Origin: Pontibacter pudoricolor
GTDB taxonomy: Bacteria; Bacteroidota; Bacteroidia; Cytophagales; Hymenobacteraceae
Length of the DNA stretch: 64,000 nt
Assembly (NCBI RefSeq): GCF_010092985.1
Contig: NZ_CP048106.1
Span: 2,604,001-2,668,000 of the forward strand
Direction: 5' to 3'
Each line of letters starts with the position of its first letter. The stretch's first letter is position 1. The notes beneath the pieces were generated by a model. That model was not told where the DNA came from. It made no database searches and saw only the letters and a program-made list of their open reading frames with translations. A program made the position numbers and the translations under genes. This document shows, in pieces, positions 1-64,000 of this stretch.

Positions 1-449
1 TCAACTTTGTCAATTACCGGTACTGCTTTGGTTGTCAGCATATCGGCAATGCTTTTTTCGTTATAAGCAATAAGGCGCTCGCCACCTTTATAAATCTTTT
101 TGCTGTTGCCCAGGTAAAGTATGATAGCCTTGCTGCCTAAAAGGTCAGAACTGGCAAGCGCTGCTATAGTTGAATCTCCCACCTGTATATCACCCTGAAC
201 CTCGATCTCAACAAGTATATTGTTATGTTCTTTCGGCAGGAGTTTCATTTTCTGCACAGAACCAACCTGCACGCCGTTCAGCATGACAGGATTTGAAGCT
301 GTAAGGCCGTCCACGTTACTATATACTATCTGGAAGGTCCTGGTATCAGAGAACAGGTCTGCCCCTTTCAGGAACATAAACCCGAAGTATAGGATTACAA
401 GTGCTACAATACCGAGCAGCGCTACTTTTATTTCTTTAGATATTTTCAC
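1..449 (-). CDS. MlaD/MCE-family lipid transport protein (partial, N-terminal 149 residues)
   Basis: This is the N-terminal part of an MCE-domain protein running off the left edge. MCE proteins are periplasmic substrate-binding subunits of ABC-type phospholipid transport systems (Mla) that are anchored to the inner membrane. The start is a GTG at 447-449. It is followed by a single N-terminal membrane segment (about residues 9-26, LLGIVALVILYFGFMF) and then the MCE core, including NPVMLNGVQVGSV at about residues 53-65. It lies 21 nt downstream of the amidase gene on the same strand, so the two are probably co-transcribed. No ATG start fits as well. The C-terminal part, often a coiled coil, is outside the window. 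Confidence 0.85.
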   Translation of the reverse strand, partial: MKISKEIKVALLGIVALVILYFGFMFLKGADLFSDTRTFQIVYSNVDGLTASNPVMLNGVQVGSVQKMKLLPKEHNNILVEIEVQGDIQVGDSTIAALASSDLLGSKAIILYLGNSKKIYKGGERLIAYNEKSIADMLTTKAVPVIDKV

Positions 450-470
450 AAAGGGTTTTTAAGTGCTGTA

Positions 471-1253
471 TTAGTTCATGGCTTCCAGCTCTTTTTTATA
501 ATCCTTGAAAGCACGATATATACCTGATGCCATATACGATTGGCCGGTCTTATCGTTAAGAAATTTTTCTTCGGTAGGATTTGTAAGGAAACCGCACTCT
601 ATCAGCACGCTTGGCATATAGGATTTCCAGAGCACCAGGAAGCCTGCCTGCTTTACGCCGCGGCTGTGCCTGCCTACTCTCATTTTAAACTCATTCTCTA
701 CTTTCTGGGCAAAGCGCAGGCTGTTATCCATGTACGCACTCTGGTGCAGGGTAAACAGAATATGGCTTTGCGGAGAGTTAGGATCAAAGCCACCATAGTT
801 CTCTTTATAGTTGTCTTCGTGCAGGATTACGGAGTTTTCGCGCTTGGCAACATCCAGGTTGCCTTTAGACGTATGAAGACCCATCGCATAGGTTTCGGTA
901 CCATAAGCCGCAGCAGGGCCTGAGTTCAGGTGAATAGAAATAAAAAGATCAGCGTTGTTTTTGTTAGCGACACCGGCCCGGTCTATCAACTCAACAAAAG
1001 TGTCGGTTTTGCGGGTATAAACTACTTTTACGTCCGGGATATTTTTCTCGATCAGGCTACCTACCTGTAAGGCAAGGCTTAACGCCACATCTGCCTCATG
1101 GGAGTTCCTGCCGTTACACCCTATGTCTTTACCTCCGTGGCCGGCGTCTATTACCACTGTGCGAACTTTGTAGTCTTTGCGGTACTCCAGTTTATTGGAT
1201 GAAAGCAAGAAGAATACCAGGGCTAAAACTGAAATAGTAACAATATTTCTCAC
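471..1253 (-). CDS. N-acetylmuramoyl-L-alanine amidase (Amidase_3)
   Basis: This 260-residue periplasmic amidase cleaves the bond between N-acetylmuramic acid and the stem peptide of peptidoglycan. An N-terminal hydrophobic segment (residues 4-19) looks like a signal or anchor. The Amidase_3 signature follows: VVIDAGHGGKD places zinc ligand H39, SHEADVAL gives E53, FISIHLNSG gives H108, and the catalytic glutamate lies in VLIECGFLTN near the C-terminus. It is divergent from lptD, with 72 bp between the two start codons, and is followed by the mlaD-like gene. All named family residues are present, so it should be active. Its role in cell separation or wall remodelling is inferred from the family. 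Confidence 0.93.
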   Translation of the reverse strand: MRNIVTISVLALVFFLLSSNKLEYRKDYKVRTVVIDAGHGGKDIGCNGRNSHEADVALSLALQVGSLIEKNIPDVKVVYTRKTDTFVELIDRAGVANKNNADLFISIHLNSGPAAAYGTETYAMGLHTSKGNLDVAKRENSVILHEDNYKENYGGFDPNSPQSHILFTLHQSAYMDNSLRFAQKVENEFKMRVGRHSRGVKQAGFLVLWKSYMPSVLIECGFLTNPTEEKFLNDKTGQSYMASGIYRAFKDYKKELEAMN

Positions 1254-1280
1254 AACGCTCGTTAGTTAAAAGTTAAACAA

Positions 1281-1288
1281 TAACTTTG
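1281..1288 (+). promoter_or_regulatory. Candidate Bacteroidetes -7 box for lptD
   Basis: TAACTTTG matches the Bacteroidetes TAnnTTTG -7 consensus and lies 38 nt before the lptD start in the divergent lptD/amidase gap. I see no clear TTTG -33 element 19-21 nt upstream, so confidence is moderate. Confidence 0.5.
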
Positions 1289-1325
1289 TACAAATTAAAT
1301 AAAACTTTAGGGAAGTCTGAAGAAG

Positions 1326-4004
1326 TTGCGACACATTTTGATTTTTTTGCTGCTCGTGCAGCTCGCCGTACTTTCTCCTCTGCTGGCGACAGGCCAGATC
1401 ATGCCTCGTACCCTGCGTCCTGCAAGTGCAAAACAAGATACGGTAAAGCAGGATTCTGTTAGACTGGCTGCCCCGCAAGGCGACATCGAGACGACAATCA
1501 AATATTCGGCCAGAGATTCTATTCAGCTGGAAGCCACCAGCAAAATAGTTCACCTTTACGGCGATGCCAAGATCAACTATGGCTCCATGTCGCTTCAGGC
1601 GGCTTACATCAAAATCGATTACGAGACCAACCTGCTTACTGCTACCTCCCTTACCGACTCAACAGGCAAAGACATTGGCGTTCCGGTTTTTGTGGATGGT
1701 GCCGAATCTTATTCTGCCAAACGCATAGCTTACAACTTTAAAACCAAACGCGGCCGCATTGCTGAAGTAGTAACGCAGCAAGGCGAAGGTTTTATACACT
1801 CAGAACTGGTAAAAAAGAACGAAGCCAACGAAATTTTTGGCTTACATAATAAATATACCACCTGTAACCTGGCACACCCGCACTTTTATATCAGTGCCGG
1901 CAAAATAAAAGCTATCCCGAACGATAAAGTCATGTCAGGTCCGTTTAACCTGGTTATTGGTGATATTCCTACTCCGCTGGGCTTCCTGTTCGGATTGTTT
2001 CCTACGCCAAAAAACAATCGCTCTTCGGGGGTTATAGTTCCCAGCTTTGGCGAAAACTCGCTGCGCGGTTTTTACCTGATGAACGGTGGATATTACCTGG
2101 CTCTGAATGATTATATAGGTGCCAGCCTGACCGGCGATGTTTACTCCCTTGGCGGGTACGATCTTCGTCTTAGTGCTGACTATAGAAAACGTTACGCTTA
2201 CCAGGGCTCTTTCGGGATCGACCACACTTATTTTAAGTACGACGAAGCTGACAGAGGCGGAAGCAGATCTACGAATGACCTTCCGGGAATTTTACCACCA
2301 TCTGAAAGAACCTATAGAATAAGATGGACACACAGCCCTGTAACAAAGCCCGGAAAAGGCCGCCTTACAGCCAGCGTAGATGCCAGCACAGGACAACACA
2401 ACCGTATAGCAGGCTATAACTCTACTGCCGACAGATTAGCTGCTACCTTTAACTCCAGTATCTCTTACCAGAAAAACATACAGAACTCGCCTTTCAGCTA
2501 CTCTGTAAAATTAAGACAAGGCCAGACCTCAGGCGGACTGATGAACTTTGTATTGCCGGATGTCAGCTTCGGTATGACCTCGGTTAGCTTGTATGAAGTT
2601 CTCACTAAAAATGTACCTACAGGTCGCTGGTACGAAGACTTCACATTTGGCTATAACTTTACGGCTAGCAACGAAATATCTCAGCGGATAGAAGCCGGAA
2701 GAAACAGATTTGGCGCTTCTAACAGATTTGGAGATGTTGGTATTATAGGGGCCAGCGCCGAGGCAGATACTATAAGCTTAAATGATTTTCAGGCTCTATG
2801 GAAAAACGGCCGCCGGTCTGCTACCCATAACTTTAACATTGGCCTGGGCAGTTACAAGCTGTTCAAGTACTTTAACCTATCGCCAAGTGTAAGCTACAGC
2901 GAAAGATGGGTCGATAGGAAATTTACCTACACTTACAACCCCGATTCTAACGCCGTAGATGTTGACACCACAAGGTTTGGCAGGGTTTACAACTATAGTG
3001 CAGGTGCCTCTTTAAGCACTAATATTTATGGTACGGTTTACGTGCGTGGCAAACGCGTGGAAGCGATCCGCCACATGATCAGACCATCTTTATCGTATAG
3101 TTATCAACCTGATTTCGGAGATCCGTTCTTCGGGTTTTACCAGAACCTGTACCTTGGCGAGGACAATAACGGCAGACCTGTTTATCAGCAACTGAGCCGC
3201 TTCGAATCAGGAGCACCAAGCACAGGACTGCAGAGTTTCCTGAGTTTCGGTTTACAGAACAACATCGAGATGAAGGTAAAGGCTAAGTCTGATACAACTG
3301 GCAAAACCTTTGAGAAGGTCAGCATCATAGATAACCTGGGCATACGTGGGGGATACAATTTTGCAGCCGACTCGCTTAAAATGAGTCAGATCTCTTTAAA
3401 CATGAACACCCGCCTGTTTAAGATCATAAATGTAGGCTTTACATCAAACTTTAACCCTTACCAAACAGACTCGCTAGGCAGAAACATAGATCGTTACCTG
3501 TTAAGTGGACCGGGTTTTAAACCAGCCCGGCTTACCAATGCAGGCCTGCAGATAAGCGCAAACTTAAACCCGGAGGCACGGCGGTCTGATACTTCTGTAC
3601 CGAGCAACCTGCCCACCCTTGGCCAGGACACCAACCCATTCGAGCCGCAGTATGTAGACTTTAAAATTCCGTGGACACTGAGTATTGACTATACTGTCAA
3701 CTTCAATCGTGGTTTAGGCCGGGCCGAGAACACAATAAACAACACCCTGGGCGTAGATGGCGACCTGAATATCACAGATAAATGGAAAATCAGCTATTAT
3801 GCCCATTACGACTTAGTGGAGCAGCAGATTGCAAGTGCACGACTCAACATTCACCGGGATTTGCACTGCTGGGACATGAGCATAAGCTGGACACCTTTCG
3901 GGTATGTGAGAGGATATAACATAACTATAAATGCCCGGTCTTCACTGCTACGAGATCTGAAATTAACAAAGAGATCTTCCTCTTCAGGAATAAACTACAG
4001 ATAA
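1326..4004 (+). CDS. lptD: LptD-like LPS assembly outer-membrane protein
   Basis: This 892-residue secreted protein belongs to the LptD/OstA family, which inserts lipopolysaccharide into the outer leaflet of the outer membrane. A signal peptide occupies about residues 1-24. An OstA-like beta-jellyroll region follows (about residues 50-230; for example VHLYGDAKINYGSMSLQAAYIKIDYETN). The remainder is a long beta-barrel rich in alternating aromatic/polar strands, ending in strand-like SSSSGINYR. The length suits the Bacteroidetes forms. It starts at ATG 1326 (TTGCGACAC upstream offers a rival TTG at 1323) and is closed by a strong terminator overlapping the stop codon. It is the only gene in its transcript. 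Confidence 0.88.
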   Translation: MRHILIFLLLVQLAVLSPLLATGQIMPRTLRPASAKQDTVKQDSVRLAAPQGDIETTIKYSARDSIQLEATSKIVHLYGDAKINYGSMSLQAAYIKIDYETNLLTATSLTDSTGKDIGVPVFVDGAESYSAKRIAYNFKTKRGRIAEVVTQQGEGFIHSELVKKNEANEIFGLHNKYTTCNLAHPHFYISAGKIKAIPNDKVMSGPFNLVIGDIPTPLGFLFGLFPTPKNNRSSGVIVPSFGENSLRGFYLMNGGYYLALNDYIGASLTGDVYSLGGYDLRLSADYRKRYAYQGSFGIDHTYFKYDEADRGGSRSTNDLPGILPPSERTYRIRWTHSPVTKPGKGRLTASVDASTGQHNRIAGYNSTADRLAATFNSSISYQKNIQNSPFSYSVKLRQGQTSGGLMNFVLPDVSFGMTSVSLYEVLTKNVPTGRWYEDFTFGYNFTASNEISQRIEAGRNRFGASNRFGDVGIIGASAEADTISLNDFQALWKNGRRSATHNFNIGLGSYKLFKYFNLSPSVSYSERWVDRKFTYTYNPDSNAVDVDTTRFGRVYNYSAGASLSTNIYGTVYVRGKRVEAIRHMIRPSLSYSYQPDFGDPFFGFYQNLYLGEDNNGRPVYQQLSRFESGAPSTGLQSFLSFGLQNNIEMKVKAKSDTTGKTFEKVSIIDNLGIRGGYNFAADSLKMSQISLNMNTRLFKIINVGFTSNFNPYQTDSLGRNIDRYLLSGPGFKPARLTNAGLQISANLNPEARRSDTSVPSNLPTLGQDTNPFEPQYVDFKIPWTLSIDYTVNFNRGLGRAENTINNTLGVDGDLNITDKWKISYYAHYDLVEQQIASARLNIHRDLHCWDMSISWTPFGYVRGYNITINARSSLLRDLKLTKRSSSSGINYR

Positions 4005-4045
4005 ACAATAACAGCCACCCCTGAGTGGCTGTTATTGTTTCGGAA
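4003..4045 (+). terminator. Intrinsic terminator of lptD
   Basis: A perfect 16-bp stem (4003-4018 paired with 4025-4040) closes a 6-nt loop. Its left arm overlaps the lptD stop codon, and the stem ends in an A-rich/T-rich pair. Confidence 0.88.
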
Positions 4046-4078
4046 GTTTTATAGTTTTACAAAAAATTACGAAAGCAT

Positions 4079-4900
4079 ATGTCAGTTCAGAAAAAAAGCG
4101 ATGTAAAAGTGATCACCACGCACCAGTTGCAGAACATGAAGGAGCGCGGCGAAAAAATATCAATGCTAACCGCCTACGATTTTTCCATGGCTACTATTCT
4201 GGACGCGGCCGGGATTGATGTGATTTTGGTAGGCGACTCGGCATCAAACGTTATGGCCGGTCACGAAACCACCCTGCCTATTACCCTGGACCAGATGATC
4301 TATCATGCCCAGTCGGTGATAAGGGGTACAAAGCGTGCTTTTGTAGTGGTAGATATGCCATTTGGTTCTTACCAGGGCAATTCATCTGAAGCGCTTCGTT
4401 CAGCAATCCGCATTATGAAAGAGTCCGGGGCGCATGGCGTGAAACTGGAAGGTGGTGCTGAGATAAAAGAATCTATTACACGCATACTCAGCGCTGGTGT
4501 ACCGGTAATGGGACACTTAGGGCTAACTCCACAGTCTATTTATAAATTTGGCACTTACACAGTTCGCGCTAAAGAAGAAGCCGAAGCACAGAAACTGATA
4601 GAGGATGCACAGTTGCTTCAGGAGCTAGGTTGTTTTGCTATAGTTCTGGAAAAAATCCCGTCTGAGCTGGCAAAACGCGTTGCAGAATCCTTGGAAATTC
4701 CAATCATTGGTATTGGCGCCGGCCCGCATGTTGATGGCCAGGTACTGGTAGTACACGATATGCTGGGCATCAACAAAGAATTTAAACCCCGCTTTCTGCG
4801 CCGCTACGCCGATCTGCACACCATTATGACAGATGCCGTTCAGAACTACATTAAAGACGTAAAAGACCGCGATTTCCCGAACGAAAAAGAAGCATACTAA
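4079..4900 (+). CDS. panB: 3-methyl-2-oxobutanoate hydroxymethyltransferase
   Basis: This 273-residue PanB transfers a hydroxymethyl group from 5,10-methylene-THF to 2-oxoisovalerate, the first committed step of pantothenate (coenzyme A) synthesis. Family signatures include [38 protein letters not shown] (metal-binding aspartate), [11 protein letters not shown] and VKLEGGAEI, then [10 protein letters not shown] and [20 protein letters not shown]. The length is typical. It sits alone between the lptD terminator and the pseudouridine synthase, with no other pan genes in the window. The 104-bp gap after it contains the 7-nt repeat TAATGAG. Confidence 0.96.
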
Positions 4901-4907
4901 TTAAGGA

Positions 4908-4999
4908 ATAATGGTTTAATGAGTAATGACTAATTATAGTTTGTTGCAAAGTAACCCTCATTCTATTAATCATTGTTCATTACTCATTACTCATTAAAA
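4908..4999. repeat. ATGAGTA short repeats facing each other upstream of the RluA-family gene
   Basis: TAATGAGTAATGA at the left end and its complement CATTACTCATTACTCATTA at the right end face each other across about 50 bp and can pair. The same heptamer forms a true tandem array after the next gene (5686-5726). Confidence 0.65.
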
Positions 5000-5004
5000 A
5001 GCCT

Positions 5005-5676
5005 ATGGCTTTAGACGTACTTTTTGAGGATAACCATGTGCTGGTAGTAAATAAGCCTGCTGGCTTGCTGGTGCATGGCGACGAAACAGGCGACATTACA
5101 CTGGCTGACCTGGCAAAAGAGTACATTAAAGAGAAGTATAACAAACTCGGCAATGTATTTATAGGTGTGGTTCACCGCCTCGACAGGCCGGTAAGTGGTG
5201 TGGTGCTGATGGCCAAAACATCGAAAGCACTGGCCCGACTGAACGAGCTTTTCAGGAGCAAGAAAACCCGCAAAATTTACTGGGCTATCGTTTTAAACAA
5301 GCCTCAACAGGAAAGCGGCACATTGGTACACTGGCTTGTGAAAGACTCCTCTAAAAACGTAACAAAGGCTTTTGCAAAAGAGAATGCGGCAGGCCAGCGC
5401 TCAGAGCTAAACTATAAACTACTGGGTGCACAACAAGGCAGATACCTTTTAGAAGTGAACCCCATAACCGGACGTCCGCACCAGATACGCGTACAGCTTG
5501 CCTCTATGCGCTGCCCTATAGTTGGCGACCTCAAGTACGGTGCCGCCCAGCCATTGCCTGATAAAAGTATTGCACTACACGCCCGGCAACTGCAATTCGA
5601 GCATCCAACCCTTAAAACAACTATAACCGTAAGCGCCCCCTTACCTGCCGCCGCAGTCTGGAAAGCCTTTAGTTAA
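5005..5676 (+). CDS. RluA-family RNA pseudouridine synthase
   Basis: This 223-residue enzyme isomerises uridine to pseudouridine in rRNA or tRNA. The N-terminus (VLFEDNHVLVVNKPAGLLVHGD) and the catalytic motif HRLDRPVSGVVLMAKTSKA with D60 are clear. NPITGRPHQIRVQLAS (residues 152-167) is the usual third motif. There is no N-terminal S4 RNA-binding domain, so it resembles the short RluA/TruC type. The target nucleotide cannot be read from sequence. The gene is bracketed on both sides by ATGAGTA-type repeats. Confidence 0.92.
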   Translation: MALDVLFEDNHVLVVNKPAGLLVHGDETGDITLADLAKEYIKEKYNKLGNVFIGVVHRLDRPVSGVVLMAKTSKALARLNELFRSKKTRKIYWAIVLNKPQQESGTLVHWLVKDSSKNVTKAFAKENAAGQRSELNYKLLGAQQGRYLLEVNPITGRPHQIRVQLASMRCPIVGDLKYGAAQPLPDKSIALHARQLQFEHPTLKTTITVSAPLPAAAVWKAFS

Positions 5677-5685
5677 TGAATAGAT

Positions 5686-5726
5686 AGTAATGAGTAATGA
5701 GTAATGAGTAATGAGTAATGAGTAAT
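5686..5726. repeat. 7-bp tandem repeat (AGTAATG, nearly six units)
   Basis: Units AGTAATG run in register at 5686, 5693, 5700, 5707 and 5714, with a partial unit at 5721. A complementary ATTATTCATTCATC...ATCATTAGTCATTAAG stretch follows at 5737-5768, so a hairpin is possible. It starts 10 nt after the RluA-family stop codon. Confidence 0.9.
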
Positions 5727-5818
5727 ATTTACCTTATTATTCATTCATCTTTAATCATTAGTCATTAAGAAAACCTGATTCTTATCACCTTTCTGAACTT
5801 TTATACTGTTCAGGCTAT

Positions 5819-5846
5819 TTTGATTGTGAAACCTGTTGTAATTTTG
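5819..5846 (+). promoter_or_regulatory. Candidate promoter of the desaturase gene
   Basis: The -7 box TAATTTTG (5839-5846) fits TAnnTTTG. A TTTG at 5819-5822 could serve as -33, but the 16-nt spacing is shorter than the usual 19-21. The leader to the start codon is 64 nt. Confidence 0.5.
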
Positions 5847-5910
5847 CGGCAGTAACAAGAACTATTACTTATAGTTACCCAATCATACATAATTCAACAC
5901 ATACGCTTTA

Positions 5911-6657
5911 ATGGCTATCCTGATTTTCTTTTTAGTACACTGGTACTTATCCCTATTTGTACAGACGTTTTTCCTGCACCGCTATGCAGCGCATAAAATG
6001 TTTACCATGAATCCGTTCTGGGAAAAAGCATTTTACCTGCTGACCTATATTGCACAGGGTTCTTCGTTCCTGTCGCCGCGTGCCTATGCTATTTTGCACC
6101 GCATGCACCACGCATTTTCTGATACTGAGCGCGACCCACACTCTCCGCACTTCTCAAACAATGCCTTTACAATGATGTGGAAGACTAAAAATATCTACAA
6201 CGATGTACTGAACAACCGCGTGGAGGCAGAGCGCCGTTTCGAGGGCAATTATCCTGTCTGGAATGCGATCGAAAAGCTTGGTGATTCTTACTTCTCCCGA
6301 ATTGGCTGGGGTGTGCTTTATGTATTGTTCTACATTCAGTTTGCTGAGTACTGGTGGATGTACCTGTTACTTCCAATCCACTTTTTGATGGGTCCGGTGC
6401 ATGGTGCTATCGTAAACTGGAGCGGCCACAAATACGGTTACCAGAACTTCGATAACAACGACAAGTCACGTAACTCGCTTTTCTTCGACTTCTTAACAGG
6501 TGGCGAGCTGTTCCAGAACAATCACCACAAATTACCAAACCGCGTTAACTTCGGCGTAAAATGGTGGGAAGTAGACCCAACCTGGCCTGTTATCTGGACA
6601 TTAAATAAACTGAGCATTATAAAACTGAAACCTGCTAAGGTAAAAGTAAAAGCATAA
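5911..6657 (+). CDS. Fatty acid (acyl-CoA type) desaturase
   Basis: This 248-residue membrane di-iron desaturase introduces a double bond into fatty acyl chains and so adjusts membrane fluidity. Histidine boxes are HRYAAH (residues 23-28), HRMHH (63-67) and a C-terminal QNNHHKLP. Hydrophobic segments surround the boxes (residues 1-20, 40-58 and around 130-165). It is shorter than stearoyl-CoA desaturases but typical of Cytophagales forms. It has its own promoter candidate and terminator, so it is probably monocistronic. Substrate and regiochemistry cannot be inferred. Confidence 0.9.
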   Translation: MAILIFFLVHWYLSLFVQTFFLHRYAAHKMFTMNPFWEKAFYLLTYIAQGSSFLSPRAYAILHRMHHAFSDTERDPHSPHFSNNAFTMMWKTKNIYNDVLNNRVEAERRFEGNYPVWNAIEKLGDSYFSRIGWGVLYVLFYIQFAEYWWMYLLLPIHFLMGPVHGAIVNWSGHKYGYQNFDNNDKSRNSLFFDFLTGGELFQNNHHKLPNRVNFGVKWWEVDPTWPVIWTLNKLSIIKLKPAKVKVKA

Positions 6658-6661
6658 AGAT

Positions 6662-6690
6662 AAGCCCTTCGGAAACGGAGGGCTTTTTTG
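6662..6690 (+). terminator. Intrinsic terminator of the desaturase gene
   Basis: The AAGCCCT...AGGGCTT stem closes a short loop and is followed by a run of six T, starting 4 nt after the stop codon. Confidence 0.85.
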
Positions 6691-7093
6691 TTTACCTCAC
6701 CCCAGCCCTCTCCTAAAGACAGGAGAGGGAGTTTTTGGATGCTGTTATATTTGAGGCTACCGTTTTATTGTTGGCGTTTTAACCCTTCCCAGCCTTCCCC
6801 TTTTATCGAGGGCCCCTTCCCCTAAAAACATGGGAAGGAGCTTTCCAGCTGTCGCTATAGTTGAGGCTATCATTTTATAGTTTCTGTTTTAACCCACCCC
6901 TACCCCTCCCAAGAGGGGAATTTTCTGTTGCTATAGTTAGCGTGTAAGTTCTATAGTTTCCGTTTGTCATCCCCCTGCCCCCTTCTAAGGGGGACTTTTC
7001 TGCTACGGCTTTTCAAGATGTCATTTCGACCAGCGGGAGAAATCTGAATTAGCTATAGTCTCCTCTGTAGTTCTATAGTTACAGACCAAGATC

Positions 7094-7113
7094 GGACAGG
7101 TCGCGACCTGTCC
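7094..7113. repeat. 20-nt perfect palindrome, copy A
   Basis: GGACAGGTCGCGACCTGTCC is its own reverse complement. It recurs exactly at 11280-11299 and 33348-33367, and with a different centre at 40374-40391 and 48738-48755. Confidence 0.95.
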
Positions 7114-7178
7114 CTACGAAACTATAGCCACGATAAGGCAATGCAACTATAGCTTATCACTCAACTATAAAAATTACT

Positions 7179-7316
7179 ATCGAACTGATCGCAGTCTTTG
7201 GGTTGAGCGCCTTTGCTTTGTTGCGGTGCCGCCAGGCAACCCGAGGAACGAGGGTAGCAAGAAAGCAGCAGCGCGATGCCCGAAGACGGGGCCTCCCGGC
7301 CATGAGGGCACCAAAG
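7179..7316 (+). repeat. 138-bp structured core of the composite repeat, copy A
   Basis: The core runs from ATCGAAC to CACCAAAG. It is near-identical to 11365-11502 and 40457-40594, all three exactly 138 bp, and to longer copies at 33126-33283 (minus) and 48812-48968. The 5' GTCTTTGGGT can pair with the 3' GCCCGAAGAC, with further stems nested inside (described for copy D). This copy has GCC in place of GTC in the apical loop and GGAAC instead of GGCAC in the inner stem. It may encode an RNA or be a mobile repeat; neither is shown. Confidence 0.92.
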
Positions 7317-7611
7317 TTAACTATAGAACTATAGGTAAGTAGAGCTCCCAGGATTAAAGAAGGCTATAGAAGAAAAGGCTTGGTTCAGGTTGCAACTATA
7401 GTTGACTATAGAACCCAGATTTCTCCTAATGTCGAAATGACAAAAGTGGAAATAGGAGGTTTAAAACACTTTGACTTGGCTCAGGACGACAACATACCGA
7501 AGTTAACAATTGAATTATATACTGAGCGAAAGATCAAAACAACTTACAAAACCAACTATAAATCTGAACCTTATAAAGCCAATGTTCATCTATCAGGCTC
7601 TTAAACTATAG

Positions 7612-7642
7612 TTTGAAATTACGCAAACTATAGTTACCTTTG
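7612..7642 (+). promoter_or_regulatory. Promoter of rpsP-rimM-trmD
   Basis: TTTG at 7612-7615 (-33), 19 nt of spacer, and TACCTTTG at 7635-7642 (-7) match the Bacteroidetes TTTG-N19-21-TAnnTTTG consensus. The octamer CTATAGTT overlaps the front edge of each box (7606-7613 and 7628-7635, offset 22 bp). The leader to the rpsP ATG is about 52 nt. Confidence 0.8.
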
Positions 7643-7694
7643 CGGTTCTAAAAAACTGGCGGACGGGTTCCGCCGACGTTAAAATTTATACAAA

Positions 7695-8249
7695 ATGGCT
7701 GTTAAAATCAGACTGGCCCGCAGAGGCCGCAAAAAAGCCGCTATCTACGATATCGTAGTAGCAGACGCTCGTGCACCACGTGATGGTAAATTCATCGAGA
7801 AACTGGGTACTTACAACCCTAACACTAACCCTGCGTCTATCGACTTCTCTGACGAGAAGGCATTCCAGTGGTTGATGAACGGAGCGCAACCAACTGACAC
7901 TGTAAAAGCAATGCTTTCTTACAGAGGTATCCTTTTCAAAAAACACCTTCAGATTGGTGTAAACAAAGGTGCTATCACTCAGGAAACTGCTGATGCTCGT
8001 TTCGAAGAGTGGAAGAACGCAAAAGATGCTAAGATTGCAGGTAAAGTAGAAAGCCTGGGTTCTGCTAAAGAAGCTGCTAAGAAAGCTGCTCTGGAGGCTG
8101 AGACCAAGAAGAAGGAAGCTCGTGCAGAAGCAATCCGTCAGCGTGAAGCTGCTGCGCTTGCTGCAAACACACCTGCTGCTGAAGAAGAAGCAACTGAGGC
8201 GCCGGAAGCGGCTGCTGAAGGCGAAGCTACTACTGAAGAGCAAGCATAA
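7695..8249 (+). CDS. rpsP: 30S ribosomal protein S16
   Basis: S16 is a small-subunit assembly protein. Residues 1-80 carry the family fold ([31 protein letters not shown] at the start, then [12 protein letters not shown]). At 184 residues it is about twice the E. coli length. Residues about 120-184 form an Ala/Glu/Lys-rich low-complexity tail ending in [18 protein letters not shown], as in other Bacteroidetes. It is first in the conserved rpsP-rimM-trmD operon, with 11 nt to rimM. CTATAG is absent from the gene even though its promoter carries the motif twice. Confidence 0.98.
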
Positions 8250-8260
8250 TTTAGTGTGCC

Positions 8261-8842
8261 ATGAACATTGATGCTTGTTTTCAACTCGGATACATCGTTA
8301 AGACGCATGGCATAAAGGGGCAGGTTGTCGCGTTTTTTGACGTAGACTTCCCCGAAGATTACGAAGATCTGGAATCAGTTTTCCTTGAACAACAGGGAAG
8401 ACTGGTTCCATTTTTTATTGATGCCATGGAGCCCCAGCAAAAAGGCCGCTTCATTATCAGGTTTGAAGATATAAAAACCATAGAACAGGCTGAAAAGCTT
8501 CGGAATACGGCTTTATACTTACCACTTGATGAGCTGCCTGAACTGGAAGAAGGCCAGTTTTATTTCCATGACGTGATCGGTTACAAAGTAGTAGATGCAC
8601 AGTACGGAGAACTTGGCACTGTAAAAGACTTTTATGACATGCCGCAGCAGCAGCTCATGGCCATGGACTACATGGACCAGGAAATGCTGATACCGGTAAT
8701 GGACGAAACCATGCTACGAGCCGACCACGAAAGCAAAATACTACACGTAAGCCTGCCGGAAGGATTACTCGAAGTTTATACCCAACCCAGCCGACCGGAA
8801 GATGCAGATGATGCAGACGAGGACACGGAAGAGGAAAAATAA
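8261..8842 (+). CDS. rimM: Ribosome maturation factor RimM
   Basis: This 193-residue RimM is a 16S processing factor that binds S19 in the 30S head. The N-terminal domain begins with [22 protein letters not shown]. The PRC-barrel domain includes [33 protein letters not shown] (about residues 102-134) and the MLIPVMDET strand. An acidic Asp/Glu-rich tail ends the protein (residues 176-193). Its TAA overlaps the trmD ATG by one base (TAATG), which implies translational coupling. Confidence 0.97.
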
Positions 8843-9519
8843 TGCGTATTGATATTATCAGCTGCCAGCCAAACCTGCTGGAAAGCCCCTTTAGCCATTC
8901 TATTCTTAAACGCGCGCAGCAAAAAGGCCTTGTAGAAATACACGTGCACGACCTGCGCAAGTACGCCATAAACAAATATGGCCAGATAGATGACTATGCT
9001 TTTGGAGGCGGTGCCGGCATGGTGATGATGATTGAACCGATCGATAAGTGCATTTCAGAGTTACAGGCTGACCGCACCTATGACGCCATTATTTACATGA
9101 CGCCGGACGGGCAGACCTTGAACCAGAATACAGTTAACCAGTTTTCGCTGCTGCAAAATATACTTATTCTCTGCGGACACTATAAAGGTGTAGATGAGCG
9201 CGTGCGTCAGCGGTTTGTAACACACGAGATCAGCATTGGCGATTATGTATTGTCGGGTGGAGAGTTAGGTGCAGCGGTACTGGCTGATGCCATTATCCGT
9301 ATTATACCGGGTGTGCTGAACGATGAATCTTCAGCCTTGACAGACTCTTTCCAGGATGGATTGCTGGCCCCACCGGTTTTTACCAGGCCCGCAGACTACA
9401 AAGGCATGAAAGTACCCGACATCCTTTTATCAGGAGATGGGCCTAAAATTGAACAGTGGCGCTTTGAACAAGCCATTAAACGCACCAGGCAACGCAGACC
9501 AGACCTACTGGGCGAATAG
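8842..9519 (+). CDS. trmD: tRNA (guanine-37-N1)-methyltransferase
   Basis: This 225-residue TrmD methylates G37 of tRNAs and so prevents frameshifting. SPOUT/trefoil-knot features include [59 protein letters not shown] (the cofactor-binding knot) and [16 protein letters not shown]. The start codon overlaps the rimM stop. It closes the operon with rpsP and rimM. rplS follows 143 bp later under its own promoter candidate. Confidence 0.98.
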
Positions 9520-9612
9520 AATTATACCGGCAACGACATAGGTTGCTAACAGATTATAACACAACAAAAAATATTTTTCGGAGCAATTATTCTTATGTAA
9601 AAAATAATTACA

Positions 9613-9620
9613 TATCTTTG
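9613..9620 (+). promoter_or_regulatory. Candidate -7 box of rplS
   Basis: TATCTTTG matches TAnnTTTG and lies 42 nt before the rplS start in an A/T-rich gap after trmD. The -33 element is not clear. Confidence 0.55.
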
Positions 9621-9662
9621 CAGTCCGAATTCAAGAAGATACTTTAGCTTTAGAACATAGCC

Positions 9663-10016
9663 ATGAGCGAATTAATTAAATTTATCGAGCAGGAATACAC
9701 TGACAAACGCGCTTCTTTCCCTGTTTTCCAGGCAGGTGATACTATCAATATCCACGTTAAAATCCGTGAGGGTAACAAAGAGCGTGTGCAGCAATTCCAG
9801 GGCGTTGTTATTCAGCGCAAGAACGTTAACACAAACGGCGAAACTTTTACTGTTAGAAAAATCTCTAACCAGATTGGTCTAGAGCGTATCTTCCCACTTC
9901 TTTCTCCATCTATCGAGAAAATCGAGCTTGTTAGAAAAGGTAGAGTAAGAAGAGCAAGACTATACTATCTGAGAGGCTTGTCAGGTAAGGCTGCAAGAAT
10001 CAAGGAAAGAAGATAA
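9663..10016 (+). CDS. rplS: 50S ribosomal protein L19
   Basis: This 117-residue L19 lies at the 30S-50S interface. Diagnostic stretches are [33 protein letters not shown] and the C-terminal [26 protein letters not shown]. The length is normal. It lies next to trmD, as in many bacteria, but here it is separated by a gap with its own -7 candidate and is closed by a strong terminator. Confidence 0.98.
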
Positions 10017-10044
10017 TACCTGTTTTCACAAATTTTCCATAGTT

Positions 10045-10078
10045 AAAAAGGAGCTGTTCGAACAACAGCTCCTTTTTT
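10045..10078 (+). terminator. Intrinsic terminator of rplS
   Basis: A 14-bp stem (10045-10058 with 10064-10077) closes a CGAAC loop and is followed by T residues, 28 nt after the rplS stop. Confidence 0.92.
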
Positions 10079-10127
10079 ATTTTTGCCCTTTTCTGAATCC
10101 GAAACTATAGCATCCTTAACCAATTTT

Positions 10128-10135
10128 TATATTTG
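10128..10135 (+). promoter_or_regulatory. Candidate -7 box of the PPase-like lipoprotein gene
   Basis: TATATTTG fits TAnnTTTG and lies 29 nt before the start. AACTATAGTT occurs between the box and the ATG (10148-10157). Confidence 0.5.
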
Positions 10136-10164
10136 TACTACCAGTTATAACTATAGTTAACATC

Positions 10165-10755
10165 ATGACCCGTATTGCTTCTGCTTCCCTCCTGCTTGTA
10201 TTTACCCTGCTGTTGTATAGTTGCCAGACGGATTACGCTTCTTTACCAACGTACACCGGGGCGAGGCAATTACAGGCTGTAATAGAAACACCTGCCGGCT
10301 CCAGCCATGCTGTTAAGTATGATCTTAAAACAAAGACATTTATAAACGAGAAGCTGGCCGGCCAGGATAAAATTCTCCAGTTCCTGCCTTACCCCGGCAA
10401 CTATGGCTTTATTCCTTCCACAGAGGTTGGCGCTAACAGTCGGGGACTTAGCACTTTGGTACTAGCCGAGCGAATTGAAAGTGGAACTGTAACAGAAGTA
10501 ATACCGATTGCTACCCTTATGCTGGAGAAATCTTCCGGAGACCTTTATCCTGTAATTATAACAGTGCCTGCCCGCCCAAGTGAGCGAACTATAAAGGCAA
10601 CCAACTTCAAAAGCCTGAGCATAGAATACCCTGCTGTAAAGCAAATACTGCAGCAGTGGTTTGTGCATTACACACACCCGAATAGTATTAAGTTTGTAGG
10701 CTGGAAAGATGAACACTTCGCAGAAAAAGAGATACAGCGCTGGATGAAGTTGTAG
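10165..10755 (+). CDS. Inorganic-pyrophosphatase-like lipoprotein lacking the catalytic aspartates
   Basis: This 196-residue protein starts with a lipoprotein signal peptide (lipobox LLYSC, C20). It then follows the soluble family I pyrophosphatase fold: VIETPAGSSHAVKYDLKT (E41 and K51 in the conserved positions), YPGNYGFIP at residues 76-84, and FVGWKDEHFAEKEIQRW at the C-terminus. The segment that should read D-G-D-P-x-D after YPGNYGFIP is NSRGLSTLVL (residues 91-100), so none of the metal-binding aspartates is kept. The later acidic pair is also eroded (EKSSGD). It is therefore probably a non-catalytic envelope protein built on the PPase scaffold. A divergent active enzyme is less likely. 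No partner gene is apparent. Confidence 0.82.
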   Translation: MTRIASASLLLVFTLLLYSCQTDYASLPTYTGARQLQAVIETPAGSSHAVKYDLKTKTFINEKLAGQDKILQFLPYPGNYGFIPSTEVGANSRGLSTLVLAERIESGTVTEVIPIATLMLEKSSGDLYPVIITVPARPSERTIKATNFKSLSIEYPAVKQILQQWFVHYTHPNSIKFVGWKDEHFAEKEIQRWMKL

Positions 10756-11279
10756 TTTATACTTGGAGATTTAACCCATGCTGCGGCTCTTAGGAAGGGA
10801 ATTAAAACCTTATCCAAGCACTCACCTTTTGAAGAGGACCCTAACCCAAAACAGGAGAGGGAGTTTTGTAAAGCTATAGTTTAGATTAAAGCTCTATAGT
10901 TCGTATTGCTGGCGCGAGTCTCATGACTCGTGACTTTTAATGGTGTTGCGTCTCCCGACTCAACTGGCCCGCCAGGGACAGGCATTGTCTGAACCGGGAT
11001 TAAGGGAGATTTAAGTGATTTTGGGATAAAGGTGATTGGTATAGTTTTATAGTTGTGGTTTTACCCCTTCCCAGCCTTCCCCTAAAAACAGGGGAAGGAG
11101 CTTTCCAGCCTTTGCTATAGTTTGCTTTATCATTTTATAGTTGCTGTTTTAACCCACCCCTGCCCCTCCCGGGAGGGGAATTTCTGCTACTGTTATAGCT
11201 GGTTTTATAGTTGAGGTTTGTCATCCCCCTACTCACAAGGGGATAATTCTGCTACTACTATAGTTGCTGCCTGTCGATC

Positions 11280-11299
11280 GGACAGGTCGCGACCTGTCC
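11280..11299. repeat. 20-nt perfect palindrome, copy B
   Basis: It is identical to the palindrome at 7094-7113 and is followed by the same CCTACG context. Confidence 0.95.
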
Positions 11300-11364
11300 C
11301 TACGGGAATACCACCACGATAAGGCGATGCAACTATAGTTTCTCAAGTAAACTATAGTTTAGCT

Positions 11365-11502
11365 ATCGACCGGATCACAGTCTTTGGGTTGAGCGACTTT
11401 GCTTTGTTGCGGTGCCGTCAGGCAACCCGAGGTACGAGGGTAGCAAGAAAGCAGCAGCGCGATGCCCGAAGACGAGGCCTCCCGGCCGTGAGGGCACCAA
11501 AG
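11365..11502 (+). repeat. 138-bp structured core, copy B
   Basis: It has the same length and order as copies A and D. GCGAC replaces GCGCC at the second stem. GGTAC replaces GGCAC in the inner stem, which keeps pairing through G-U. The outer GTCTTTGGGT/GCCCGAAGAC pairing is intact. Confidence 0.92.
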
Positions 11503-11699
11503 CCAGATTGAAACGATAGGTAAGTAGAGCTCCCAGGATTGAAGAAGGCTATGGAATAAAAGGCTTCGTTCCAGCTGCAACTATAACCAACTATAGAACT
11601 CAAATTTCTCACGTTGGTCGAAATGACAAAAGAGAAATTATAGGACATTTAAGATCCTTCGGCTGACGCTCAGGATGACACGGGAGAAATATAAAATAA

Positions 11700-11735
11700 A
11701 AGCCAGTTGCATGAGCTGCAACTGGCTTCTGATAT
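11700..11735 (-). terminator. Intrinsic terminator of the coiled-coil protein gene
   Basis: A 12-bp stem (11700-11711 with 11717-11728) has a 5-nt loop. Read on the minus strand it ends in a T-rich stretch. Confidence 0.75.
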
Positions 11736-11773
11736 CAGCTATAAACTACAGCTTTAACTGTTGGCTATAGTTA

Positions 11774-12484
11774 CTACTTCACTTGTAAAAGCTTAGCGCG
11801 AACAGTTTCCACAGCTTTCTCCATTTCCTGAACCTGCTGCTTACTGGCTTCCTGCTTTTTAATATTATTCTGTACTTCCTGCTCCAGTTTCTTTAAGTCT
11901 TCGGCGTTCTTTACAAGTTCAGCTTCCAGCTCTTTTTTGCGTTGCTGGTTCTTTGCGATGCTTGTCTGTATATCATTGGCTTGCTTTACCACACGCTCCT
12001 GCTCCAGTTTGGTGGCTTTTAAAACGTCTTCGGCCTGGTTAATCTGCCTGAAAATATCCTCTTTGTAAGCTTTACGGGCGAAGGCCTGCATAAAACCTTC
12101 GGCGGCAGCATACTCTTTCGGTGTTGCACTCTTATCTACATAAGCCACACCCATATCCAGCGACCACCATACGTAACTGCCTTCCGGGTCGCTGCCAACC
12201 GTCGAAATAATGCGCATCGGAGAACTTGAGATAGTATCAAGTACTACTCCATCCAATGTGTAAACACCTTTGGAGTATTTAATTTTTGTTTTGCCGGACT
12301 TCTCAGTCAGCTGGCTTTTCCAGAGCTTTTCAACCAGGGCTGGATCAAGCTGCACAGTTAGCTGCTGCCCTCTCCTGTTTACACCGTTCACGGTTTGCTC
12401 TTTCTCCTCTACCCGCCCGGATTGGGCATAACTCAAACCAGCTACCATACATAGTAGCCCCAGTAGTAAAGCTTTCAGTCTCAT
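11774..12484 (-). CDS. Secreted coiled-coil protein of unknown function
   Basis: I do not recognise a family for this 236-residue protein. A clear signal peptide (residues 1-20, ending SYAQ) targets it to the periplasm. Residues 25-130 form a globular part with VWWSLDMGVAYVDKSATPKEY. Residues about 145-236 are a long charged heptad region (for example KNQQRKKELEAELVKNAEDLKKLEQEVQNN) that should form a coiled coil. It is convergent with the PPase-like gene across composite repeat B. Its 3' end has a hairpin terminator. An envelope scaffold or chaperone role is possible but not shown. Confidence 0.72.
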   Translation of the reverse strand: MRLKALLLGLLCMVAGLSYAQSGRVEEKEQTVNGVNRRGQQLTVQLDPALVEKLWKSQLTEKSGKTKIKYSKGVYTLDGVVLDTISSSPMRIISTVGSDPEGSYVWWSLDMGVAYVDKSATPKEYAAAEGFMQAFARKAYKEDIFRQINQAEDVLKATKLEQERVVKQANDIQTSIAKNQQRKKELEAELVKNAEDLKKLEQEVQNNIKKQEASKQQVQEMEKAVETVRAKLLQVK

Positions 12485-12595
12485 AAATATAGGTTGGATT
12501 AAAAAATTTGTACAATTGGGATGTAACGCTACGAAAATAACTAAATCAAATGAAAAACATCATGCTCAACCACACTAATTTAGCTAAAATTTTGA

Positions 12596-12625
12596 TTTGC
12601 CTTTCGGTCGTACTGCCTACCTTTG
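12596..12625 (+). promoter_or_regulatory. Candidate promoter of the PTPS-folE pair
   Basis: TTTG at 12596-12599, 18 nt of spacer and TACCTTTG at 12618-12625 fit the Bacteroidetes consensus. A second -7-like box, TATCTTTG (12656-12663), lies closer to the start codon (40 nt) but has no -33 partner. Confidence 0.55.
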
Positions 12626-12702
12626 CAAACTTAAAAGCAACGTATATAATTTCTGTATCTTTGGCTTATAACATTTAGATACCAGGGATTGTTGGTCATA
12701 CT

Positions 12703-13110
12703 ATGGAAGTAACAGTTTGCCGGAAAGAACATTTTAATGCAGCCCACCGACTGTATAACGCCAGTTGGAGCGACGAGCAGAACGAGGCTGTTTTTGACAA
12801 ATGCAGTAACCCCAATTTTCATGGCCACAACTATGAACTTATAGTGAAACTTACCGGACCTGTAAATGCCGAGACCGGTTATGTATATGATCTGAAGAAA
12901 CTGAGCCAACTCCTGAAAAAAGAGGTGATCGACCGCTTCGACCATAAGAACCTGAACCTGGATACTGAAGAATTTAAAGAATTGAACCCGACCGCCGAAA
13001 ATATCGCCATCGTGATCTGGAACCTGCTCCGGCCACAGATAAGCGATGCGTACGCGCTGGGAATTACACTGTATGAAACTGAACGAAACTTTGTTGAATA
13101 TAATGGATAA
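12703..13110 (+). CDS. 6-pyruvoyl-tetrahydropterin synthase / QueD family protein
   Basis: This 135-residue protein acts on dihydroneopterin triphosphate, giving 6-pyruvoyl-THPt (biopterin route) or 6-carboxy-THPt (queuosine route). Zinc histidines are in HFNAAHRLY and FHGHNYEL. The catalytic cysteine lies in FDKCSNPNFHGHNY, a spacing closer to animal-type PTPS than to E. coli QueD. The RFDHKNLNLD and NPTAENIA motifs are present. The next gene, folE, makes its substrate and overlaps this stop codon by 8 nt, so the pair is translationally coupled. No queC/queE is adjacent, so the pathway cannot be fixed. Confidence 0.9.
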   Translation: MEVTVCRKEHFNAAHRLYNASWSDEQNEAVFDKCSNPNFHGHNYELIVKLTGPVNAETGYVYDLKKLSQLLKKEVIDRFDHKNLNLDTEEFKELNPTAENIAIVIWNLLRPQISDAYALGITLYETERNFVEYNG

Positions 13111-13774
13111 TCAGGACCTGGAAAAGGACAACGAGGCCATGGATGACCACCTGACGGGCTCACTGGAAACACCTTTGCGTCCTGATGCTTTTGATCTTTC
13201 TGATCAGGAGAAAATAAGTATAATCGAAGGACATTTCCGTGAGATCATGCACACGCTGGGCCTTGACCTGACGGACGACAGTCTGAAGGGAACGCCGCGC
13301 CGTGTAGCAAAAATGTATGTAAAGGAAATCTTCCATGGATTGAATCCGGAAAACAAACCCGACCTCCGTCGCTTCGAGAACAAGTATAAGTACAACCGTA
13401 TGCTGGTTGAGCGTGATATTACCTTGTATTCTTCCTGCGAACATCACTTTGTACCGATTATTGGCAAAGCGCATGTTGCCTACATACCGGGAGAACATGT
13501 AATTGGTTTGTCTAAACTGAACCGCATTGTGCAGTACTACGCCCGCCGCCCGCAGGTGCAGGAGCGCATGACCATGCAGATTGTTAACGAACTGAAGCAG
13601 GCCCTGCAAACAGAAGACGTAGCCGTGCTGATAGAAGCAGATCACCTGTGTGTGATGAGCCGTGGCGTGAACGATGTTACCAGCGGTACCATTACCGCAG
13701 AATATGGTGGCCTGTTCCTGGAAGAGCAATACCGCAGCGAGTTTCTTAGCCACATCCGTAGAAGACAGGTTTAA
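13103..13774 (+). CDS. folE: GTP cyclohydrolase I
   Basis: FolE converts GTP to dihydroneopterin triphosphate and formate. I chose ATG 13103 (223 residues, MDNQDLEKDN); an upstream in-frame ATG at 13046 would add 19 residues inside the preceding gene with no family support. The zinc-site motifs SSCEHHFVPIIGKAHVAYIP and ADHLCVMSRGV are intact, as are GLSKLNRIVQYYARRPQVQER and DVTSGTITAEYGG. It overlaps the PTPS gene by 8 nt and shares its promoter. Confidence 0.96.
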   Translation: MDNQDLEKDNEAMDDHLTGSLETPLRPDAFDLSDQEKISIIEGHFREIMHTLGLDLTDDSLKGTPRRVAKMYVKEIFHGLNPENKPDLRRFENKYKYNRMLVERDITLYSSCEHHFVPIIGKAHVAYIPGEHVIGLSKLNRIVQYYARRPQVQERMTMQIVNELKQALQTEDVAVLIEADHLCVMSRGVNDVTSGTITAEYGGLFLEEQYRSEFLSHIRRRQV

Positions 13775-13877
13775 CCAACAGCTTAAAGTATTATAAACTA
13801 CGGCACACACAACGAAATTATACCTGTGTTACGTATAGTGTAACTTCTATATAAAGCAGCTTTCTTAAAAACTGACT

Positions 13878-14795
13878 ATGCCCGAAAAAATACTCATTAC
13901 AGGTGGCTCCGGTATGATAGGCAATCGCCTGTCTGAGATGCTCATCGACCAGGGTTATGAAGTGGCACACCTAAGCAGGGACTCTAACAAGTTCTCGAAG
14001 TATAAAACGTTCCGGTGGGACGTAAAGCAAAACTACATTGATGAGAATGCCATTACCTACGCCGATTATATTATACACCTGGCAGGTGCGGGCGTGGCCG
14101 ATGAAAAGTGGACAGAGGAGCGCAAGAAGGAGATATTAAGAAGCCGGGTAGATAGTGCTAACCTGCTTTATGATTGCCTTCAGAAATCAGATCACCATGT
14201 AAAAGGCTTTATTTCGGCATCAGCTATCGGTATTTATGGTGATTCCGGCGACCAGCTGGTATCAGAAGAAAGTATCCTGGCTGATGATTTCCTGGCTGAA
14301 GTTTGTAAAGCCTGGGAAGCGTCGTCGTGGCAGATAACCAATCTTGGTCTGCGGACCGTTATACTTCGCCTGGGCATTGTGCTGAGCAACCTGGGTGGCG
14401 CCTTGCCGCAACTGGCCAGGCCAGTCAAAATGATGGCAGGAGCTCCGCTGGGTTCAGGCAAACAGTACATGTCCTGGATACATATTGATGATGCCTGCCG
14501 CCTGTTTATCAGAGCTATTGAGGACACCCACTTTTCAGGTGTGTATAATGCCGTAGCACCACATCCGGTAACAAACAAAGAGTTTATTAAGGAGCTGGCC
14601 GAAGCCATGCACAAGCCACTGGTATTACCGAAAGTGCCCGAATTTGCCCTTAACCTGGTGTTAGGCCAGAAGAGCGGCGTAGTGCTCGATAGTCAGCGGG
14701 TAAGTGCCAACAAAGTATTACAAACCGGCTTTACCTTTGAGTATAATTACCTCGACGAGGCATTGGAATCCTTTTATGATAAGAAACTGAAGTAA
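13878..14795 (+). CDS. TIGR01777-family NAD(P)-dependent epimerase
   Basis: This 305-residue protein has an N-terminal Rossmann fold (ILITGGSGMIGNRLSEML, residues 4-21) and a C-terminal DUF1731-like segment (about residues 255-300, with SQRVSANKVLQTGFTFEY). FISASAIGIYGD and MSWIHIDDACRLF are typical of this extended short-chain dehydrogenase family. The family's substrate is unknown; it is sometimes annotated as a cell-division or nucleoside-sugar epimerase without proof. It is monocistronic and closed by a 19-bp terminator stem. Confidence 0.88.
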   Translation: MPEKILITGGSGMIGNRLSEMLIDQGYEVAHLSRDSNKFSKYKTFRWDVKQNYIDENAITYADYIIHLAGAGVADEKWTEERKKEILRSRVDSANLLYDCLQKSDHHVKGFISASAIGIYGDSGDQLVSEESILADDFLAEVCKAWEASSWQITNLGLRTVILRLGIVLSNLGGALPQLARPVKMMAGAPLGSGKQYMSWIHIDDACRLFIRAIEDTHFSGVYNAVAPHPVTNKEFIKELAEAMHKPLVLPKVPEFALNLVLGQKSGVVLDSQRVSANKVLQTGFTFEYNYLDEALESFYDKKLK

Positions 14796-14810
14796 TTTAT
14801 GATTACTTGC

Positions 14811-14856
14811 AAAACAGAAGAGCCGGCTATAGTTGTAGCCGGCTCTTCTGTTTTAA
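14811..14856 (+). terminator. Intrinsic terminator with a CTATAG-type loop (epimerase gene)
   Basis: A perfect 19-bp stem (14811-14829 with 14836-14854) has the hexamer CTATAG spanning the stem/loop junction, followed by a T run. Confidence 0.92.
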
Positions 14857-15024
14857 TAGTTGCCAAATGCCGTGAGGGATTCCGTGGAGTCCCGCCGCTT
14901 TACCCTATAAGTATAAAATCAGGCAACTATAAACTATAGATCAAAGCGGCCAGAGTCCGCTGGTAGCTCACACTCGCGGGACGCGAGCGAGGGCAGGGAT
15001 TAGATGGCTGGGACCGGAAGTTTA

Positions 15025-15070
15025 TAAACAGAAAGGCCATCTACAACTATAGCTGGCCTTTCTGTTTATA
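15025..15070 (-). terminator. Intrinsic terminator with an AACTATAG loop (PBP1A gene)
   Basis: A perfect 15-bp stem (15025-15039 with 15054-15068) closes a 14-nt loop that contains AACTATAG. It lies 15 nt beyond the PBP1A stop codon. Confidence 0.88.
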
Positions 15071-15082
15071 GTTTAAGAGTTA

Positions 15083-17452
15083 TTACTGCGAACTGTCGGT
15101 GTTAGTCCCGGAGTTTAACTGTTCCAGAATATCGAATAGCTCCAGGTTCGGATCGAACATGGTAGAGTCTGGCTCTACTTTGCGCGGTAAAACCGTAGTG
15201 CAGTTATACTTTTTGTTGATCTTAACTGTAGGCCCCGGGAAGCGACCCATCGTATAGCCAAGGTCTTTGTCCTGGTAAATTTTTTCCATGTATAAACCAA
15301 ACACTGGCAAGGCCGTTTTAGAACCTTCTCCCAGGCTGGAGGTACGGAAGTGAATGCTGCGGTCTTCGCCACCAACCCAAACACCGGTAACCAGGTCTTT
15401 TGTAACGCCCATAAACCAGCCGTCTGAGTGGTTAGAGGATGTTCCGGTCTTGCCACCAATTTCGTTTCCTTTCCAGAGGTCGTATTCCCAAAGCGCCTGC
15501 GATGTTCCGCCTGGTTCTTCAATACCGCCTTTCAGCATGTGCATCATCAGGAAAGCTGTTTCTTCACTCAGCACCTTTTTCTGCTTTGGCACAAACTGGT
15601 GTATCAGGTTGCCGTTGCGGTCCTCAATACGGGTAATGAACATCGGCTTGGTATGGAAACCGTTATTCGGGAATGTACTGTAAGCGCCCACCATTTCGTA
15701 GATAGACACATCGCTTGGCCCCAAACCAATAGAAGGAACAGATTGTAACGGACTTGTAATACCCAGGCGGTGTGCATATTTCACCACAGTCTCCCAGCCT
15801 ATCTTTTCGGTAAGCTGCGCTGTAACAGAGTTAACTGATTTGCCCATACCACGGCGTAACGTCATCGGGGCACCGGTATACTGCCAGTCAGCATTGGTTG
15901 GCGACCAGGTCTTCTTCTCCCCTTTCTCTACATAATTTATAGTTATGCGCTGGTCCACAATCTTATCACAAGGTGAGTAACCGTTATCGATAGCAGCTAC
16001 ATACACAAATGGTTTAAACGTTGAGCCAGGCTGGCGTCGTGCCTGTTTTACGTGGTCGTATTTAAAGTATTTATAGTTGATACCTCCTACCCATGCTTTA
16101 ATATGGCCTGTAAACGGATCCATGGTCATCATGCCGCCATGCAGGAAACGCTTATAGTAGCGCAGCGAATCCATCGGGCTCATCGTAACTTTTTTCTCCA
16201 GCGAGTCATTATCCCAGGTAAACACCTTCATTTCGCGCGGCGTATTCAGCTCACGGTTAATAGCGGCTACATCATTACCATATTTCTTTTTCAGGCGCTG
16301 GTAGTAAGAGGTGCGTTTTATTGTTTCCTCAATAAAGCCCGGTATCTCGTTGTTATTCTCATCAACCCAAGGGTTTTTGCCCTGCCAGTGGCTGTTAAAG
16401 CGGCGCTGTAATGTACGCATCTGCTTTTCCATAGCTTCTTCGGCATGTTTCTGCATCCGCGAATCTATAGTTGTATAGATCTTCAGACCATCGCGGTATA
16501 AGTCGTACCCGTTCTGTTTGCACCACTCCTGCAGGTATTCGGCAACGGCACCTCTGAAATACGTAGCCGGTCCATCGTAATGGTTTTCTACACTATAGTC
16601 CAGCACCAGCGGAATTTTGCTCAGCGAGTCGGCAGATGCTTTGGTAATGTAATTGTATTTGGCCATCTGCTCCAGTACCGTGTTGCGGCGGCGGGTAGCA
16701 TTTTCGGGGTTAAAACGCGGGCTATAGTAGGTCGGGGCTTTTAGCAACCCTACCAGCACGGCGGCCTGCTCTGTTTTAAGGCTGTCGGCAGATACGTTGA
16801 AGAAGGTTTTAGACGCTACTTTTATACCAAACGAGTTACTACCAAAATCCACGGTGTTCAGGTACATGGCCAGTATCTCTTCTTTGGTGTAGCGCTGCTC
16901 CAGTTTTATAGCGGTAAGCCACTCTTTGGTTTTAGCGATTACCACATTCAGACCAGGAATATGCCCTAATACACCTTTAGAATCATCGGTTCGGGTTTTG
17001 TACAGGTTTTTGGCCAGCTGCTGGGTTATGGTACTGGCGCCACGGGCATCACCTGTAAAGCCACCATAAACCGCCGAAAGTATTGCCTGAGGGTCGATAC
17101 CGGAGTGTTCGTAAAAACGCACGTCTTCGGTAGCTATCAGAGCCTTCAGTAGCATCGGAGACATTTTCTCGTACCCGATCGGGCTGCGGTTTTCCTTAAA
17201 GTATTTACCAATCAGCTCCCCATCGGACGTGTATAGTTCAGATGCCTGGTCGTTACGCGGGTTTTCCAGTTTATCCAGGCTCGGCGAAGAACCGAATAGG
17301 TAAAGCAGGTTAAACTCAACGCTCAGCAGGTACCCGACTACTATAACAAACCCGATAAAAAAGGTTTTCCAGGCAAAACGGATAAAGGTGCGGTATGCCG
17401 AACGTGGGTTTGGTTTTTCTATTTTTTCTTGCTCTTTCAGCATTGTATGCAA
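15083..17452 (-). CDS. Penicillin-binding protein 1A (bifunctional transglycosylase/transpeptidase)
   Basis: This 789-residue class A PBP polymerises and cross-links peptidoglycan. One membrane anchor spans about residues 28-50. The GT51 domain carries ATEDVRFYEHSGID (catalytic E109) and RGASTITQQLAKNL (about 137-150). The transpeptidase domain carries S477-T-F-K480, S539-V-N541 and K668-T-G. All catalytic motifs are intact and the length is typical. Residues 350-440 form a Bacteroidetes-type linker between the domains. Four other bases downstream would allow ATG 17446, giving a start two codons later. It is monocistronic with its own terminator. Confidence 0.96.
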   Translation of the reverse strand: MHTMLKEQEKIEKPNPRSAYRTFIRFAWKTFFIGFVIVVGYLLSVEFNLLYLFGSSPSLDKLENPRNDQASELYTSDGELIGKYFKENRSPIGYEKMSPMLLKALIATEDVRFYEHSGIDPQAILSAVYGGFTGDARGASTITQQLAKNLYKTRTDDSKGVLGHIPGLNVVIAKTKEWLTAIKLEQRYTKEEILAMYLNTVDFGSNSFGIKVASKTFFNVSADSLKTEQAAVLVGLLKAPTYYSPRFNPENATRRRNTVLEQMAKYNYITKASADSLSKIPLVLDYSVENHYDGPATYFRGAVAEYLQEWCKQNGYDLYRDGLKIYTTIDSRMQKHAEEAMEKQMRTLQRRFNSHWQGKNPWVDENNNEIPGFIEETIKRTSYYQRLKKKYGNDVAAINRELNTPREMKVFTWDNDSLEKKVTMSPMDSLRYYKRFLHGGMMTMDPFTGHIKAWVGGINYKYFKYDHVKQARRQPGSTFKPFVYVAAIDNGYSPCDKIVDQRITINYVEKGEKKTWSPTNADWQYTGAPMTLRRGMGKSVNSVTAQLTEKIGWETVVKYAHRLGITSPLQSVPSIGLGPSDVSIYEMVGAYSTFPNNGFHTKPMFITRIEDRNGNLIHQFVPKQKKVLSEETAFLMMHMLKGGIEEPGGTSQALWEYDLWKGNEIGGKTGTSSNHSDGWFMGVTKDLVTGVWVGGEDRSIHFRTSSLGEGSKTALPVFGLYMEKIYQDKDLGYTMGRFPGPTVKINKKYNCTTVLPRKVEPDSTMFDPNLELFDILEQLNSGTNTDSSQ

Positions 17453-17595
17453 ACAGGGCTTTATCCCTAAAAATTCTAGATGGCAGCTTCTTTCGAAACT
17501 ACTGCAAATATACTTTAAGTGTGTAACAAACCTGTTAAATAACTATAAAACTTAGTAAAGTGACTTTGAACATTATTTAATAATAACAGGCTGCC

Positions 17596-17603
17596 TATCT
17601 TTG
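17596..17603 (+). promoter_or_regulatory. Candidate -7 box for the 17629 gene
   Basis: TATCTTTG fits TAnnTTTG and lies 25 nt before the start codon. The nearest TTTG (17565-17568) is 27 nt upstream, too far for a standard -33. Confidence 0.5.
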
Positions 17604-17628
17604 CCTTTATTCTCTGAAACTATACCGT

Positions 17629-18132
17629 ATGCACATGCCCGTACAAGAGGCTTTAGATAAAATTACCGGCCTGCCCCTTACAAAAACCACACGCACCGAG
17701 CTGGTTCAATATTTCCATTTCGGCAAGGCACATTACCGCACGCCACAAGGTCTTATTTTAGATGTAGGCGCTGTTACACTGGCCCTGAATTGCCCCTGGC
17801 AGCTGGTATTGCCCAACGGCGACAGCATAAAGCACAACGAGGTTTTTATGCGGAAGCGCGAATCCGGCCTGCCTTCTCCAAAATTCGACTGGAAAATACC
17901 GGGTGCCAACCTGCGCGACCAACGCCTGCAGGAACTGATAAATGCCGGAGGAGCCATGACGCCACAACGTTTTGAGCTGAGTGAAAACAACGGCTTTACC
18001 CTTTATTTTGAATATGGCGCCAGACTTATAGTTACCCCGGATGCAACGAAGGAGCAGGAACTTGACTGGCAGATCTTCAGCAATACGGATGATAACTATA
18101 GTTTTGTAGCTGGGAGTAAAAGAGAAAAGTAA
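17629..18132 (+). CDS. Hypothetical protein (167 aa)
   Basis: I do not recognise a family. This soluble 167-residue protein has no signal peptide or membrane segment. It is mixed alpha/beta with the stretches YFHFGKAHYRTPQGLILDVGAVTLALNCPWQLV (about residues 30-60) and FTLYFEYGARLIVTP (about 124-138). Codon use and a -7 box at the right distance support it as real. ATG 17635 (two codons on) is an equally good start. It contains CTATAG in frame as the codons AAC TAT AGT near its 3' end. Confidence 0.7.
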   Translation: MHMPVQEALDKITGLPLTKTTRTELVQYFHFGKAHYRTPQGLILDVGAVTLALNCPWQLVLPNGDSIKHNEVFMRKRESGLPSPKFDWKIPGANLRDQRLQELINAGGAMTPQRFELSENNGFTLYFEYGARLIVTPDATKEQELDWQIFSNTDDNYSFVAGSKREK

Positions 18133-18308
18133 GTTTTAATCAGCCTATAGTTTTAATGTCTATAGTTCGACTTGGGCAGAAGCGAGTCTGGAGGCCCGTA
18201 CACACCCAACGTCATAAATCCGGAGATTTGCGCCAGTATAAAAACTATAGCTATTAACCTAACTATAACTAAACAGCCGGCTGCGTAGTATGTGCAATAA
18301 AAAAGCAC

Positions 18309-19091
18309 TTGAACAACCGGCTGCAACTTTTTGAACTGGAGGACCAGCGTTGGTTTCCGCACGTAATCCGGCAGGGGATGCTGGATTTTTTGCGTTTTAT
18401 GATCTCGAAAATGGGCGCTTACGAAGCTGCCCTACCCCTGCTACAGGAACTATTAACTAAAACCAACCAAACACACATTACTGACCTTTGCTCCGGAGCC
18501 GGCGGCGGCATAGAAACTATACAAAAAGACCTGAGCCGGCGAATGGGGCAACCGATACACGTTACCCTCTCCGATCTTTATCCAAACATCAGTGCTTACC
18601 AGTACCTGCAAACTAAATCCGGAGGAACGATAGATTTTATACCAGAGCCAGTTGATGCAACTGCCGTACCCGAAACTATAACCGGCCTCCGAACTATATT
18701 TTCATCATTTCACCATTTTCCGCCAACTATAGCGCAGCGCATTTTGCAGGATGCCGCCGACAAACGTGCTGCCATTGGTATTTTTGAAGGTGCACAGAAA
18801 AGCTGGGTAGAGATGATCTTACTATGGCTGGTCTTTCCTATAGTTATAGTTTTAGTTACGCCATTCATCCGGCCGTTTAAACTCAGCAGGTTATTTTTTA
18901 CGTACATCATTCCGCTGATACCTGTTGGCATTATCTGGGATGGAACCGTATCGTTACTACGCATTTATACGCCAACGCACCTGCAACAAATGCTACTAAC
19001 TATAAAAGCTCCAGACTATACCTGGCGAACCGGCCGCGTCGGCAACAAACCCGGCAAACACGTTATTTACCTGATAGGATATCCGAGTTAG
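18309..19091 (+). CDS. SAM-dependent methyltransferase-like protein with C-terminal membrane helices
   Basis: This 260-residue protein combines a Rossmann methyltransferase motif I (ITDLCSGAGGGIETIQ, about residues 57-72) and an acidic post-motif (LSDLYPN, about 86-92) with two strongly hydrophobic stretches at about residues 168-187 and 197-215 (LLWLVFPIVIVLVTPF and FFTYIIPLIPVGIIW). The FSSFHHFPP segment occupies the motif IV position. The start at 18309 is TTG; a later start would cut into conserved sequence. The substrate is unknown. It is followed by a UbiA prenyltransferase on the same strand, so a lipid or quinone substrate is a reasonable guess only. Confidence 0.75.
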   Translation: MNNRLQLFELEDQRWFPHVIRQGMLDFLRFMISKMGAYEAALPLLQELLTKTNQTHITDLCSGAGGGIETIQKDLSRRMGQPIHVTLSDLYPNISAYQYLQTKSGGTIDFIPEPVDATAVPETITGLRTIFSSFHHFPPTIAQRILQDAADKRAAIGIFEGAQKSWVEMILLWLVFPIVIVLVTPFIRPFKLSRLFFTYIIPLIPVGIIWDGTVSLLRIYTPTHLQQMLLTIKAPDYTWRTGRVGNKPGKHVIYLIGYPS

Positions 19092-19099
19092 AGAGTTAC

Positions 19100-19165
19100 G
19101 GAAGTTAGAAAGTTTGGAGGTTAGAAAGTTTAGGTAGAGACGCAATATTTTGCGTCTTGTCAGCA
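19100..19165. repeat. GTTAGAAAG period-9 repeat followed by an AGACGCAA hairpin
   Basis: GAAGTTAGAAAGTTTGGAGG and GTTAGAAAGTTTAGG are consecutive copies of a 9-nt period. They are followed by AGACGCAA-TATT-TTGCGTCT (19139-19158), an 8-bp hairpin. The period-9 repeat is longer at 20704-20789; hairpins of the CGCAA/TTGCG type recur at about 24463-24482. Confidence 0.7.
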
Positions 19166-19192
19166 ACGGAGCAGTAAATCCTGCACATTCAT

Positions 19193-19236
19193 AAATCCTG
19201 TTCATCCTTTAATCCTGAAAATCCTGATTCAGACAT
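19193..19236. repeat. ATCCTG period-9 repeat ending in ATTCAGAC
   Basis: ATCCTG-type units spaced about 9 nt apart end in AATCCTGATTCAGAC. A shorter copy lies at 20868-20894 and a degenerate inverted one at 10989-11037. Confidence 0.75.
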
Positions 19237-19267
19237 CATTCAACAAACAAGAAACAACAACTAAAAA

Positions 19268-20149
19268 ATGCAGCCTTACCGCGACGCGCTTACGTTAATG
19301 CGAATACCTTTTTCGGTGTACCTGATGCCGGTATTCTGGTTTGCGCTCAGTGCATTGCAACAAGTGGATGTGAGCAGGGCTATAGTTGTTTTCCTGATTC
19401 TGCACTTACTGGTTTACCCGGCCAGCAACGGCTACAACTCTTACTACGACCGCGACGAAGGAAGTATTGGAGGCCTGAAACATCCGCCTAAAGTTAACCG
19501 CGAACTGATGCATCTGGTGTTGGCTTTTGATGTGCTGGCTGTGTTGTTTTCTATCATTTTATCTCCGTTGTTTGCTGCGTTGGTTGCCTTATACCTGCTT
19601 ATTTCCAAAGCGTATAGTTACGAAGGCATCCGGCTCAAAAAGTACCCGGTTATCAGTACTATAGTTGTTACTTTTTTTCAGGGGGCTTTTACGTTTGCAA
19701 TGGTGCAGGCTGGCGTCGGGTTGAAGCTACAGGAAGTGATGCAGATGCCTAATGCAGGTTTTGCTATAGTTAGCACGTTGTTTCTGTGTGGTTCTTACCC
19801 GCTCACTCAAATTTACCAGCACGAAGAAGACAGCCAGCGCGGAGATATAACTATAAGTTTATTACTTGGCATTACCGGCACCTACATTTTTGCAGCCATC
19901 AGTTTACTGCTCGGTACCGGGATGTTACTATGGTTGTATTATACCACCGACCAGTTTCAGAATATCATTATTTTTTTGATAGCTACGGCTCCTATCCTCT
20001 ACTATTTTACAAACTGGGCTATGGCCGCTACCCGTAATAATACGCTGGTAAACTATGATAATACCATGCACATGAACAAAATATCTTCGGTGTGCATCAG
20101 CCTGGCGTTTATAACGATGCTGGTATTTAAGGCTGTTTACGAACTATAG
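19268..20149 (+). CDS. UbiA-family prenyltransferase
   Basis: This 293-residue protein with about eight membrane segments belongs to the UbiA family, which transfers prenyl groups to aromatic or other acceptors. The first aspartate-rich motif is NGYNSYYDRDEGSIGGLKHPPK (starting about residue 56). The second region, QIYQHEEDSQRGDITISLLLG (about 180-200), takes the place of the usual DxxxD motif. MenA/ubiquinone identity is not supported because the motifs diverge from those enzymes. It lies downstream of the methyltransferase-like protein and upstream of another membrane protein. Confidence 0.85.
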   Translation: MQPYRDALTLMRIPFSVYLMPVFWFALSALQQVDVSRAIVVFLILHLLVYPASNGYNSYYDRDEGSIGGLKHPPKVNRELMHLVLAFDVLAVLFSIILSPLFAALVALYLLISKAYSYEGIRLKKYPVISTIVVTFFQGAFTFAMVQAGVGLKLQEVMQMPNAGFAIVSTLFLCGSYPLTQIYQHEEDSQRGDITISLLLGITGTYIFAAISLLLGTGMLLWLYYTTDQFQNIIIFLIATAPILYYFTNWAMAATRNNTLVNYDNTMHMNKISSVCISLAFITMLVFKAVYEL

Positions 20150-20220
20150 GTATACCACTTTTACCTGGGTTAAAACTATGCTGTGCAATTGCGTATAAAG
20201 GGGAAATTAGATAATAATAC

Positions 20221-20694
20221 GTGAAGCTGATCTACGTTATACTAGCTGGGCTGGCCGGCACCGCAGCCATGTCTGCTGTAATTTTTCTTCTTTCTCTGGC
20301 AACAAACCGTGTTCTTAGGATACCACTGGTATTAGGAACTATGCTGCTTGGCAAAACGCACCCTGATGGCAGCTTATCGAAAGGAGTGTCCACTAAGTTG
20401 GTGGGTGGACTGGCGCATTATACTGTTGGTGTTTTATATGCTATTGGCTACCTGGCTCTTTGGGAAAGCGGCGTGGGCACCATTACAGCTTCGTGGGGAA
20501 TGTTTATAGGACTCGGGAACGGCATATTAGCCATGCTCATCTGGTATTTATTTTTCATGATCCACCCCAGGCCTCCGCACATCAAACTGGAAAGATACCT
20601 TATGGAGATGGTGTTCAGTCATGTACTCTTCGGATTTGTAGTTACCTATGTATATTACCACTTAACGCATGTAGAGTATCCGTTCTGGCAATGA
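20221..20694 (+). CDS. Small integral membrane protein of unknown function
   Basis: This 157-residue protein is predicted from hydrophobicity to have four membrane helices (about residues 3-24, 62-82, 88-115 and 130-150). It begins with GTG at 20221; the next in-frame ATG would remove the first helix. The N-terminal pattern LAGLAGTAAMSAVIFLL resembles DUF2938-type membrane proteins, but I am not certain. It follows the UbiA gene by 71 nt on the same strand. Confidence 0.68.
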   Translation: MKLIYVILAGLAGTAAMSAVIFLLSLATNRVLRIPLVLGTMLLGKTHPDGSLSKGVSTKLVGGLAHYTVGVLYAIGYLALWESGVGTITASWGMFIGLGNGILAMLIWYLFFMIHPRPPHIKLERYLMEMVFSHVLFGFVVTYVYYHLTHVEYPFWQ

Positions 20695-20703
20695 TTTATA
20701 GTT

Positions 20704-20894
20704 TAGGAGTTTAGGAGTTAGAGAGTTTAGGAGTTAGAAAGTTGGGAAGTTAGAAGGTTAGAAAGTTTTTATAGTTTGGGAGTTAAGGGTTTAGAAGTTA
20801 GAACATTGTAGAAATGCAATACGCTATTTCTTTTCAGCAACTGAGCAATTGAAACCCTGTCGATCCCTAAATCCTGTAAATCCTGATTCAGACA
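20704..20894. repeat. Period-9 GTTAGAAAG array plus ATCCTG/ATTCAGAC repeat
   Basis: The 307-bp gap before rho starts with GGAGTTTAGGAGTTAGAGAG-type units that continue to about 20789. It ends with AAATCCTGTAAATCCTGATTC (20868-20888) and CAGAC. It therefore repeats the same two-family order (GTTAGAAAG, then ATCCTG) seen at 19100-19236. No gene is visible. Confidence 0.78.
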
Positions 20895-20941
20895 ACAATC
20901 AGCCATTTAACAATTCAACAATATAACCATCAGTACAAAAC

Positions 20942-20980
20942 AAAAACGGCCTGCAGCTATAGTTGCAGGCCGTTTTTTTA
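20942..20980 (-). terminator. Rho gene terminator with a CTATAG loop
   Basis: A perfect 14-bp stem (20942-20955 with 20964-20977) has the 8-nt loop GCTATAGT. T runs on both strands make it potentially bidirectional. Confidence 0.9.
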
Positions 20981-21001
20981 TAGTTGATTCTAAACTATAG
21001 T

Positions 21002-22822
21002 TTAGCCGTTCATCGAAATCAGGAATTCTTCGTTGCTCTTCGTGCCAACCATTCTGTCTTTCAGGAACTCCATAGCTTCTACAGAGTTCATATCCGACAT
21101 AAACTTGCGCAGGATCCAGATACGGTTCAGCTCGTCTCTGTCCATTAGCAGGTCTTCGCGGCGAGTACCCGAAGCAGGAACGTCGATAGCAGGGTAAATT
21201 CTTCTGTTGGCCAGTTTGCGATCCAGCTGAAGTTCCATGTTACCGGTACCTTTAAATTCTTCGAAGATAACTTCATCCATCTTAGAACCTGTGTCGATAA
21301 GTGCAGTGGCAATGATAGTTAATGAACCACCATTCTCAACGTTACGGGCAGCACCAAAGAAACGCTTCGGCTTGTGCAGTGCGTTCGCATCCACACCACC
21401 CGATAAGATCTTACCAGACGATGGAACCACAGTGTTATAGGCACGGGCCAAACGCGTGATCGAATCCAGAAGAATTACCACATCGTGGCCACACTCTACC
21501 ATTCGCTTCGCCTTGTCCAGTACAATGCTCGATACCTTTACGTGGCGCTCGGCAGTCTCATCAAACGTTGATGCAATAACTTCCGCTTTTACGCTACGGG
21601 CCATATCAGTCACCTCTTCGGGACGCTCATCAATCAGTAGGATCATCAGGTATACTTCCGGGTGGTTTTCAGAAATAGCGTTGGCTATTTCTTTCAGCAA
21701 CACGGTTTTACCTGTTTTAGGCTGCGCCACGATCATACCGCGCTGGCCTTTACCTATTGGGGCAAAAAGGTCGAGAATACGGGTTGACAGCTGGCTTGGC
21801 TTGGTAGTTAACTTTAAACGCTCCTCCGGGAAAAGCGGCGTTAAGTGCTGGAACGGAATACGGTCACGAATTTCTTCCGTGGTACGTCCGTTTACAGTCT
21901 CAACCTTTAGCAGGGCAAAATATTTCTCACCTTCTTTCGGCGGGCGGATCTGGCCTTTTACAGTATCACCTGTTTTAAGACCAAATAATTTTATCTGCGA
22001 TGGCGATACATAAATATCGTCAGGAGATGCTAAGTAGTTATAGTGTGTAGAACGCAGGAAACCATACCCATCCTGCATCAGCTCAAGCACACCTTCGTTT
22101 AGTATTATACCATCAAACTCCTTAAAGATATTGCCACCTGCATTTGCATTCTGCTGTTGCGGGTTGTTACGGCGCTGGTTGTTGTCGTAGCGGCTATCTG
22201 GTCTGTTCGTTTGCTGGTCGCTGCGTTGCTCACGGTTATCCTGGCGTTGCTCACGCTCCGGACGCTGTTCGCGGTTATCGTTGCGGTTCTCAGAACGTTG
22301 CTCACGGCCATCATTTCGTTCACGTGGCTCGCGGTTCTGGCCTTCCGTACGTTCCGGTCTTGGCTCACGTGGCTGATTTTCAGCTCTCTCTGCTTTTGGC
22401 TCGCGTGTTTCTGTGCGTGGCTCGCTGCTGGTCTGTTCCCTGTTTTCGCGGCGAGGCTGAATACGTTCACGGTCGCGTTGCGGCCCATGGTCTTTAACCG
22501 GCGCTGGGGCTGGTTTTGGAGCTTGTTCCGGTTGTTCGGCACGCACTACAGGTCTTCTTTCTTCCGGTGCAGGTGCAAGGGCTGATGCTTCTTCTTCTAT
22601 AGTTGCAATTTCAGGAGATGAATCGCTTGCTGGGGCAGCAGAACTGGCAACAGGTTTGATCTTTTTAGGTAATTTCTCAGGTGGGGTGATGGCTTGCTGA
22701 TCCAGGATCTTGTAGATAATGTCCTGTTTGCTCAGTTTTTTGAAGTTCTGAACGCCCAGGTCCTCTGCAATTTCCTTGAGTTCTGAAAGAAGCCTATCTT
22801 TCAATTCTTCAATATTGTACAT
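21002..22822 (-). CDS. rho: Transcription termination factor Rho
   Basis: This 606-residue hexameric RNA helicase ends transcription. The N-terminal helical domain (about residues 1-55, [23 protein letters not shown]) is followed by an insertion of about 170 residues (about 60-230) very rich in Arg, Glu, Asn and Gln with a repeated NREQR-type unit. Then come the cold-shock RNA-binding domain ([15 protein letters not shown]) and the ATPase core with Walker A PKTGKT, Walker [17 protein letters not shown], and Q/R-loop segments. The insertion explains the length against about 420 residues in E. coli and is usual in Bacteroidetes Rho. It is likely disordered and may aid RNA binding or phase separation. 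Confidence 0.97.
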
Positions 22823-23076
22823 AAATGTGGTATGGTGGTTAATGTGATGCCGGAAGCGTGATGATACACGAACGCAGCGAGAGTCTTAAATTATAAATCA
22901 GGAAACAGAATAGATTGCGTAGAAATAGTGAGGCTCAGGAAGGGCCTGCTTCATAAATGCACTGCAATGTTATTGCAATAGCACCTAATTAACAAATATT
23001 ACGCATCATTTTATGCAAAATGTTTCAGAAAACAGGTAAAAGATTTACGAATTGCCGCGTACTACGCAAAAAAGTA

Positions 23077-23084
23077 TATTTTTG
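23077..23084 (+). promoter_or_regulatory. Candidate -7 box of serS
   Basis: TATTTTTG fits TAnnTTTG and lies 22 nt before the serS ATG. A TTG at 23052-23054 could act as -33 with 22-nt spacing. Confidence 0.55.
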
Positions 23085-23106
23085 TACCAATACATAACAC
23101 GCAACT

Positions 23107-24381
23107 ATGCTACAACTATCCGTTTTAAGGGAGCAGACAGACCTGGTAGTGGCAGGCCTCACCAAGAAAAACTACAAAAATGCAGCCGATGAAGTTGCTG
23201 CTTTACTTGAACTTGACCAGCGTCGCCGGCAGGTACAGAGCGAGCACGACGAGCTGCAGGCCCAGTCGAACAGCATCTCCAAAGAGATCGGAATTCTGAT
23301 GAAGAACGGCGAACGCGAGAAAGCCGAATCTTATAAAACACAAACTACCGAATTAAAGCAGCAGGCCAAAACCCTTGCCGACCAGTTAACTACCCTGGAA
23401 GATGAGTTGCAGGCAGCTTTATATAAGTTACCAAACCTGCCACACGCAAGTGTTCCTGTAGGTAGAACAGCAGAAGACAATGAAGTAGTTCTGCAACATG
23501 GTGAAATTCCTGAACTGCATGCAGGCGCGCAGCCTCATTGGGAGCTTATCCAGAAATACGACATCATTGATTTTGACCTGGGCAATAAGATAACTGGTGC
23601 AGGTTTCCCGGTTTATAAAAAGCAGGGAGCCCGTTTGCAGCGCGCGCTTATCAACTTCTTTTTAGATGAAGCCCTGAAAGCCGGTTACACTGAAATACAG
23701 CCGCCAATTTTGGTTAACGAAGCATCGGGCTACGGCACCGGCCAGTTACCGGACAAGGACGGACAGATGTACCATGCCACCGAAGATAACTATTACCTGA
23801 TACCTACGGCCGAGGTACCGATCACCAACATTTACCGTGATGTAATTGTACCAGCCGACCAGTTGCCAATAAAAAATGCAGGTCATACACCATGTTTCAG
23901 AAGAGAAGCTGGTTCGTGGGGTGCCGATGTACGTGGATTGAACCGTTTGCACCAGTTTGACAAGGTAGAAATTGTACAGATTACGCTGCCTGAGAAGTCT
24001 TATGAAACGCTGGAAGAGATGAGCAGCTATATACAAGGCCTTCTGCAGAAACTGGAATTACCTTACCGTGTGCTGCGTCTTTGCGGCGGTGATATGGGCT
24101 TTACGTCTGCCCTGACTTACGACATGGAAGTATATTCTACAGCGCAAGGCCGCTGGCTGGAAGTAAGCTCCGCTTCTAACTTTGAAACGTATCAGGCTAA
24201 CCGCCTGAAGCTGCGTTATAAAAATGAAGCTGGTAAAACACAATTGCTGCATACGTTAAATGGTAGCGCCCTTGCCCTGCCTCGTATAGTTGCCGCTATC
24301 CTGGAGAATAACCAGACACCGGACGGTATTAACATGCCAAAAGTGCTGCACCCATATTTAGGGTTTGAGAAGATTGGGTAA
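23107..24381 (+). CDS. serS: Serine--tRNA ligase
   Basis: This 424-residue class II synthetase charges tRNA-Ser and tRNA-Sec with serine. The N-terminal coiled-coil tRNA-binding arm spans about residues 28-105. Core motifs follow: QPPILVNEASGYGTGQLP, FRREAGSWGADVRGLNRLHQFDKVEIVQ (motif 2) and LEVSSASNFETYQANRLKLRYKN with LNGSALALPRIVAAILENNQ (motif 3). Length and motifs are standard. It is divergent from rho across 284 bp. It is closed by a strong terminator and contains no CTATAG. Confidence 0.98.
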   Translation: MLQLSVLREQTDLVVAGLTKKNYKNAADEVAALLELDQRRRQVQSEHDELQAQSNSISKEIGILMKNGEREKAESYKTQTTELKQQAKTLADQLTTLEDELQAALYKLPNLPHASVPVGRTAEDNEVVLQHGEIPELHAGAQPHWELIQKYDIIDFDLGNKITGAGFPVYKKQGARLQRALINFFLDEALKAGYTEIQPPILVNEASGYGTGQLPDKDGQMYHATEDNYYLIPTAEVPITNIYRDVIVPADQLPIKNAGHTPCFRREAGSWGADVRGLNRLHQFDKVEIVQITLPEKSYETLEEMSSYIQGLLQKLELPYRVLRLCGGDMGFTSALTYDMEVYSTAQGRWLEVSSASNFETYQANRLKLRYKNEAGKTQLLHTLNGSALALPRIVAAILENNQTPDGINMPKVLHPYLGFEKIG

Positions 24382-24411
24382 TGTGCTAATGTAATAATTG
24401 GCATTTTAGTA

Positions 24412-24453
24412 AAAACAGAAGCCGCTGATACCCTCAGCGGCTTCTGTTTTATA
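24412..24453 (+). terminator. Intrinsic terminator of serS
   Basis: A perfect 17-bp stem (24412-24428 with 24434-24450) has a TACCC loop, starts in an A tract and ends in a T tract. Confidence 0.92.
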
Positions 24454-24459
24454 GTTGGC

Positions 24460-24626
24460 TAACACGCAAAGTATTGCGTGTCTACAATTTCATTTTTTGC
24501 CCTTTCAAATAAGCTCTTTCGGACTTCTTAGTCCGTAAGCTCTTTGCCGGAAACATCCTTGTCCCCACATTACAGCGGACGTGGACGTCCACAGCAGACA
24601 GGTTTCGGACATGAATGTCCGAAACA
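24460..24626. repeat. Cluster of four small hairpins between convergent genes
   Basis: ACACGCAA-AGTA-TTGCGTGT, CGGACT-TCTT-AGTCCG, GTGGACGTCCAC and GTTTCGGACAT-GA-ATGTCCGAAAC are separate perfect inverted repeats within about 165 bp. Three of them share a GGAC/GTCC pairing. They lie between serS and the convergent 24644 gene, beyond the serS terminator. Confidence 0.75.
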
Positions 24627-24643
24627 GCGCACTGAGATATAAC

Positions 24644-25048
24644 TTACCCAAACTGTTCCTGGTATTGCTGATAGTAATTTTTGAGTTTATACTTCTTCAG
24701 TTCACCTTCTTTAGCAGCTTTTATAGTTTCTTCGGTTATAGTTTGCTGTTGCAGTAGATTTACTAGCAGATCGTTATTCTCTGTTACGCCTTCCTGTATA
24801 GTTAACGTTTCGTATTTTTGCAGGAAATCCGGGTTCAGGCCTAGCTTGTTCTTGTTTACAGTTACCACCTTTGCAGCAACCAGTTTTAACAGGGCTTCTT
24901 CCACTTCTTTCAGTTCGAATACTGTCCCGTCTGCGGCATCAGCCATCAACAATACTTCCTGTAGTGGTGCACCGCCCTCGCCGCCTGTTGCTAAGAGCAA
25001 AGCTTCCAGAAATTGCGTGTCAGTCTCCTGCCAGTTATAGTTCTTCAT
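24644..25048 (-). CDS. Hypothetical protein (134 aa), possibly winged-helix
   Basis: I do not recognise a family. This 134-residue acidic soluble protein is mostly helical (EVEEALLKLVAAKVVTVNKNKLGL, about residues 47-70, looks like a helix-turn-helix/wing). It ends in a charged helix with KYKLKNYYQQYQEQFG. There is no signal peptide. It lies 5 nt after the GT9 gene stop on the same strand, so the two are probably translated from one mRNA. Confidence 0.65.
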   Translation of the reverse strand: MKNYNWQETDTQFLEALLLATGGEGGAPLQEVLLMADAADGTVFELKEVEEALLKLVAAKVVTVNKNKLGLNPDFLQKYETLTIQEGVTENNDLLVNLLQQQTITEETIKAAKEGELKKYKLKNYYQQYQEQFG

Positions 25049-25053
25049 CTCTT

Positions 25054-26040
25054 CTATCCTTCGTGGTTCACAAAATCAACTATAGCTCTTTCATTAATAT
25101 CGCGCATGCATTTAAAGTGGCCAAGCGGGCATTCTGATCTTCCAAACTTGGTACATGGGCGACATGGTAGCTCCACTCCTGCTTCGTAGTGTCTTGTAAC
25201 CTGGTAGGGTTGTACCCCCAAAAGTTCAGGCACGGTACTTCCCCAGATCGTTACCAGTTCTTTATCAAACGCTTCAGAAATATGCGTTAGACCGGTATCA
25301 AAACCAATTACTTTAGCTGCCTGCTTCACCACATATACTGATTCGTTCATGTTCAGTTTACCGCACGCGTTGTACACTTTCGCTCCGGCAGCTTCTGCTA
25401 TAATTGCACCGTTTTCTTCCACATCCTTACCTCCCAGCAACACGACTGGCCTGTTCAGTGAATTGCAGATGCTGACCACCTGTTCGTTCGGCATACGTTT
25501 GGTAAAGTGTGTTGCGCCAATTATGAAAGCAACATAGTCCTGCTGGTGTGTTTCAGGTAGCAGTGTGCTCAAGCTATAGTTACCGGTCAGGAAATAATCT
25601 ACCGGTTTCTGATCATTCACTACACCTAAAAATTTCACGGTTTCGAGATAGCGGTCTACCAGGTGGGTTGGCTTAACGGTATTCAACTTAAACTTTAAAG
25701 CCAGAATTTTACGGATACGCTGTTTTTTGAACGTAGAGAATTTTACGCCCAGCTTATACTTCACCAGCACCGAGCGCAGGCTGTTGTGCAGGTCAATCAC
25801 GTAATCAAACTGCTCCGCACGCAGGTCCTGAATGGTGTCATCCAGATGGTCTTTTAGCAGATGAAGTTTATCTACATAAGGGTTGTTGTCCAGTATAAAC
25901 CGGAAACCGGGTTTCGTCAGGAAATGTATTTCTGCGCCCGGTACCTGTAGCTTCAGGCAACGGACAACCGGCGTGGTGTAAATAATATCCCCGATTGAGC
26001 TGAACCGGATGATGAGTATTTTAAGCTTCTCTTTTTGCAA
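25054..26040 (-). CDS. Glycosyltransferase family 9 (heptosyltransferase-like)
   Basis: This 328-residue GT9 protein transfers a heptose or related sugar in lipopolysaccharide core synthesis. The N-terminal Rossmann domain begins ILIIRFSSIGDIIYTTPVVRCLK (residues 8-30), the family hallmark with Asp in the RFSSIGD loop. The C-terminal nucleotide-sugar domain has VVLLGGKDVEENG, ACGKLNMNESVYVVKQA and GFDTGLTHISEAFD. A cysteine-rich C-terminus (PCRPCTKFGRSECPLGHFKCMRDI) is shared with the second GT9 at 37862-38887, which suggests paralogy. It is co-directional with the 24644 gene. Confidence 0.88.
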   Translation of the reverse strand: MQKEKLKILIIRFSSIGDIIYTTPVVRCLKLQVPGAEIHFLTKPGFRFILDNNPYVDKLHLLKDHLDDTIQDLRAEQFDYVIDLHNSLRSVLVKYKLGVKFSTFKKQRIRKILALKFKLNTVKPTHLVDRYLETVKFLGVVNDQKPVDYFLTGNYSLSTLLPETHQQDYVAFIIGATHFTKRMPNEQVVSICNSLNRPVVLLGGKDVEENGAIIAEAAGAKVYNACGKLNMNESVYVVKQAAKVIGFDTGLTHISEAFDKELVTIWGSTVPELLGVQPYQVTRHYEAGVELPCRPCTKFGRSECPLGHFKCMRDINERAIVDFVNHEG

Positions 26041-26085
26041 TGGAGCTTTTTGGTTAAAAACGGTTTTGTGTGAGTTATGGAGTTA

Positions 26086-26372
26086 TAGTTCTATAGTTTA
26101 AATGTCATCTCGCTTTCTACAAGATTCCCCGAATCAAGTTTGGGATGAACCACTTTCAAACTGACAAAAAAGGCAAAAGTTATAGTTCAGTCTCATGCTA
26201 TAGTTTGTCATCTCGACGTAAGGAGAGATCTAACTGGAATTTTAAATAGATTTCTCGCTTTGGCTCGAAATAACAATTTACCCACCCCTGCCCCTCCCAA
26301 GAGGGGATTTTCTGCTATCATATGATTCCACTCCTTGGAGGGGTTAGGGGTGGGTTCAAACTATAGCCGAGT
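26086..26372. repeat. Partial composite repeat, hairpin modules only (copy F)
   Basis: The 345-bp gap before the PolX gene carries TCATCTCG...GAGATCT (about 26209-26231), its mirror AGATTTCTCGC...CGAAATAAC (about 26250-26275), CCCCTCCCAAGAGGGG (26291-26306) and an inverted GGGGTTAGGGGTGGG (26340-26354). These are the outer modules of the 1-kb element without core or palindrome. CTATAG appears three times. Confidence 0.75.
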
Positions 26373-26385
26373 CAACAATCAACAA

Positions 26386-28089
26386 TTATTTAATCCCAGC
26401 CTTGCGCTTGTTAAAGTAAGCTTCTACTTCATCAACCGGCTTGGCATTAAAGGTCATTTCTTTGGTCAATCCGCCTTTGCGGCCTACCAGTACACCGTAC
26501 TTCATATCGTCGTAGCCGCTGGTGTGGTGGGCGTCGGGGTTTATGCTTAGCATTACTCCTTTTTCCAACGCATACTGCACGTGGCGCCAGTCCAGGTCTA
26601 AGCGCCATGGGTTGGAGTTTATCTCGATGATGACGTTGTTGGCAGCGCAGGCATCAATTACCATTTTATGGTTGATCGGGTAACCTTCGCGGCGCAGCAA
26701 TAGTCTGCCGGTCGGGTGGCCGAGCATGGTAGTGTATGGGTTTTCGATAGCTGTGATCAGGCGTTGCGTTGCTTTCTTCTCATCCATGTTCAGCACGCTA
26801 TGAACACTGGCAACTATAAAATCGAAGGTCTTCAGGATATATTCATCATAGTCCAGTGAGCCATCTGTCAGGATATCCGACTCAATGCCTTTGAAAATTT
26901 TAAACGGAGCCAGTTTCTGGTTCAGCTCATCAATCTCTTTTTGCTGGCGTAGCACATCGCCTTCGCGCAGGCCGCCTGCGTACGATGCCGTTTTACTGTG
27001 ATCTGAGATACCCAGATACTGGTAGCCCATGTCGCGGCAGAAAGTGGCCATCTGCTCTAAGGTGTGGGCGCCGTCGGAGTAGGTACTGTGGTTGTGCAGA
27101 ATACCTTTCAGGTCGGAGAGTTCGAGCAGTTTTGGCAGCTTGTTATCCATGGCCAGTTGCAGCTCATTGGTACCTTCGCGCAGTTCCGGAACCACGTACG
27201 CCATGCCGGCTGCATGGTACACATCCTCTTCCGTTTTATGATTCTCTTCGCGCAGCACATTCAGCATAGTTTTACCGGCTGCAAAAACCTGCGTTAAGTG
27301 CGCCTCCGAAGCAGAACGCAACACCACTTCGTTAGCAAAGCAGGCATCGTCTACTAATCTTATTTCAGTCACCATGCCATTCAAACTATAGTTGCCGCGC
27401 CAGATACGTGGGCCAGAGCTCTTAATATCCTGCTCCAGCACATCTATTTTGCCAAGCTTTTCACAAGTATCTTTATACTTATCGGTAGCGACTACAAATT
27501 GCAGGCTTTCCACAATTTCCATGCGCCGGCGCACATCCCCAACTACTTCCACTTTCGCATCGGGCAGCGCTTGTTTTATAGTTTGCAGCAGTTCTTCGGC
27601 ACTTGGCTCGGCTTCGGCGTAAAGCAGTTTGCCACGGTTTTGCTGGGTAAAGAGCAGCGCCTGTTTTATGTTTTCCTGGGTTTTGGCGCCGAAGCCTTTC
27701 AGTTTGCTCAGTTTGTCCTGCTCGCAGGCATCCAGCAGTTCTTCCACGGTTTCGGTGCCCAGCTCTTTCCAGATGGTGCGTACTTTTTTAGGGCCGATGC
27801 CTTTAATGCGCAGCATCTCAACTACGCCCGGCGGTGTGGCAGCCAGCATCTGGTCCAGTTCGGCAAAAGAACCGGTCTGGTTTATCTCGATAATTTTAGC
27901 GGCAATGCCTTTGCCTACACCCTGTATACTTTCAAGGGTAGCCTGGCTCATGCCTGCCAGTGGTTCTTCCACTAATTCCAGCGTAGCGGCGCCATTCACA
28001 TAAGAGCGTACCTTAAACGGATTCTCGTCGTGCAGCTCCATCAACTCAGAAGCCAGCTTAAACAGTCGTATGATCTTTTTATTTTCCAC
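26386..28089 (-). CDS. PolX-like protein with degenerate polymerase site and intact PHP domain
   Basis: This 567-residue protein has PolX architecture: helix-hairpin-helix N-terminus (residues 1-140, with IQGVGKGIAAKIIEI and IKGIGPKKVRTIWKELG), a pol-beta-like middle (about 155-315), and a C-terminal PHP phosphoesterase (about 330-567, HNHSTYSDGAHTLEQM and GISDHSKTA). The PHP metal ligands look complete, supporting 3'-5' exonuclease or AP-endonuclease activity. In the polymerase part the usual G-S...D-x-D is G184-D185...E194-S195-L196-Q197. The third aspartate of the palm is replaced in TEIRLV, so nucleotidyl transfer is unlikely. A base-excision or repair nuclease role is inferred. Confidence 0.88.
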   Translation of the reverse strand: MENKKIIRLFKLASELMELHDENPFKVRSYVNGAATLELVEEPLAGMSQATLESIQGVGKGIAAKIIEINQTGSFAELDQMLAATPPGVVEMLRIKGIGPKKVRTIWKELGTETVEELLDACEQDKLSKLKGFGAKTQENIKQALLFTQQNRGKLLYAEAEPSAEELLQTIKQALPDAKVEVVGDVRRRMEIVESLQFVVATDKYKDTCEKLGKIDVLEQDIKSSGPRIWRGNYSLNGMVTEIRLVDDACFANEVVLRSASEAHLTQVFAAGKTMLNVLREENHKTEEDVYHAAGMAYVVPELREGTNELQLAMDNKLPKLLELSDLKGILHNHSTYSDGAHTLEQMATFCRDMGYQYLGISDHSKTASYAGGLREGDVLRQQKEIDELNQKLAPFKIFKGIESDILTDGSLDYDEYILKTFDFIVASVHSVLNMDEKKATQRLITAIENPYTTMLGHPTGRLLLRREGYPINHKMVIDACAANNVIIEINSNPWRLDLDWRHVQYALEKGVMLSINPDAHHTSGYDDMKYGVLVGRKGGLTKEMTFNAKPVDEVEAYFNKRKAGIK

Positions 28090-28231
28090 GGCCTATATCG
28101 TATACTTACAAAGATAGGAAAAACCGCCCGAACCATACTTGCAGTCGTTTTATATTCATTTGCTTCTATATAAAGGCAGAAATCCTTATCTTGGCTAACA
28201 AAAAATGCTGCGGTAGCAGCTTTCCATACTT

Positions 28232-28645
28232 ATGAAATACGCTTCCCTGCTTTGTTTGGTGTGCCTGTTGTTGCTGGCTAACACCTGTAAAAAATCAAGT
28301 AAAATCGAACAACAACTTGTTGGCAAAACCTGGCTGCACGCGTTTGAAGAAGACCAGGAAGAAATCACTACTTACCGCCCGAACACGTATGACTTTGCGC
28401 CATCGCGTGGCCGCACAGGCTTTATGCTGGAGAAAGGCGGCATCCTGAAAAACTATGCCATAGCGCCTGCCGACGGACTGGAAGAGCAACCCGGCACCTG
28501 GCAGTTTACCGACAACGATAAGATCCTGATAACTATAAAACCGGAAGGCCAGCCGCAGCAGCAATACCTGATCGAGATCGTGTCGCTGGAGAATGACGTG
28601 CTGAAAGTGAAACGCGAAGAAGTAACCGGAGACCCGCTTAAATAA
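28232..28645 (+). CDS. Hypothetical lipoprotein (137 aa)
   Basis: The N-terminus (residues 1-19) is a lipoprotein-like signal peptide with a cysteine at residue 19 (LLLANTCKK). The -1 Thr is unusual for a lipobox, so a plain secreted form is possible. The rest is a compact beta-rich domain with LVGKTWLHAFEEDQEEITTYRP and GTWQFTDNDKILITIKP, resembling lipocalin-like folds. It is followed 1 nt later by a small membrane protein gene, so the three small genes form a unit. Function unknown. Confidence 0.68.
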   Translation: MKYASLLCLVCLLLLANTCKKSSKIEQQLVGKTWLHAFEEDQEEITTYRPNTYDFAPSRGRTGFMLEKGGILKNYAIAPADGLEEQPGTWQFTDNDKILITIKPEGQPQQQYLIEIVSLENDVLKVKREEVTGDPLK

Positions 28646-28646
28646 C

Positions 28647-28841
28647 ATGTTCAGTTACCGAAAACTAAGTGCCCGCACCCGTACCATTATTTTAGTAACC
28701 TTGCTGGGCATCCTGGCAATACTTATAGTTACCGAACCCAGAGGCGATGTTTTTAACTTTATAAAAGGCTTCCTGAATGGGATACTGATCGTTATGTTTT
28801 TTGGGGAAGTGATGCTTTACTTTATGAGTAAGAAAAAGTGA
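28647..28841 (+). CDS. Small two-helix membrane protein (first of a tandem pair)
   Basis: This 64-residue protein has two hydrophobic segments (about residues 12-28 and 40-58) and a basic C-terminus (MSKKK). It starts ATG at 28647, 1 nt after the lipoprotein stop. Its pattern F-Y-x-K-L-S...RTII-x-VTLLG is shared with the next gene, so the two are probably tandem paralogs. Function unknown. Confidence 0.6.
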   Translation: MFSYRKLSARTRTIILVTLLGILAILIVTEPRGDVFNFIKGFLNGILIVMFFGEVMLYFMSKKK

Positions 28842-28878
28842 TATAAATCTCCGGCCGAAAAGTAAATCAGACAAGCGC

Positions 28879-29073
28879 ATGCTAAACTACCAGAAAATAT
28901 CTAAGCTAAACCGTACTATAATTGGCACCTTGCTGCTTCTGGTATTTATGGCGTTGGTGATGGCAGATGCGTATGCCAGCTTTTTCGGGGGAATTATATT
29001 CGGGGCATTACTGCTTCAGTTATATTTCGAAGCCCGCATGTTCCTCAGTACGCAGCGAAAACGCAATAACTAA
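28879..29073 (+). CDS. Small two-helix membrane protein (second of a tandem pair)
   Basis: This 64-residue protein has two hydrophobic segments (about residues 13-30 and 34-52) and a basic end (QRKRNN). N-terminal LNYQKISKLNRTIIGTLLLL parallels the preceding protein (FSYRKLSARTRTIILVTLLG). It is 37 nt from its neighbour. Confidence 0.6.
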   Translation: MLNYQKISKLNRTIIGTLLLLVFMALVMADAYASFFGGIIFGALLLQLYFEARMFLSTQRKRNN

Positions 29074-29111
29074 ACTATAGATCAAAACACTTTTACATTT
29101 ATAAAAATCAA

Positions 29112-29516
29112 ATGCATTACTGGTTAGTAAAATCGGAGCCTGAAACATATTCGTGGGCAGACTTAGTGAGAGACGGGCGCATCTGTTGGGATGGCGTTAG
29201 AAATTACCAGGCACGTAACAACCTGCAGCAAATGCAACCCGGCGACATGGTATTGTTTTATCACAGCGTATCAGAGAAAGCTATAGTTGGTATTGCCAAA
29301 GTAGACAAAGCCGCTTACCCCGACCCCACTGCCGACGACCCGAAATGGATGGCTGTAGACCTGGTGCCTTTCCGCGATTTCAGAGACCCGGTAACTTTAG
29401 AGCAGATAAAAAAAGACAAGCGTTTAGAGAATATTGCCCTGCTGCGCCAGTCGCGGCTGTCGGTTATGCCGCTTAAAGCCGAGGAGTTTGATGTACTGCT
29501 CGCGCTTGGCAACTAA
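29112..29516 (+). CDS. EVE-domain protein
   Basis: This 134-residue single-domain EVE (PUA-like) protein is related to thymocyte nuclear protein 1. EVE proteins bind modified bases in DNA or RNA. The hallmark N-terminus HYWLVKSEPETYSWADLVRDG and DGVRNYQARNNLQQMQPGDMVLFYHS are intact, with VGIAKVDKAAYPDP and MAVDLVPFRDF following. It is small and stand-alone. No restriction-modification genes adjoin it, so the ligand is open. GCT ATA GTT in its VLFYHSVSEKAIVGIAK stretch is a CTATAG hit in frame. Confidence 0.93.
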   Translation: MHYWLVKSEPETYSWADLVRDGRICWDGVRNYQARNNLQQMQPGDMVLFYHSVSEKAIVGIAKVDKAAYPDPTADDPKWMAVDLVPFRDFRDPVTLEQIKKDKRLENIALLRQSRLSVMPLKAEEFDVLLALGN

Positions 29517-29637
29517 CTATAGCACAGTAATTTAAAATTACGGGCAGCAGAACAACGATTGGCGGCTAAAACAAGTACAAAGACTTAGCCGCCAATCTTA
29601 TACTTTTCCTGTAGTACGCTATACTATCCTTAGCTAT

Positions 29638-31119
29638 ATGTACAAAGTATTGCTGTTACTCCTGCTTATAGTTGTGCTTGTTGTTTCGCCCCTGCTTGCA
29701 CAAAAACCAACCCAGCCTAACCGACTGGAACTGGAACTGGATATCTATAAAACAGATGTTCAGGTGCTGCCCACACCCGATAGCAGCCTGCTCGTATTAA
29801 CCAAAACAGTTGGCAACTGGACCAATCCTCCTACCTTCGGATTCACAAAATATAACCACCAGCTACAGCCGGCCTGGAACAAAAAGATTACCCTGAACCC
29901 CATCAGCAGGTACATTACACATTTCTCAGAAGAGGCCTATAGTTATATTGCATTTACCGGCGAAAACAACGACGACTTCCAGTTTGTAAAGCTTAACCTT
30001 GCAGACGGTAACTATACTGCAAAGGAATATAACATTGAAGCCATCGATTCTATCTATGTGTTTAAGGTATTGTCTGGCAATTATTTTATAGTTGCCCGGT
30101 CCCGCAAAACCGGCACGCCTACCCTGCTGCACCTTAACGAGACCTCCGGAGATATAAAGCCGCTCCCTGCTGTTTACGGCACCGAATCTACTTTCTCGGA
30201 TATCCTGGTACACCCGGAGTCGCAACAGGTAAGTGTTGTCATGTCAGAGTCGAACGGTAGAATATCCCGTTTGCAGACAAAGATCTTTAACGCCGATGGT
30301 ACGCTGCTCAGCAATTATTTTATACATCCAACGCAGGAAAAAAGGCCGGTAACAGCAGAAATAACGCCCGGCGACTCTACTTCCAGGTTACTCATCGGAA
30401 ACTATAGCACACGCAACCTCCGCTACGCCTCAGGCATTTTTACGGTTCCGGTTACTGCTAACTCTTCAGATTCGCGATACTATAGTTTTTTGCAGCTAAA
30501 GAACTTTTTCAGGTACATGAAGCCGAAGCAGGAAAAGCGCATGCGGCAACGCGAAGAACAAAAAGAACAGGCAGGCAAAGACTCAGGTGTGCAATACAGG
30601 CTATTGTTTCATGATATTTATCCTACCCTCAGTGGCTATATTATAAGTGCTGAAGTGTACACAACCGACTCGCGCGGTGGCAATTTCAATCGTATTTATG
30701 GACCTACAGGCTACCTGGTAAGTACACCAACAATCTATAAACGCACAATGGCCTTGGCCCTAGGATTCGATAAAGACGGGATTTTGCTCTGGGATAACAG
30801 CTTCCCGTTACGAAACATGGAAACCCGGACGCTACAACAAAGCGTTGAGATTACAGCAAGCCCAACAGGTACGGTTGTGATCGCTTACCCTGATGAAGAT
30901 GATATTTTTTACAAGGTTATGGAGCAGGACAATTACGTTGAAGAAGATACTGAACTGGAATTACAACCGGGCGATGCCAACAGCAAAATTGTATCTACAA
31001 GCATGGCCGGCCTTGTAAAATGGTACGGACTGAACTTTGCTGCTTTTGGATGGCACCGCATAAAACCTGCAAACGCCGAAAGCCGGATGGTATTCTACAT
31101 CAACAAGATCTCTTTTTAA
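29638..31119 (+). CDS. Large secreted protein, probable beta-propeller (493 aa)
   Basis: I do not recognise a family. A signal peptide (residues 1-21, ending LLAQ) marks export. The remaining 470 residues are beta-rich with repeated short strands (for example YITHFSEEAYSYIAFTGENNDDFQFVKLNLADGNYTAKEYNIE), which suggests a propeller. Residues about 293-315 are a charged break (KPKQEKRMRQREEQKEQAG). Several CTATAG copies lie in frame as TAT AGT or ATA GTT codons. It is followed by the pyrR upstream region. Function unknown. Confidence 0.68.
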   Translation: MYKVLLLLLLIVVLVVSPLLAQKPTQPNRLELELDIYKTDVQVLPTPDSSLLVLTKTVGNWTNPPTFGFTKYNHQLQPAWNKKITLNPISRYITHFSEEAYSYIAFTGENNDDFQFVKLNLADGNYTAKEYNIEAIDSIYVFKVLSGNYFIVARSRKTGTPTLLHLNETSGDIKPLPAVYGTESTFSDILVHPESQQVSVVMSESNGRISRLQTKIFNADGTLLSNYFIHPTQEKRPVTAEITPGDSTSRLLIGNYSTRNLRYASGIFTVPVTANSSDSRYYSFLQLKNFFRYMKPKQEKRMRQREEQKEQAGKDSGVQYRLLFHDIYPTLSGYIISAEVYTTDSRGGNFNRIYGPTGYLVSTPTIYKRTMALALGFDKDGILLWDNSFPLRNMETRTLQQSVEITASPTGTVVIAYPDEDDIFYKVMEQDNYVEEDTELELQPGDANSKIVSTSMAGLVKWYGLNFAAFGWHRIKPANAESRMVFYINKISF

Positions 31120-31120
31120 T

Positions 31121-31330
31121 GGTTTAATTGCTTAATGGTTAAATTGTTTAATGGCTCCATAGTTAAACTATAGTTTGAGCTCTTACCTGATATTTCTAGC
31201 CGTCCGGCAGATTCATTAGAACTATAAACTTAGATCCAATCAGGCATCAATCAACCATTTACCAATTAAGCTATTTAACAATTAACAATGAGCGATCAAC
31301 AATTTAACCATCCAACCATTTAGCAATTAA
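31121..31330. repeat. Imperfect inverted AATTGTTTAATGG repeats upstream of pyrR
   Basis: The 248-bp gap before pyrR opens with TTTAATTGCTTAATGGTTAA and ends with AACCATTTAGCAATTAAA, its near-complement about 150 bp later. A middle copy (CAACCATTTACCAATTAAGC) lies at about 31252. Together they could form a long stem. This is a different family from the composite repeat. Confidence 0.65.
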
Positions 31331-31342
31331 AAAGAACTCTTC

Positions 31343-31350
31343 TATATTTG
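31343..31350 (+). promoter_or_regulatory. Candidate -7 box of pyrR-pyrB
   Basis: TATATTTG fits TAnnTTTG and lies 17 nt before the pyrR start, leaving little leader for a PyrR attenuator. Confidence 0.5.
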
Positions 31351-31367
31351 CAGCTATACTTCCGGTT

Positions 31368-31916
31368 ATGCAGAAAAGACTTATTGTAAACCAACAGTTA
31401 CTCGATATCATGGTGATGCGCTTATGCCATCAGTTGATCGAGAACCATGGCGACTTTTCTGATTCTGTTATACTTGGGCTGCAACCACGCGGCAAATACG
31501 TAGCAGAACGCATACAAACCACCCTGGCTACCATACTCGGCAAACAAATACCAACCGGCTACCTCGATACCACGTTCCACCGCGACGATTTCCGCCGCCG
31601 TGAAACGCCGCTTACAGCCAACGCTACCAAAGTCGATTTCCTGATTGAAGGTAAAAAAGTAATACTGGTAGACGATGTGCTGTATACGGGCCGTTCGGTG
31701 AGGGCTGCACTGGATGCCATGATAGCGTATGGGCGGCCGGCGAATGTGGAGTTGCTTGTTTTAATAGACCGGCTTTACACCCGCCATCTGCCTATCGAAG
31801 CCACATATGTTGGCCGGCAGGTAAACTCGCTGCAAAGCCAGCGGGTATTAGTTGACTGGCAGGCGCAACAAGCCCCGGAAGATGCCATATGGCTTTTCAC
31901 TAAAACCGAAGACTAA
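31368..31916 (+). CDS. pyrR: PyrR-family uracil phosphoribosyltransferase/regulator
   Basis: This 182-residue PyrR-type protein makes UMP from uracil and PRPP. In Gram-positive bacteria it also binds pyr mRNA. The PRPP motif VILVDDVLYTGRSVRAALDAM (about residues 103-123) and the HRDDFRRR substrate loop (about 66-73) are intact. It lies 9 nt before pyrB, so it is coupled to pyrimidine synthesis. No attenuator of the Bacillus kind is visible upstream, so RNA-binding regulation is uncertain. Confidence 0.92.
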   Translation: MQKRLIVNQQLLDIMVMRLCHQLIENHGDFSDSVILGLQPRGKYVAERIQTTLATILGKQIPTGYLDTTFHRDDFRRRETPLTANATKVDFLIEGKKVILVDDVLYTGRSVRAALDAMIAYGRPANVELLVLIDRLYTRHLPIEATYVGRQVNSLQSQRVLVDWQAQQAPEDAIWLFTKTED

Positions 31917-31925
31917 AATCTTACC

Positions 31926-32852
31926 ATGCAAGAGCTCAGCGTCCGGCACCTGTTAGGCATCAAAGACATCACTCCGCAAGATATTCAGCTCATTTTTGAG
32001 ACTGCGGATAATTTTAAAGATGTACTGAACAGGCCGATTAAAAAAGTGCCTTCGCTGCGCGATATTACCATTGCCAACGTCTTCTTCGAGAACTCTACCC
32101 GCACGCGCTTATCGTTTGAACTGGCCGAGAAACGCCTTTCTGCTGATGTGATCAACTTTAGCAGCAGCAGCAGTTCGGTTAAAAAAGGTGAGACCCTGCT
32201 GGATACGGTAAACAACATTCTGGCTATGAAAGTGGACATGATCGTGATGCGCCACTCCAGCCCGGGAGCACCTCATTTTCTGAGCCGCCACATAAACGCT
32301 AACATCGTAAATGCCGGCGACGGCACCCACGAGCACCCAACCCAGGCGCTTTTAGATACCTTCTCTATCCGTGAAAAATATGGCGAAGTAGCTGGCAAAA
32401 AAGTGGTTATTATCGGCGATATCCTGCACTCGCGCGTAGCCCTATCCAACATATTTGCCCTGCAGAAATTAGGTGCTGAAGTGATGGTTTGTGGCCCGAT
32501 AACGTTGTTGCCAAAGTATATTAAGGAACTGGGCGTAAAAGTAGAGTTAGATGTACGGAGAGCTCTGGAATGGTGCGATGTGGCCAACGTGCTGCGTATA
32601 CAGCTGGAGCGCCAGCAAATGAAGTATTTCCCGTCGTTGCGTGAGTACACCTTATACTATGGCATCGACAAGAAAATGCTCGATAGCCTGGATAAGGAAA
32701 TAACCCTGATGCACCCTGGTCCTATAAACCGTGGCGTAGAACTTAGCTCTGATGCGGCCGATTCGCATCATTCTATCATCCTGAATCAGGTTGAAAATGG
32801 GGTTGCCATCAGAATGGCAGTGTTGTATCTGCTTGCTTCTAAAACTGCGTAG
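31926..32852 (+). CDS. pyrB: Aspartate carbamoyltransferase catalytic subunit
   Basis: This 308-residue PyrB condenses carbamoyl phosphate and aspartate in pyrimidine synthesis. The carbamoyl-phosphate site STRTRLSFELAEKRL (about residues 57-71), SSSSSVKKGETLLDT, HPTQALLDTFSIREKYG and LMHPGPINRGVEL are all present. No pyrI is nearby, as expected for this class of unregulated ATCase in Bacteroidetes. It overlaps no other gene and ends next to the inverted composite repeat C. Confidence 0.97.
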   Translation: MQELSVRHLLGIKDITPQDIQLIFETADNFKDVLNRPIKKVPSLRDITIANVFFENSTRTRLSFELAEKRLSADVINFSSSSSSVKKGETLLDTVNNILAMKVDMIVMRHSSPGAPHFLSRHINANIVNAGDGTHEHPTQALLDTFSIREKYGEVAGKKVVIIGDILHSRVALSNIFALQKLGAEVMVCGPITLLPKYIKELGVKVELDVRRALEWCDVANVLRIQLERQQMKYFPSLREYTLYYGIDKKMLDSLDKEITLMHPGPINRGVELSSDAADSHHSIILNQVENGVAIRMAVLYLLASKTA

Positions 32853-33125
32853 TAGGTTACTTCCTTTGTTGTCATCCCGAACATCAGCCAAGAGGATGTT
32901 ATACGTCCTATAGTTTTTCTTTTGTCATTTCGAACATTCTTGAAACGCGAGTCGAGAAGAGCCAGCGCAGCTGTGCGGAATCTTATACGTTCTATAGTTT
33001 CTCTTTTGTCATTTCGAACAGCGTGAGAAATCTGAGTGCTATAGCTGCAGTTACAACCTAGCCTTTTCTTTCATAGCTGCTTCTTTAATCCTGGGAGCTC
33101 TACTAACCTATAGTTCTATAGTTGG

Positions 33126-33283
33126 CTTTGGTGCACTCACGGCCGGGAGGCCCCGTCTTGGGGGTAAGGGCCCTCGATAAGGGCATCGCGCTGCTGCTTT
33201 CTTGCTACCCTCGTTCCTCGGGTTGCCTGACGGCACCGCAACAAAGCAAAGGCGCTCAACCCAAAGACTGTGAGCAGTTCGAT
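33126..33283 (-). repeat. Structured core with a 20-nt insert, copy C (158 bp)
   Basis: It is the same as the 138-bp cores except that TTATCGAGGGCCCTTACCCC (minus-strand reading) sits between GATGCCC and AAGAC. It therefore splits the 3' arm of the outer stem. The same insert is present in copy E and, in a different position, in the CCTTCCC module. Confidence 0.9.
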
Positions 33284-33347
33284 AGCTAACTTTATAGTTG
33301 ATTGAGATGTTGTTGCGTTTGGTTTTATCGTGGCTGTAGTTCCGCAG

Positions 33348-33367
33348 GGACAGGTCGCGACCTGTCC
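33348..33367. repeat. 20-nt perfect palindrome, copy C
   Basis: It is identical to 7094-7113. Confidence 0.95.
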
Positions 33368-33727
33368 GATCTTGGTCTGTAACTATAAAACTATAGCCGC
33401 TAACTATAGCAAAGCCAGAAAAGTCCCCCTTTGAAGGGGCAGGTGGATGACAAACACCCACTATAAAACAATACAATTAACTATAGCAACATCAGAAATT
33501 CCCCTCTCGGGAGGGGCAGGGGTGGGTTAAAACAGCAACGATAGCACTACAACCTAAACTATAGCAAAGACCAAAGGCTCCTTCCCCTATTCTGGGGGTA
33601 GGGGCCCTCGATAAAAGGGAAAGGCTGAGAAGGGGTAAAACTGAAACTATAGAACTATAACCTAAGCTATAGCAAAGGTCTTATTTCTCTTCTAACAGGA
33701 TCCTTTCAGGATGACAGATGGAGAAGT

Positions 33728-33797
33728 AGCCAAAACCTCCCCGCCTCAGACTACCGGGAAGCCATTCCGCAGGTAGCGAGCGTAGCGCTGAGGGGCT
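33728..33797 (-). repeat. 70-bp module shared with copy D
   Basis: It contains CCTCCCCGCCTCAGACTACC and GGTAGCGAGCGTAGCGCTGA on the plus strand. It matches 39987-40055 in reverse orientation except for an indel and a few bases. It is not found in copies A, B or E. Confidence 0.88.
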
Positions 33798-33884
33798 GGT
33801 GGTGGTTGCACCACTGAAACTATAAAACCTATACTCCTCAACCCAAATTATACTTTCTTTGCAATACAAATTATAAAACTAGAG

Positions 33885-34421
33885 ATGGCGGAAGTGCAGA
33901 TAATACACGTACCTGGCTTAGGCAACTCGGGTCCGGAGCATTGGCAAACGTATTGGCAGCAAAGTGACCCAACGAGCCTACGTGTGCAGCAGTCTGATTG
34001 GGATAAACCGGTTTGTAAGGATTGGGTAGAAGAACTGCAGAAAGTGATTCGGGAAGTGAAAGGAAAAGAGATTGTACTGATAGCACACAGCCTGGGTTGT
34101 ATGACCGTTGCACATTGGGCTCAGAAGTATAAAGCTAACATTAAAGCTGCTTTCCTGGTAGCCCCGCCCGAAGTAGAGCTAAATGTAGAATTAAAAGAAG
34201 TGTTGGACTTTGCCCCATTCCCGAAAGCTAAACTGCCTTTTAAATCTATGCTGGTGGCAAGCTCCGATGATGACTACCTAACGATTGAACGTGCAGAATA
34301 CCTGGCTAACCTGTGGGGAAGCGAGTTTGTAAATGCAGGTGCGAAAGGCCATATCAACTCTTACTCATATATTGGCGAGTGGCCCGAGGGAAAAGTACTA
34401 CTGGCAAGGCTATTGGAGTAA
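33885..34421 (+). CDS. RBBP9/YdeN-family serine hydrolase
   Basis: This 178-residue alpha/beta hydrolase has nucleophile S69 in IAHSLGCMTV. The acid lies in ASSDDDYLT (D128-D130) and the histidine in AGAKGHINSY (H156). The oxyanion loop is HVPGLGNSGPEHW. The family acts as small-molecule or aminopeptidase-like serine hydrolases with poorly defined substrates. Length and motifs are standard. It is preceded by the inverted composite repeat C and closed by a shared terminator with ompA. Confidence 0.93.
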   Translation: MAEVQIIHVPGLGNSGPEHWQTYWQQSDPTSLRVQQSDWDKPVCKDWVEELQKVIREVKGKEIVLIAHSLGCMTVAHWAQKYKANIKAAFLVAPPEVELNVELKEVLDFAPFPKAKLPFKSMLVASSDDDYLTIERAEYLANLWGSEFVNAGAKGHINSYSYIGEWPEGKVLLARLLE

Positions 34422-34447
34422 GTTAAACTATAGTTCAATAGCACAAA

Positions 34448-34483
34448 AAAAAGCGCCCCGACTTATGCCGGGGCGCTTTTTAA
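34448..34483 (+). terminator. Bidirectional terminator between the RBBP9 gene and ompA
   Basis: A 13-bp GC-rich stem (34448-34460 with 34469-34481) closes an 8-nt loop between A and T tracts. It lies between two convergent stops. Confidence 0.9.
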
Positions 34484-34508
34484 TTTGACGCTAATCTATT
34501 CTAATTTA

Positions 34509-35963
34509 TTATTCCATGTCCAGTTTCATATCCGGCGTGTTCAGCTCGAAGCCGACACGTCTGTTTTTGGCTCTGGCGCTTTCTGTTCTGCGTTTAGACA
34601 GTCGCTCGTTAACTTTTACAAGTGGCTGTGTTTCGCCGTAACCGCGTGTTACAAGTCTGTCAGGGTTCTGCACACCACGCTCGATCAGGTAATCTTTAAC
34701 AGCCTGCGCTCTACGCTCAGACAGTGCCTGGTTGTACTCTGCAGAACCGATGTAGTCGGCGTGACCTTTGATCAGCAGTACATGGTCAGGATATTTCTCA
34801 AGTACTACTACAATGCTATCCAGCAGTTGTTTGTAACCTTCCTGTACACGTGCCTGGTCAAATTCGAAGCGAACTTTTTCTTCCAGCAGTTTCAGGGTAG
34901 CAGCATCCAGTTCTGGGCAGCCACCTTTATCAGCTGGGCCTGCAGAATTAGGGCAAACGTCCTCGTTATCCGGAACACCATCACCGTCAGAGTCAGTTGG
35001 GCAACCATCCGGGCCAGTTGTTACGCCAGCAGGAGTATCAGGGCACTTGTCATCTTTATCCGCTACACCATCGCCATCAGAATCAGGGCAACCTTGTGTG
35101 GCCGTAGTACCGGCTTCATCCGGGCACTGGTCATCTTTATCAGCTACACCGTCGCCGTCTTTATCAGGGCAACCTTGCAGGTTAGCAACACCAGCTTCTG
35201 TAGGGCACTGATCCTGGTAGTCAGCTACGCCGTCACCATCCGTATCGATAGGACAACCATCTTTATCTACCTGTACGCCTGTTGGAGTGTCAGGGCATTT
35301 ATCGCGTCTGTCGCCAACACCGTCCATATCCGTATCAACAGCCTTGCCTAAGTTAAAACCAAGTCCAAAGTTGTGCATCAGGAAACGATCGTTATCGCCA
35401 CCTTCCAGGCCATCAAACTTGTCATTACCGGTCAGCATGTAGCCAGTTTGCACGAAAGCGCTTACGCCATCAGAGAAACGGATACGGATACCGGCACCAC
35501 CCAGGAGGGCAGTTGTTACAAAGTCATCATCGAAGGTAACTCCATCGTTCGTTGCATCTGCTTTTGCAAACGCTCCACCACCGGCTACGGTCAGGTAAGG
35601 TCCGATCAAAGCGTCTTCTTTCAGAATAGTACCATACATTTTCAGGCGAATGCCCAGCATAGCAGTACCAATAGAAGTGTCAAAACTATTTAGGCCCTTG
35701 CTTGCTTCAGCGCCGCCATACGTGAGGTGTAAGCCAGCATCAAAAGATGGGCTCAAATAACGGTTAAGCGAGAGTCCCCCGCCCCACTCCATGTCTTTTT
35801 CAAAAAACTGGTTGCCAAACTCCCCTTTGTATTGAAGCGCGCTACCATATATCTGGAGATTTGTCCGTCTATCAGCATTTTGTGCAAACAAGGCTGTATT
35901 TGCAGATAGCAGGAATACAAGCACAAAAGCTATTGCACTAAATTTTGTTAATTGTGTTCGCAT
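34509..35963 (-). CDS. OmpA-family protein with thrombospondin type-3 repeats
   Basis: This 484-residue outer-membrane protein anchors the envelope to peptidoglycan. I chose ATG 35963 (MRTQLTKFSAIAFVLVFLLSANTALFAQ), which gives a clean signal peptide. An ORF start 147 nt further upstream adds a non-signal-like tail. An N-terminal beta-barrel-like region (about residues 30-215) precedes five Asp-rich calcium-binding type-3 repeats (about 220-365; DTDGDGVADYQDQCP is one unit). The OmpA domain follows (about 375-475; GHADYIGSAEYNQALSERRAQAVKDYL). It is monocistronic. No CTATAG falls inside it apart from the flanks. Confidence 0.93.
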   Translation of the reverse strand: MRTQLTKFSAIAFVLVFLLSANTALFAQNADRRTNLQIYGSALQYKGEFGNQFFEKDMEWGGGLSLNRYLSPSFDAGLHLTYGGAEASKGLNSFDTSIGTAMLGIRLKMYGTILKEDALIGPYLTVAGGGAFAKADATNDGVTFDDDFVTTALLGGAGIRIRFSDGVSAFVQTGYMLTGNDKFDGLEGGDNDRFLMHNFGLGFNLGKAVDTDMDGVGDRRDKCPDTPTGVQVDKDGCPIDTDGDGVADYQDQCPTEAGVANLQGCPDKDGDGVADKDDQCPDEAGTTATQGCPDSDGDGVADKDDKCPDTPAGVTTGPDGCPTDSDGDGVPDNEDVCPNSAGPADKGGCPELDAATLKLLEEKVRFEFDQARVQEGYKQLLDSIVVVLEKYPDHVLLIKGHADYIGSAEYNQALSERRAQAVKDYLIERGVQNPDRLVTRGYGETQPLVKVNERLSKRRTESARAKNRRVGFELNTPDMKLDME

Positions 35964-36274
35964 AATTTTATTGTGTATATGTTGATATGTCAATACGTAC
36001 ATATTTAAAGCAGGTTTATTTGTACGCCAATAATTAATTGCACAGCAGAAATAAAGATTTATTCTTCCGGGGAGGTTTTTGATGTGTTGTAGAGTTTTAC
36101 TCATAAGCAAAGGTTAATAGTGAAACTATAGTTTTAGCACTAAGCAGTATTGCACTGTTCTGTTGTTCTCCTTTGGCTTTGTATTATTCCTATTCTTCAA
36201 ACTGATACTACACTACAAGGTTTTGTATTTGCATATTTATTTAAGGTATACGTGTTTTTGAGTGGTAAAAGACA

Positions 36275-36318
36275 ATAAAAAAGACTGCCAGTTTTACACC
36301 GGCAGTCTTTAAAAAGGA
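36275..36318 (-). terminator. Intrinsic terminator of the M24 aminopeptidase gene
   Basis: A 10-bp stem (36280-36289 with 36301-36310) has an 11-nt loop. On the minus strand it is followed by a T-rich tract. The 374-bp gap to ompA also holds an upstream A/T-rich segment with no gene. Confidence 0.82.
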
Positions 36319-36337
36319 GCTATATTTTTATGGTTAA

Positions 36338-37627
36338 CTAGCGTTTCATCAGGCGTTCAATATCATCTGCTTCTAACGGAATATCCTTCATCAGGTCAAC
36401 AGGGCCGTTTTTAGTTACCAGGATGTCATTCTCTAAACGCACGCCAATGCCTTCATCCCAGATATAAATACCCGGCTCGCAGGTAAACACCATGCCTTCT
36501 TCAAACGGACGATATTTGTTGCCTACATCGTGCACATCCAACCCCAAGAAGTGAGAAGTGCCATGCATAAAGTACTTCTTATAAAGCGGCGCGGCAGGGT
36601 CCTGGTTACGCACATCCTGCTCGTTCAACAGGTCCAGGCGAATCAGCTCGTTCTCCATAACCGTACCCACAAAAGCATGATACTGATCGAGTGTGTTGCC
36701 CGGTATCAGCATTGCTGTTGCAGCTTTCATAACGCGCAGTACAGCTTCATATACATCGCGCTGGCGAGGTGTAAATGTACCGTTAACTGGTATAGTACGG
36801 CTAAGGTCTGATGCATAGTTGGCATACTCGGCACCAAAATCCATCAACAGCATATCGCCGTCTTTACACTCCTGGTTGTTATCTACATAGTGCAGAATAC
36901 AGGCATTGGCACCCGACGCTATGATTGAACCATAAGCCGGCCCGCGCGAACGGTTGCGTAAAAACTCGTGGTATAGTTCTGCTTCGATCTCGTACTCCAT
37001 TACGCCCGGCTTTATAAAGTTCAGCAGCCTTCTGAAACCAAGTTCGGTAATGTTACAAGCCTTGCGGATAAGGGCGATTTCGTGATCTGATTTAATGGCA
37101 CGCAGGTAATGCATAATCGGGGTGCTACGCTCGTACTTGTGTAACGGGTAGCGCTCCTTCATCCATTTTGTGAAGCGGGCATCGCGGGTCTCCACTTCTA
37201 CTACGGCACGCAGGTGCTCGTTGCTGTTTAGGTACACGTGCTCGGCTTCGGCCATCAGCGTGTTCAGCACTGACTTAAATTCGTGCGTCCAGAGTATAGT
37301 TCTGATGCCCGATACTTCCTGTGCCTGCTGTTTGGTTAATTTGTAGCCTTCCCAGGTCAGGATGTGGTCGTTGGTTTCGCGCACAAACAGCACTTCTTTC
37401 ATGCGTGGGTCCTTCGCATCCGGAAAAAGGATAAGAACTGTTTCTTCCTGATCTGCGCCCGACAGATAGAAAAGGTCGTTGTTCTGACGGAACGCCATAG
37501 AACCATCCGCATTGGTTGGCATTACATCATTAGAATTGAAGATGGCGATAGAAGAAGGTTTCAGCTGTTTTACGAAGTTGTGGCGATTGTGCACAAACAA
37601 CTCGTTGCTAATAGGCAGGTATCTCAT
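36338..37627 (-). CDS. Xaa-Pro aminopeptidase (M24B)
   Basis: This 429-residue metallopeptidase removes N-terminal residues before proline. An N-terminal creatinase-like domain (residues 1-165) is followed by the pita-bread catalytic domain. Metal ligands are in MLLMDFGAEYANYASDLSRTIPVNG (two Asp), HGTSHFLGLDVHDVGN (His), FTCEPGIYI and GVRLENDILV (Glu). All are present and the length is usual for PepP. It is probably cytoplasmic. It is co-directional with GT9 (37862) 235 bp upstream, which is too far to be a tight operon. Confidence 0.95.
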   Translation of the reverse strand: MRYLPISNELFVHNRHNFVKQLKPSSIAIFNSNDVMPTNADGSMAFRQNNDLFYLSGADQEETVLILFPDAKDPRMKEVLFVRETNDHILTWEGYKLTKQQAQEVSGIRTILWTHEFKSVLNTLMAEAEHVYLNSNEHLRAVVEVETRDARFTKWMKERYPLHKYERSTPIMHYLRAIKSDHEIALIRKACNITELGFRRLLNFIKPGVMEYEIEAELYHEFLRNRSRGPAYGSIIASGANACILHYVDNNQECKDGDMLLMDFGAEYANYASDLSRTIPVNGTFTPRQRDVYEAVLRVMKAATAMLIPGNTLDQYHAFVGTVMENELIRLDLLNEQDVRNQDPAAPLYKKYFMHGTSHFLGLDVHDVGNKYRPFEEGMVFTCEPGIYIWDEGIGVRLENDILVTKNGPVDLMKDIPLEADDIERLMKR

Positions 37628-37861
37628 GGTTCAGATTATCTGGTTATGTAATTGCACAGGATCGAATATCCTGCAATCTGGATGTACGAAGTTAAAACTT
37701 ATCTCTAAAAGATGAAGAGATAGACTATATTTTATACTTGCAACTATAAATCAACAACTATAACGGTGTTCTGTCCCGGTAAAGTATGCATGGCGCTCTA
37801 TGGCCAACTATAGCTTTCGTATTGCTCTCAAAACTTTGAAACTCATTAACCTGCAAACCAA

Positions 37862-38887
37862 CTATAGTTCCTGCTTTGCTTCGGCCAGTTCTAAAACATG
37901 TAATAGTTGCTCGTTGCGGATATCGTGCGCACATTTAAAGTGGCCTTCAGGGCAGGTTTTGTGACCGTGCAAACCGCAGGGGCGGCAGTAAAGTGGTTCT
38001 TCCTTCTCCACAATCTTCGCAAAGTCAGCCAGCGGACCATAGCCAAAGCGTGGCACCGTAGAACAATACACCGCACAGGTCGGCGCATTAACTGAAGTGG
38101 CCAGGTGCATCGGCCCGGAATCGTTTACGTAGTTCAGCATTGCATCGCGCATGAGTGCAGCCGACTGTAATAAATTCAGTTGCCCGCACAGGTTTTCTGC
38201 ATTCGGATGAACAGATTTTTGCAGTATTTCCTCTGCGTGAATTTTATCGGCAGGTGAGCCCAGCAGGTATACTTTATAGTTTGCAGGCAGACTGTTCAGC
38301 AGGTCTATCCACTTCTCTGCAGGGTATTGCTTTGTAAACCAAACCGATGTGGGAGCTATAGTTATAAAAGGGGCGGTTTTGAGCGGCTGTACTTTTTCGT
38401 AGTCCTGGGCAGTTGGGTATAGTTTAGGCTTGGCGGCTGGCCCTTGTGTAATGCTACTGATCAGTAACTGGTTTCGCTCTACTTCGTGGCTGCCGTTCTC
38501 CATATTATGGGTATAGCGGCGCGTGAAGAAACGAGAGAATGGATTTTTATCGAAACCAAAGGTTTGCTTTGCATCAGAAAAAGCGGTCAGTATGCCGGTA
38601 GCGCCGTAGCGTTGCACATTTATTACCGCATCATATTTTTCTGACCGGATCTGCCGTAACAGATTCCAGAGACTTTTGTACTTGCCTTCCAGTTTGTTCC
38701 AGATCAATACCTGGTGCAGCTGTGGGTGGCCTTTCAGCAATCCTTCGTTACCTTTTCTTAATAAGAAATCAAGTTGGGCATTGGGGTAAGCGGCATGTAG
38801 TTTTTCTATGAGCGCGGTTGCAAGCACTACGTCGCCCAGAAAAGCGGTTTGTATAATAAGTACTTTCTTGATCTCAGATTGCTGCAT
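37862..38887 (-). CDS. Glycosyltransferase family 9 (heptosyltransferase-like), second copy
   Basis: This 341-residue GT9 enzyme acts in LPS core assembly. The N-terminus VLIIQTAFLGDVVLATALIEKLHAAYP gives the family loop with Asp. The C-terminal domain carries FITIAPTSVWFTKQYPAEKW, VYLLGSPADKIHAEE, YVNDSGPMHLATSVNAP and the cysteine-rich end YCRPCGLHGHKTCPEGHFKCAHDI. The same Cys-rich end is in the GT9 at 25054-26040. ATG 38887 is the first ATG with family support; the gene has no close neighbour in its own strand. Confidence 0.88.
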   Translation of the reverse strand: MQQSEIKKVLIIQTAFLGDVVLATALIEKLHAAYPNAQLDFLLRKGNEGLLKGHPQLHQVLIWNKLEGKYKSLWNLLRQIRSEKYDAVINVQRYGATGILTAFSDAKQTFGFDKNPFSRFFTRRYTHNMENGSHEVERNQLLISSITQGPAAKPKLYPTAQDYEKVQPLKTAPFITIAPTSVWFTKQYPAEKWIDLLNSLPANYKVYLLGSPADKIHAEEILQKSVHPNAENLCGQLNLLQSAALMRDAMLNYVNDSGPMHLATSVNAPTCAVYCSTVPRFGYGPLADFAKIVEKEEPLYCRPCGLHGHKTCPEGHFKCAHDIRNEQLLHVLELAEAKQEL

Positions 38888-39144
38888 CCGGCAAAATTAC
38901 GGTTTAAACCCAAGAGTTGAAAATGGCAAAAAACTGGCTTAAACCATGTTGAACTATAACTCCGGTTTCCGTTTACTAAATTTGTAAAAAATGAAGCATA
39001 GCTATACTTAATATTTTGTAAAATGCATCGTTGAGAGTCTTACATCCGGGGCGCTTTTGCGGTGGCATTGGTTGCTCTGGCAATGAGAATTAATTAAAAA
39101 AGAAGGATGTGCGGGGAGTTAATTTCTCTTGCCAACATAATCAC

Positions 39145-39894
39145 ATGAAAAAATCTTTACTATTCTTAAGTTTCGGGATTGCAGTTCTATTATCAGGTTG
39201 CGTATCTACGTACATGCCCAATGTGCCCAATGTGCCCATGTTTACCGAAAAAGGTGAGCTAAGCGCCGGCGGCCACATCACGCCCAAAGGCAACATCACG
39301 TTTAATACCGCCTATGCTGTGTCAGATCATTTTGCGGTCGTACTCAACGGCTCAATGCTCAACAGCGAGCGCCGCAAGCGGGATTTGCGGCATAATTTAT
39401 TAGAGGCTGGCGGTGGCTACTTTACAACTTTTGGCCCGGATGGCAGACGGATACTGGAAGTTTATGCCGGCTATGGCGGTGGCTCCAGCGACCGTACCGA
39501 TAAGGATGAGCACGACGAAACCGGTGCCATGACCTATACCCGCCACGAAGCCAACTTCAGCAAATATTTTGTACAGGTAAACTTTACCTCTAAAAAGAAG
39601 AAGTCGCTGCGCCTGTTCAGCCATGAATTCCCGCTGAACTATGGCACTGCCCTGCGCGCCAGCTACGTTAACATGCACGATTACAAGCTTAACAACGAGC
39701 CAGCAACCGAAGAAGATAATATTTTCCTGGAGCCTATTTTCTACACCCGCCTCACGCTTAACCCATCGGTACAGTTGCAGTACACTACTGGCACTACCTT
39801 CGGCCTTAAAAACCGGGAAACACTTACCGCGGCTTATTCTGTATTTTCAGTAGGGTTTGTGATTAATGTGGGAGGCAGGAATTTAGATAGGTAG
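39145..39894 (+). CDS. Secreted lipoprotein, beta-barrel-like (250 aa)
   Basis: I chose ATG 39145 because it yields a canonical lipoprotein signal (MKKSLLFLSFGIAVLLSGC, C19). An upstream GTG at 39109 would add 12 unlikely residues. After the lipobox a short tandem PNVPNVPM repeat is encoded by repeated CCCAATGTG. The rest alternates beta strands (for example TFNTAYAVSDHFAVVLNGSML and EVYAGYGGGSSDR), resembling a porin-like or membrane-associated barrel. I do not recognise a family. Confidence 0.65.
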   Translation: MKKSLLFLSFGIAVLLSGCVSTYMPNVPNVPMFTEKGELSAGGHITPKGNITFNTAYAVSDHFAVVLNGSMLNSERRKRDLRHNLLEAGGGYFTTFGPDGRRILEVYAGYGGGSSDRTDKDEHDETGAMTYTRHEANFSKYFVQVNFTSKKKKSLRLFSHEFPLNYGTALRASYVNMHDYKLNNEPATEEDNIFLEPIFYTRLTLNPSVQLQYTTGTTFGLKNRETLTAAYSVFSVGFVINVGGRNLDR

Positions 39895-40373
39895 AGTTAT
39901 AAGATTAAGTCCGTCACTCTCTTGAGGGGAATTTCAGTTGTTGCTATAGTTAAGGTTGTAGTTCTATAGTTGGCGTAATCTCCTGAAGCCCTCAGCGCTA
40001 CGCTCGCTACCTGCGGAATTGCTTCCCGGTAGTCTGAGGCGGGGAGGTTTTGGCTTTTGCTATAGTTTGGGCTATCGTTTTACCCCTTCCCAGCCTTCCC
40101 CTTTTATCGAGGGCCCCTACCCCCAAAACAGGGGAAGGAGCTTTACAGCCTTTGCTATAGTTGAGGTTATCGTTTTATCGCTGCTGTTTTAACCCACCCC
40201 TGCCCCTCCCGGGAGGGGAATTTCGGCTATAGTTAGAGCTTAGCTATAGTTCTATAGTTTCCGTTTGTCATCCCCCTGCCCCCTTCAAAGGGGGACTTTT
40301 CTGCTACGGCTTATCCATCTGTCATTTCGACGTTAGGAGAAATCTGAGTTTTCTATAGTTACAGCCTAAGATA

Positions 40374-40391
40374 GGACAGGTTTACCTGTCC
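40374..40391. repeat. 18-nt palindrome variant, copy D
   Basis: GGACAGGTTTACCTGTCC keeps the GGACAGGT/ACCTGTCC arms of the 20-nt palindromes but replaces the centre with TT. Copy E (48738-48755) is identical. Confidence 0.92.
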
Positions 40392-40456
40392 CTACGGAAC
40401 TACAACCACGATAAAGCGATGCAACTATAGCCGCTCTGATCAACTATAGTTTTACT

Positions 40457-40594
40457 ATCGAACGGATCGCAGTCTTTGGGTTGAGCGCCTTTGCTTTGTT
40501 GCGGTGCCGTCAGGCAACCCGAGGCACGAGGGTAGCAAGAAAGCAGCAGCGCGATGCCCGAAGACGGGGCCTCCCGGCCGTGAGGGCACCAAAG
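40457..40594 (+). repeat. 138-bp structured core, copy D (reference for the folding)
   Basis: Nested pairings can be read directly. The outer stem is 40472-40481 with 40556-40565 (10 bp, two G-U). Then 40485-40488 pairs with 40549-40552 (GCGC/GCGC), 40493-40502 with 40535-40544 (10 bp, one mismatch), and 40504-40508 with 40523-40527 (GTGCC/GGCAC). The apical loop is 40509-40522, and a trailing GGCC-TCCC-GGCC hairpin follows. G-U pairs work only if this strand is the RNA. Whether it is transcribed is unknown. Confidence 0.9.
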
Positions 40595-40910
40595 CTGGAA
40601 ATGAAACGATAGGCAAGTAGAGCTCCCAGGATTAAAAGTAGCTATAGAAGAAAAGGCTAGGTTCAGGTAGTAGTGTTTCAAACTATAGAATTCAGATTTC
40701 TCACTTTGTTCGAAATGACAAAAGAGAAAGAACTATAGGACATATAAGCTACTTCACAACTACACTGGCTCTTCTCGACTCGCGTCTCAAGAATGTTCGA
40801 AATGACAAAAGGGAAACTATAAAACAGATAAGTAAACTATAGCCCAAATGTTAGCAGAAACTGCACACTACCAAGTCTAAATCAAATCAATAAACCAACA
40901 ATACATTACA

Positions 40911-41318
40911 TTACACTGGAATCTCCCCTAACCAGTCGGCAGCTTCTTTATAGGTTATAAATTGCCTTACTTGTATGTTACCGATGTAAATTGGTTCGGC
41001 GCGTTTTACGAACTGTTCAAACTTGGCATGGCTTCCGGTATCTTCACCGGCTATGCGGGCCAGCTTTAACAGGTTTGTACCTGCTATAGTTGGAATCAAC
41101 TCCTGAAGGGTCCATCGCTCATCCTCCTGCGAGATATCACCCAGTTTAGACGAATCTGCAATCCAGTTTTGTATGTCTTTTTCGCGCAGCTGCTCGATCA
41201 ATAAATTATTGCCTTCTCTGTATTCTTCGCTAGTTACAGGGCGCAGCCAGTCGCTGTACATCAGGTGTATAGTTTCATCTACCCAAAGCAGAAGATAGTT
41301 ATTTTCGAATTCGAACAT
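40911..41318 (-). CDS. Hypothetical protein (135 aa), STAS/SpoIIAA-like
   Basis: This 135-residue soluble acidic protein reads as alternating strands and helices (YLLLWVDETIHLMYSDWLRPVTSEEYREG and IQNWIADSSKLGDISQEDERWTLQEL), reminiscent of the STAS/SEC14-like proteins seen in Bacteroidetes. It has no signal peptide. It is convergent with the lipoprotein gene across composite repeat D. The next gene on this strand is at 41441. Function unknown. Confidence 0.65.
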   Translation of the reverse strand: MFEFENNYLLLWVDETIHLMYSDWLRPVTSEEYREGNNLLIEQLREKDIQNWIADSSKLGDISQEDERWTLQELIPTIAGTNLLKLARIAGEDTGSHAKFEQFVKRAEPIYIGNIQVRQFITYKEAADWLGEIPV

Positions 41319-41440
41319 GCTACCGCCAGTTATTGAAAGCCTAATGTAATAATATTCCTATCACTCTAAAGCCTTTTATGAATTATGCAGAGCAGCATGT
41401 AAGGTAAGTTGCCTGGCCAGGTAAAAGCAACTTATAAGAT

Positions 41441-41779
41441 CTAAGCCACTGCCAGGTGATCCTTGAGCGGCTTGTTTTCGCGGCAGTTCAGCAGCATATC
41501 CATAACAGCCGGATTTATACCGTATTTACGGTGGTCTGATTCCAACTCGCACCAGGTTGTGAAAATGCGCCACATTGGCTCTTTACCGAAACCACTGCTT
41601 TCGGCAGGAGTAATACTGCGCTGGAAAAAAGCATGCAACTGCACATCTTCTTCAGGAACCGGAATATAAATAGTATCTGAAGCGCAATTAAGCACTGCTA
41701 TTACTTCGGCAGACTTGCCGTTTAGTGAGGGCAGGTAAAAATAACAAACCTGCGGAAGCTGGTAAGGGTGATGTAGCAT
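41441..41779 (-). CDS. Hypothetical protein (112 aa)
   Basis: I do not recognise a family. This 112-residue soluble protein contains ICYFYLP-like strands (PQVCYFYLPSLNGKSAEVIAVLNCASDTIYIPV, about residues 9-41) and PMWRIFTTWCELESDHRKYGINPAVMDMLL near the C-terminus. There is no signal peptide. It lies 122 bp from the 40911 gene on the same strand, so co-transcription is plausible. The 302-bp gap to the bacilliredoxin gene is A/T-rich and holds only the bacilliredoxin promoter candidate. Confidence 0.6.
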   Translation of the reverse strand: MLHHPYQLPQVCYFYLPSLNGKSAEVIAVLNCASDTIYIPVPEEDVQLHAFFQRSITPAESSGFGKEPMWRIFTTWCELESDHRKYGINPAVMDMLLNCRENKPLKDHLAVA

Positions 41780-42040
41780 AAATCTGGTTGTATAATTAGC
41801 GCCCTAAATCCTTCTCCTGCCATAGCCAAAAATTTTATGGTTTAATCCAAAAAACTACCGGCCAACCCAAAGACGTTTATCACATACAACCATATACTTA
41901 CGACTATAAAAAGAGTTTTACACTACTTATATATTCAGAAAACAATGCAATTTTTTATAGTTCGCACAATACAATATTTTAAAATCTTGCCAGATATAAA
42001 CTGGTGATATAGATCATCTTCGCATCTGCTAATTATTTTG

Positions 42041-42048
42041 TAAATTTG
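42041..42048 (+). promoter_or_regulatory. Candidate -7 box of the bacilliredoxin gene
   Basis: TAAATTTG fits TAnnTTTG and lies 33 nt before the start codon. The -33 element is unclear. Confidence 0.55.
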
Positions 42049-42081
42049 CAGTAGTAGTTTTAATCTTAATTAAGAACGATT

Positions 42082-42504
42082 ATGGGAATGTATCCTGAAT
42101 ATATGGTTGCACCTATCCGTGAGGATCTAACCTCAGCTGGATTTGAACAACTAATGACTCCTGAAGAAGTAGAGCAGGCGCTTTCTGCTAAAGAAGGAAC
42201 TGTATTAGTGGCTATAAACTCTGTTTGTGGTTGCGCGGCATCTAAGGCGCGTCCTGCCCTTAAAATGGCTGTAGCATCTGCTGACCAGAAGCCAGATAAA
42301 ATGATCACAGTATTTGCAGGCATGGAAGCTGATGCAGTTGCGAAAGCACGTGAGTATATGCTGCCTTACCCTCCGTCATCACCATCTATAGCGCTGTTTA
42401 AAAATGGCGAGCTGGTACACATGATCGAGCGTTACCACATTGAAGGCAATGAACTTAACCGCATTGTAGATAACCTGAAAGGTGCTTTTGAGGCGTACTG
42501 CTAA
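42082..42504 (+). CDS. Bacilliredoxin (BrxA/BrxB family)
   Basis: This 140-residue YphP/YqiW-family protein removes bacillithiol from mixed disulfides. The CGC motif (C49-G-C51 in NSVCGCAASKARPAL) is present. The family stretch MYPEYMVAPIREDLTSAGFEQL starts the protein, followed by FAGMEADAVAKAREY. It implies a bacillithiol-type thiol system in this organism, an inference from the family. It has its own -7 candidate and shares a bidirectional terminator with purD. Confidence 0.95.
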   Translation: MGMYPEYMVAPIREDLTSAGFEQLMTPEEVEQALSAKEGTVLVAINSVCGCAASKARPALKMAVASADQKPDKMITVFAGMEADAVAKAREYMLPYPPSSPSIALFKNGELVHMIERYHIEGNELNRIVDNLKGAFEAYC

Positions 42505-42519
42505 CTATAAGCTTATTCA

Positions 42520-42558
42520 AAACAGAAAGGCCGGTTGCATAAACCGGCCTTTCTGTTT
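42520..42558 (+). terminator. Bidirectional terminator between the bacilliredoxin gene and purD
   Basis: A perfect 17-bp stem (42520-42536 with 42542-42558) closes a 5-nt loop between the convergent stops. It overlaps the first bases after the purD stop. Confidence 0.9.
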
Positions 42559-43848
42559 CTATACTTTTTCCTGTCGCAGGTCAAACCCAATATCGCGGCG
42601 GTAGTAGCGGCCTTGCCAGGTTATCGTTTCGGCTGCCTGTTTCGCTTTTGCCAATGCCTCTTCCATCGTATCGCCCAGGGCGGTTACGGCCATTACACGA
42701 CCGCCACTGCTTACCAGTTTATCACTTACCATTTTAGTACCAGCATGAAACACCAGCACATCGGGGCTCACCTGTTCTATACCGGAAATCTCTTTCCCTT
42801 TCTCAAAACCTTCGGGGTAGCCACCTGACACCAGGAAAACCGTAGCTGCCGTACGCGGGTCGATCTCCAGCTTATAGTCGCCCAGCGTATGATCGTGCAA
42901 TGCTTTAAACAGCTCGAACAGATCTGACTTAATGCGCGGTAAAATAGCTTCGGTTTCAGGGTCGCCGAGGCGCACGTTATACTCAATTACATAAGGCTCG
43001 TTGTTCACTTTTATCAGCCCGATGAACAGGAAACCTGAATACTCGATTCCATCTTCCTGCAAGCCTCTTATAGTTGGCTCAATTACGCGCTCCTTCACCT
43101 TTTGCATAAACACTTCGTCGGCAAAAGGCACCGGCGAAATGGCGCCCATACCACCTGTGTTCAGCCCGGTATCGCCTTCGCCGATGCGTTTATAGTCTTT
43201 TGCTTCCGGCAACAGCACGTATTCTTTTCCGTCTGTCAGGATAAATACTGAAACCTCAATACCATCCAGAAACTCCTCAATCACTACTTTAGCACCGGCA
43301 TTGCCAAAGCGCTTTTTGCGCAGCATATCTTCCAAAGCATCCAGGGCATGTTCAAAGTCCGGAGAAATGATTACACCCTTGCCTGCAGCCAGGCCATCGG
43401 CTTTTAAAACAACCGGGTAATTATGGTCGCGCAGATATTCTACAGCTTCGCGGTATGTATTTTCGGTAAAGGTCTGGTAACGGGCAGTAGGGATGTTGTA
43501 CTTCTGCAGAAAGGCTTTACAAAAATCTTTGCTGCCCTCCAGCATGGCACCGGCCTTTTTAGGACCTATTACCAGTATGTGTTTCAGGTAATCTTTCTCC
43601 TGGAAATAATCGTGTATGCCTTCTACCAGCGAGTTCTCCTGCCCAACTATAAGCATCATAATATCAAAATCGGTGGCAAACTTGGCTACCTCTTCAAAGT
43701 TATGGATGTCTACAGTGGCATGTGTTCCGAACTGCATTGTTCCGGCGTTGCCAGGCGCCACAAATACTTCCTCACAATATTCGCTCTGCTTCAGTTTCCA
43801 GGCTATAGTATGCTCGCGGGCTCCGGATCCAATTATCAGTACATTCAT
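42559..43848 (-). CDS. purD: Phosphoribosylamine--glycine ligase
   Basis: This 429-residue GAR synthetase is the second step of purine synthesis, ATP-grasp fold. MNVLIIGSGAREHTIAWKLKQSE opens the N-domain. VVLKADGLAAGKGVIIS, GIEVSVFILTDGKEYVLLPEAKDYKRIGEGDTGLNTGGMGA, YSGFLFIGLI and EYNVRLGDPETEAILPR are hallmark ATP-grasp segments. Length is standard. It is monocistronic and convergent with the bacilliredoxin gene. No other pur genes are in the window. Confidence 0.97.
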   Translation of the reverse strand: MNVLIIGSGAREHTIAWKLKQSEYCEEVFVAPGNAGTMQFGTHATVDIHNFEEVAKFATDFDIMMLIVGQENSLVEGIHDYFQEKDYLKHILVIGPKKAGAMLEGSKDFCKAFLQKYNIPTARYQTFTENTYREAVEYLRDHNYPVVLKADGLAAGKGVIISPDFEHALDALEDMLRKKRFGNAGAKVVIEEFLDGIEVSVFILTDGKEYVLLPEAKDYKRIGEGDTGLNTGGMGAISPVPFADEVFMQKVKERVIEPTIRGLQEDGIEYSGFLFIGLIKVNNEPYVIEYNVRLGDPETEAILPRIKSDLFELFKALHDHTLGDYKLEIDPRTAATVFLVSGGYPEGFEKGKEISGIEQVSPDVLVFHAGTKMVSDKLVSSGGRVMAVTALGDTMEEALAKAKQAAETITWQGRYYRRDIGFDLRQEKV

Positions 43849-43985
43849 AGTTTAATTTGCTGGTTATTAATTGCTGTACTAAGCTTTTTTCAAAAGTGCT
43901 GCTGCGAAGTTATAAATTTATAGTTGCGTGTGCAGCACAAACTATAGTTTTATAGTTGCTTAAGGTTATAGTTTAACTCTAAAAC

Positions 43986-44020
43986 AAAAAGACCGCTGTA
44001 TTATTACAACGGTCCTTTTA
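43986..44020 (-). terminator. Terminator downstream of recQ
   Basis: An imperfect stem (GACCG...CGGTC with TGTA/TACA inside) is bordered by T-rich sequence on the minus strand, 22 nt beyond the recQ stop. Confidence 0.65.
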
Positions 44021-44041
44021 ATTATTTCTATCGCTAATAAA

Positions 44042-46218
44042 TTAGTTCGCGTACTCGCTCAGGAACTTAATGCGCATTAAACGCAGGTCTTCTTCTGTAT
44101 AATCGTCGGTACCAAGTTCTTTCAGTGCTACCGCAATGTTGTCAGTGCTGGCGCTCATAAAGTAATCATAGATCTCCTCCTGGCGCTCTTCATCCAACAC
44201 ATTGTTAATGTAATAGTTCAGGTTAAGCTTGGTGCCGGAATAACAGATGTGCTCTACTTCCTCTATCAGTTCCTGCATGGTAAGGCCTTTAGATGATGCG
44301 ATCTCTTCCAGGTCTACTTTCTTATCTATCTGCTGAATGATGTAGATCTTGATCTTGGATTTGTTGACAGTTGTTTTCACCACCACATCGGCAGCTGTTA
44401 CAATGTCATTCTCATCCACATACTTGGTAATCATGTCCAGGAACGGCTTACCGAACTTCTGCACTTTGCCCATACCCACGCCGGCAATGTGCGCCAGGTC
44501 TTCTTTGGTAGTCGGGTAAACAGTAGCCATCTCTTTTAACGACGGATCCTGGAACAGTACGTAAGGTGGCAATCCTTTTTCCTTGGCCAGTTTCTTGCGC
44601 AGGTTCTTGAGTAAGTCGAAAAGAACTTCGTCGTGGCCGGCAGCGGCCTGTGATTGCTCATTCTCTTCGTCTTCTCTTACCTCCTGCTCAAAGTTATGAT
44701 CTTTGGTAAGCTCTATCGGCTGCGGGTTAACTATAAAATTACGGCCTTTGTCTGTCAGCTTCACAACGCCAAAATTCTCGATATCCTTTTCCAGGTATTC
44801 TGATAACAGCACCTGGCGCAACACCGAACTCCAGAACTGTAGATCCTGCTCTTTGCCAATGCCAAATACTTCCAGGTTATCGTGCTCGTAGCTAGTTACA
44901 TGCTGGTTACGCAGGCCGGTAAGCACTGCCGTTATGTGTTCAATAGTAAAGCGCTCCCCTGTCTGCTCCACAGCTTTCAGCGCATTCACAACCTCGTTCT
45001 GTGCCTGGAAACGCTCTTTCGGGTGCAAACAGTTATCGCAGAAACCGCAGTCTTTTTCGTAAGCTTCGCCAAAATAATGCAGCAACTGCTTACGACGGCA
45101 AACGGCAGAATCAGCATAAGAAGCCATTTCCTGCAGTAACAGTTTAGAGTTGTCGCGTTCGGTTACCGGCTTATCTTTATTAAATTTCTCGAGCTTAACA
45201 ATGTCGTCGTAACTATAGAACATCAGGCAGTTACCTTCCAGCCCGTCGCGACCGGCGCGGCCGGTTTCCTGGTAATAGCCCTCTATAGACTTTGGTGTAT
45301 CGTAGTGAATCACGAAGCGCACGTCCGGCTTATCAATGCCCATCCCGAATGCTATAGTTGCCACGATAACATCGCAGTCTTCGTTCAGGAAAGCATCCTG
45401 GTTGGCCATGCGTATCTGCGAGTCGAGGCCTGCGTGGTATGGCAGGGCTTTTACATCGTTCACGCGAAGCAGCTCGGCAATCTCTTCTACTTTTTTACGG
45501 CTCAGGCAATATACTACGCCACTCTTGCCTTTATTTTTCTTTACATACTGTATCAGCTGCTTCTTGGTCTTGTGCTTAGGGCGTACCTCGTAGTACAAGT
45601 TGGTACGGTTAAACGACGACTTGAAAACAGAAGCCTCATCCATCTGTAGGTTTCGCTGTATATCGAGCTGTACTTTTGGCGTGGCTGTAGCGGTTAGCGC
45701 TATAATCGGCAGGTTGCCGATCTGATCTATAATACCACGGATGCGGCGATATTCCGGACGGAAGTCATGCCCCCACTCCGAGATACAGTGTGCCTCATCT
45801 ATCGCTACAAACGAGATGTTGGAGCTGCGCAGGAATTCTATAGTTTCTTCTTTGGTAAGCGACTCCGGCGCCACGTACAACAGCTTTACCTCGCCGGCCA
45901 GTGTTTCCTTCTTTACCTTGTTTATCTCAGACTTGGAAAGCGTAGAGTTAAGGAACTGGGCATTAACGCCAAACGCGTTCAGTTGATCTACCTGGTTTTT
46001 CATCAGGGCGATAAGGGCGAGATAACGATGGCCGTACCCGGCAGCGACAAAGCAGGCAGTTGATAGCACAACGACTTGCCGGCGCCTGTAGGCATAATCA
46101 CAAAGGTGTTCTTGCCGTTAATAATATTATTTATTATCAGCTCCTGATTTCCCCTGAATTGATTATACCCAAAAACTTCCTTTAATTTGTTCTTGAGATT
46201 GACCTCTGTAAGTGACAT
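44042..46218 (-). pseudogene. recQ: recQ ATP-dependent DNA helicase, interrupted by one frameshift
   Basis: The reading is split into two frames at a G run (46015-46017 on the plus strand). The N-terminal 71 codons end as IVISPLSP-stop. The other frame resumes exactly where RecQ should continue, with LIALMKNQVDQLNAFGV. Re-reading one base at the CCC codon gives about 725 residues, a normal RecQ length for Bacteroidetes. Walker A MPTGAGKSLCYQLPAL, DEAH (AIDEAHCISEWGHDFRPEY), motif VI QETGRAGRDG, the zinc-binding cysteines CRRKQLLHYFGE...CGFCDNC and an HRDC domain near the C-terminus are all present. It is either a pseudogene, a sequencing error in a homopolymer, or a recoded gene. Confidence 0.85.
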
Positions 46219-46286
46219 GTAATTCCTGCAAAAAATAAGTAAGGTTGCAACGTACTCAAATAAGAGTACATTAACACAAATTTAAC

Positions 46287-47258
46287 TTGAATCTAATTAA
46301 TAATATAACTCAAATAGCAAAAAAAGTCTTACTATCTGAGGCCGAAGCTATCGCCAGACTGGCAGATTTTATCGACGAAGATTTCCAAAATTGCGTCGAA
46401 GCTATTTTAGACATAAAAGGACGCGTAGTTGTAACCGGGATCGGTAAAAGTGCTAATATAGCCCAAAAAATCGTAGCAACCTTAAACTCTACCGGCACCC
46501 CTGCCCTGTTTATGCATGCTGCCGATGCCATCCACGGCGACCTGGGCATGATACAGCCCGAAGACTTTGTGATCTGTATCTCTAAAAGTGGAAATACACC
46601 TGAGATCAAAGTTTTAGTTCCGTTACTTAAACGCAAAGGTTCCAAGCTGGTAGCGCTCGTATCAAGCATAGATTCTTACCTGGCCGAAAGCGCTGATTTT
46701 GTGCTGAATGCCAATGTAGAACGCGAAGCATGCCCCAATAATCTTGCCCCTACTACCAGTACAACAGCTGCCCTTGCCCTTGGCGATGCGCTGGCCGTTT
46801 GCCTGCTGGAAGCCCGCGGTTTCAGCAGTGCCGATTTTGCACGCCTGCACCCGGGTGGCTCGCTGGGTAAACGTCTTTACTTAAAAGTAGAAGATATTTA
46901 CAAGCAGAACCAGGCACCTAAGGTTACAGAGAACGCATCATTACGACAGGTTATTATCGAGATTTCTTCTAAAAGGCTGGGTGCTACGGCTGTAGTAAAA
47001 GAAAATTCAGATGAACTCGTTGGTATCATAACCGATGGCGACTTACGTCGTATGTTGGACAAATATGAATCAACAGAAGGTATAATTGCCACTGATATCA
47101 TGACCGCCTCTCCGCTAACTATAGAACCGGACCACTACGCTGCCGAAGCGATGGCCATTATGCAGGAGAAAAATATAACACAACTAATTGTAACCGACTC
47201 CGGAAAATTTGAAGGTTTTGTGCACCTGCACGACCTCCTGAAAGAAGGACTTGTATAA
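46287..47258 (+). CDS. kdsD: KpsF/GutQ-family arabinose-5-phosphate isomerase
   Basis: This 323-residue enzyme converts ribulose-5-P to arabinose-5-P for Kdo in lipopolysaccharide. The SIS domain (about residues 30-190) carries VVVTGIGKSANIAQKIVATLNSTGTPALFMHAADAIHGDLGM and CISKSGNTPEIK. Two CBS domains follow (about 205-265 and 275-323). It starts with TTG 46287; no ATG precedes the conserved region. It is divergent from recQ (68 bp) and 9 nt upstream of manC, so the two are co-transcribed. Confidence 0.93.
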   Translation: MNLINNITQIAKKVLLSEAEAIARLADFIDEDFQNCVEAILDIKGRVVVTGIGKSANIAQKIVATLNSTGTPALFMHAADAIHGDLGMIQPEDFVICISKSGNTPEIKVLVPLLKRKGSKLVALVSSIDSYLAESADFVLNANVEREACPNNLAPTTSTTAALALGDALAVCLLEARGFSSADFARLHPGGSLGKRLYLKVEDIYKQNQAPKVTENASLRQVIIEISSKRLGATAVVKENSDELVGIITDGDLRRMLDKYESTEGIIATDIMTASPLTIEPDHYAAEAMAIMQEKNITQLIVTDSGKFEGFVHLHDLLKEGLV

Positions 47259-47267
47259 AAACTACCC

Positions 47268-48344
47268 ATGAACAACAACACCTATGTGGTGATAATGGCA
47301 GGCGGCATTGGAAGCCGTTTCTGGCCAATCAGCCGTACTAATTACCCAAAGCAGTTCCATGATGTGCTGGGTATAGGCGAAACCATGCTTCAGATGACCA
47401 TGAAGCGTTTTGAGCAGATCTGCCCGACCGAAAATATTTTTATAGTTACCAACAAAGACTATGAGCAACTGGTAAAAGAGCAGCTGCCACAGCTCAGCGA
47501 TAACCAAATTCTGCTGGAGCCGGTGGGGCGAAACACGGCACCTTGTATTGCTTACGCCTCTTACAAAATTGCCCAGATCAACCCAAATGCCAACCTTATT
47601 GTTGCGCCATCGGACCACGTGGTACTGAAGCAGGAAGCCTTTAACCAGGTAATAAATACCGCTTTGGAGGCCGCCGCTGCCGATGATGTGCTCATAACGC
47701 TGGGCATTACCCCAAGCCGGCCTGATACCGGTTATGGTTACATTCAGTTTATTGCCGATGGTGATCAGCCTATTAAAAAGGTAAAAACATTTACCGAGAA
47801 GCCTAACCTGGAGCTTGCGCAGATGTTCCTCAACAGTGGTGACTTTGTGTGGAATTCCGGTATTTTCGTCTGGAGTGTAAATAGTATCCTGAACGCGTTC
47901 CGCCAGCACTTATCCGAAATTTCGGAGATCTTTGAAGAAGGCAACACGCAATACAACACTGACCAGGAGTCTAACTTTATAGTTAAAGCATACTCACACT
48001 GCCGTAATATCTCTATTGACTATGGCATTATGGAGAAGGTTGACAACGTGTATGTGGTTTTAGCAGATATTGGCTGGTCTGACCTTGGCACCTGGAACTC
48101 GCTGTACACTATTAGCCATAAAGATGAACAGGCCAATGTGGTTGACGGCGATATAATGCTCTACGACACGAAGAACTGCATCATTAAAACGCCAAAAAAT
48201 CGCCTGGTTGTAGTACAAGGCCTGGAAGGCTACATTATTGCCGAACACGACAATGTGTTAATGATCTGTAAACTGGATGAAGAGCAGAAAGTAAAAGATT
48301 TCACGGCTGATGCCAAGTATAAAAAGGGCCAGAACTATATTTAA
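47268..48344 (+). CDS. manC: Mannose-1-phosphate guanylyltransferase
   Basis: This 358-residue nucleotidyltransferase makes GDP-mannose for polysaccharide or O-antigen synthesis. The N-terminal motif VVIMAGGIGSRFWPISRTNYPKQF, VAPSDHVV, FTEKPNLELAQMFL and DVDYGIMEK-type segment (SIDYGIMEKVDNVYVVLADIGWSDLGTWNSLY) match the family. It lacks the C-terminal phosphomannose isomerase domain of bifunctional enzymes, as length shows. It is coupled to kdsD (9-nt gap), placing sugar-nucleotide supply with Kdo synthesis. Confidence 0.94.
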   Translation: MNNNTYVVIMAGGIGSRFWPISRTNYPKQFHDVLGIGETMLQMTMKRFEQICPTENIFIVTNKDYEQLVKEQLPQLSDNQILLEPVGRNTAPCIAYASYKIAQINPNANLIVAPSDHVVLKQEAFNQVINTALEAAAADDVLITLGITPSRPDTGYGYIQFIADGDQPIKKVKTFTEKPNLELAQMFLNSGDFVWNSGIFVWSVNSILNAFRQHLSEISEIFEEGNTQYNTDQESNFIVKAYSHCRNISIDYGIMEKVDNVYVVLADIGWSDLGTWNSLYTISHKDEQANVVDGDIMLYDTKNCIIKTPKNRLVVVQGLEGYIIAEHDNVLMICKLDEEQKVKDFTADAKYKKGQNYI

Positions 48345-48357
48345 TCTATAGTTTCCC

Positions 48358-48409
48358 TGAACTATAAAAGAGCTGAAACGAATGATCGTTTCAGCTCTTT
48401 TATAGTTCA
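48358..48409 (+). terminator. Terminator of kdsD-manC with AACTATA in the stem
   Basis: A perfect 24-bp stem (48358-48381 with 48386-48409) closes an ATGA tetraloop. AACTATA and TATAGTT form the base of the stem. It lies 13 nt after the manC stop. Confidence 0.9.
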
Positions 48410-48737
48410 GGTTGATAGCAGGATTTATTCAGACGCACCGAGATTTTGCAAACGCTCGGAGGCCTTTTGAGGGGCGGTTATAGTTTTACTCCTTCCCCTT
48501 TTATCGAGGGCCCCTACCCCAAAACAGGGGAAGGAGTTTTTGAGCTGTCGCTATAGTTAAGTTGTAGTCTTATAGTTAGTGTGTTAACCCACCCCTACCC
48601 CTCCCGAGAGGGGAATTTGGGCTTTGGTTGTAGTTGGGTTATTGTTCTATAGTTTAGCTATAGTTCTATAGTTTCCTTTATTGTCATTCCGACCAGCGGC
48701 AGAAAGCTGAGTTTGCTATAGTTACAGCCCACGAATA

Positions 48738-48755
48738 GGACAGGTTTACCTGTCC
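48738..48755. repeat. 18-nt palindrome variant, copy E
   Basis: It is identical to 40374-40391. Confidence 0.92.
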
Positions 48756-48811
48756 CTACGAAACTATAGCCACGATAAAGCGATGCAACTATAGCCTTTC
48801 CAACTATAGCT

Positions 48812-48968
48812 ATCGAACAGATCGCAGTCTTTGGGTTGAGCGCCTTTGCTTTGTTGCGGTGCCGCCAGGCAACCCGAGGCACGAGGGTAGCAAGAAAGCA
48901 GCAGCGCGATGCCCTTATCGAGGGCCCCTACCCCCAAGACAGAGCCTCCCGGCCGTGGGGCATCAAAG
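48812..48968 (+). repeat. Structured core with a 20-nt insert, copy E (157 bp)
   Basis: The insert TTATCGAGGGCCCCTACCCC lies between GATGCCC and AAGAC as in copy C, splitting the outer stem of the predicted fold. The 3' end reads GTGGGGCATCAAAG, diverging from GTGAGGGCACCAAAG elsewhere. Confidence 0.88.
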
Positions 48969-49120
48969 CAAGATTGAAACTATAGGTGAGTAAAGCTCCC
49001 AGGATTAGAAGTGGCTATGAAAGAAAAGACTAGGTTCAAGGAGTAGAAAATCAAACTATAGAACCCAGATTTCTCACGCTGTTCAAAATGACAAAAGAGA
49101 AACTATAGAACTTGGCTTAA

Positions 49121-49150
49121 ACAAAACAGGCTGCCTTTAAGGGCAGCCTG
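49121..49150 (-). terminator. Terminator of rlmB
   Basis: A 9-bp stem (49127-49135 with 49142-49150) has a 6-nt loop and a minus-strand T-rich tail (TTTTGTTT). Confidence 0.82.
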
Positions 49151-49174
49151 AAGTAAAGAATATCACAAAAAATC

Positions 49175-49990
49175 TTAGTTAGCCTCGCGCAAACGCTGAC
49201 TCATGGCTTCGTAAAGAATAATACCAGTGGCTACGGATACGTTTAAAGATCCGATCTGTCCCATCAACGGAATACGGACTCTGGCATCTGCACGCTTCAG
49301 ATACTCCGGAGAAATACCGTCTTCTTCGCTTCCCATCAGTATAGCAGTCGGGCCAACCATGTCTACTTTATCGTCTGTCAGGTTTTCTTCTGTTTTTTCG
49401 GTACAGGCTACGATCTGCACACCATAATCCTTCAGATAATCTATCGTTTCTTTCAGGTTTGGCTCGCGGCACACCGGTACCAGGTTAAGCGCACCTGCCG
49501 ATGTTTTCATGGCATCCGCATTTATCTGTGCACCGCCACGACTTGGAATAACGATCGCATCCACACCCATACATTCTGCGTTTCGGGCAATGGAGCCGAA
49601 GTTACGAACATCCGTCACACGGTCTAAGATAAGCAGCAAGGGAGTTTTACCTTTTTCGAAAAGGGAAGTAACAATTTCGTGCAGCGGCAAATACGTGATC
49701 GGCGAAATGAATGCCACCGCTCCCTGGTGGTTCTTACGCGTCAGGTTGTTCAGCTTCTCAACCGGCACAGTTACGACAGGCACATCCAGTTTTTTGGCTT
49801 CAGCGAGAATCTCATCGGTAGTCGGGTTTTTTGCCCCACGCAGCAGAAATATCTTTTCCAGTACTTTGCCAGCCAGCATGGCTTCCAATATTGGCCGGGA
49901 GCCGAATATCATCTCTAATTTATCTTCTTTCGGAGCTCTTGGCCTGCCGTAGCTGCCACCGCTCAAATATCTGTTATTCCTGCTCTCCAT
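49175..49990 (-). CDS. 23S rRNA (guanosine-2'-O)-methyltransferase RlmB-like (TrmH family)
   Basis: This 271-residue SpoU/TrmH enzyme has an N-terminal substrate-binding domain (IFGSRPILEAMLAGKVLEKIFLLRG...VPVEKLNNLTRKNHQGAVAFI) and a C-terminal SPOUT knot (LLILDRVTDVRNFGSIARNAECMGVDAIVIP, AILMGSEEDGISPEYLKRADARVRIPLMGQIGSLNVSVATGIILYE). It is expected to 2'-O-methylate a 23S guanosine (G2251 in E. coli). Target assignment is by family only. Its start overlaps the stop of the GWxTD gene by 28 nt on the same strand. Confidence 0.93.
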   Translation of the reverse strand: MESRNNRYLSGGSYGRPRAPKEDKLEMIFGSRPILEAMLAGKVLEKIFLLRGAKNPTTDEILAEAKKLDVPVVTVPVEKLNNLTRKNHQGAVAFISPITYLPLHEIVTSLFEKGKTPLLLILDRVTDVRNFGSIARNAECMGVDAIVIPSRGGAQINADAMKTSAGALNLVPVCREPNLKETIDYLKDYGVQIVACTEKTEENLTDDKVDMVGPTAILMGSEEDGISPEYLKRADARVRIPLMGQIGSLNVSVATGIILYEAMSQRLREAN

Positions 49991-51198
49991 TTTGCAACTG
50001 CGCTGTACCAGCTTTCTTCGTACTCACGACGCCGTATCAGCTCATAATGATTTTCGGTAAAGTTATTCTGTTTTTTCGTAAAAACGAACTTGGTATACGG
50101 TTGCATATCTGATTCGCGGTAGATCCAGGTTTCTGTATTGGCTATTCTGCTGATATCGCTCGGTGGCCCGAAGATCATATAGATCATGCCGCGGTCGGTG
50201 GTCCAGCCAGGTTTATGTGAGGTATAAAGTTTGTTAGCGTGCTCTACACGGCCATAATAGGTGCGGATCAGCTCTCGGGCAAGTTGCTTCTCGCCTGCTA
50301 CACTCAGCCAGAAATCGTCTACCGCTTTTTTAGGATCACTTGCCTTAAATAGTTTTTCGCGCTCCGCAGATGTGGTAAGATAAATGAGAGGCTGCAGCAT
50401 TTCTTTCGCCATTGTCACCATCGGATAGCTCCATGGTTCTACCAGCAGCCCTTTTGCATAAGGTGTCCCGGCCCATAGCAGGTACAAACCCTCTCTTTCG
50501 AACGTTACCGTATCCTGCGAGGCTATAGTTAGCGAGTCAAGCGGTTGAAGTGTTTTAGGTTGTAATTCCGGGCGCTGCGACATAGGTGGCAAAGCAGGTG
50601 AAAATTCAGTGTTAAAATAATAAACCTTCATAGCGGTTTCCGGACCAGGGTTTTCCAGTACCAGCGAATCAGAAGTGGTGATATAGTTTTGAATAAGCGG
50701 CCTACCGGTACTGGCAATTACCAGCAGGGCAGTTTTATCGAGCATGCCTTGCTGAAGGTCAATTTTAAAATCAGAATGGACACTGGCCTCCCCGGCAAAC
50801 CGTTGCCATAGTTTAATGTGCAGTATATTCGGGCTCTTAACTATAGCTCCAGGTACAGTAATATCCATCCGGACACCTTCTTTGTTACCGGCACCAGCCT
50901 GGTCTGCTACCTGCACTGTATCTCTCAGAAGCATCTCGTTATTGTCTCCTCTAACGTGGTAAGTCAGCCTTGTGGCAGTACGATGCAGCTCCATCAGGCG
51001 GCTAACATCATAAAAGGACAGATAAAAATGAATACTATCGGGAGTAGCGCGCCAGGTATATTGCATGCTTACTTCAGGCGCCGGAGTAGTACGTTGGCCG
51101 GGTGCAGCAGACTGCTGTCCCGTTCTGGATACCTGCCCGCAGGATGCGGCTAAGCTTATGCTTAAAAGCAAACTATAAACTACCGCTTTCGGAGCCAT
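49963..51198 (-). CDS. GWxTD-domain secreted protein
   Basis: The protein is 411 residues from ATG 51198, which begins a lipoprotein-type signal (MAPKAVVYSLLLSISLAASCG). An earlier ORF start 171 nt upstream would read through the terminator and is rejected. The name-giving motif lies in HKPGWTTDRGMIYMIFGPPSDISR, about 75 residues before the end. The remainder is beta-rich. GWxTD proteins are frequent in Bacteroidetes and their function is unproven. It overlaps rlmB by 28 nt and lies 86 nt downstream of the DUF2723 gene but across its terminator. Confidence 0.88.
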   Translation of the reverse strand: MAPKAVVYSLLLSISLAASCGQVSRTGQQSAAPGQRTTPAPEVSMQYTWRATPDSIHFYLSFYDVSRLMELHRTATRLTYHVRGDNNEMLLRDTVQVADQAGAGNKEGVRMDITVPGAIVKSPNILHIKLWQRFAGEASVHSDFKIDLQQGMLDKTALLVIASTGRPLIQNYITTSDSLVLENPGPETAMKVYYFNTEFSPALPPMSQRPELQPKTLQPLDSLTIASQDTVTFEREGLYLLWAGTPYAKGLLVEPWSYPMVTMAKEMLQPLIYLTTSAEREKLFKASDPKKAVDDFWLSVAGEKQLARELIRTYYGRVEHANKLYTSHKPGWTTDRGMIYMIFGPPSDISRIANTETWIYRESDMQPYTKFVFTKKQNNFTENHYELIRRREYEESWYSAVAKWRAGITDI

Positions 51199-51224
51199 AC
51201 CTGATGCATTAAAAGGTATAAATA

Positions 51225-51262
51225 AAATAGGCCGGACTGTATACAAGCCCGGCCTATTTCTA
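51225..51262 (-). terminator. Terminator of the DUF2723 gene
   Basis: An 11-bp stem (51225-51235 with 51249-51259) closes a 13-nt loop, between the DUF2723 stop (51284) and the GWxTD start. Confidence 0.82.
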
Positions 51263-51283
51263 CTGTAAAATACTATTTTTTGT

Positions 51284-54256
51284 TTAACGACGCATACTTT
51301 GCAGGTATTGGGTAAACTGTCGTTCCAGCTCAAGGGCACGCTCCTGCATACCCAGTTCCTGAGCGGCAAACACCAGCTGCTGCATTACAAGCAAATTGGT
51401 CTGTATTTCCATATCAAAAAGCGCACCTTTTGACAGGTAATAATTTAGAGCCTGGCCAGAACTTTTAGCCATATCATTCAACAGCTTTTCAGCTTTCTTC
51501 TGTTCGCCTAACCCAGCGTAAATTGATATGAACTGCGGCGTATAGTAATCATAAGGAACGGTTTCCAGAGGCATTACCTTGAAACAGTAATCAACAAGTT
51601 CTTTCGCACGCTGCTTATTTCCCTCTGCCAGGTACGCTGCAGCCAGCTTTCCGAATTTATCGCGGGCATTTGCTGTAAAACGATAGTAATTCTCGTCATA
51701 GAAAATGCTTGGATCATCAAAATTACGGAACTCGAATTCCTTCATCAGGTTGTTATACATAACCTCTTTGTTCAGGTAACCTGGCGAACTAAGGAAACCC
51801 TGGTCCTTATCTGCTGATGTTTTAACCGGAACTATGCGCCAGGCCAGACCATCGAGCTGGAAGTATTCTGATAACCCAATAAAATCTGCACTGTTAACTG
51901 TAGTTGAGAAGTATATAGGTCTTTCCCAGTTATTGGTAGCCAGCAGGTCCAGCATAACAAGGTGCTTTTTCTCGAGCAACGATTTGTTGATCACCCACTT
52001 CATCTGATCTACTATCTCCCCTTCTTTCTCTTCCGGAATAAAGTTCATGTTATCCACTTTTTCCTTATCTACATTCAGCACAAAAGTCTTCGTCGGGAAG
52101 GTCAGCAGTGTATTGCCGCCACCGTACTGCACCTGTAGCGCCGGGTGGTTTTGCTTTACCAGTTCTATAAACTGTTTCAGGTCGATACCAGCTGCTACCT
52201 GCGGTTTCTGATCGAAAGGCAGATAATCATTTGTTCCCTGGCGGTAGTTCTCGATACCAAGCGTAAGCGGCCATGGCGCTGACTTGTAAGACGGACGCAT
52301 CATCTGCTCTACATACCAGTCGGTGTTCAGGTAGCTTAGTACGGCCACGCGTACGTCGGTACGGTAACCCTCTACTTCCTGCACATACCATAGCGGGAAC
52401 GTATCGTTATCGCCGTTCGTGAAGAGGATACCATTTGGTGCTACAGAATCAAGCAGGTTGCGGGCAGAGTCTACAGACTGATAACGTTTGGAACGATCGT
52501 GGTCATCCCAGCCTTCGGCAGCCATAATACCAGGCACCAGCAAGCAGATCATAGTTGCAACAGCGGCACGGGTGCCATCGCTACGCAGCACTTTTTCCAA
52601 TAAGGCAGCCAGACCAACAACACCCAGGCCAATCCAGATGCTGAATGCGTAGTAAGAGCCGGCAAATGTATAATCTCGCTCACGCGGCTCGGATGGTGGC
52701 TGGTTCAGGTAAAGCGCAATCGCCAGTCCCGTAAAGAAGAATAACAGGCCAACTATAAAGGCATTCTTTTCATCTTTGCGCACCTGGTATATCAAACCAA
52801 GTATCCCTATAATAAGCGGCAACGCGAAGAAATTATTACGGGCTTTGCTTTCGGCAACCTGCTCCGGCAAACCTGGCTCATTATCAACAAACCACACCAC
52901 ACCGGCATTCTGCACATCGCTTTCGCGGCCTACAAAATTCCACAGGAAGTAGCGCCAGTACATGTGCCCCAGCTGGTAGTTCAGTAAATAACTTATGTTC
53001 TGCCCAAACGTTGGCATTTGCCCTTCGCGCAGATCTACCCACTTCTTATATTCATCTATGTGCTGCGGGTTGTCGCTATAAATACGTGGCAGCAGCGTCA
53101 GGTCTTTATCATCGTAAACAGGCTCAATTTTAGGCTGTGTCTCGATGTATTTCTTATCACCTTTAATATAACGTTTGGCACCTTCTTCCTGGCCAATTGG
53201 CTGTGCGTTGTACTGCGGACCATATAGTAAAGGACGGTCGCCGTACTGCTCACGCTTCAGATAAGACACCACGCTCATAATATCGTCCGGATCGTTCTCA
53301 TCTATAGTTGGATCATAAGACGAGCGGATCGGGATAATCATGTAGGAAGAATAACCTATCAGTACAAAAACCAGACTTAGCAGAGCTGTGTTTAAAACGC
53401 GTTTGTTATGTTTTACAGAGTAATTAATGCCATAAGCGATAGCTGTTACTACAAGTAAAACAAATATGATCAGGCCAGTGCCAAACGGCATGCCCAGCGA
53501 GTTTACAAAGAACACTTCTACTCTGCCTGCCACAGAAGGCAGCCCCGGTATAACGCCCCAAAGGATTGCCATAACTATAACCGCACTGATAGCAAAAGCA
53601 ACCAGGCCACCTGTTAAAGTTGGCTTATACAATCTATAGTAGTAAATAAACGCAAGGGCAGGTATAGTTACCAGGTTCAGTAAGTGGGCACCTATCGAAA
53701 GGCCGACCAGGTAGGCAATAAGCACCAGCCACTTATCAGAATGTGCTTCGCCAACTTTTTCTTCCCAGCGCAGCATGGCCCAGAAAACGATAGCCGTAAA
53801 GAACGACGACATAGCATACACTTCGGCCTCTACAGCTGAGAACCAGGCAGAATCAGAGAAAGTATAAGCTAAGGCACCTACTACACCGGCACCCATTACC
53901 AGCAGGATATTGCCTGCAGTCGGGGCTTCGCCTTCTTTTATAAGTAACTTTTTAGCAAAAATGGTGATCGTCCAGAACAGGAACAGCACCGTGAAAGAAC
54001 TGCAGAGTGCAGACATCAGGTTTACCCACCATGCCACCTGCGACGGGTCGCCGGCAAACATAGAGAACATACGGCCTACCAGCAGGTAAAACGGAGCTCC
54101 CGGAGGGTGCGGCACCAGCAGTTTGTAAGAGCAGGCAATAAACTCACCGGCATCCCAGAAACTGGCCGTCGGCTCAAGGGTTAGCACATACACAACGGTC
54201 GCGATTAAAAATACGACCCAACCTACAAGGTTATTTATCTTTCGATAGTCTGTCAT
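51284..54256 (-). CDS. DUF2723-family membrane protein
   Basis: This 990-residue protein has a large N-terminal transmembrane region (about 12 hydrophobic segments up to residue 540) and a soluble C-terminal part (about 640-990) ending in helical TPR-like repeats (FGKLAAAYLAEGNKQRAKELVDYCFKVMP...LGEQKKAEKLLNDMAKSS). The N-terminus TLEPTASFWDAGEFIACSYKLLVPHPPGAPFYLLVGRMFSMF is the family signature and resembles the first extracytoplasmic loop (Asp/Glu) of GT-C glycosyltransferases such as PMTs. The family is proposed to O-glycosylate proteins in Bacteroidetes; the substrate here is unknown. It contains no CTATAG in its first half. Confidence 0.9.
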   Translation of the reverse strand: MTDYRKINNLVGWVVFLIATVVYVLTLEPTASFWDAGEFIACSYKLLVPHPPGAPFYLLVGRMFSMFAGDPSQVAWWVNLMSALCSSFTVLFLFWTITIFAKKLLIKEGEAPTAGNILLVMGAGVVGALAYTFSDSAWFSAVEAEVYAMSSFFTAIVFWAMLRWEEKVGEAHSDKWLVLIAYLVGLSIGAHLLNLVTIPALAFIYYYRLYKPTLTGGLVAFAISAVIVMAILWGVIPGLPSVAGRVEVFFVNSLGMPFGTGLIIFVLLVVTAIAYGINYSVKHNKRVLNTALLSLVFVLIGYSSYMIIPIRSSYDPTIDENDPDDIMSVVSYLKREQYGDRPLLYGPQYNAQPIGQEEGAKRYIKGDKKYIETQPKIEPVYDDKDLTLLPRIYSDNPQHIDEYKKWVDLREGQMPTFGQNISYLLNYQLGHMYWRYFLWNFVGRESDVQNAGVVWFVDNEPGLPEQVAESKARNNFFALPLIIGILGLIYQVRKDEKNAFIVGLLFFFTGLAIALYLNQPPSEPRERDYTFAGSYYAFSIWIGLGVVGLAALLEKVLRSDGTRAAVATMICLLVPGIMAAEGWDDHDRSKRYQSVDSARNLLDSVAPNGILFTNGDNDTFPLWYVQEVEGYRTDVRVAVLSYLNTDWYVEQMMRPSYKSAPWPLTLGIENYRQGTNDYLPFDQKPQVAAGIDLKQFIELVKQNHPALQVQYGGGNTLLTFPTKTFVLNVDKEKVDNMNFIPEEKEGEIVDQMKWVINKSLLEKKHLVMLDLLATNNWERPIYFSTTVNSADFIGLSEYFQLDGLAWRIVPVKTSADKDQGFLSSPGYLNKEVMYNNLMKEFEFRNFDDPSIFYDENYYRFTANARDKFGKLAAAYLAEGNKQRAKELVDYCFKVMPLETVPYDYYTPQFISIYAGLGEQKKAEKLLNDMAKSSGQALNYYLSKGALFDMEIQTNLLVMQQLVFAAQELGMQERALELERQFTQYLQSMRR

Positions 54257-54434
54257 GGTAATTATTAGGATTGCGCCCCGAAAATACTAAAATATGTGAA
54301 GCGTACAGATATAATTGCTGATTGTTAATTGTTAAATTGTTGAATCACTATAAAGATAAGACGCAACGTGTTGCACCGCTACAGCTTTATAACTTACTAA
54401 CTTTACTTCTTAGACTCCTCATTACCCTACATAT

Positions 54435-54462
54435 AAAAAGCCGACCTGAGGCCGGCTTCTTA
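54435..54462 (-). terminator. Terminator of the T9SS-cargo gene at 54485
   Basis: A stem with one mismatch (AAGCCGACCT paired with AGGCCGGCTT) lies 22 nt past the stop and continues into T residues on the minus strand. Confidence 0.72.
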
Positions 54463-54484
54463 CAATATATCGTTCACTTGGTAA

Positions 54485-55093
54485 TTATTTCTGAAGGATC
54501 AGTCGCTTGGTTTCTACGGTCTTATCGTTAACAAGTAAACTATAGAAATAAACACCAGATGGGTACGGACTCATATCCAGCGTAATTTCTTTTGCCTCAG
54601 TAGAAGCCAGGTCTTTTGTAAAAATAACACGGCCTATGGTGTTCGATATCCTGATCTTATAGTTGTCGCCGCCCGACTGTGTAAGTGTTAAGCGGGTGTA
54701 CCCTTTCGACGGGTTTGGATAAGCGTTAATGGAAGGCACCGTTTTTACATCGCGGCCCGGCATAAACGATGCCAGTACAACCGATGCATACAGGCTTTTC
54801 TCTGCTTTAGGCACTTCAACATGGAAAGATGGCGCTACGGCAGCTGCATAAATCTGCGAGCAGGTATGGTCTGCATCAGAGGTTATAAACACAGGGCGTG
54901 CATTTTGCGCTGATACCACAAGCCCCCCTTTCTTCTCCTGCTTTAGCTTCCAGATTTTGCTGCCATCTTTATAGACCGGTGCGACACCTTCTTCAGTGCT
55001 GTTTCTGATAGCGTTCGCAGCTATGGCCGTAAAGCCCAGCAAGTGCGAACTTACCAGTGTTGATATAAATAATATTTTTGTAAAAGTCTTCAT
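54485..55093 (-). CDS. T9SS type A sorting-domain protein (202 aa)
   Basis: This small secreted protein has a signal peptide (residues 1-27) and a C-terminal T9SS sorting domain of about 80 residues. The latter runs from INAYPNPSKGYTRLTLTQSGG to SPYPSGVYFYSLLVNDKTVETKRLILQK. The domain directs export through the type IX secretion system and often attachment to the surface. The short middle shows no known enzyme domain. It is divergent from the other T9SS protein (55585) across a 490-bp gap that contains AACTATAGTT twice. Confidence 0.88.
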   Translation of the reverse strand: MKTFTKILFISTLVSSHLLGFTAIAANAIRNSTEEGVAPVYKDGSKIWKLKQEKKGGLVVSAQNARPVFITSDADHTCSQIYAAAVAPSFHVEVPKAEKSLYASVVLASFMPGRDVKTVPSINAYPNPSKGYTRLTLTQSGGDNYKIRISNTIGRVIFTKDLASTEAKEITLDMSPYPSGVYFYSLLVNDKTVETKRLILQK

Positions 55094-55135
55094 ATAGGCT
55101 CTTTAGTTTAACAAGCTACAGATCAGCCAGAAAAT

Positions 55136-55143
55136 CAAATATA
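55136..55143 (-). promoter_or_regulatory. Candidate -7 box of the T9SS-cargo gene (minus strand)
   Basis: The minus-strand reading is TATATTTG, which fits TAnnTTTG and lies 42 nt before the ATG at 55093. Confidence 0.5.
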
Positions 55144-55584
55144 ATGTAAAAGCTTGAATATATACTATTTTCTATCTGAAAATATGGCGAACATTTTCTA
55201 AAAGGTGCAGTCTTTCTGCCCTTTCACCAGCTTATTCAAAAATAATGCCTGTTATTCTCAAAAATCACAATCTCCTCTTTGTTTCCTGATTATCCCGGCA
55301 CGAAAAAGCCTGTTTAACAATCTCAAATATAACTATACCAATACACCGGAATAAAACAATCCAATTTTAAAACCAACTATAGTTATAACACCTTCCACCT
55401 ACATTCAAGCTTGATTATATATAAAAAAGCCTATACAGCTTAGATTTATACATTTTAATAATACTAAATCAAGAACATGATTGCACTGTAGCTATAACTA
55501 TAGTTTATAGTGCAACTAGGCAAAAATAGTCGCGTTAGAGCAAATATTAAACTTATTGAAGATTACCCTATGAACTAGATCTAC

Positions 55585-57096
55585 ATGAAACCCTATATTT
55601 TTTCTTTACTAATGATTTTCCTGGCCTTGCAAACGGTTAGCGCCCAGGACGATCAGCAACCATCCGGATGCAGCATCACAGACGGTTGCTTAAACTATAG
55701 CCTCAACGGTGCCACCCGGCACGATGAAGATACCTACATCTTATCTTATACTTTAACAGTAAACTGTAACGCCCGACTGGAATACATTGCTTTTGAACTG
55801 CCTGAAGGCTCTGATGCAGACGAACCCTCCAGCTACTTTGCTTCTCAACCGGATTTTAATGTGGAAGATGGCAAGAGCGGCAAAAGTAACAAGATCGCGA
55901 CAGACTATAACGCCATACAGTTTACAGCCAAACAGCAAACCAATATCAGCAATGGAACAAGCTATACTTTTGAGTACCCGATTTCTGTTAAAGACTATAA
56001 TGCACTTGGTTCGATAAGAGTACAGGCAAAAGTTGCCGGAGCAGCACCTAGCAACATTGCCTTCGACCACAGAGTCTGCGCCCCTTTAACTACTACGCCT
56101 GAAAATCAAATGCCTGAATGCCGCATAGACCTTGGCGCTGCCGTGTTCGGGTTTACCGGAGCTACGAACAATGAGGATGGAACAACTTCACTCCGGTTCG
56201 CTATACAAAACAACACAGCCGAAAACGTAACTAATGTTGCCATCGAAATACCGGGCGCACCAGCAGACGTAACTATAGTTAGTGATAACAATGGCAATGC
56301 CTACCATGCCAACTATAAATACAAAGCTACTTATACCGATGGTATCCTGCTTTTTGAAGCCCAGAACACAAACGGCTATACAAGCGGCGCTATAGATTAT
56401 TTTACCTTTACGTTGCCCACTGCTGCCTTTAACCCCGAGGAAAGCTTTACTATAAGCCTGGCAACAACTGCTGAAACTATAGTTACCGGCTTTAACACAG
56501 TTACCTGCGAAGAAGACGCTCCTATTACACCATTGCCTGTGGAACTGCTCTCGTTTAAAGGGAAGGCAACCCCAGGTGGCATAGAACTGAAATGGGAAAC
56601 AGCCTCTGAAACCAATAACGACCGCTTTGAAGTGGAACGTAGCGTTGATGGCAAAAGCTTTGAGCAGATTGGATCAGTTGATGGCGCAGGAACCACCAGC
56701 ATGAAGCAGAACTATAACTATACAGACTACGTGAGTCGTACCGGCACATTCTATTACCGCTTGCGCCAGGTTGATTATGATGGCACCCAGGACTATAGCA
56801 AAACGATAGCTGTAAAACTGAGCAGCTTACCGGGCGGTGGAAAATTTGCAGTATACCCTAACCCGGCGCTTGGCAACATTGTTACTGTTTCGGTACTGGG
56901 TACAGGCGCCGATGTGAACGGCGGTGTGCTACAGATTGTGGATATGAGCGGACGTGTCATGCTCGTACACCCGGTGGCAGCCGGAAGCCGTGAGATTGAT
57001 GTATCGTTACCGGAACTGCAGCTGCCTAAAGGCATGTATGTGGTAAACCTGCTGCAGGGCACCGACAAACAGACGCAGAAACTGATCATTCAATAA
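55585..57096 (+). CDS. T9SS type A sorting-domain protein (503 aa)
   Basis: A signal peptide (residues 1-20, ending SAQD) precedes two tandem beta-sandwich-like segments of about 130 residues each (about 26-170 and 180-310). Then come the common PLPVELLSFKGKATPGGIELKWETASETNNDRFEVERSVDGKSF linker (about 312-355) and the T9SS C-terminal sorting domain (about 425-503, FAVYPNPALGNIVTVSVL to LPKGMYVVNLLQGTDKQTQKLIIQ). No enzyme is recognisable; adhesion or a matrix role is plausible. Four CTATAG copies lie in frame, e.g. GTA ACT ATA GTT AGT and GAA ACT ATA GTT ACC. Confidence 0.9.
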   Translation: MKPYIFSLLMIFLALQTVSAQDDQQPSGCSITDGCLNYSLNGATRHDEDTYILSYTLTVNCNARLEYIAFELPEGSDADEPSSYFASQPDFNVEDGKSGKSNKIATDYNAIQFTAKQQTNISNGTSYTFEYPISVKDYNALGSIRVQAKVAGAAPSNIAFDHRVCAPLTTTPENQMPECRIDLGAAVFGFTGATNNEDGTTSLRFAIQNNTAENVTNVAIEIPGAPADVTIVSDNNGNAYHANYKYKATYTDGILLFEAQNTNGYTSGAIDYFTFTLPTAAFNPEESFTISLATTAETIVTGFNTVTCEEDAPITPLPVELLSFKGKATPGGIELKWETASETNNDRFEVERSVDGKSFEQIGSVDGAGTTSMKQNYNYTDYVSRTGTFYYRLRQVDYDGTQDYSKTIAVKLSSLPGGGKFAVYPNPALGNIVTVSVLGTGADVNGGVLQIVDMSGRVMLVHPVAAGSREIDVSLPELQLPKGMYVVNLLQGTDKQTQKLIIQ

Positions 57097-57125
57097 CAAG
57101 ACTATAACACTTCATAAACCGAAGT

Positions 57126-57166
57126 ACAAAAGAGGGAAGCAACTATAGTTCTTCCCTTTTTTGTGC
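57126..57166 (+). terminator. Terminator with an AACTATAGTT loop
   Basis: The stem AGGGAAG/CTTCCCT (about 57128-57139 with 57151-57162, with one wobble pair) closes the 11-nt loop CAACTATAGTT, followed by T residues. It lies between the convergent T9SS and birA genes. Confidence 0.85.
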
Positions 57167-57183
57167 GGCAGGCAAACTATAGC

Positions 57184-57933
57184 TCAGATGATATAAATGA
57201 TCTCTTTAAAATCAAAAAAGCGTAGTTCGCCGTCCAGTTCCACACCCAGTCTGCCGTCTTCGTCTACACCAACTATGCAGCCTTCAATGCGTTTGCCGTC
57301 AACTATAAACCGATGCACTTCCTGGTACCGGTACAGCGCCTGCAGGTATTCGTACTTTAATTTGGCATGGCGCATATTACGCAGTTCCAGGTAACGTTTC
57401 TCAAGCAGCTCCAGCAGCCTGGTGGTAACCTCTTCCAAGTGTATAGTTGTACCTGTTATGGCAGAAAGCGACGTGGCTGTATTTACATCAAAATTGAGTT
57501 GATTTATATTTAAACCAATCCCGACAATACTGTGTTGTAAAGAATAGCTATTTATGGTATTTTCTATTAAAATCCCGCCAAGCTTCTTATCTTTAAAATA
57601 CAGATCGTTAGGCCACTTAACCCGGGCAGCGGTAGCGCCGTATTCGTGCAGCAGGTCCAGCACAGCAAGCGACACTGCCATGTTCAGGTAAAACTGCTGC
57701 CTGACAGGAAGAAAAACAGGTGACAGAATAACCGAAAGTGTGATGTTTTTACCCGGCTCAGCCTCCCAATTATTGCCCCGCTGACCACGCCCTTTTGTTT
57801 GTTCTGATGTTATTACTGTGCAGCCCTCTGTGGCTTTATTTTTGATAAGAAGCTGTTGGGCCTCGGAGTTAGTTGATTCACAAACCGACAGACAGTAGAG
57901 CTGCCGGCCTATAAACAGCGTATTAGGCAACAT
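57184..57933 (-). CDS. birA: Biotin--[acetyl-CoA-carboxylase] ligase
   Basis: This 249-residue enzyme activates biotin and biotinylates the carboxylase carrier. The catalytic motifs are TSEQTKGRGQRGNNWEAEPGKNITLSVILSP (glycine-rich GRGQRG, about residues 41-71) and VKWPNDLYFKDKKLGGILIENT (about 99-120), then SIVGIGLNIN. There is no N-terminal helix-turn-helix, so it cannot act as a repressor (monofunctional type). It shares a divergent promoter region with rsfS. Confidence 0.95.
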   Translation of the reverse strand: MLPNTLFIGRQLYCLSVCESTNSEAQQLLIKNKATEGCTVITSEQTKGRGQRGNNWEAEPGKNITLSVILSPVFLPVRQQFYLNMAVSLAVLDLLHEYGATAARVKWPNDLYFKDKKLGGILIENTINSYSLQHSIVGIGLNINQLNFDVNTATSLSAITGTTIHLEEVTTRLLELLEKRYLELRNMRHAKLKYEYLQALYRYQEVHRFIVDGKRIEGCIVGVDEDGRLGVELDGELRFFDFKEIIYII

Positions 57934-57951
57934 AATTTTGACAAAATTTAA

Positions 57952-57959
57952 TATTTTTG
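57952..57959 (+). promoter_or_regulatory. Candidate -7 box of rsfS
   Basis: TATTTTTG fits TAnnTTTG, 23 nt before the rsfS start. A TAATTTTG at 57933-57940 is a second match. Confidence 0.5.
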
Positions 57960-57964
57960 TAGTT

Positions 57965-57972
57965 CAAATTTA
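57965..57972 (-). promoter_or_regulatory. Candidate -7 box of birA (minus strand)
   Basis: The minus-strand reading is TAAATTTG, 31 nt before the birA start. It sits next to the rsfS box, so the two promoters overlap. Confidence 0.5.
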
Positions 57973-57982
57973 ATCAGCACAA

Positions 57983-58357
57983 ATGAAAGATAGTAAGATT
58001 GAGGCTAATTCAGACATATTGGCAGAGCTTGTAGTAAAAGGTATGCAGGAAAAAAAAGCAGCCGATATTGTCGTAATGAACCTTAAATCACTTAAGAATG
58101 CCGTTTCAGACTACTTTATCATAGCATCCGCAAACTCTGATACTCAACTGGACGCTATTGCCAGCGCAATAGAAGAGGAAGTCTTTAAAGCAACAAAACA
58201 GAACCCCTGGCAAAGCGAAGGCCGCACTAATAATGAGTGGGTACTGCTGGATTATGTAGATGTTGTTGCACATATTTTCCTGAAAGACAAACGTGAGTTC
58301 TACGCACTGGAAGAATTATGGGGCGATGCCCGTATTCAGCACGTAGAATCAGTTTAA
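57983..58357 (+). CDS. rsfS: Ribosome silencing factor RsfS
   Basis: This 124-residue RsfS/YbeB protein binds L14 and blocks subunit joining in slow growth. Family segments are KGMQEKKAADIVVMNLKSLKNAVSDYFIIASANSDTQLDAIASAIEEE and EGRTNNEWVLLDYVDVVAHIFLKDKREFYALEELWGDA. Length is typical. It is followed 65 nt later by ftsH on the same strand. Confidence 0.96.
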   Translation: MKDSKIEANSDILAELVVKGMQEKKAADIVVMNLKSLKNAVSDYFIIASANSDTQLDAIASAIEEEVFKATKQNPWQSEGRTNNEWVLLDYVDVVAHIFLKDKREFYALEELWGDARIQHVESV

Positions 58358-58422
58358 CTAACCCCGGGCTGTTAAAACATTTTATACAGGCCGGTGTTCT
58401 TCAAATACCTGATAATTAAACC

Positions 58423-60555
58423 ATGGCAGAAAAAAATAATAAAGGCAATAATAACAAAAAAAAGAAGCCTCTGATCCCGAATACGCCTCCGCGTCCTACC
58501 ATGCAGTTATGGATGCTTGCCGTGCTTATCCTGGTGATTTTTGGGCTGACCTACCTTAACAGGAGCAACTCTTCCGTAGAAACTTCGCAGAGAGACTTTG
58601 AGGAAATGTTGCTGAGTGGCGACGTGAGCAAAGTAGCGATCGTTAATAACAAAACGGTAGAGATATACCTGAAAGACGAAGCCCTCCAAAACGAAAAGTA
58701 TAAGCAGGAGCTCTCTGATCGTGGTTCTTTAACAGTAGATAAAGGCCCGCAATATCACTTCCAGATTATTTCTCCGGAAATTTTTAACGAGGATATGACG
58801 GAACTGCAGAAAGATGTACCACGTGAGCAGCGCGTGCCGGTTTATCCGGAAGAGCGCACCGGCTTTATGGACTTCTTTGCAACATGGGGCTTCCTGATAC
58901 TATTACTATTCGGTTTCTGGTTCCTGATGCGCCGCGTTACAGCTGGTGGTTCAGGTGGTCAGATATTTAATATTGGCAAATCTAAAGCGGCTTTATTTGA
59001 TGCCGAGAACAAGGTAAAAATCACATTTAAGGATGTGGCCGGCCTGGAAGAAGCAAAAGAAGAAGTGCAGGAGATCGTTGAATTCCTGAAAAACCCATCT
59101 AAGTTTACTGTACTGGGTGGTAAAATACCGAAAGGTGCCTTACTTGTTGGACCTCCGGGTACTGGTAAAACCTTGCTGGCAAAAGCCGTTGCCGGCGAGG
59201 CTGACGTTCCGTTCTTCTCCCTTTCAGGTTCCGACTTTGTGGAGATGTTCGTAGGTGTGGGTGCTGCCCGTGTGCGTGACCTGTTTAAGCAGGCAAAAGC
59301 AAAAGCGCCGTGTATCATCTTTATAGATGAGATCGATGCCATTGGTCGTCATCGTAGCCGTGGCCAAGTGCCTGGTGGTAACGATGAGCGCGAGAACACA
59401 CTGAACTCCCTGCTTGTAGAGATGGATGGTTTTGCAACTGACTCAGGCGTAATTATACTGGCAGCTACAAACCGCCCGGATACGCTGGACTCTGCCTTAC
59501 TTCGCCCGGGTCGTTTTGACCGCCAGGTAAGTATAGACAAGCCGGATATTAACGGCCGTACCGAAATATTTGATGTACACTTAAAGCCGCTTACACTTGC
59601 CCCTGATGTAGATGCACGTAAGCTGGCTGCCCAGACACCTGGTTTTGCCGGTGCCGAAATAGCTAACGTTTGTAACGAAGCTGCTCTGATCGCTGCCCGC
59701 CGCAATAAGAAGTCTGTGGAAATGCAGGACTTTAACGATGCCGTTGACCGTGTAATTGGCGGTTTGGAGAAGAAGAACAAGATCATCTCTCCGGGTGAAA
59801 AGCGAATTGTTGCTTACCATGAGGCTGGCCACGCTATTGCAGGCTGGTTCCTGGAGCATACCGATCCGTTGGTAAAAGTGAGTATCGTTCCGCGTGGTGT
59901 TGCTGCATTGGGTTATGCCCAGTATTTACCAAAAGAGCAGTTCCTGTACACTACAGAGCAACTGATCGACGAAATGTGTATGGCTCTTGGTGGTCGTGCC
60001 GCTGAAGACATTGTATTCGGCAAGATCTCGACAGGTGCCCTGAGCGACCTGGAGCGTATCACTAAAATGGCTTACAGCATTGTAACTATGTATGGTATGA
60101 ACGCGAAGATCGGTAACGTGTCGTTCTACGATTCGAAGCAGTCTGATATGCAGTTCAACAAACCTTACTCAGAAGCGACCGCCGAAACAATAGATAATGA
60201 AGTCCGCCTAATCATTGACTCTGCTTACCAGCGTACGAAACAGTTGCTGATAGAGAAACGTGATAAACTGGAGATCATCGCGAAAGAGCTTCTTGATAAA
60301 GAGATTCTGTTCCAGAGCGATCTGGAGCGTTTGGTTGGTCCACGTCCGTTTGATGCACTTACTACATACCAGGCACACACAGCAGGTACAGACAGAAGCC
60401 AGACAAAAAGCGAAGTAGAGCAGAATCATCCTGTTGAATTTGACGAATCAGAACAGTCAGATCAGCAAAATGGCAAAACTCCTGATGCTCCGCTAGAAAA
60501 TGGCCGGCCTACTGCTGAACACGAAGATAACTTCAATTCAAGAACAACAGCTTGA
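58423..60555 (+). CDS. ftsH: ATP-dependent zinc metalloprotease FtsH
   Basis: This 710-residue membrane AAA+ protease degrades membrane and short-lived proteins. Two membrane segments (about residues 28-46 and 148-168) flank a periplasmic domain. The AAA domain has Walker A GPPGTGKT (243-250), Walker [12 protein letters not shown], the pore region and second region of homology. The zinc site is H466-E-A-G-H470. A disordered acidic C-tail (about 655-710) is longer than in E. coli. It is highly conserved and holds no CTATAG. The LUD gene starts 10 nt after its stop. Confidence 0.98.
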
Positions 60556-60565
60556 GACAACAGGC

Positions 60566-61216
60566 ATGTACGAAGCTAAAACCAAAGAAATAGTTTTAAG
60601 AAGAGTAAGAGAGGCGCTGGCTAAGCCAGCGCCTTTTCTGCCTCCTACCCCTGATTTCACTTCACCTCTTCACCACGCCTCCACCGACGACATGTCGGTT
60701 ATATTTGTGGAGAACTTCCTGAAGAACAGTGGCGCCTTTTTTTATTGCGAAACTGAAGAAGATTTTTTTGACCAGCTTTATAAGTTCAGGCATGAGCAGA
60801 ATATCCAGCACTTGTTTGTATGGGAAGCCAACCTGCAGAAGGCATTATACCATGCAGGCATAGAATATACTGATTCGGAACAGGATTTCCTGGCCAAAGC
60901 GGAGGCGAGCCTTACTACCTGCGAAGCCCTGATAACCCGCACCGGAAGCCTGCTGATCAGTTCGGCAAATGCTGGTGGCAGACGCTTGACTGTATATCCG
61001 GAGACGCATATAGTTATCGCCAAAGCAAGCCAGCTTGTACCGGATATTAAAGACGGCCTGCAGCATCTGCGCAACAAGTATAAAGACAACTTCCCATCGA
61101 TGGTGAGTTTGGTTAGCGGCCCAAGCCGCACCGCCGATATTGAAAAAACGCTGGTAATGGGTGCCCACGGCCCGAAACAGCTCGTACTTTTCCTGATAGA
61201 TGACCTTCAGAATTGA
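60566..61216 (+). CDS. LUD-domain protein (LutC/YkgG family)
   Basis: The protein is 216 residues from ATG 60566; an earlier in-frame ATG at 60500 lies inside ftsH and is rejected. The family includes LutC, a subunit of lactate-oxidising complexes, but many members are of unknown role. Signature segments are CEALITRTGSLLISSANAGGRRLTVYPETHIVIAKASQLVPDI (about residues 122-165) and SLVSGPSRTADIEKTLVMGAHGPKQL. lutA/lutB are not adjacent, so the lactate role is doubtful. Its end overlaps lpxH by 17 nt. Confidence 0.88.
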   Translation: MYEAKTKEIVLRRVREALAKPAPFLPPTPDFTSPLHHASTDDMSVIFVENFLKNSGAFFYCETEEDFFDQLYKFRHEQNIQHLFVWEANLQKALYHAGIEYTDSEQDFLAKAEASLTTCEALITRTGSLLISSANAGGRRLTVYPETHIVIAKASQLVPDIKDGLQHLRNKYKDNFPSMVSLVSGPSRTADIEKTLVMGAHGPKQLVLFLIDDLQN

Positions 61217-61970
61217 TCAACTGGCGCCTGGTAAGAAAGTATACTTTGCGTCTGATTTCCATTTGGGTGTGCCTGATGCTGCAACCAGCAAAGCCCGCGA
61301 ACTTAAGATCGTGCGCTGGCTTGACGAGGTAAAACAGGATGCCGCAGCCATACTTTTATTGGGGGATATTTTCGACTTCTGGTTTGAGTACCGCCATACC
61401 ATACCTAAAGGCTTTATCAGGTTGCAAGGCAAACTTGCCGAAATAACTGATTCTGGCATACCGGTTCTTTTTTTCACGGGGAACCACGACATGTGGATGT
61501 TTGATTACTTCCCGACAGAACTGAACATACCTGTACTTCGTGAGCCGATCTCTACAACTATAAACGGCCACACTTTTTACATTGGCCACGGCGATGGTTT
61601 AGGCCCCGGCGACCATACGTACAAGATCATTAAAAAAGTGTTTGCCAATAAAGCCTGCCAGTGGGCATTTGCCCGCATACATCCTAATTTAGGTATTGGT
61701 ATTGCCAACATGTGGTCGCGCAAAAGCCGCATCAGCAATGTAAAGAAAGATGAAGCCTTTTTAGGAGAAGACGAGTGGCTGCTGCAGTATTGCCGCGAAG
61801 TAGAAGCAGAAAAGCATCACGATTATTACATTTTCGGGCACCGCCATTTACCACTTGACCTGCCTATAGGTGAGAAAAGCCGGTATGTGAACTTAGGAGA
61901 ATGGGTCAATTTTTGCTCGTATGGCATTTACGATGGTACTAACCTAACCCTGAAGCACTTTGAAGCCTAA
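61200..61970 (+). CDS. lpxH: UDP-2,3-diacylglucosamine diphosphatase (LpxH-type)
   Basis: This 256-residue calcineurin-like phosphoesterase cleaves UDP-2,3-diacylglucosamine in lipid A synthesis. Metal-binding motifs are YFASDFHLGV (D-x-H), LLGDIFDFWFEY (GD), FTGNHDMWMFDYF (GNHD), IGHGDGLG and IFGHRHLPLDL (GHRH). Length and order match LpxH of Bacteroidetes. ATG 61200 overlaps the LUD stop; its own stop (61970) overlaps the next start. Confidence 0.93.
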   Translation: MTFRIDQLAPGKKVYFASDFHLGVPDAATSKARELKIVRWLDEVKQDAAAILLLGDIFDFWFEYRHTIPKGFIRLQGKLAEITDSGIPVLFFTGNHDMWMFDYFPTELNIPVLREPISTTINGHTFYIGHGDGLGPGDHTYKIIKKVFANKACQWAFARIHPNLGIGIANMWSRKSRISNVKKDEAFLGEDEWLLQYCREVEAEKHHDYYIFGHRHLPLDLPIGEKSRYVNLGEWVNFCSYGIYDGTNLTLKHFEA

Positions 61971-62775
61971 TACAACTATAGTTTTACTTTGCCTGCTGCT
62001 TTTAACGGCAGTAAATTCGGCTGCGCAACAGCCTGAATTAAAGTATATCCGAACTATAGGTGTAGGCTCGTCCACTGCCATTTCCACGGACCGCAGTGGT
62101 GCGGTGTACCTGTTAAATCCAAGGCGTAACATCGTGCAGCTTGACTCGCTGGGCCGGCTGGTTACGCTTTACTCCCCGACCGGCAATGCCAGGGTTACAA
62201 CAATAGATGCCTGGAACCCGATGAAAGTGCTGGCCTTTTATGCCGACCGACAGGAACTGCTATTACTGGACAGGTTTTTGACGCCGATTACAAGTGTAGC
62301 CTTAGCTGATTTTGAAATAAACAATACGGTAAAAGCTGCCGCGCTTGCCGCTGATGATGGGTTCTGGCTTTTTGATGAAACTGACTTCAAGCTCAGCAAA
62401 CTTGATTTACGCCTGCGCAAAGCAACTATAGAAACTCCGCTGAACCTGGTGCTGGACCGAAATAAGTTTGATATACGCATGCTGCGCGAATACCAGAACC
62501 AGGTGTATCTGCTGGACTATAACAGCGGGATCTATGTGTTCGATAACCTGGGCAACTATAAGCAGAAGCTACCGATAACAGGTGTATCTTATATTGGATT
62601 CCTTAACAACGAACTATACTTTGTAAAAGAAGGCGACCTGCACTTTTATGACCTGTACAAGCACCAGCAACGAACTATAGCTTTCCCGGAAGACAAGAAC
62701 TATACAACTGCACTTGCTACTAAAAACCGCTTATATCTGTTCTCAGGCAAAGCGGCTGATGTTTATAGTTGGTAA
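61960..62775 (+). CDS. Secreted propeller-like protein (271 aa)
   Basis: I do not recognise a family. It starts with TTG 61960, overlapping lpxH by 11 nt, and has a signal peptide (KPNTTIVLLCLLLLTAVNSAAQ). Residues 24-271 are beta-strand repeats (for example GAVYLLNPRRNIVQLDSLGRLVTLYSPTG and QVYLLDYNSGIYVFDNLGNYKQKLPITG) typical of a six- or seven-bladed propeller. The ACT ATA GTT codons of the signal peptide are themselves a CTATAGTT hit. Position after lpxH hints at an envelope role only. Confidence 0.72.
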   Translation: MKPNTTIVLLCLLLLTAVNSAAQQPELKYIRTIGVGSSTAISTDRSGAVYLLNPRRNIVQLDSLGRLVTLYSPTGNARVTTIDAWNPMKVLAFYADRQELLLLDRFLTPITSVALADFEINNTVKAAALAADDGFWLFDETDFKLSKLDLRLRKATIETPLNLVLDRNKFDIRMLREYQNQVYLLDYNSGIYVFDNLGNYKQKLPITGVSYIGFLNNELYFVKEGDLHFYDLYKHQQRTIAFPEDKNYTTALATKNRLYLFSGKAADVYSW

Positions 62776-62812
62776 ATTACTGCTTCTGCTAAGAAGAGAA
62801 CACAAACTATAG

Positions 62813-63685
62813 TTAGACTAACGGCATCAGCATCTCATACTGCCCCAGAAACCTGTTAAAATGCCGCCGCTTCAGAAAAGTCTTAAAATCAACCGCAGCA
62901 GCATCAACATTTATCAGCAGCAGGGCTGGCGCGGCAGTTTGTTGCATTGCCTGTTTTAAAAGTGCTTTGCCAACTCCGTGCCCACGTTTACCGGGCATTA
63001 CGGCGAGCTGCAGGATGGTACCATTTTTTGGCAGAAACACAATATATCCTACCAGTTCCCGGCTTGTATCTCTAGCTTCCAGAATAACTTTTTCGTCGGG
63101 TGTATTTTTGATGGCAGCAGGAGTATTTTGCCAGGTTGGCTCTACATCCCAGAAATGTTGGTAAGTTTTCCAGTCGGGTTTGGTTACCGGCAAAATAGCT
63201 ACATCGTCTGGCTCATCGCCAGGTAGCAGTAATTCGTCTTTGGTCGCTCTGAAACAGTCAAGGGCGCGGGTAACGGTAAATCCTGTAGCTTGATAAGATC
63301 TTATAGCAGGTTCATTTTCCTGTATCACTTCTAGCAGGCACTGCTCTACTCCGCTTTCGCGCAGTTTGGGTAACAGATGCACATACATTTTTCGGGTTAG
63401 CTGGTGGCGCCTATGATCTGGCAACACGCCTGTGCCCGCATTATAAGCGGTTGGTTTGCCATTAAATTCGCCGAGGCCGGTAAGTATAAAGCCCACTATT
63501 TTGCTTCCTTCATAAGCTGCCACACAAAAAGCCGGATCTATACTTTCGCGTTTCAGTTTTGTTTTAAACTGTTCTTCTGTAAGCTGTATTGGCACAAAAT
63601 AATCTTTAAATGCCTCCAGAAACACCTGGTGAACTTCGGGCATATCATGCGCCGTCAGAAAAGAAAAAGTATAAGTAGATTCCAT
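62813..63685 (-). CDS. Double GNAT-domain N-acetyltransferase
   Basis: This 290-residue protein contains two GNAT folds. The N-terminal one (residues 1-150) has the acetyl-CoA pattern TGVLPDHRRHQLTRKMYVHLL (about 86-106). The C-terminal one (about 165-290) has LAVMPGKRGHGVGKALLKQAMQQ (about 227-249), a textbook motif A. Substrate unknown. A head-to-tail pair of GNAT domains is common in this family. It is convergent with the propeller-like gene and carries a CTATAGTT in the shared gap. Confidence 0.9.
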   Translation of the reverse strand: MESTYTFSFLTAHDMPEVHQVFLEAFKDYFVPIQLTEEQFKTKLKRESIDPAFCVAAYEGSKIVGFILTGLGEFNGKPTAYNAGTGVLPDHRRHQLTRKMYVHLLPKLRESGVEQCLLEVIQENEPAIRSYQATGFTVTRALDCFRATKDELLLPGDEPDDVAILPVTKPDWKTYQHFWDVEPTWQNTPAAIKNTPDEKVILEARDTSRELVGYIVFLPKNGTILQLAVMPGKRGHGVGKALLKQAMQQTAAPALLLINVDAAAVDFKTFLKRRHFNRFLGQYEMLMPLV

Positions 63686-63723
63686 AGTTTTATAGATGTA
63701 AGAGCTGTCAGAACGCCAAAGGT

Positions 63724-64000
63724 TTATAATTGCAATTTCAGGTTTCTCCGGTAAAGGATAGCTGCAACTATAGCCCCAACGCCTGCTATAGCTGTAACTA
63801 TAACTTTAACCATAATGGCCATGGCAGCCAGTTCGTAAACTACGAACAGCAACAAAACGGTTAATGCCATCCACGCCATAGGGTAATACGGAACTAACGA
63901 AGAATCTTTATAAGCTCTTATGTAAAAGCCGGAATAGCCCATGTACATGAGTGCCGCAAAAGTGGTGTAAGCAGCTGCCTGGTATCCAAAGATCGGTACA
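63724..64000 (-). CDS. Membrane protein, C-terminal part (partial)
   Basis: The reading frame continues without a stop to the right edge (ending VPIFGYQAAAYTTFAALMYMGYSG toward the C-terminus). An internal ATG at 63948 is therefore not necessarily the start. Two or three hydrophobic segments (MAWMALTVLLLFVVYELAAMAIMVKVIVTAIAGVGAIVAAIL) fill the visible C-terminus, which ends in basic RRNLKLQL. No family is recognised from this fragment. Confidence 0.6.
   Translation of the reverse strand, partial: VPIFGYQAAAYTTFAALMYMGYSGFYIRAYKDSSLVPYYPMAWMALTVLLLFVVYELAAMAIMVKVIVTAIAGVGAIVAAILYRRNLKLQL

Follow-up and report, generated by a model that had tools for sequence, protein, structure and literature searches.

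The question raised by this locus is what kind of element is repeated between the genes of Pontibacter pudoricolor: a structured RNA of a kind not described before, a hairpin of the REP or MITE type, or something that shares features of both. The preliminary description of the window (the whole stretch of DNA that was analysed, 64,000 nucleotides long) had assigned to positions 40457-40594 a core of 138 bp folding into one long nested hairpin, with G-U support on one strand, and had proposed a covariation test and a search of Rfam as checks. A covariance model (R1; 131 positions, nested structure with the pseudoknot left out) places the structured-RNA core at 40468-40595 on the plus strand (128 nt, 146.2 bits) and finds five copies in the window. 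The second copy (7190-7317, plus strand, 144.7 bits) lies between a desaturase-like gene and rpsP-like, rimM-like and trmD-like genes, all named by eye, and the third (11376-11503, plus strand) scores 140.1 bits. The fourth (33125-33272, minus strand, 103.0 bits) and the fifth (48823-48969, plus strand, 92.5 bits) are both interrupted at one position in the outer stem, where the 3' strand of helix P1 is split by an insert of about 21 bp in the former and by a nearly identical one in the latter. The reverse strand of the focal copy gives a sixth match, which is weak (21.7 bits).

Each of the five copies is preceded, at a distance of 85-96 bp from start to start, by a palindromic module (40374-40401, plus strand, at the focal copy). 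No such module was seen by eye in the printed flanks from Rufibacter, g24 and g27, and it was therefore left out of the definition of the RNA. A conserved 3' tail motif, AGAGCTCCCAGGATTA (40619-40634, plus strand, at the focal copy), follows four of the five. Another repeat, about 20 bp long, is scattered over the window (TTATCGAGGGCCCCTACCCCC or its reverse; pattern matches at 6803, 33596, 40104, 48501 and 48915). It occurs at differing sites inside several RNA copies of this and other Pontibacter genomes, in the window in those at 33125-33272 and 48823-48969, and, carrying GTAG on one strand, may be a REP. The hexamer CTATAG is found 135 times in the 64 kb, against about 18 occurrences expected from base composition.

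Folded on its own, the focal sequence is only modestly better than chance (z of -2.41 with 4 of 200 shuffles as good for the plus strand; z of -2.15 with 6 of 200 for the minus strand), so that the evidence for a structure has to come from comparison. The comparison of copies establishes a plus-strand fold of about 130 nt, in which an outer stem is followed by a TGA/GAT internal loop, a variable arm and a pair of terminal hairpins, and in which a further hairpin on the 3' side is engaged in a pseudoknot (all coordinates of helices given below are on the plus strand). In the outer stem P1, GTCTTTGGGT (40472-40481) pairs with GCCCGAAGAC (40556-40565) in 95.7% of cells over 105 copies; this stem, including its two G-U pairs, is present as originally described and exhibits compensatory change across species. 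The same holds for P2, in which GCGC (40485-40488) pairs with GCGC (40549-40552) in 99.3% of cells, and which is separated from P1 by the TGA/GAT loop; by eye, P2 types GGGC/GCCC occur in genome G224. The variable arm P3 (40491-40502 with 40535-40546), recognized earlier as the arm GCTTTGTTGC/GCAAGAAAGC, is likewise accompanied by compensatory change across species, with weak middle positions. It is the weakest of the helices: double changes occur at all 12 of its pairs, yet pairing is found in only 78.5% of cells and falls near or below 50-70% in four of the 12. The arm has been rewritten several times across the family, with the pairing largely retained.

The fourth helix of the original scheme, the inner stem GTGCC/GGCAC, has to be abandoned, because one side varies while the other is kept and the pairing stays at the shuffled level (74.0% of cells against 73.8% with shuffled partners, in 29 sequences). 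Among 40 copies from the P. pudoricolor genome, GTGCC is found in 37, and the loop letters on the GGCAC side read GTAC in 11, GCAC in 9, GAAC in 4, GGAC in 4 and otherwise in 12. The place of this stem is taken by the hairpin P4, TGCC-loop-GGCA (40505-40516; 98.8% of cells paired), of which longer forms, TGCCC/GGGCA and TGCCGC/GCGGCA, were seen by eye. P4 was missing from the preliminary description, and so were the hairpin P5, ACCC-loop-GGGT (40517-40533; 96.4% paired), with three of its four pairs significant in the covariation test; the 3' hairpin P6, GGCC-TCCC-GGCC (40568-40579; 97.3% paired), whose second pair has changed from GC to CG in 28 of the 103 copies with letters there; and the pseudoknot (40573-40586), formed by CCC in the P6 loop (40573-40575) and GGG at 40584-40586. 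The middle pair of the pseudoknot is C-G in 45 copies, G-C in 26, U-A in 24, U-G in one and something else in three (n=99). Hence, the core is branched and pseudoknotted rather than one long nested hairpin.

Standard pairs fill 93.6% of the paired cells in a seed alignment of 29 copies, compared to 86.1% with shuffled partners and to 38.6-42.5% with partners slid by 1-3 columns. The slid control, here and in the larger set, favors P3-P5 and the pseudoknot, as these parts had been set manually on the basis of the very sequences compared. The covariation score of the seed is 0.240 versus 0.113. The larger set of 105 copies, obtained from 100 of 120 contig stretches fetched by pattern, yields standard pairs in 92.1% of paired cells versus 78.6% after shuffling, in an alignment that was fitted to the nested structure of R1 and thus favors its helices, the pseudoknot not having been used in the fitting. 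In this set, changes on both sides occur at 31 of the 41 pairs, and the covariation score rises to 0.317 versus 0.109. RNAalifold, applied to a MAFFT alignment of 50 sequences, recovered P1, P2 and P6 alone (18 pairs, four of them with double changes). For the proposed covariation test, a procedure was written along the lines of R-scape, with an APC-corrected G statistic and a null of 40 simulations based on the tree. The structure emerged well from it: six of the eight column pairs with E<0.05 against the 40 simulated null alignments fall within it, the pseudoknot pair scoring highest of all in this phylogeny-aware comparison, and the two further significant pairs (columns 48-60 and 104-113) are located within the regions of the hairpins P4 and P5. 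A closing helix of the 5' leader with the 3' tail was rejected, since their complementarity reveals no copy-specific excess (6.11 within and 6.05 between copies, n=102). Over the 41 pairs of the 105 copies, G-T cells outnumber A-C cells by 257 to 25, which marks the plus strand as the constrained one and agrees with the early remark on one-strand G-U support.

A search of Rfam (release 15), the other proposed check, returned nothing at E<=1 in 38900-42100, and five matches in six divergent loci, all of them under the gathering score; the best is to a plant-type miRNA model (E=4e-4, 35.6 of 230 bits) and spans the inverted pair of one locus (L298). Among the open-licence articles listed by the literature searches (e.g. 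the best 10 of 192 matches) none dealt with this repeat or with a structured RNA from Pontibacter, and a term search of PMC11109978 gave no occurrence. Strong support for the suggestion of an undescribed structured RNA comes from the covariation, which extends to the pseudoknot, from the one-strand G-U tolerance and from the lack of any Rfam match at threshold. We are apparently dealing with an RNA-like pseudoknotted element without a described counterpart.

How widely is this element distributed? In the P. pudoricolor genome, the best 40 of 135 BLAST candidates were scored and all 40 match at 94-100%, while the covariance model detects at least 68 copies. Within the genus, 43 of 50 genomes carry copies. 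An order-level sample yielded them in 33 of 390 genomes, representing 7 of 129 genera (with G312 borderline, E=9e-4), and a phylum-level sample in 3 of 395 genomes, including one (G790) from another order, the filters of the two last searches being stricter, at the cost of weak matches. Apart from Pontibacter, the range of the element thus includes Rufibacter, a small number of further genera in the same order and a single genome from a different one. Of 80 matches listed by a pattern scan of the genome collection, 70 are from Pontibacter, three from Rufibacter and seven from unrelated genomes; these seven were taken as chance (best score 13.9 bits, three without any model match), as was the single pattern match among viral contigs (11.9 bits), and 72,556 plasmid records gave no match. 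Within Pontibacter, a clade of 10 genomes (in a 31-genome tree based on one locus) possesses 0-1 copies per genome and comprises all seven zero-copy genomes. In genome G224 (L298-L303), RNA copies can form divergent pairs 150-290 bp apart, with their 5' ends inward.

The element is present in some genomes and absent from others at orthologous sites, namely the rpsP-like locus and a locus shared by G104 and its congener. At the rpsP-like locus a match was found in 10 of 31 genomes; six of these score more than 110 bits, the others only 72, 63, 44 and 26 bits. With a match, the spacer spans 657-1042 bp in eight genomes and 366 bp in one, and is unmeasured in one; without a match, it spans 170-295 bp in 13 genomes and 429-903 bp in seven, and is unmeasured in one, so that spacer length alone proves nothing, as seven of the 21 RNA-less genomes also have long spacers. 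The orthologous spacer in the operon measures about 245 nt in G104 and about 110 nt in the congener, where no such stretch is seen by eye. The protein adjoining the focal copy has a close orthologue (66-95% identity) in 4 of 21 genomes searched; the RNA lies beside it in three of the four, cut in one case by the end of the contig, and in the fourth the adjoining DNA differs and has no RNA match. Presence and absence at the rpsP-like locus, the shorter spacer in the congener of G104, the copy-poor clade and the two broken copies of the window all count in favor of an element that is mobile and, at given loci, dispensable.

Eight of 28 copies from P. populi share both flanks with one of 42 copies from P. 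pudoricolor, which permits a comparison of copies within and between genomes. Identity of the cores is 94.4% for orthologous pairs, 94.0% for non-orthologous pairs between the species, 92.7% among the P. populi copies of the set and 96.2% among those of P. pudoricolor, the last value being biased upward, as 30 of the 42 copies are the best BLAST matches to the window copy; for the 100 bp upstream, the corresponding values are 68.7, 66.5, 66.9 and 79.5%. Copies that are more alike than orthologues bear the mark of concerted evolution, which is found in the P. pudoricolor genome only; the P. populi copies show otherwise, as they are less similar among themselves (92.2%) than in pairs with P. pudoricolor (93.3%).

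We favor the reading, with a probability of roughly 55%, that the focal site is a copy of a dispersed, non-autonomous mobile intergenic element, the conserved part of which is the plus-strand fold, and that the shape is kept via recognition of the fold in trans. According to this scenario, the element would be read as RNA through co-transcription from neighboring genes, as suggested by the lack of a detectable promoter of its own; a trans-acting factor would recognize the fold, and this recognition would both spread the copies and homogenize them. The structure would be kept mainly because well-folded copies alone serve as sources, and any effects on neighboring mRNAs, of the kind proposed for ERIC and NEMIS, would arise incidentally.

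On the other hand, the orthologous cores are about 94% identical while the adjacent intergenic DNA is only 69-71% identical, and this far better conservation of the core could reflect a host function of each copy and count against the mobile reading. It would be expected of a host-useful cis element, i.e. a 3'-UTR or intercistronic RNA that tunes the processing or stability of the neighboring mRNA and in which each copy is selected, as with ERIC in Yersinia, an explanation that we regard as unlikely on the balance of the following data. The neighbors of 143 copies (including eight from the low-copy genomes G104 and G312) are convergent in 56 cases, both in the direction of the RNA in 36, both opposite in 20 and divergent in 17, with a neighbor missing in 14. 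The prevalence of sense over antisense copies in co-directional spacers, 36 to 20, is a weak bias (p=0.044) in the direction expected for cis action, whereas the location of 56 of the 129 copies with both neighbors known, between convergent genes, counts against it. In G104, five of the seven copies examined (nine were found) have the sense orientation and occupy short spacers that separate same-strand genes of apparent operons, 34-63 nt past the stop and 22-103 nt ahead of the next start (the flanking pairs include, according to Pfam, TonB-receptor/SusD-like, molybdopterin/FAD dehydrogenase and ABC binding-protein/permease), but in g27 the bias is the opposite, with one sense and four antisense copies among seven examined. 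Moreover, the near-complete loss of the element in the clade of 10 genomes and its degraded copies at the rpsP-like locus speak against selection on every copy.

The genes around the copies do not point to a common partner. No nearest-ORF cluster with more than four members was found around the 143 copies, and an autonomous partner in cis was rejected, given that the largest clusters have four members and several of them are orthologous loci; ORFs of 94-123 aa that overlap some copies were taken as spurious. A riboswitch or leader was rejected as well, the neighbors being unrelated save for clusters of few members and for two GH109-like genes (g11 and G790); in low-copy genomes the neighbors are ordinary genes of metabolism, transport or regulation. 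Genus g11 includes three genomes (L152, L153, L277) in which the single copy is located in sense upstream of seemingly the same gene, Gfo/Idh GH109-like where tested. The strand of the copies exhibits no clear association with GC skew by eye, i.e. no preference with respect to replication.

The compact conserved fold would also suit a trans-acting small RNA, 6S- or sponge-like, that was amplified to many copies, and the six divergent pairs examined in G224, each of which joins two different P2 types by eye, would find a place in such a scheme. Nonetheless, we consider it very improbable: no box of the Bacteroidota type (TAnnTTTG) occurs in the 200 nt preceding 42 P. pudoricolor and 28 P. populi copies, a T5 run follows within 140 nt downstream in only one of the 42, and a whole clade of the genus does nearly without the element.

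If the element is mobile, what moves it? In the P. pudoricolor and P. populi sets, a search for terminal inverted repeats (TIRs) and TSDs gave same-copy repeat scores that are not above the cross-copy ones. A mixed-species set gave a small same-copy excess (direct 9.11 versus 8.65, inverted 9.92 versus 9.32), which species-specific flanks can explain, as the cross pairs mix species, and direct repeats seen by eye at the ends of Pontibacter copies were dismissed as not copy-specific. In G790, one copy is located by eye between 16-bp inverted repeats with a possible 7-bp TSD. Two short weak matches to these repeats, one inverted and one direct, are found without the RNA in the same genome (G790:C9:159-252), and the repeats may therefore belong to another element. 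Since the surroundings of the copies yielded neither a transposase partner nor a copy-specific TIR or TSD, we infer movement from presence and absence only.

The candidate mover that comes to mind is RAYT, five genes for RAYT-like Y1 proteins (L059-L063) being present in the P. pudoricolor genome. Across the 50 Pontibacter genomes, Y1_Tnp genes occur in 43 (41 genomes have both Y1 and the RNA, two the RNA only, two Y1 only and five neither), and their counts follow those of the RNA with a Spearman coefficient of 0.66 (RNA counts of at least 68 entered as 68), a correlation among genomes that are not independent, as the RNA-poor ones are one clade of 10 plus G002. No R1 match at E<=1 lies within 1.5 kb of the five P. 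pudoricolor Y1 genes, and four of them have other short palindromes on both sides, as judged by eye. RAYT was thus rejected as the mover, the RNA-poor genomes belonging mainly to one clade and the Y1 flanks being devoid of copies. The same data bear on a DNA-level element, a giant REP-like repeat whose single-stranded fold is recognized by a HUH (Y1) transposase. Such an element would accommodate the correlation, with the reservation just stated, and also the one-strand G-T tolerance, which fits ssDNA as well as RNA, yet the absence of copies from the Y1 flanks counts against it. H-type pseudoknots and GNRA-type loops are more typical of RNA, and their presence in the element suggests that the folded molecule would be RNA rather than ssDNA. 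We consider the DNA-level explanation improbable.

The REP class itself does not fit. REPs are palindromes of 20-40 bp tagged with GTAG or CGTC, those of the GTAG type being usually located beside a RAYT gene, whereas the Pontibacter core is branched and 128-131 nt long, lacks a terminal tag by eye, and has no copy near the Y1 genes. What remains of the likeness is the high copy number and the gene placement, REP elements being found mostly between convergent or co-directional genes according to the relevant part of PMC3733652, as well as the presence of RAYT-like genes in the genome. With regard to MITEs, the element is short, multi-copy, intergenic and without a protein gene, and it is present in some genomes and absent from others at orthologous sites, but a classical MITE finds no support within single genomes, where no copy-specific TIR or TSD signal was detected. 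Therefore, the REP/MITE label of the preliminary description stands only loosely, in the sense of a dispersed non-autonomous intergenic element.

Among other known repeats, ERIC (IRU, RU-1) and NEMIS (Correia) elements are characterized, in the part of PMC2229807 that deals with them, by TIRs, TSDs and long stem loops. The Pontibacter element has in common with them, as far as that part describes them, a size of about 100-200 bp, dispersed intergenic location, a transcript with a predicted fold and proposed effects on neighboring mRNAs (PMC2229807); it differs in that no copy-specific TIR or TSD was detected and in its branched fold with a covarying pseudoknot. CIR from Caulobacter and Brucella is presented in the corresponding part of the same article as a phylogenetically conserved two-arm RNA structure with no TIR, in which the linked arms bear a GANTC motif (PMC2229807). 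This makes CIR similar in having a conserved RNA structure and no TIR, and the difference, as judged from the description, lies in its linked GANTC arms. HEARO RNA (the omega RNA of IscB) is another multi-copy structured RNA, some copies of which lack a protein gene; unlike HEARO, the Pontibacter element has no Rfam match at threshold, no recurrent neighbor protein and, by eye in the P. pudoricolor copies, no guide-like hypervariable segment.

In the literature, small repeats between bacterial genes figure mostly as stem loops that have terminal inverted repeats. The Pontibacter element has a branched RNA-like fold with a pseudoknot, which compensatory changes have preserved in dozens of copies per genome and which is found in at least two orders of a single class. 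One may speculate that it is a bacterial counterpart of SINEs: an enzyme supplied in trans would copy the structured RNA by way of an RNA intermediate, inserting new copies as well as overwriting old ones. We regard this as a long shot, but if it were true, dispersed copies would show concerted evolution, the whole set drifting together within each species. Related Pontibacter genomes with zero, few or at least 68 copies would provide a system for asking whether such repeats are maintained by their own spread or by selection for use to the host.
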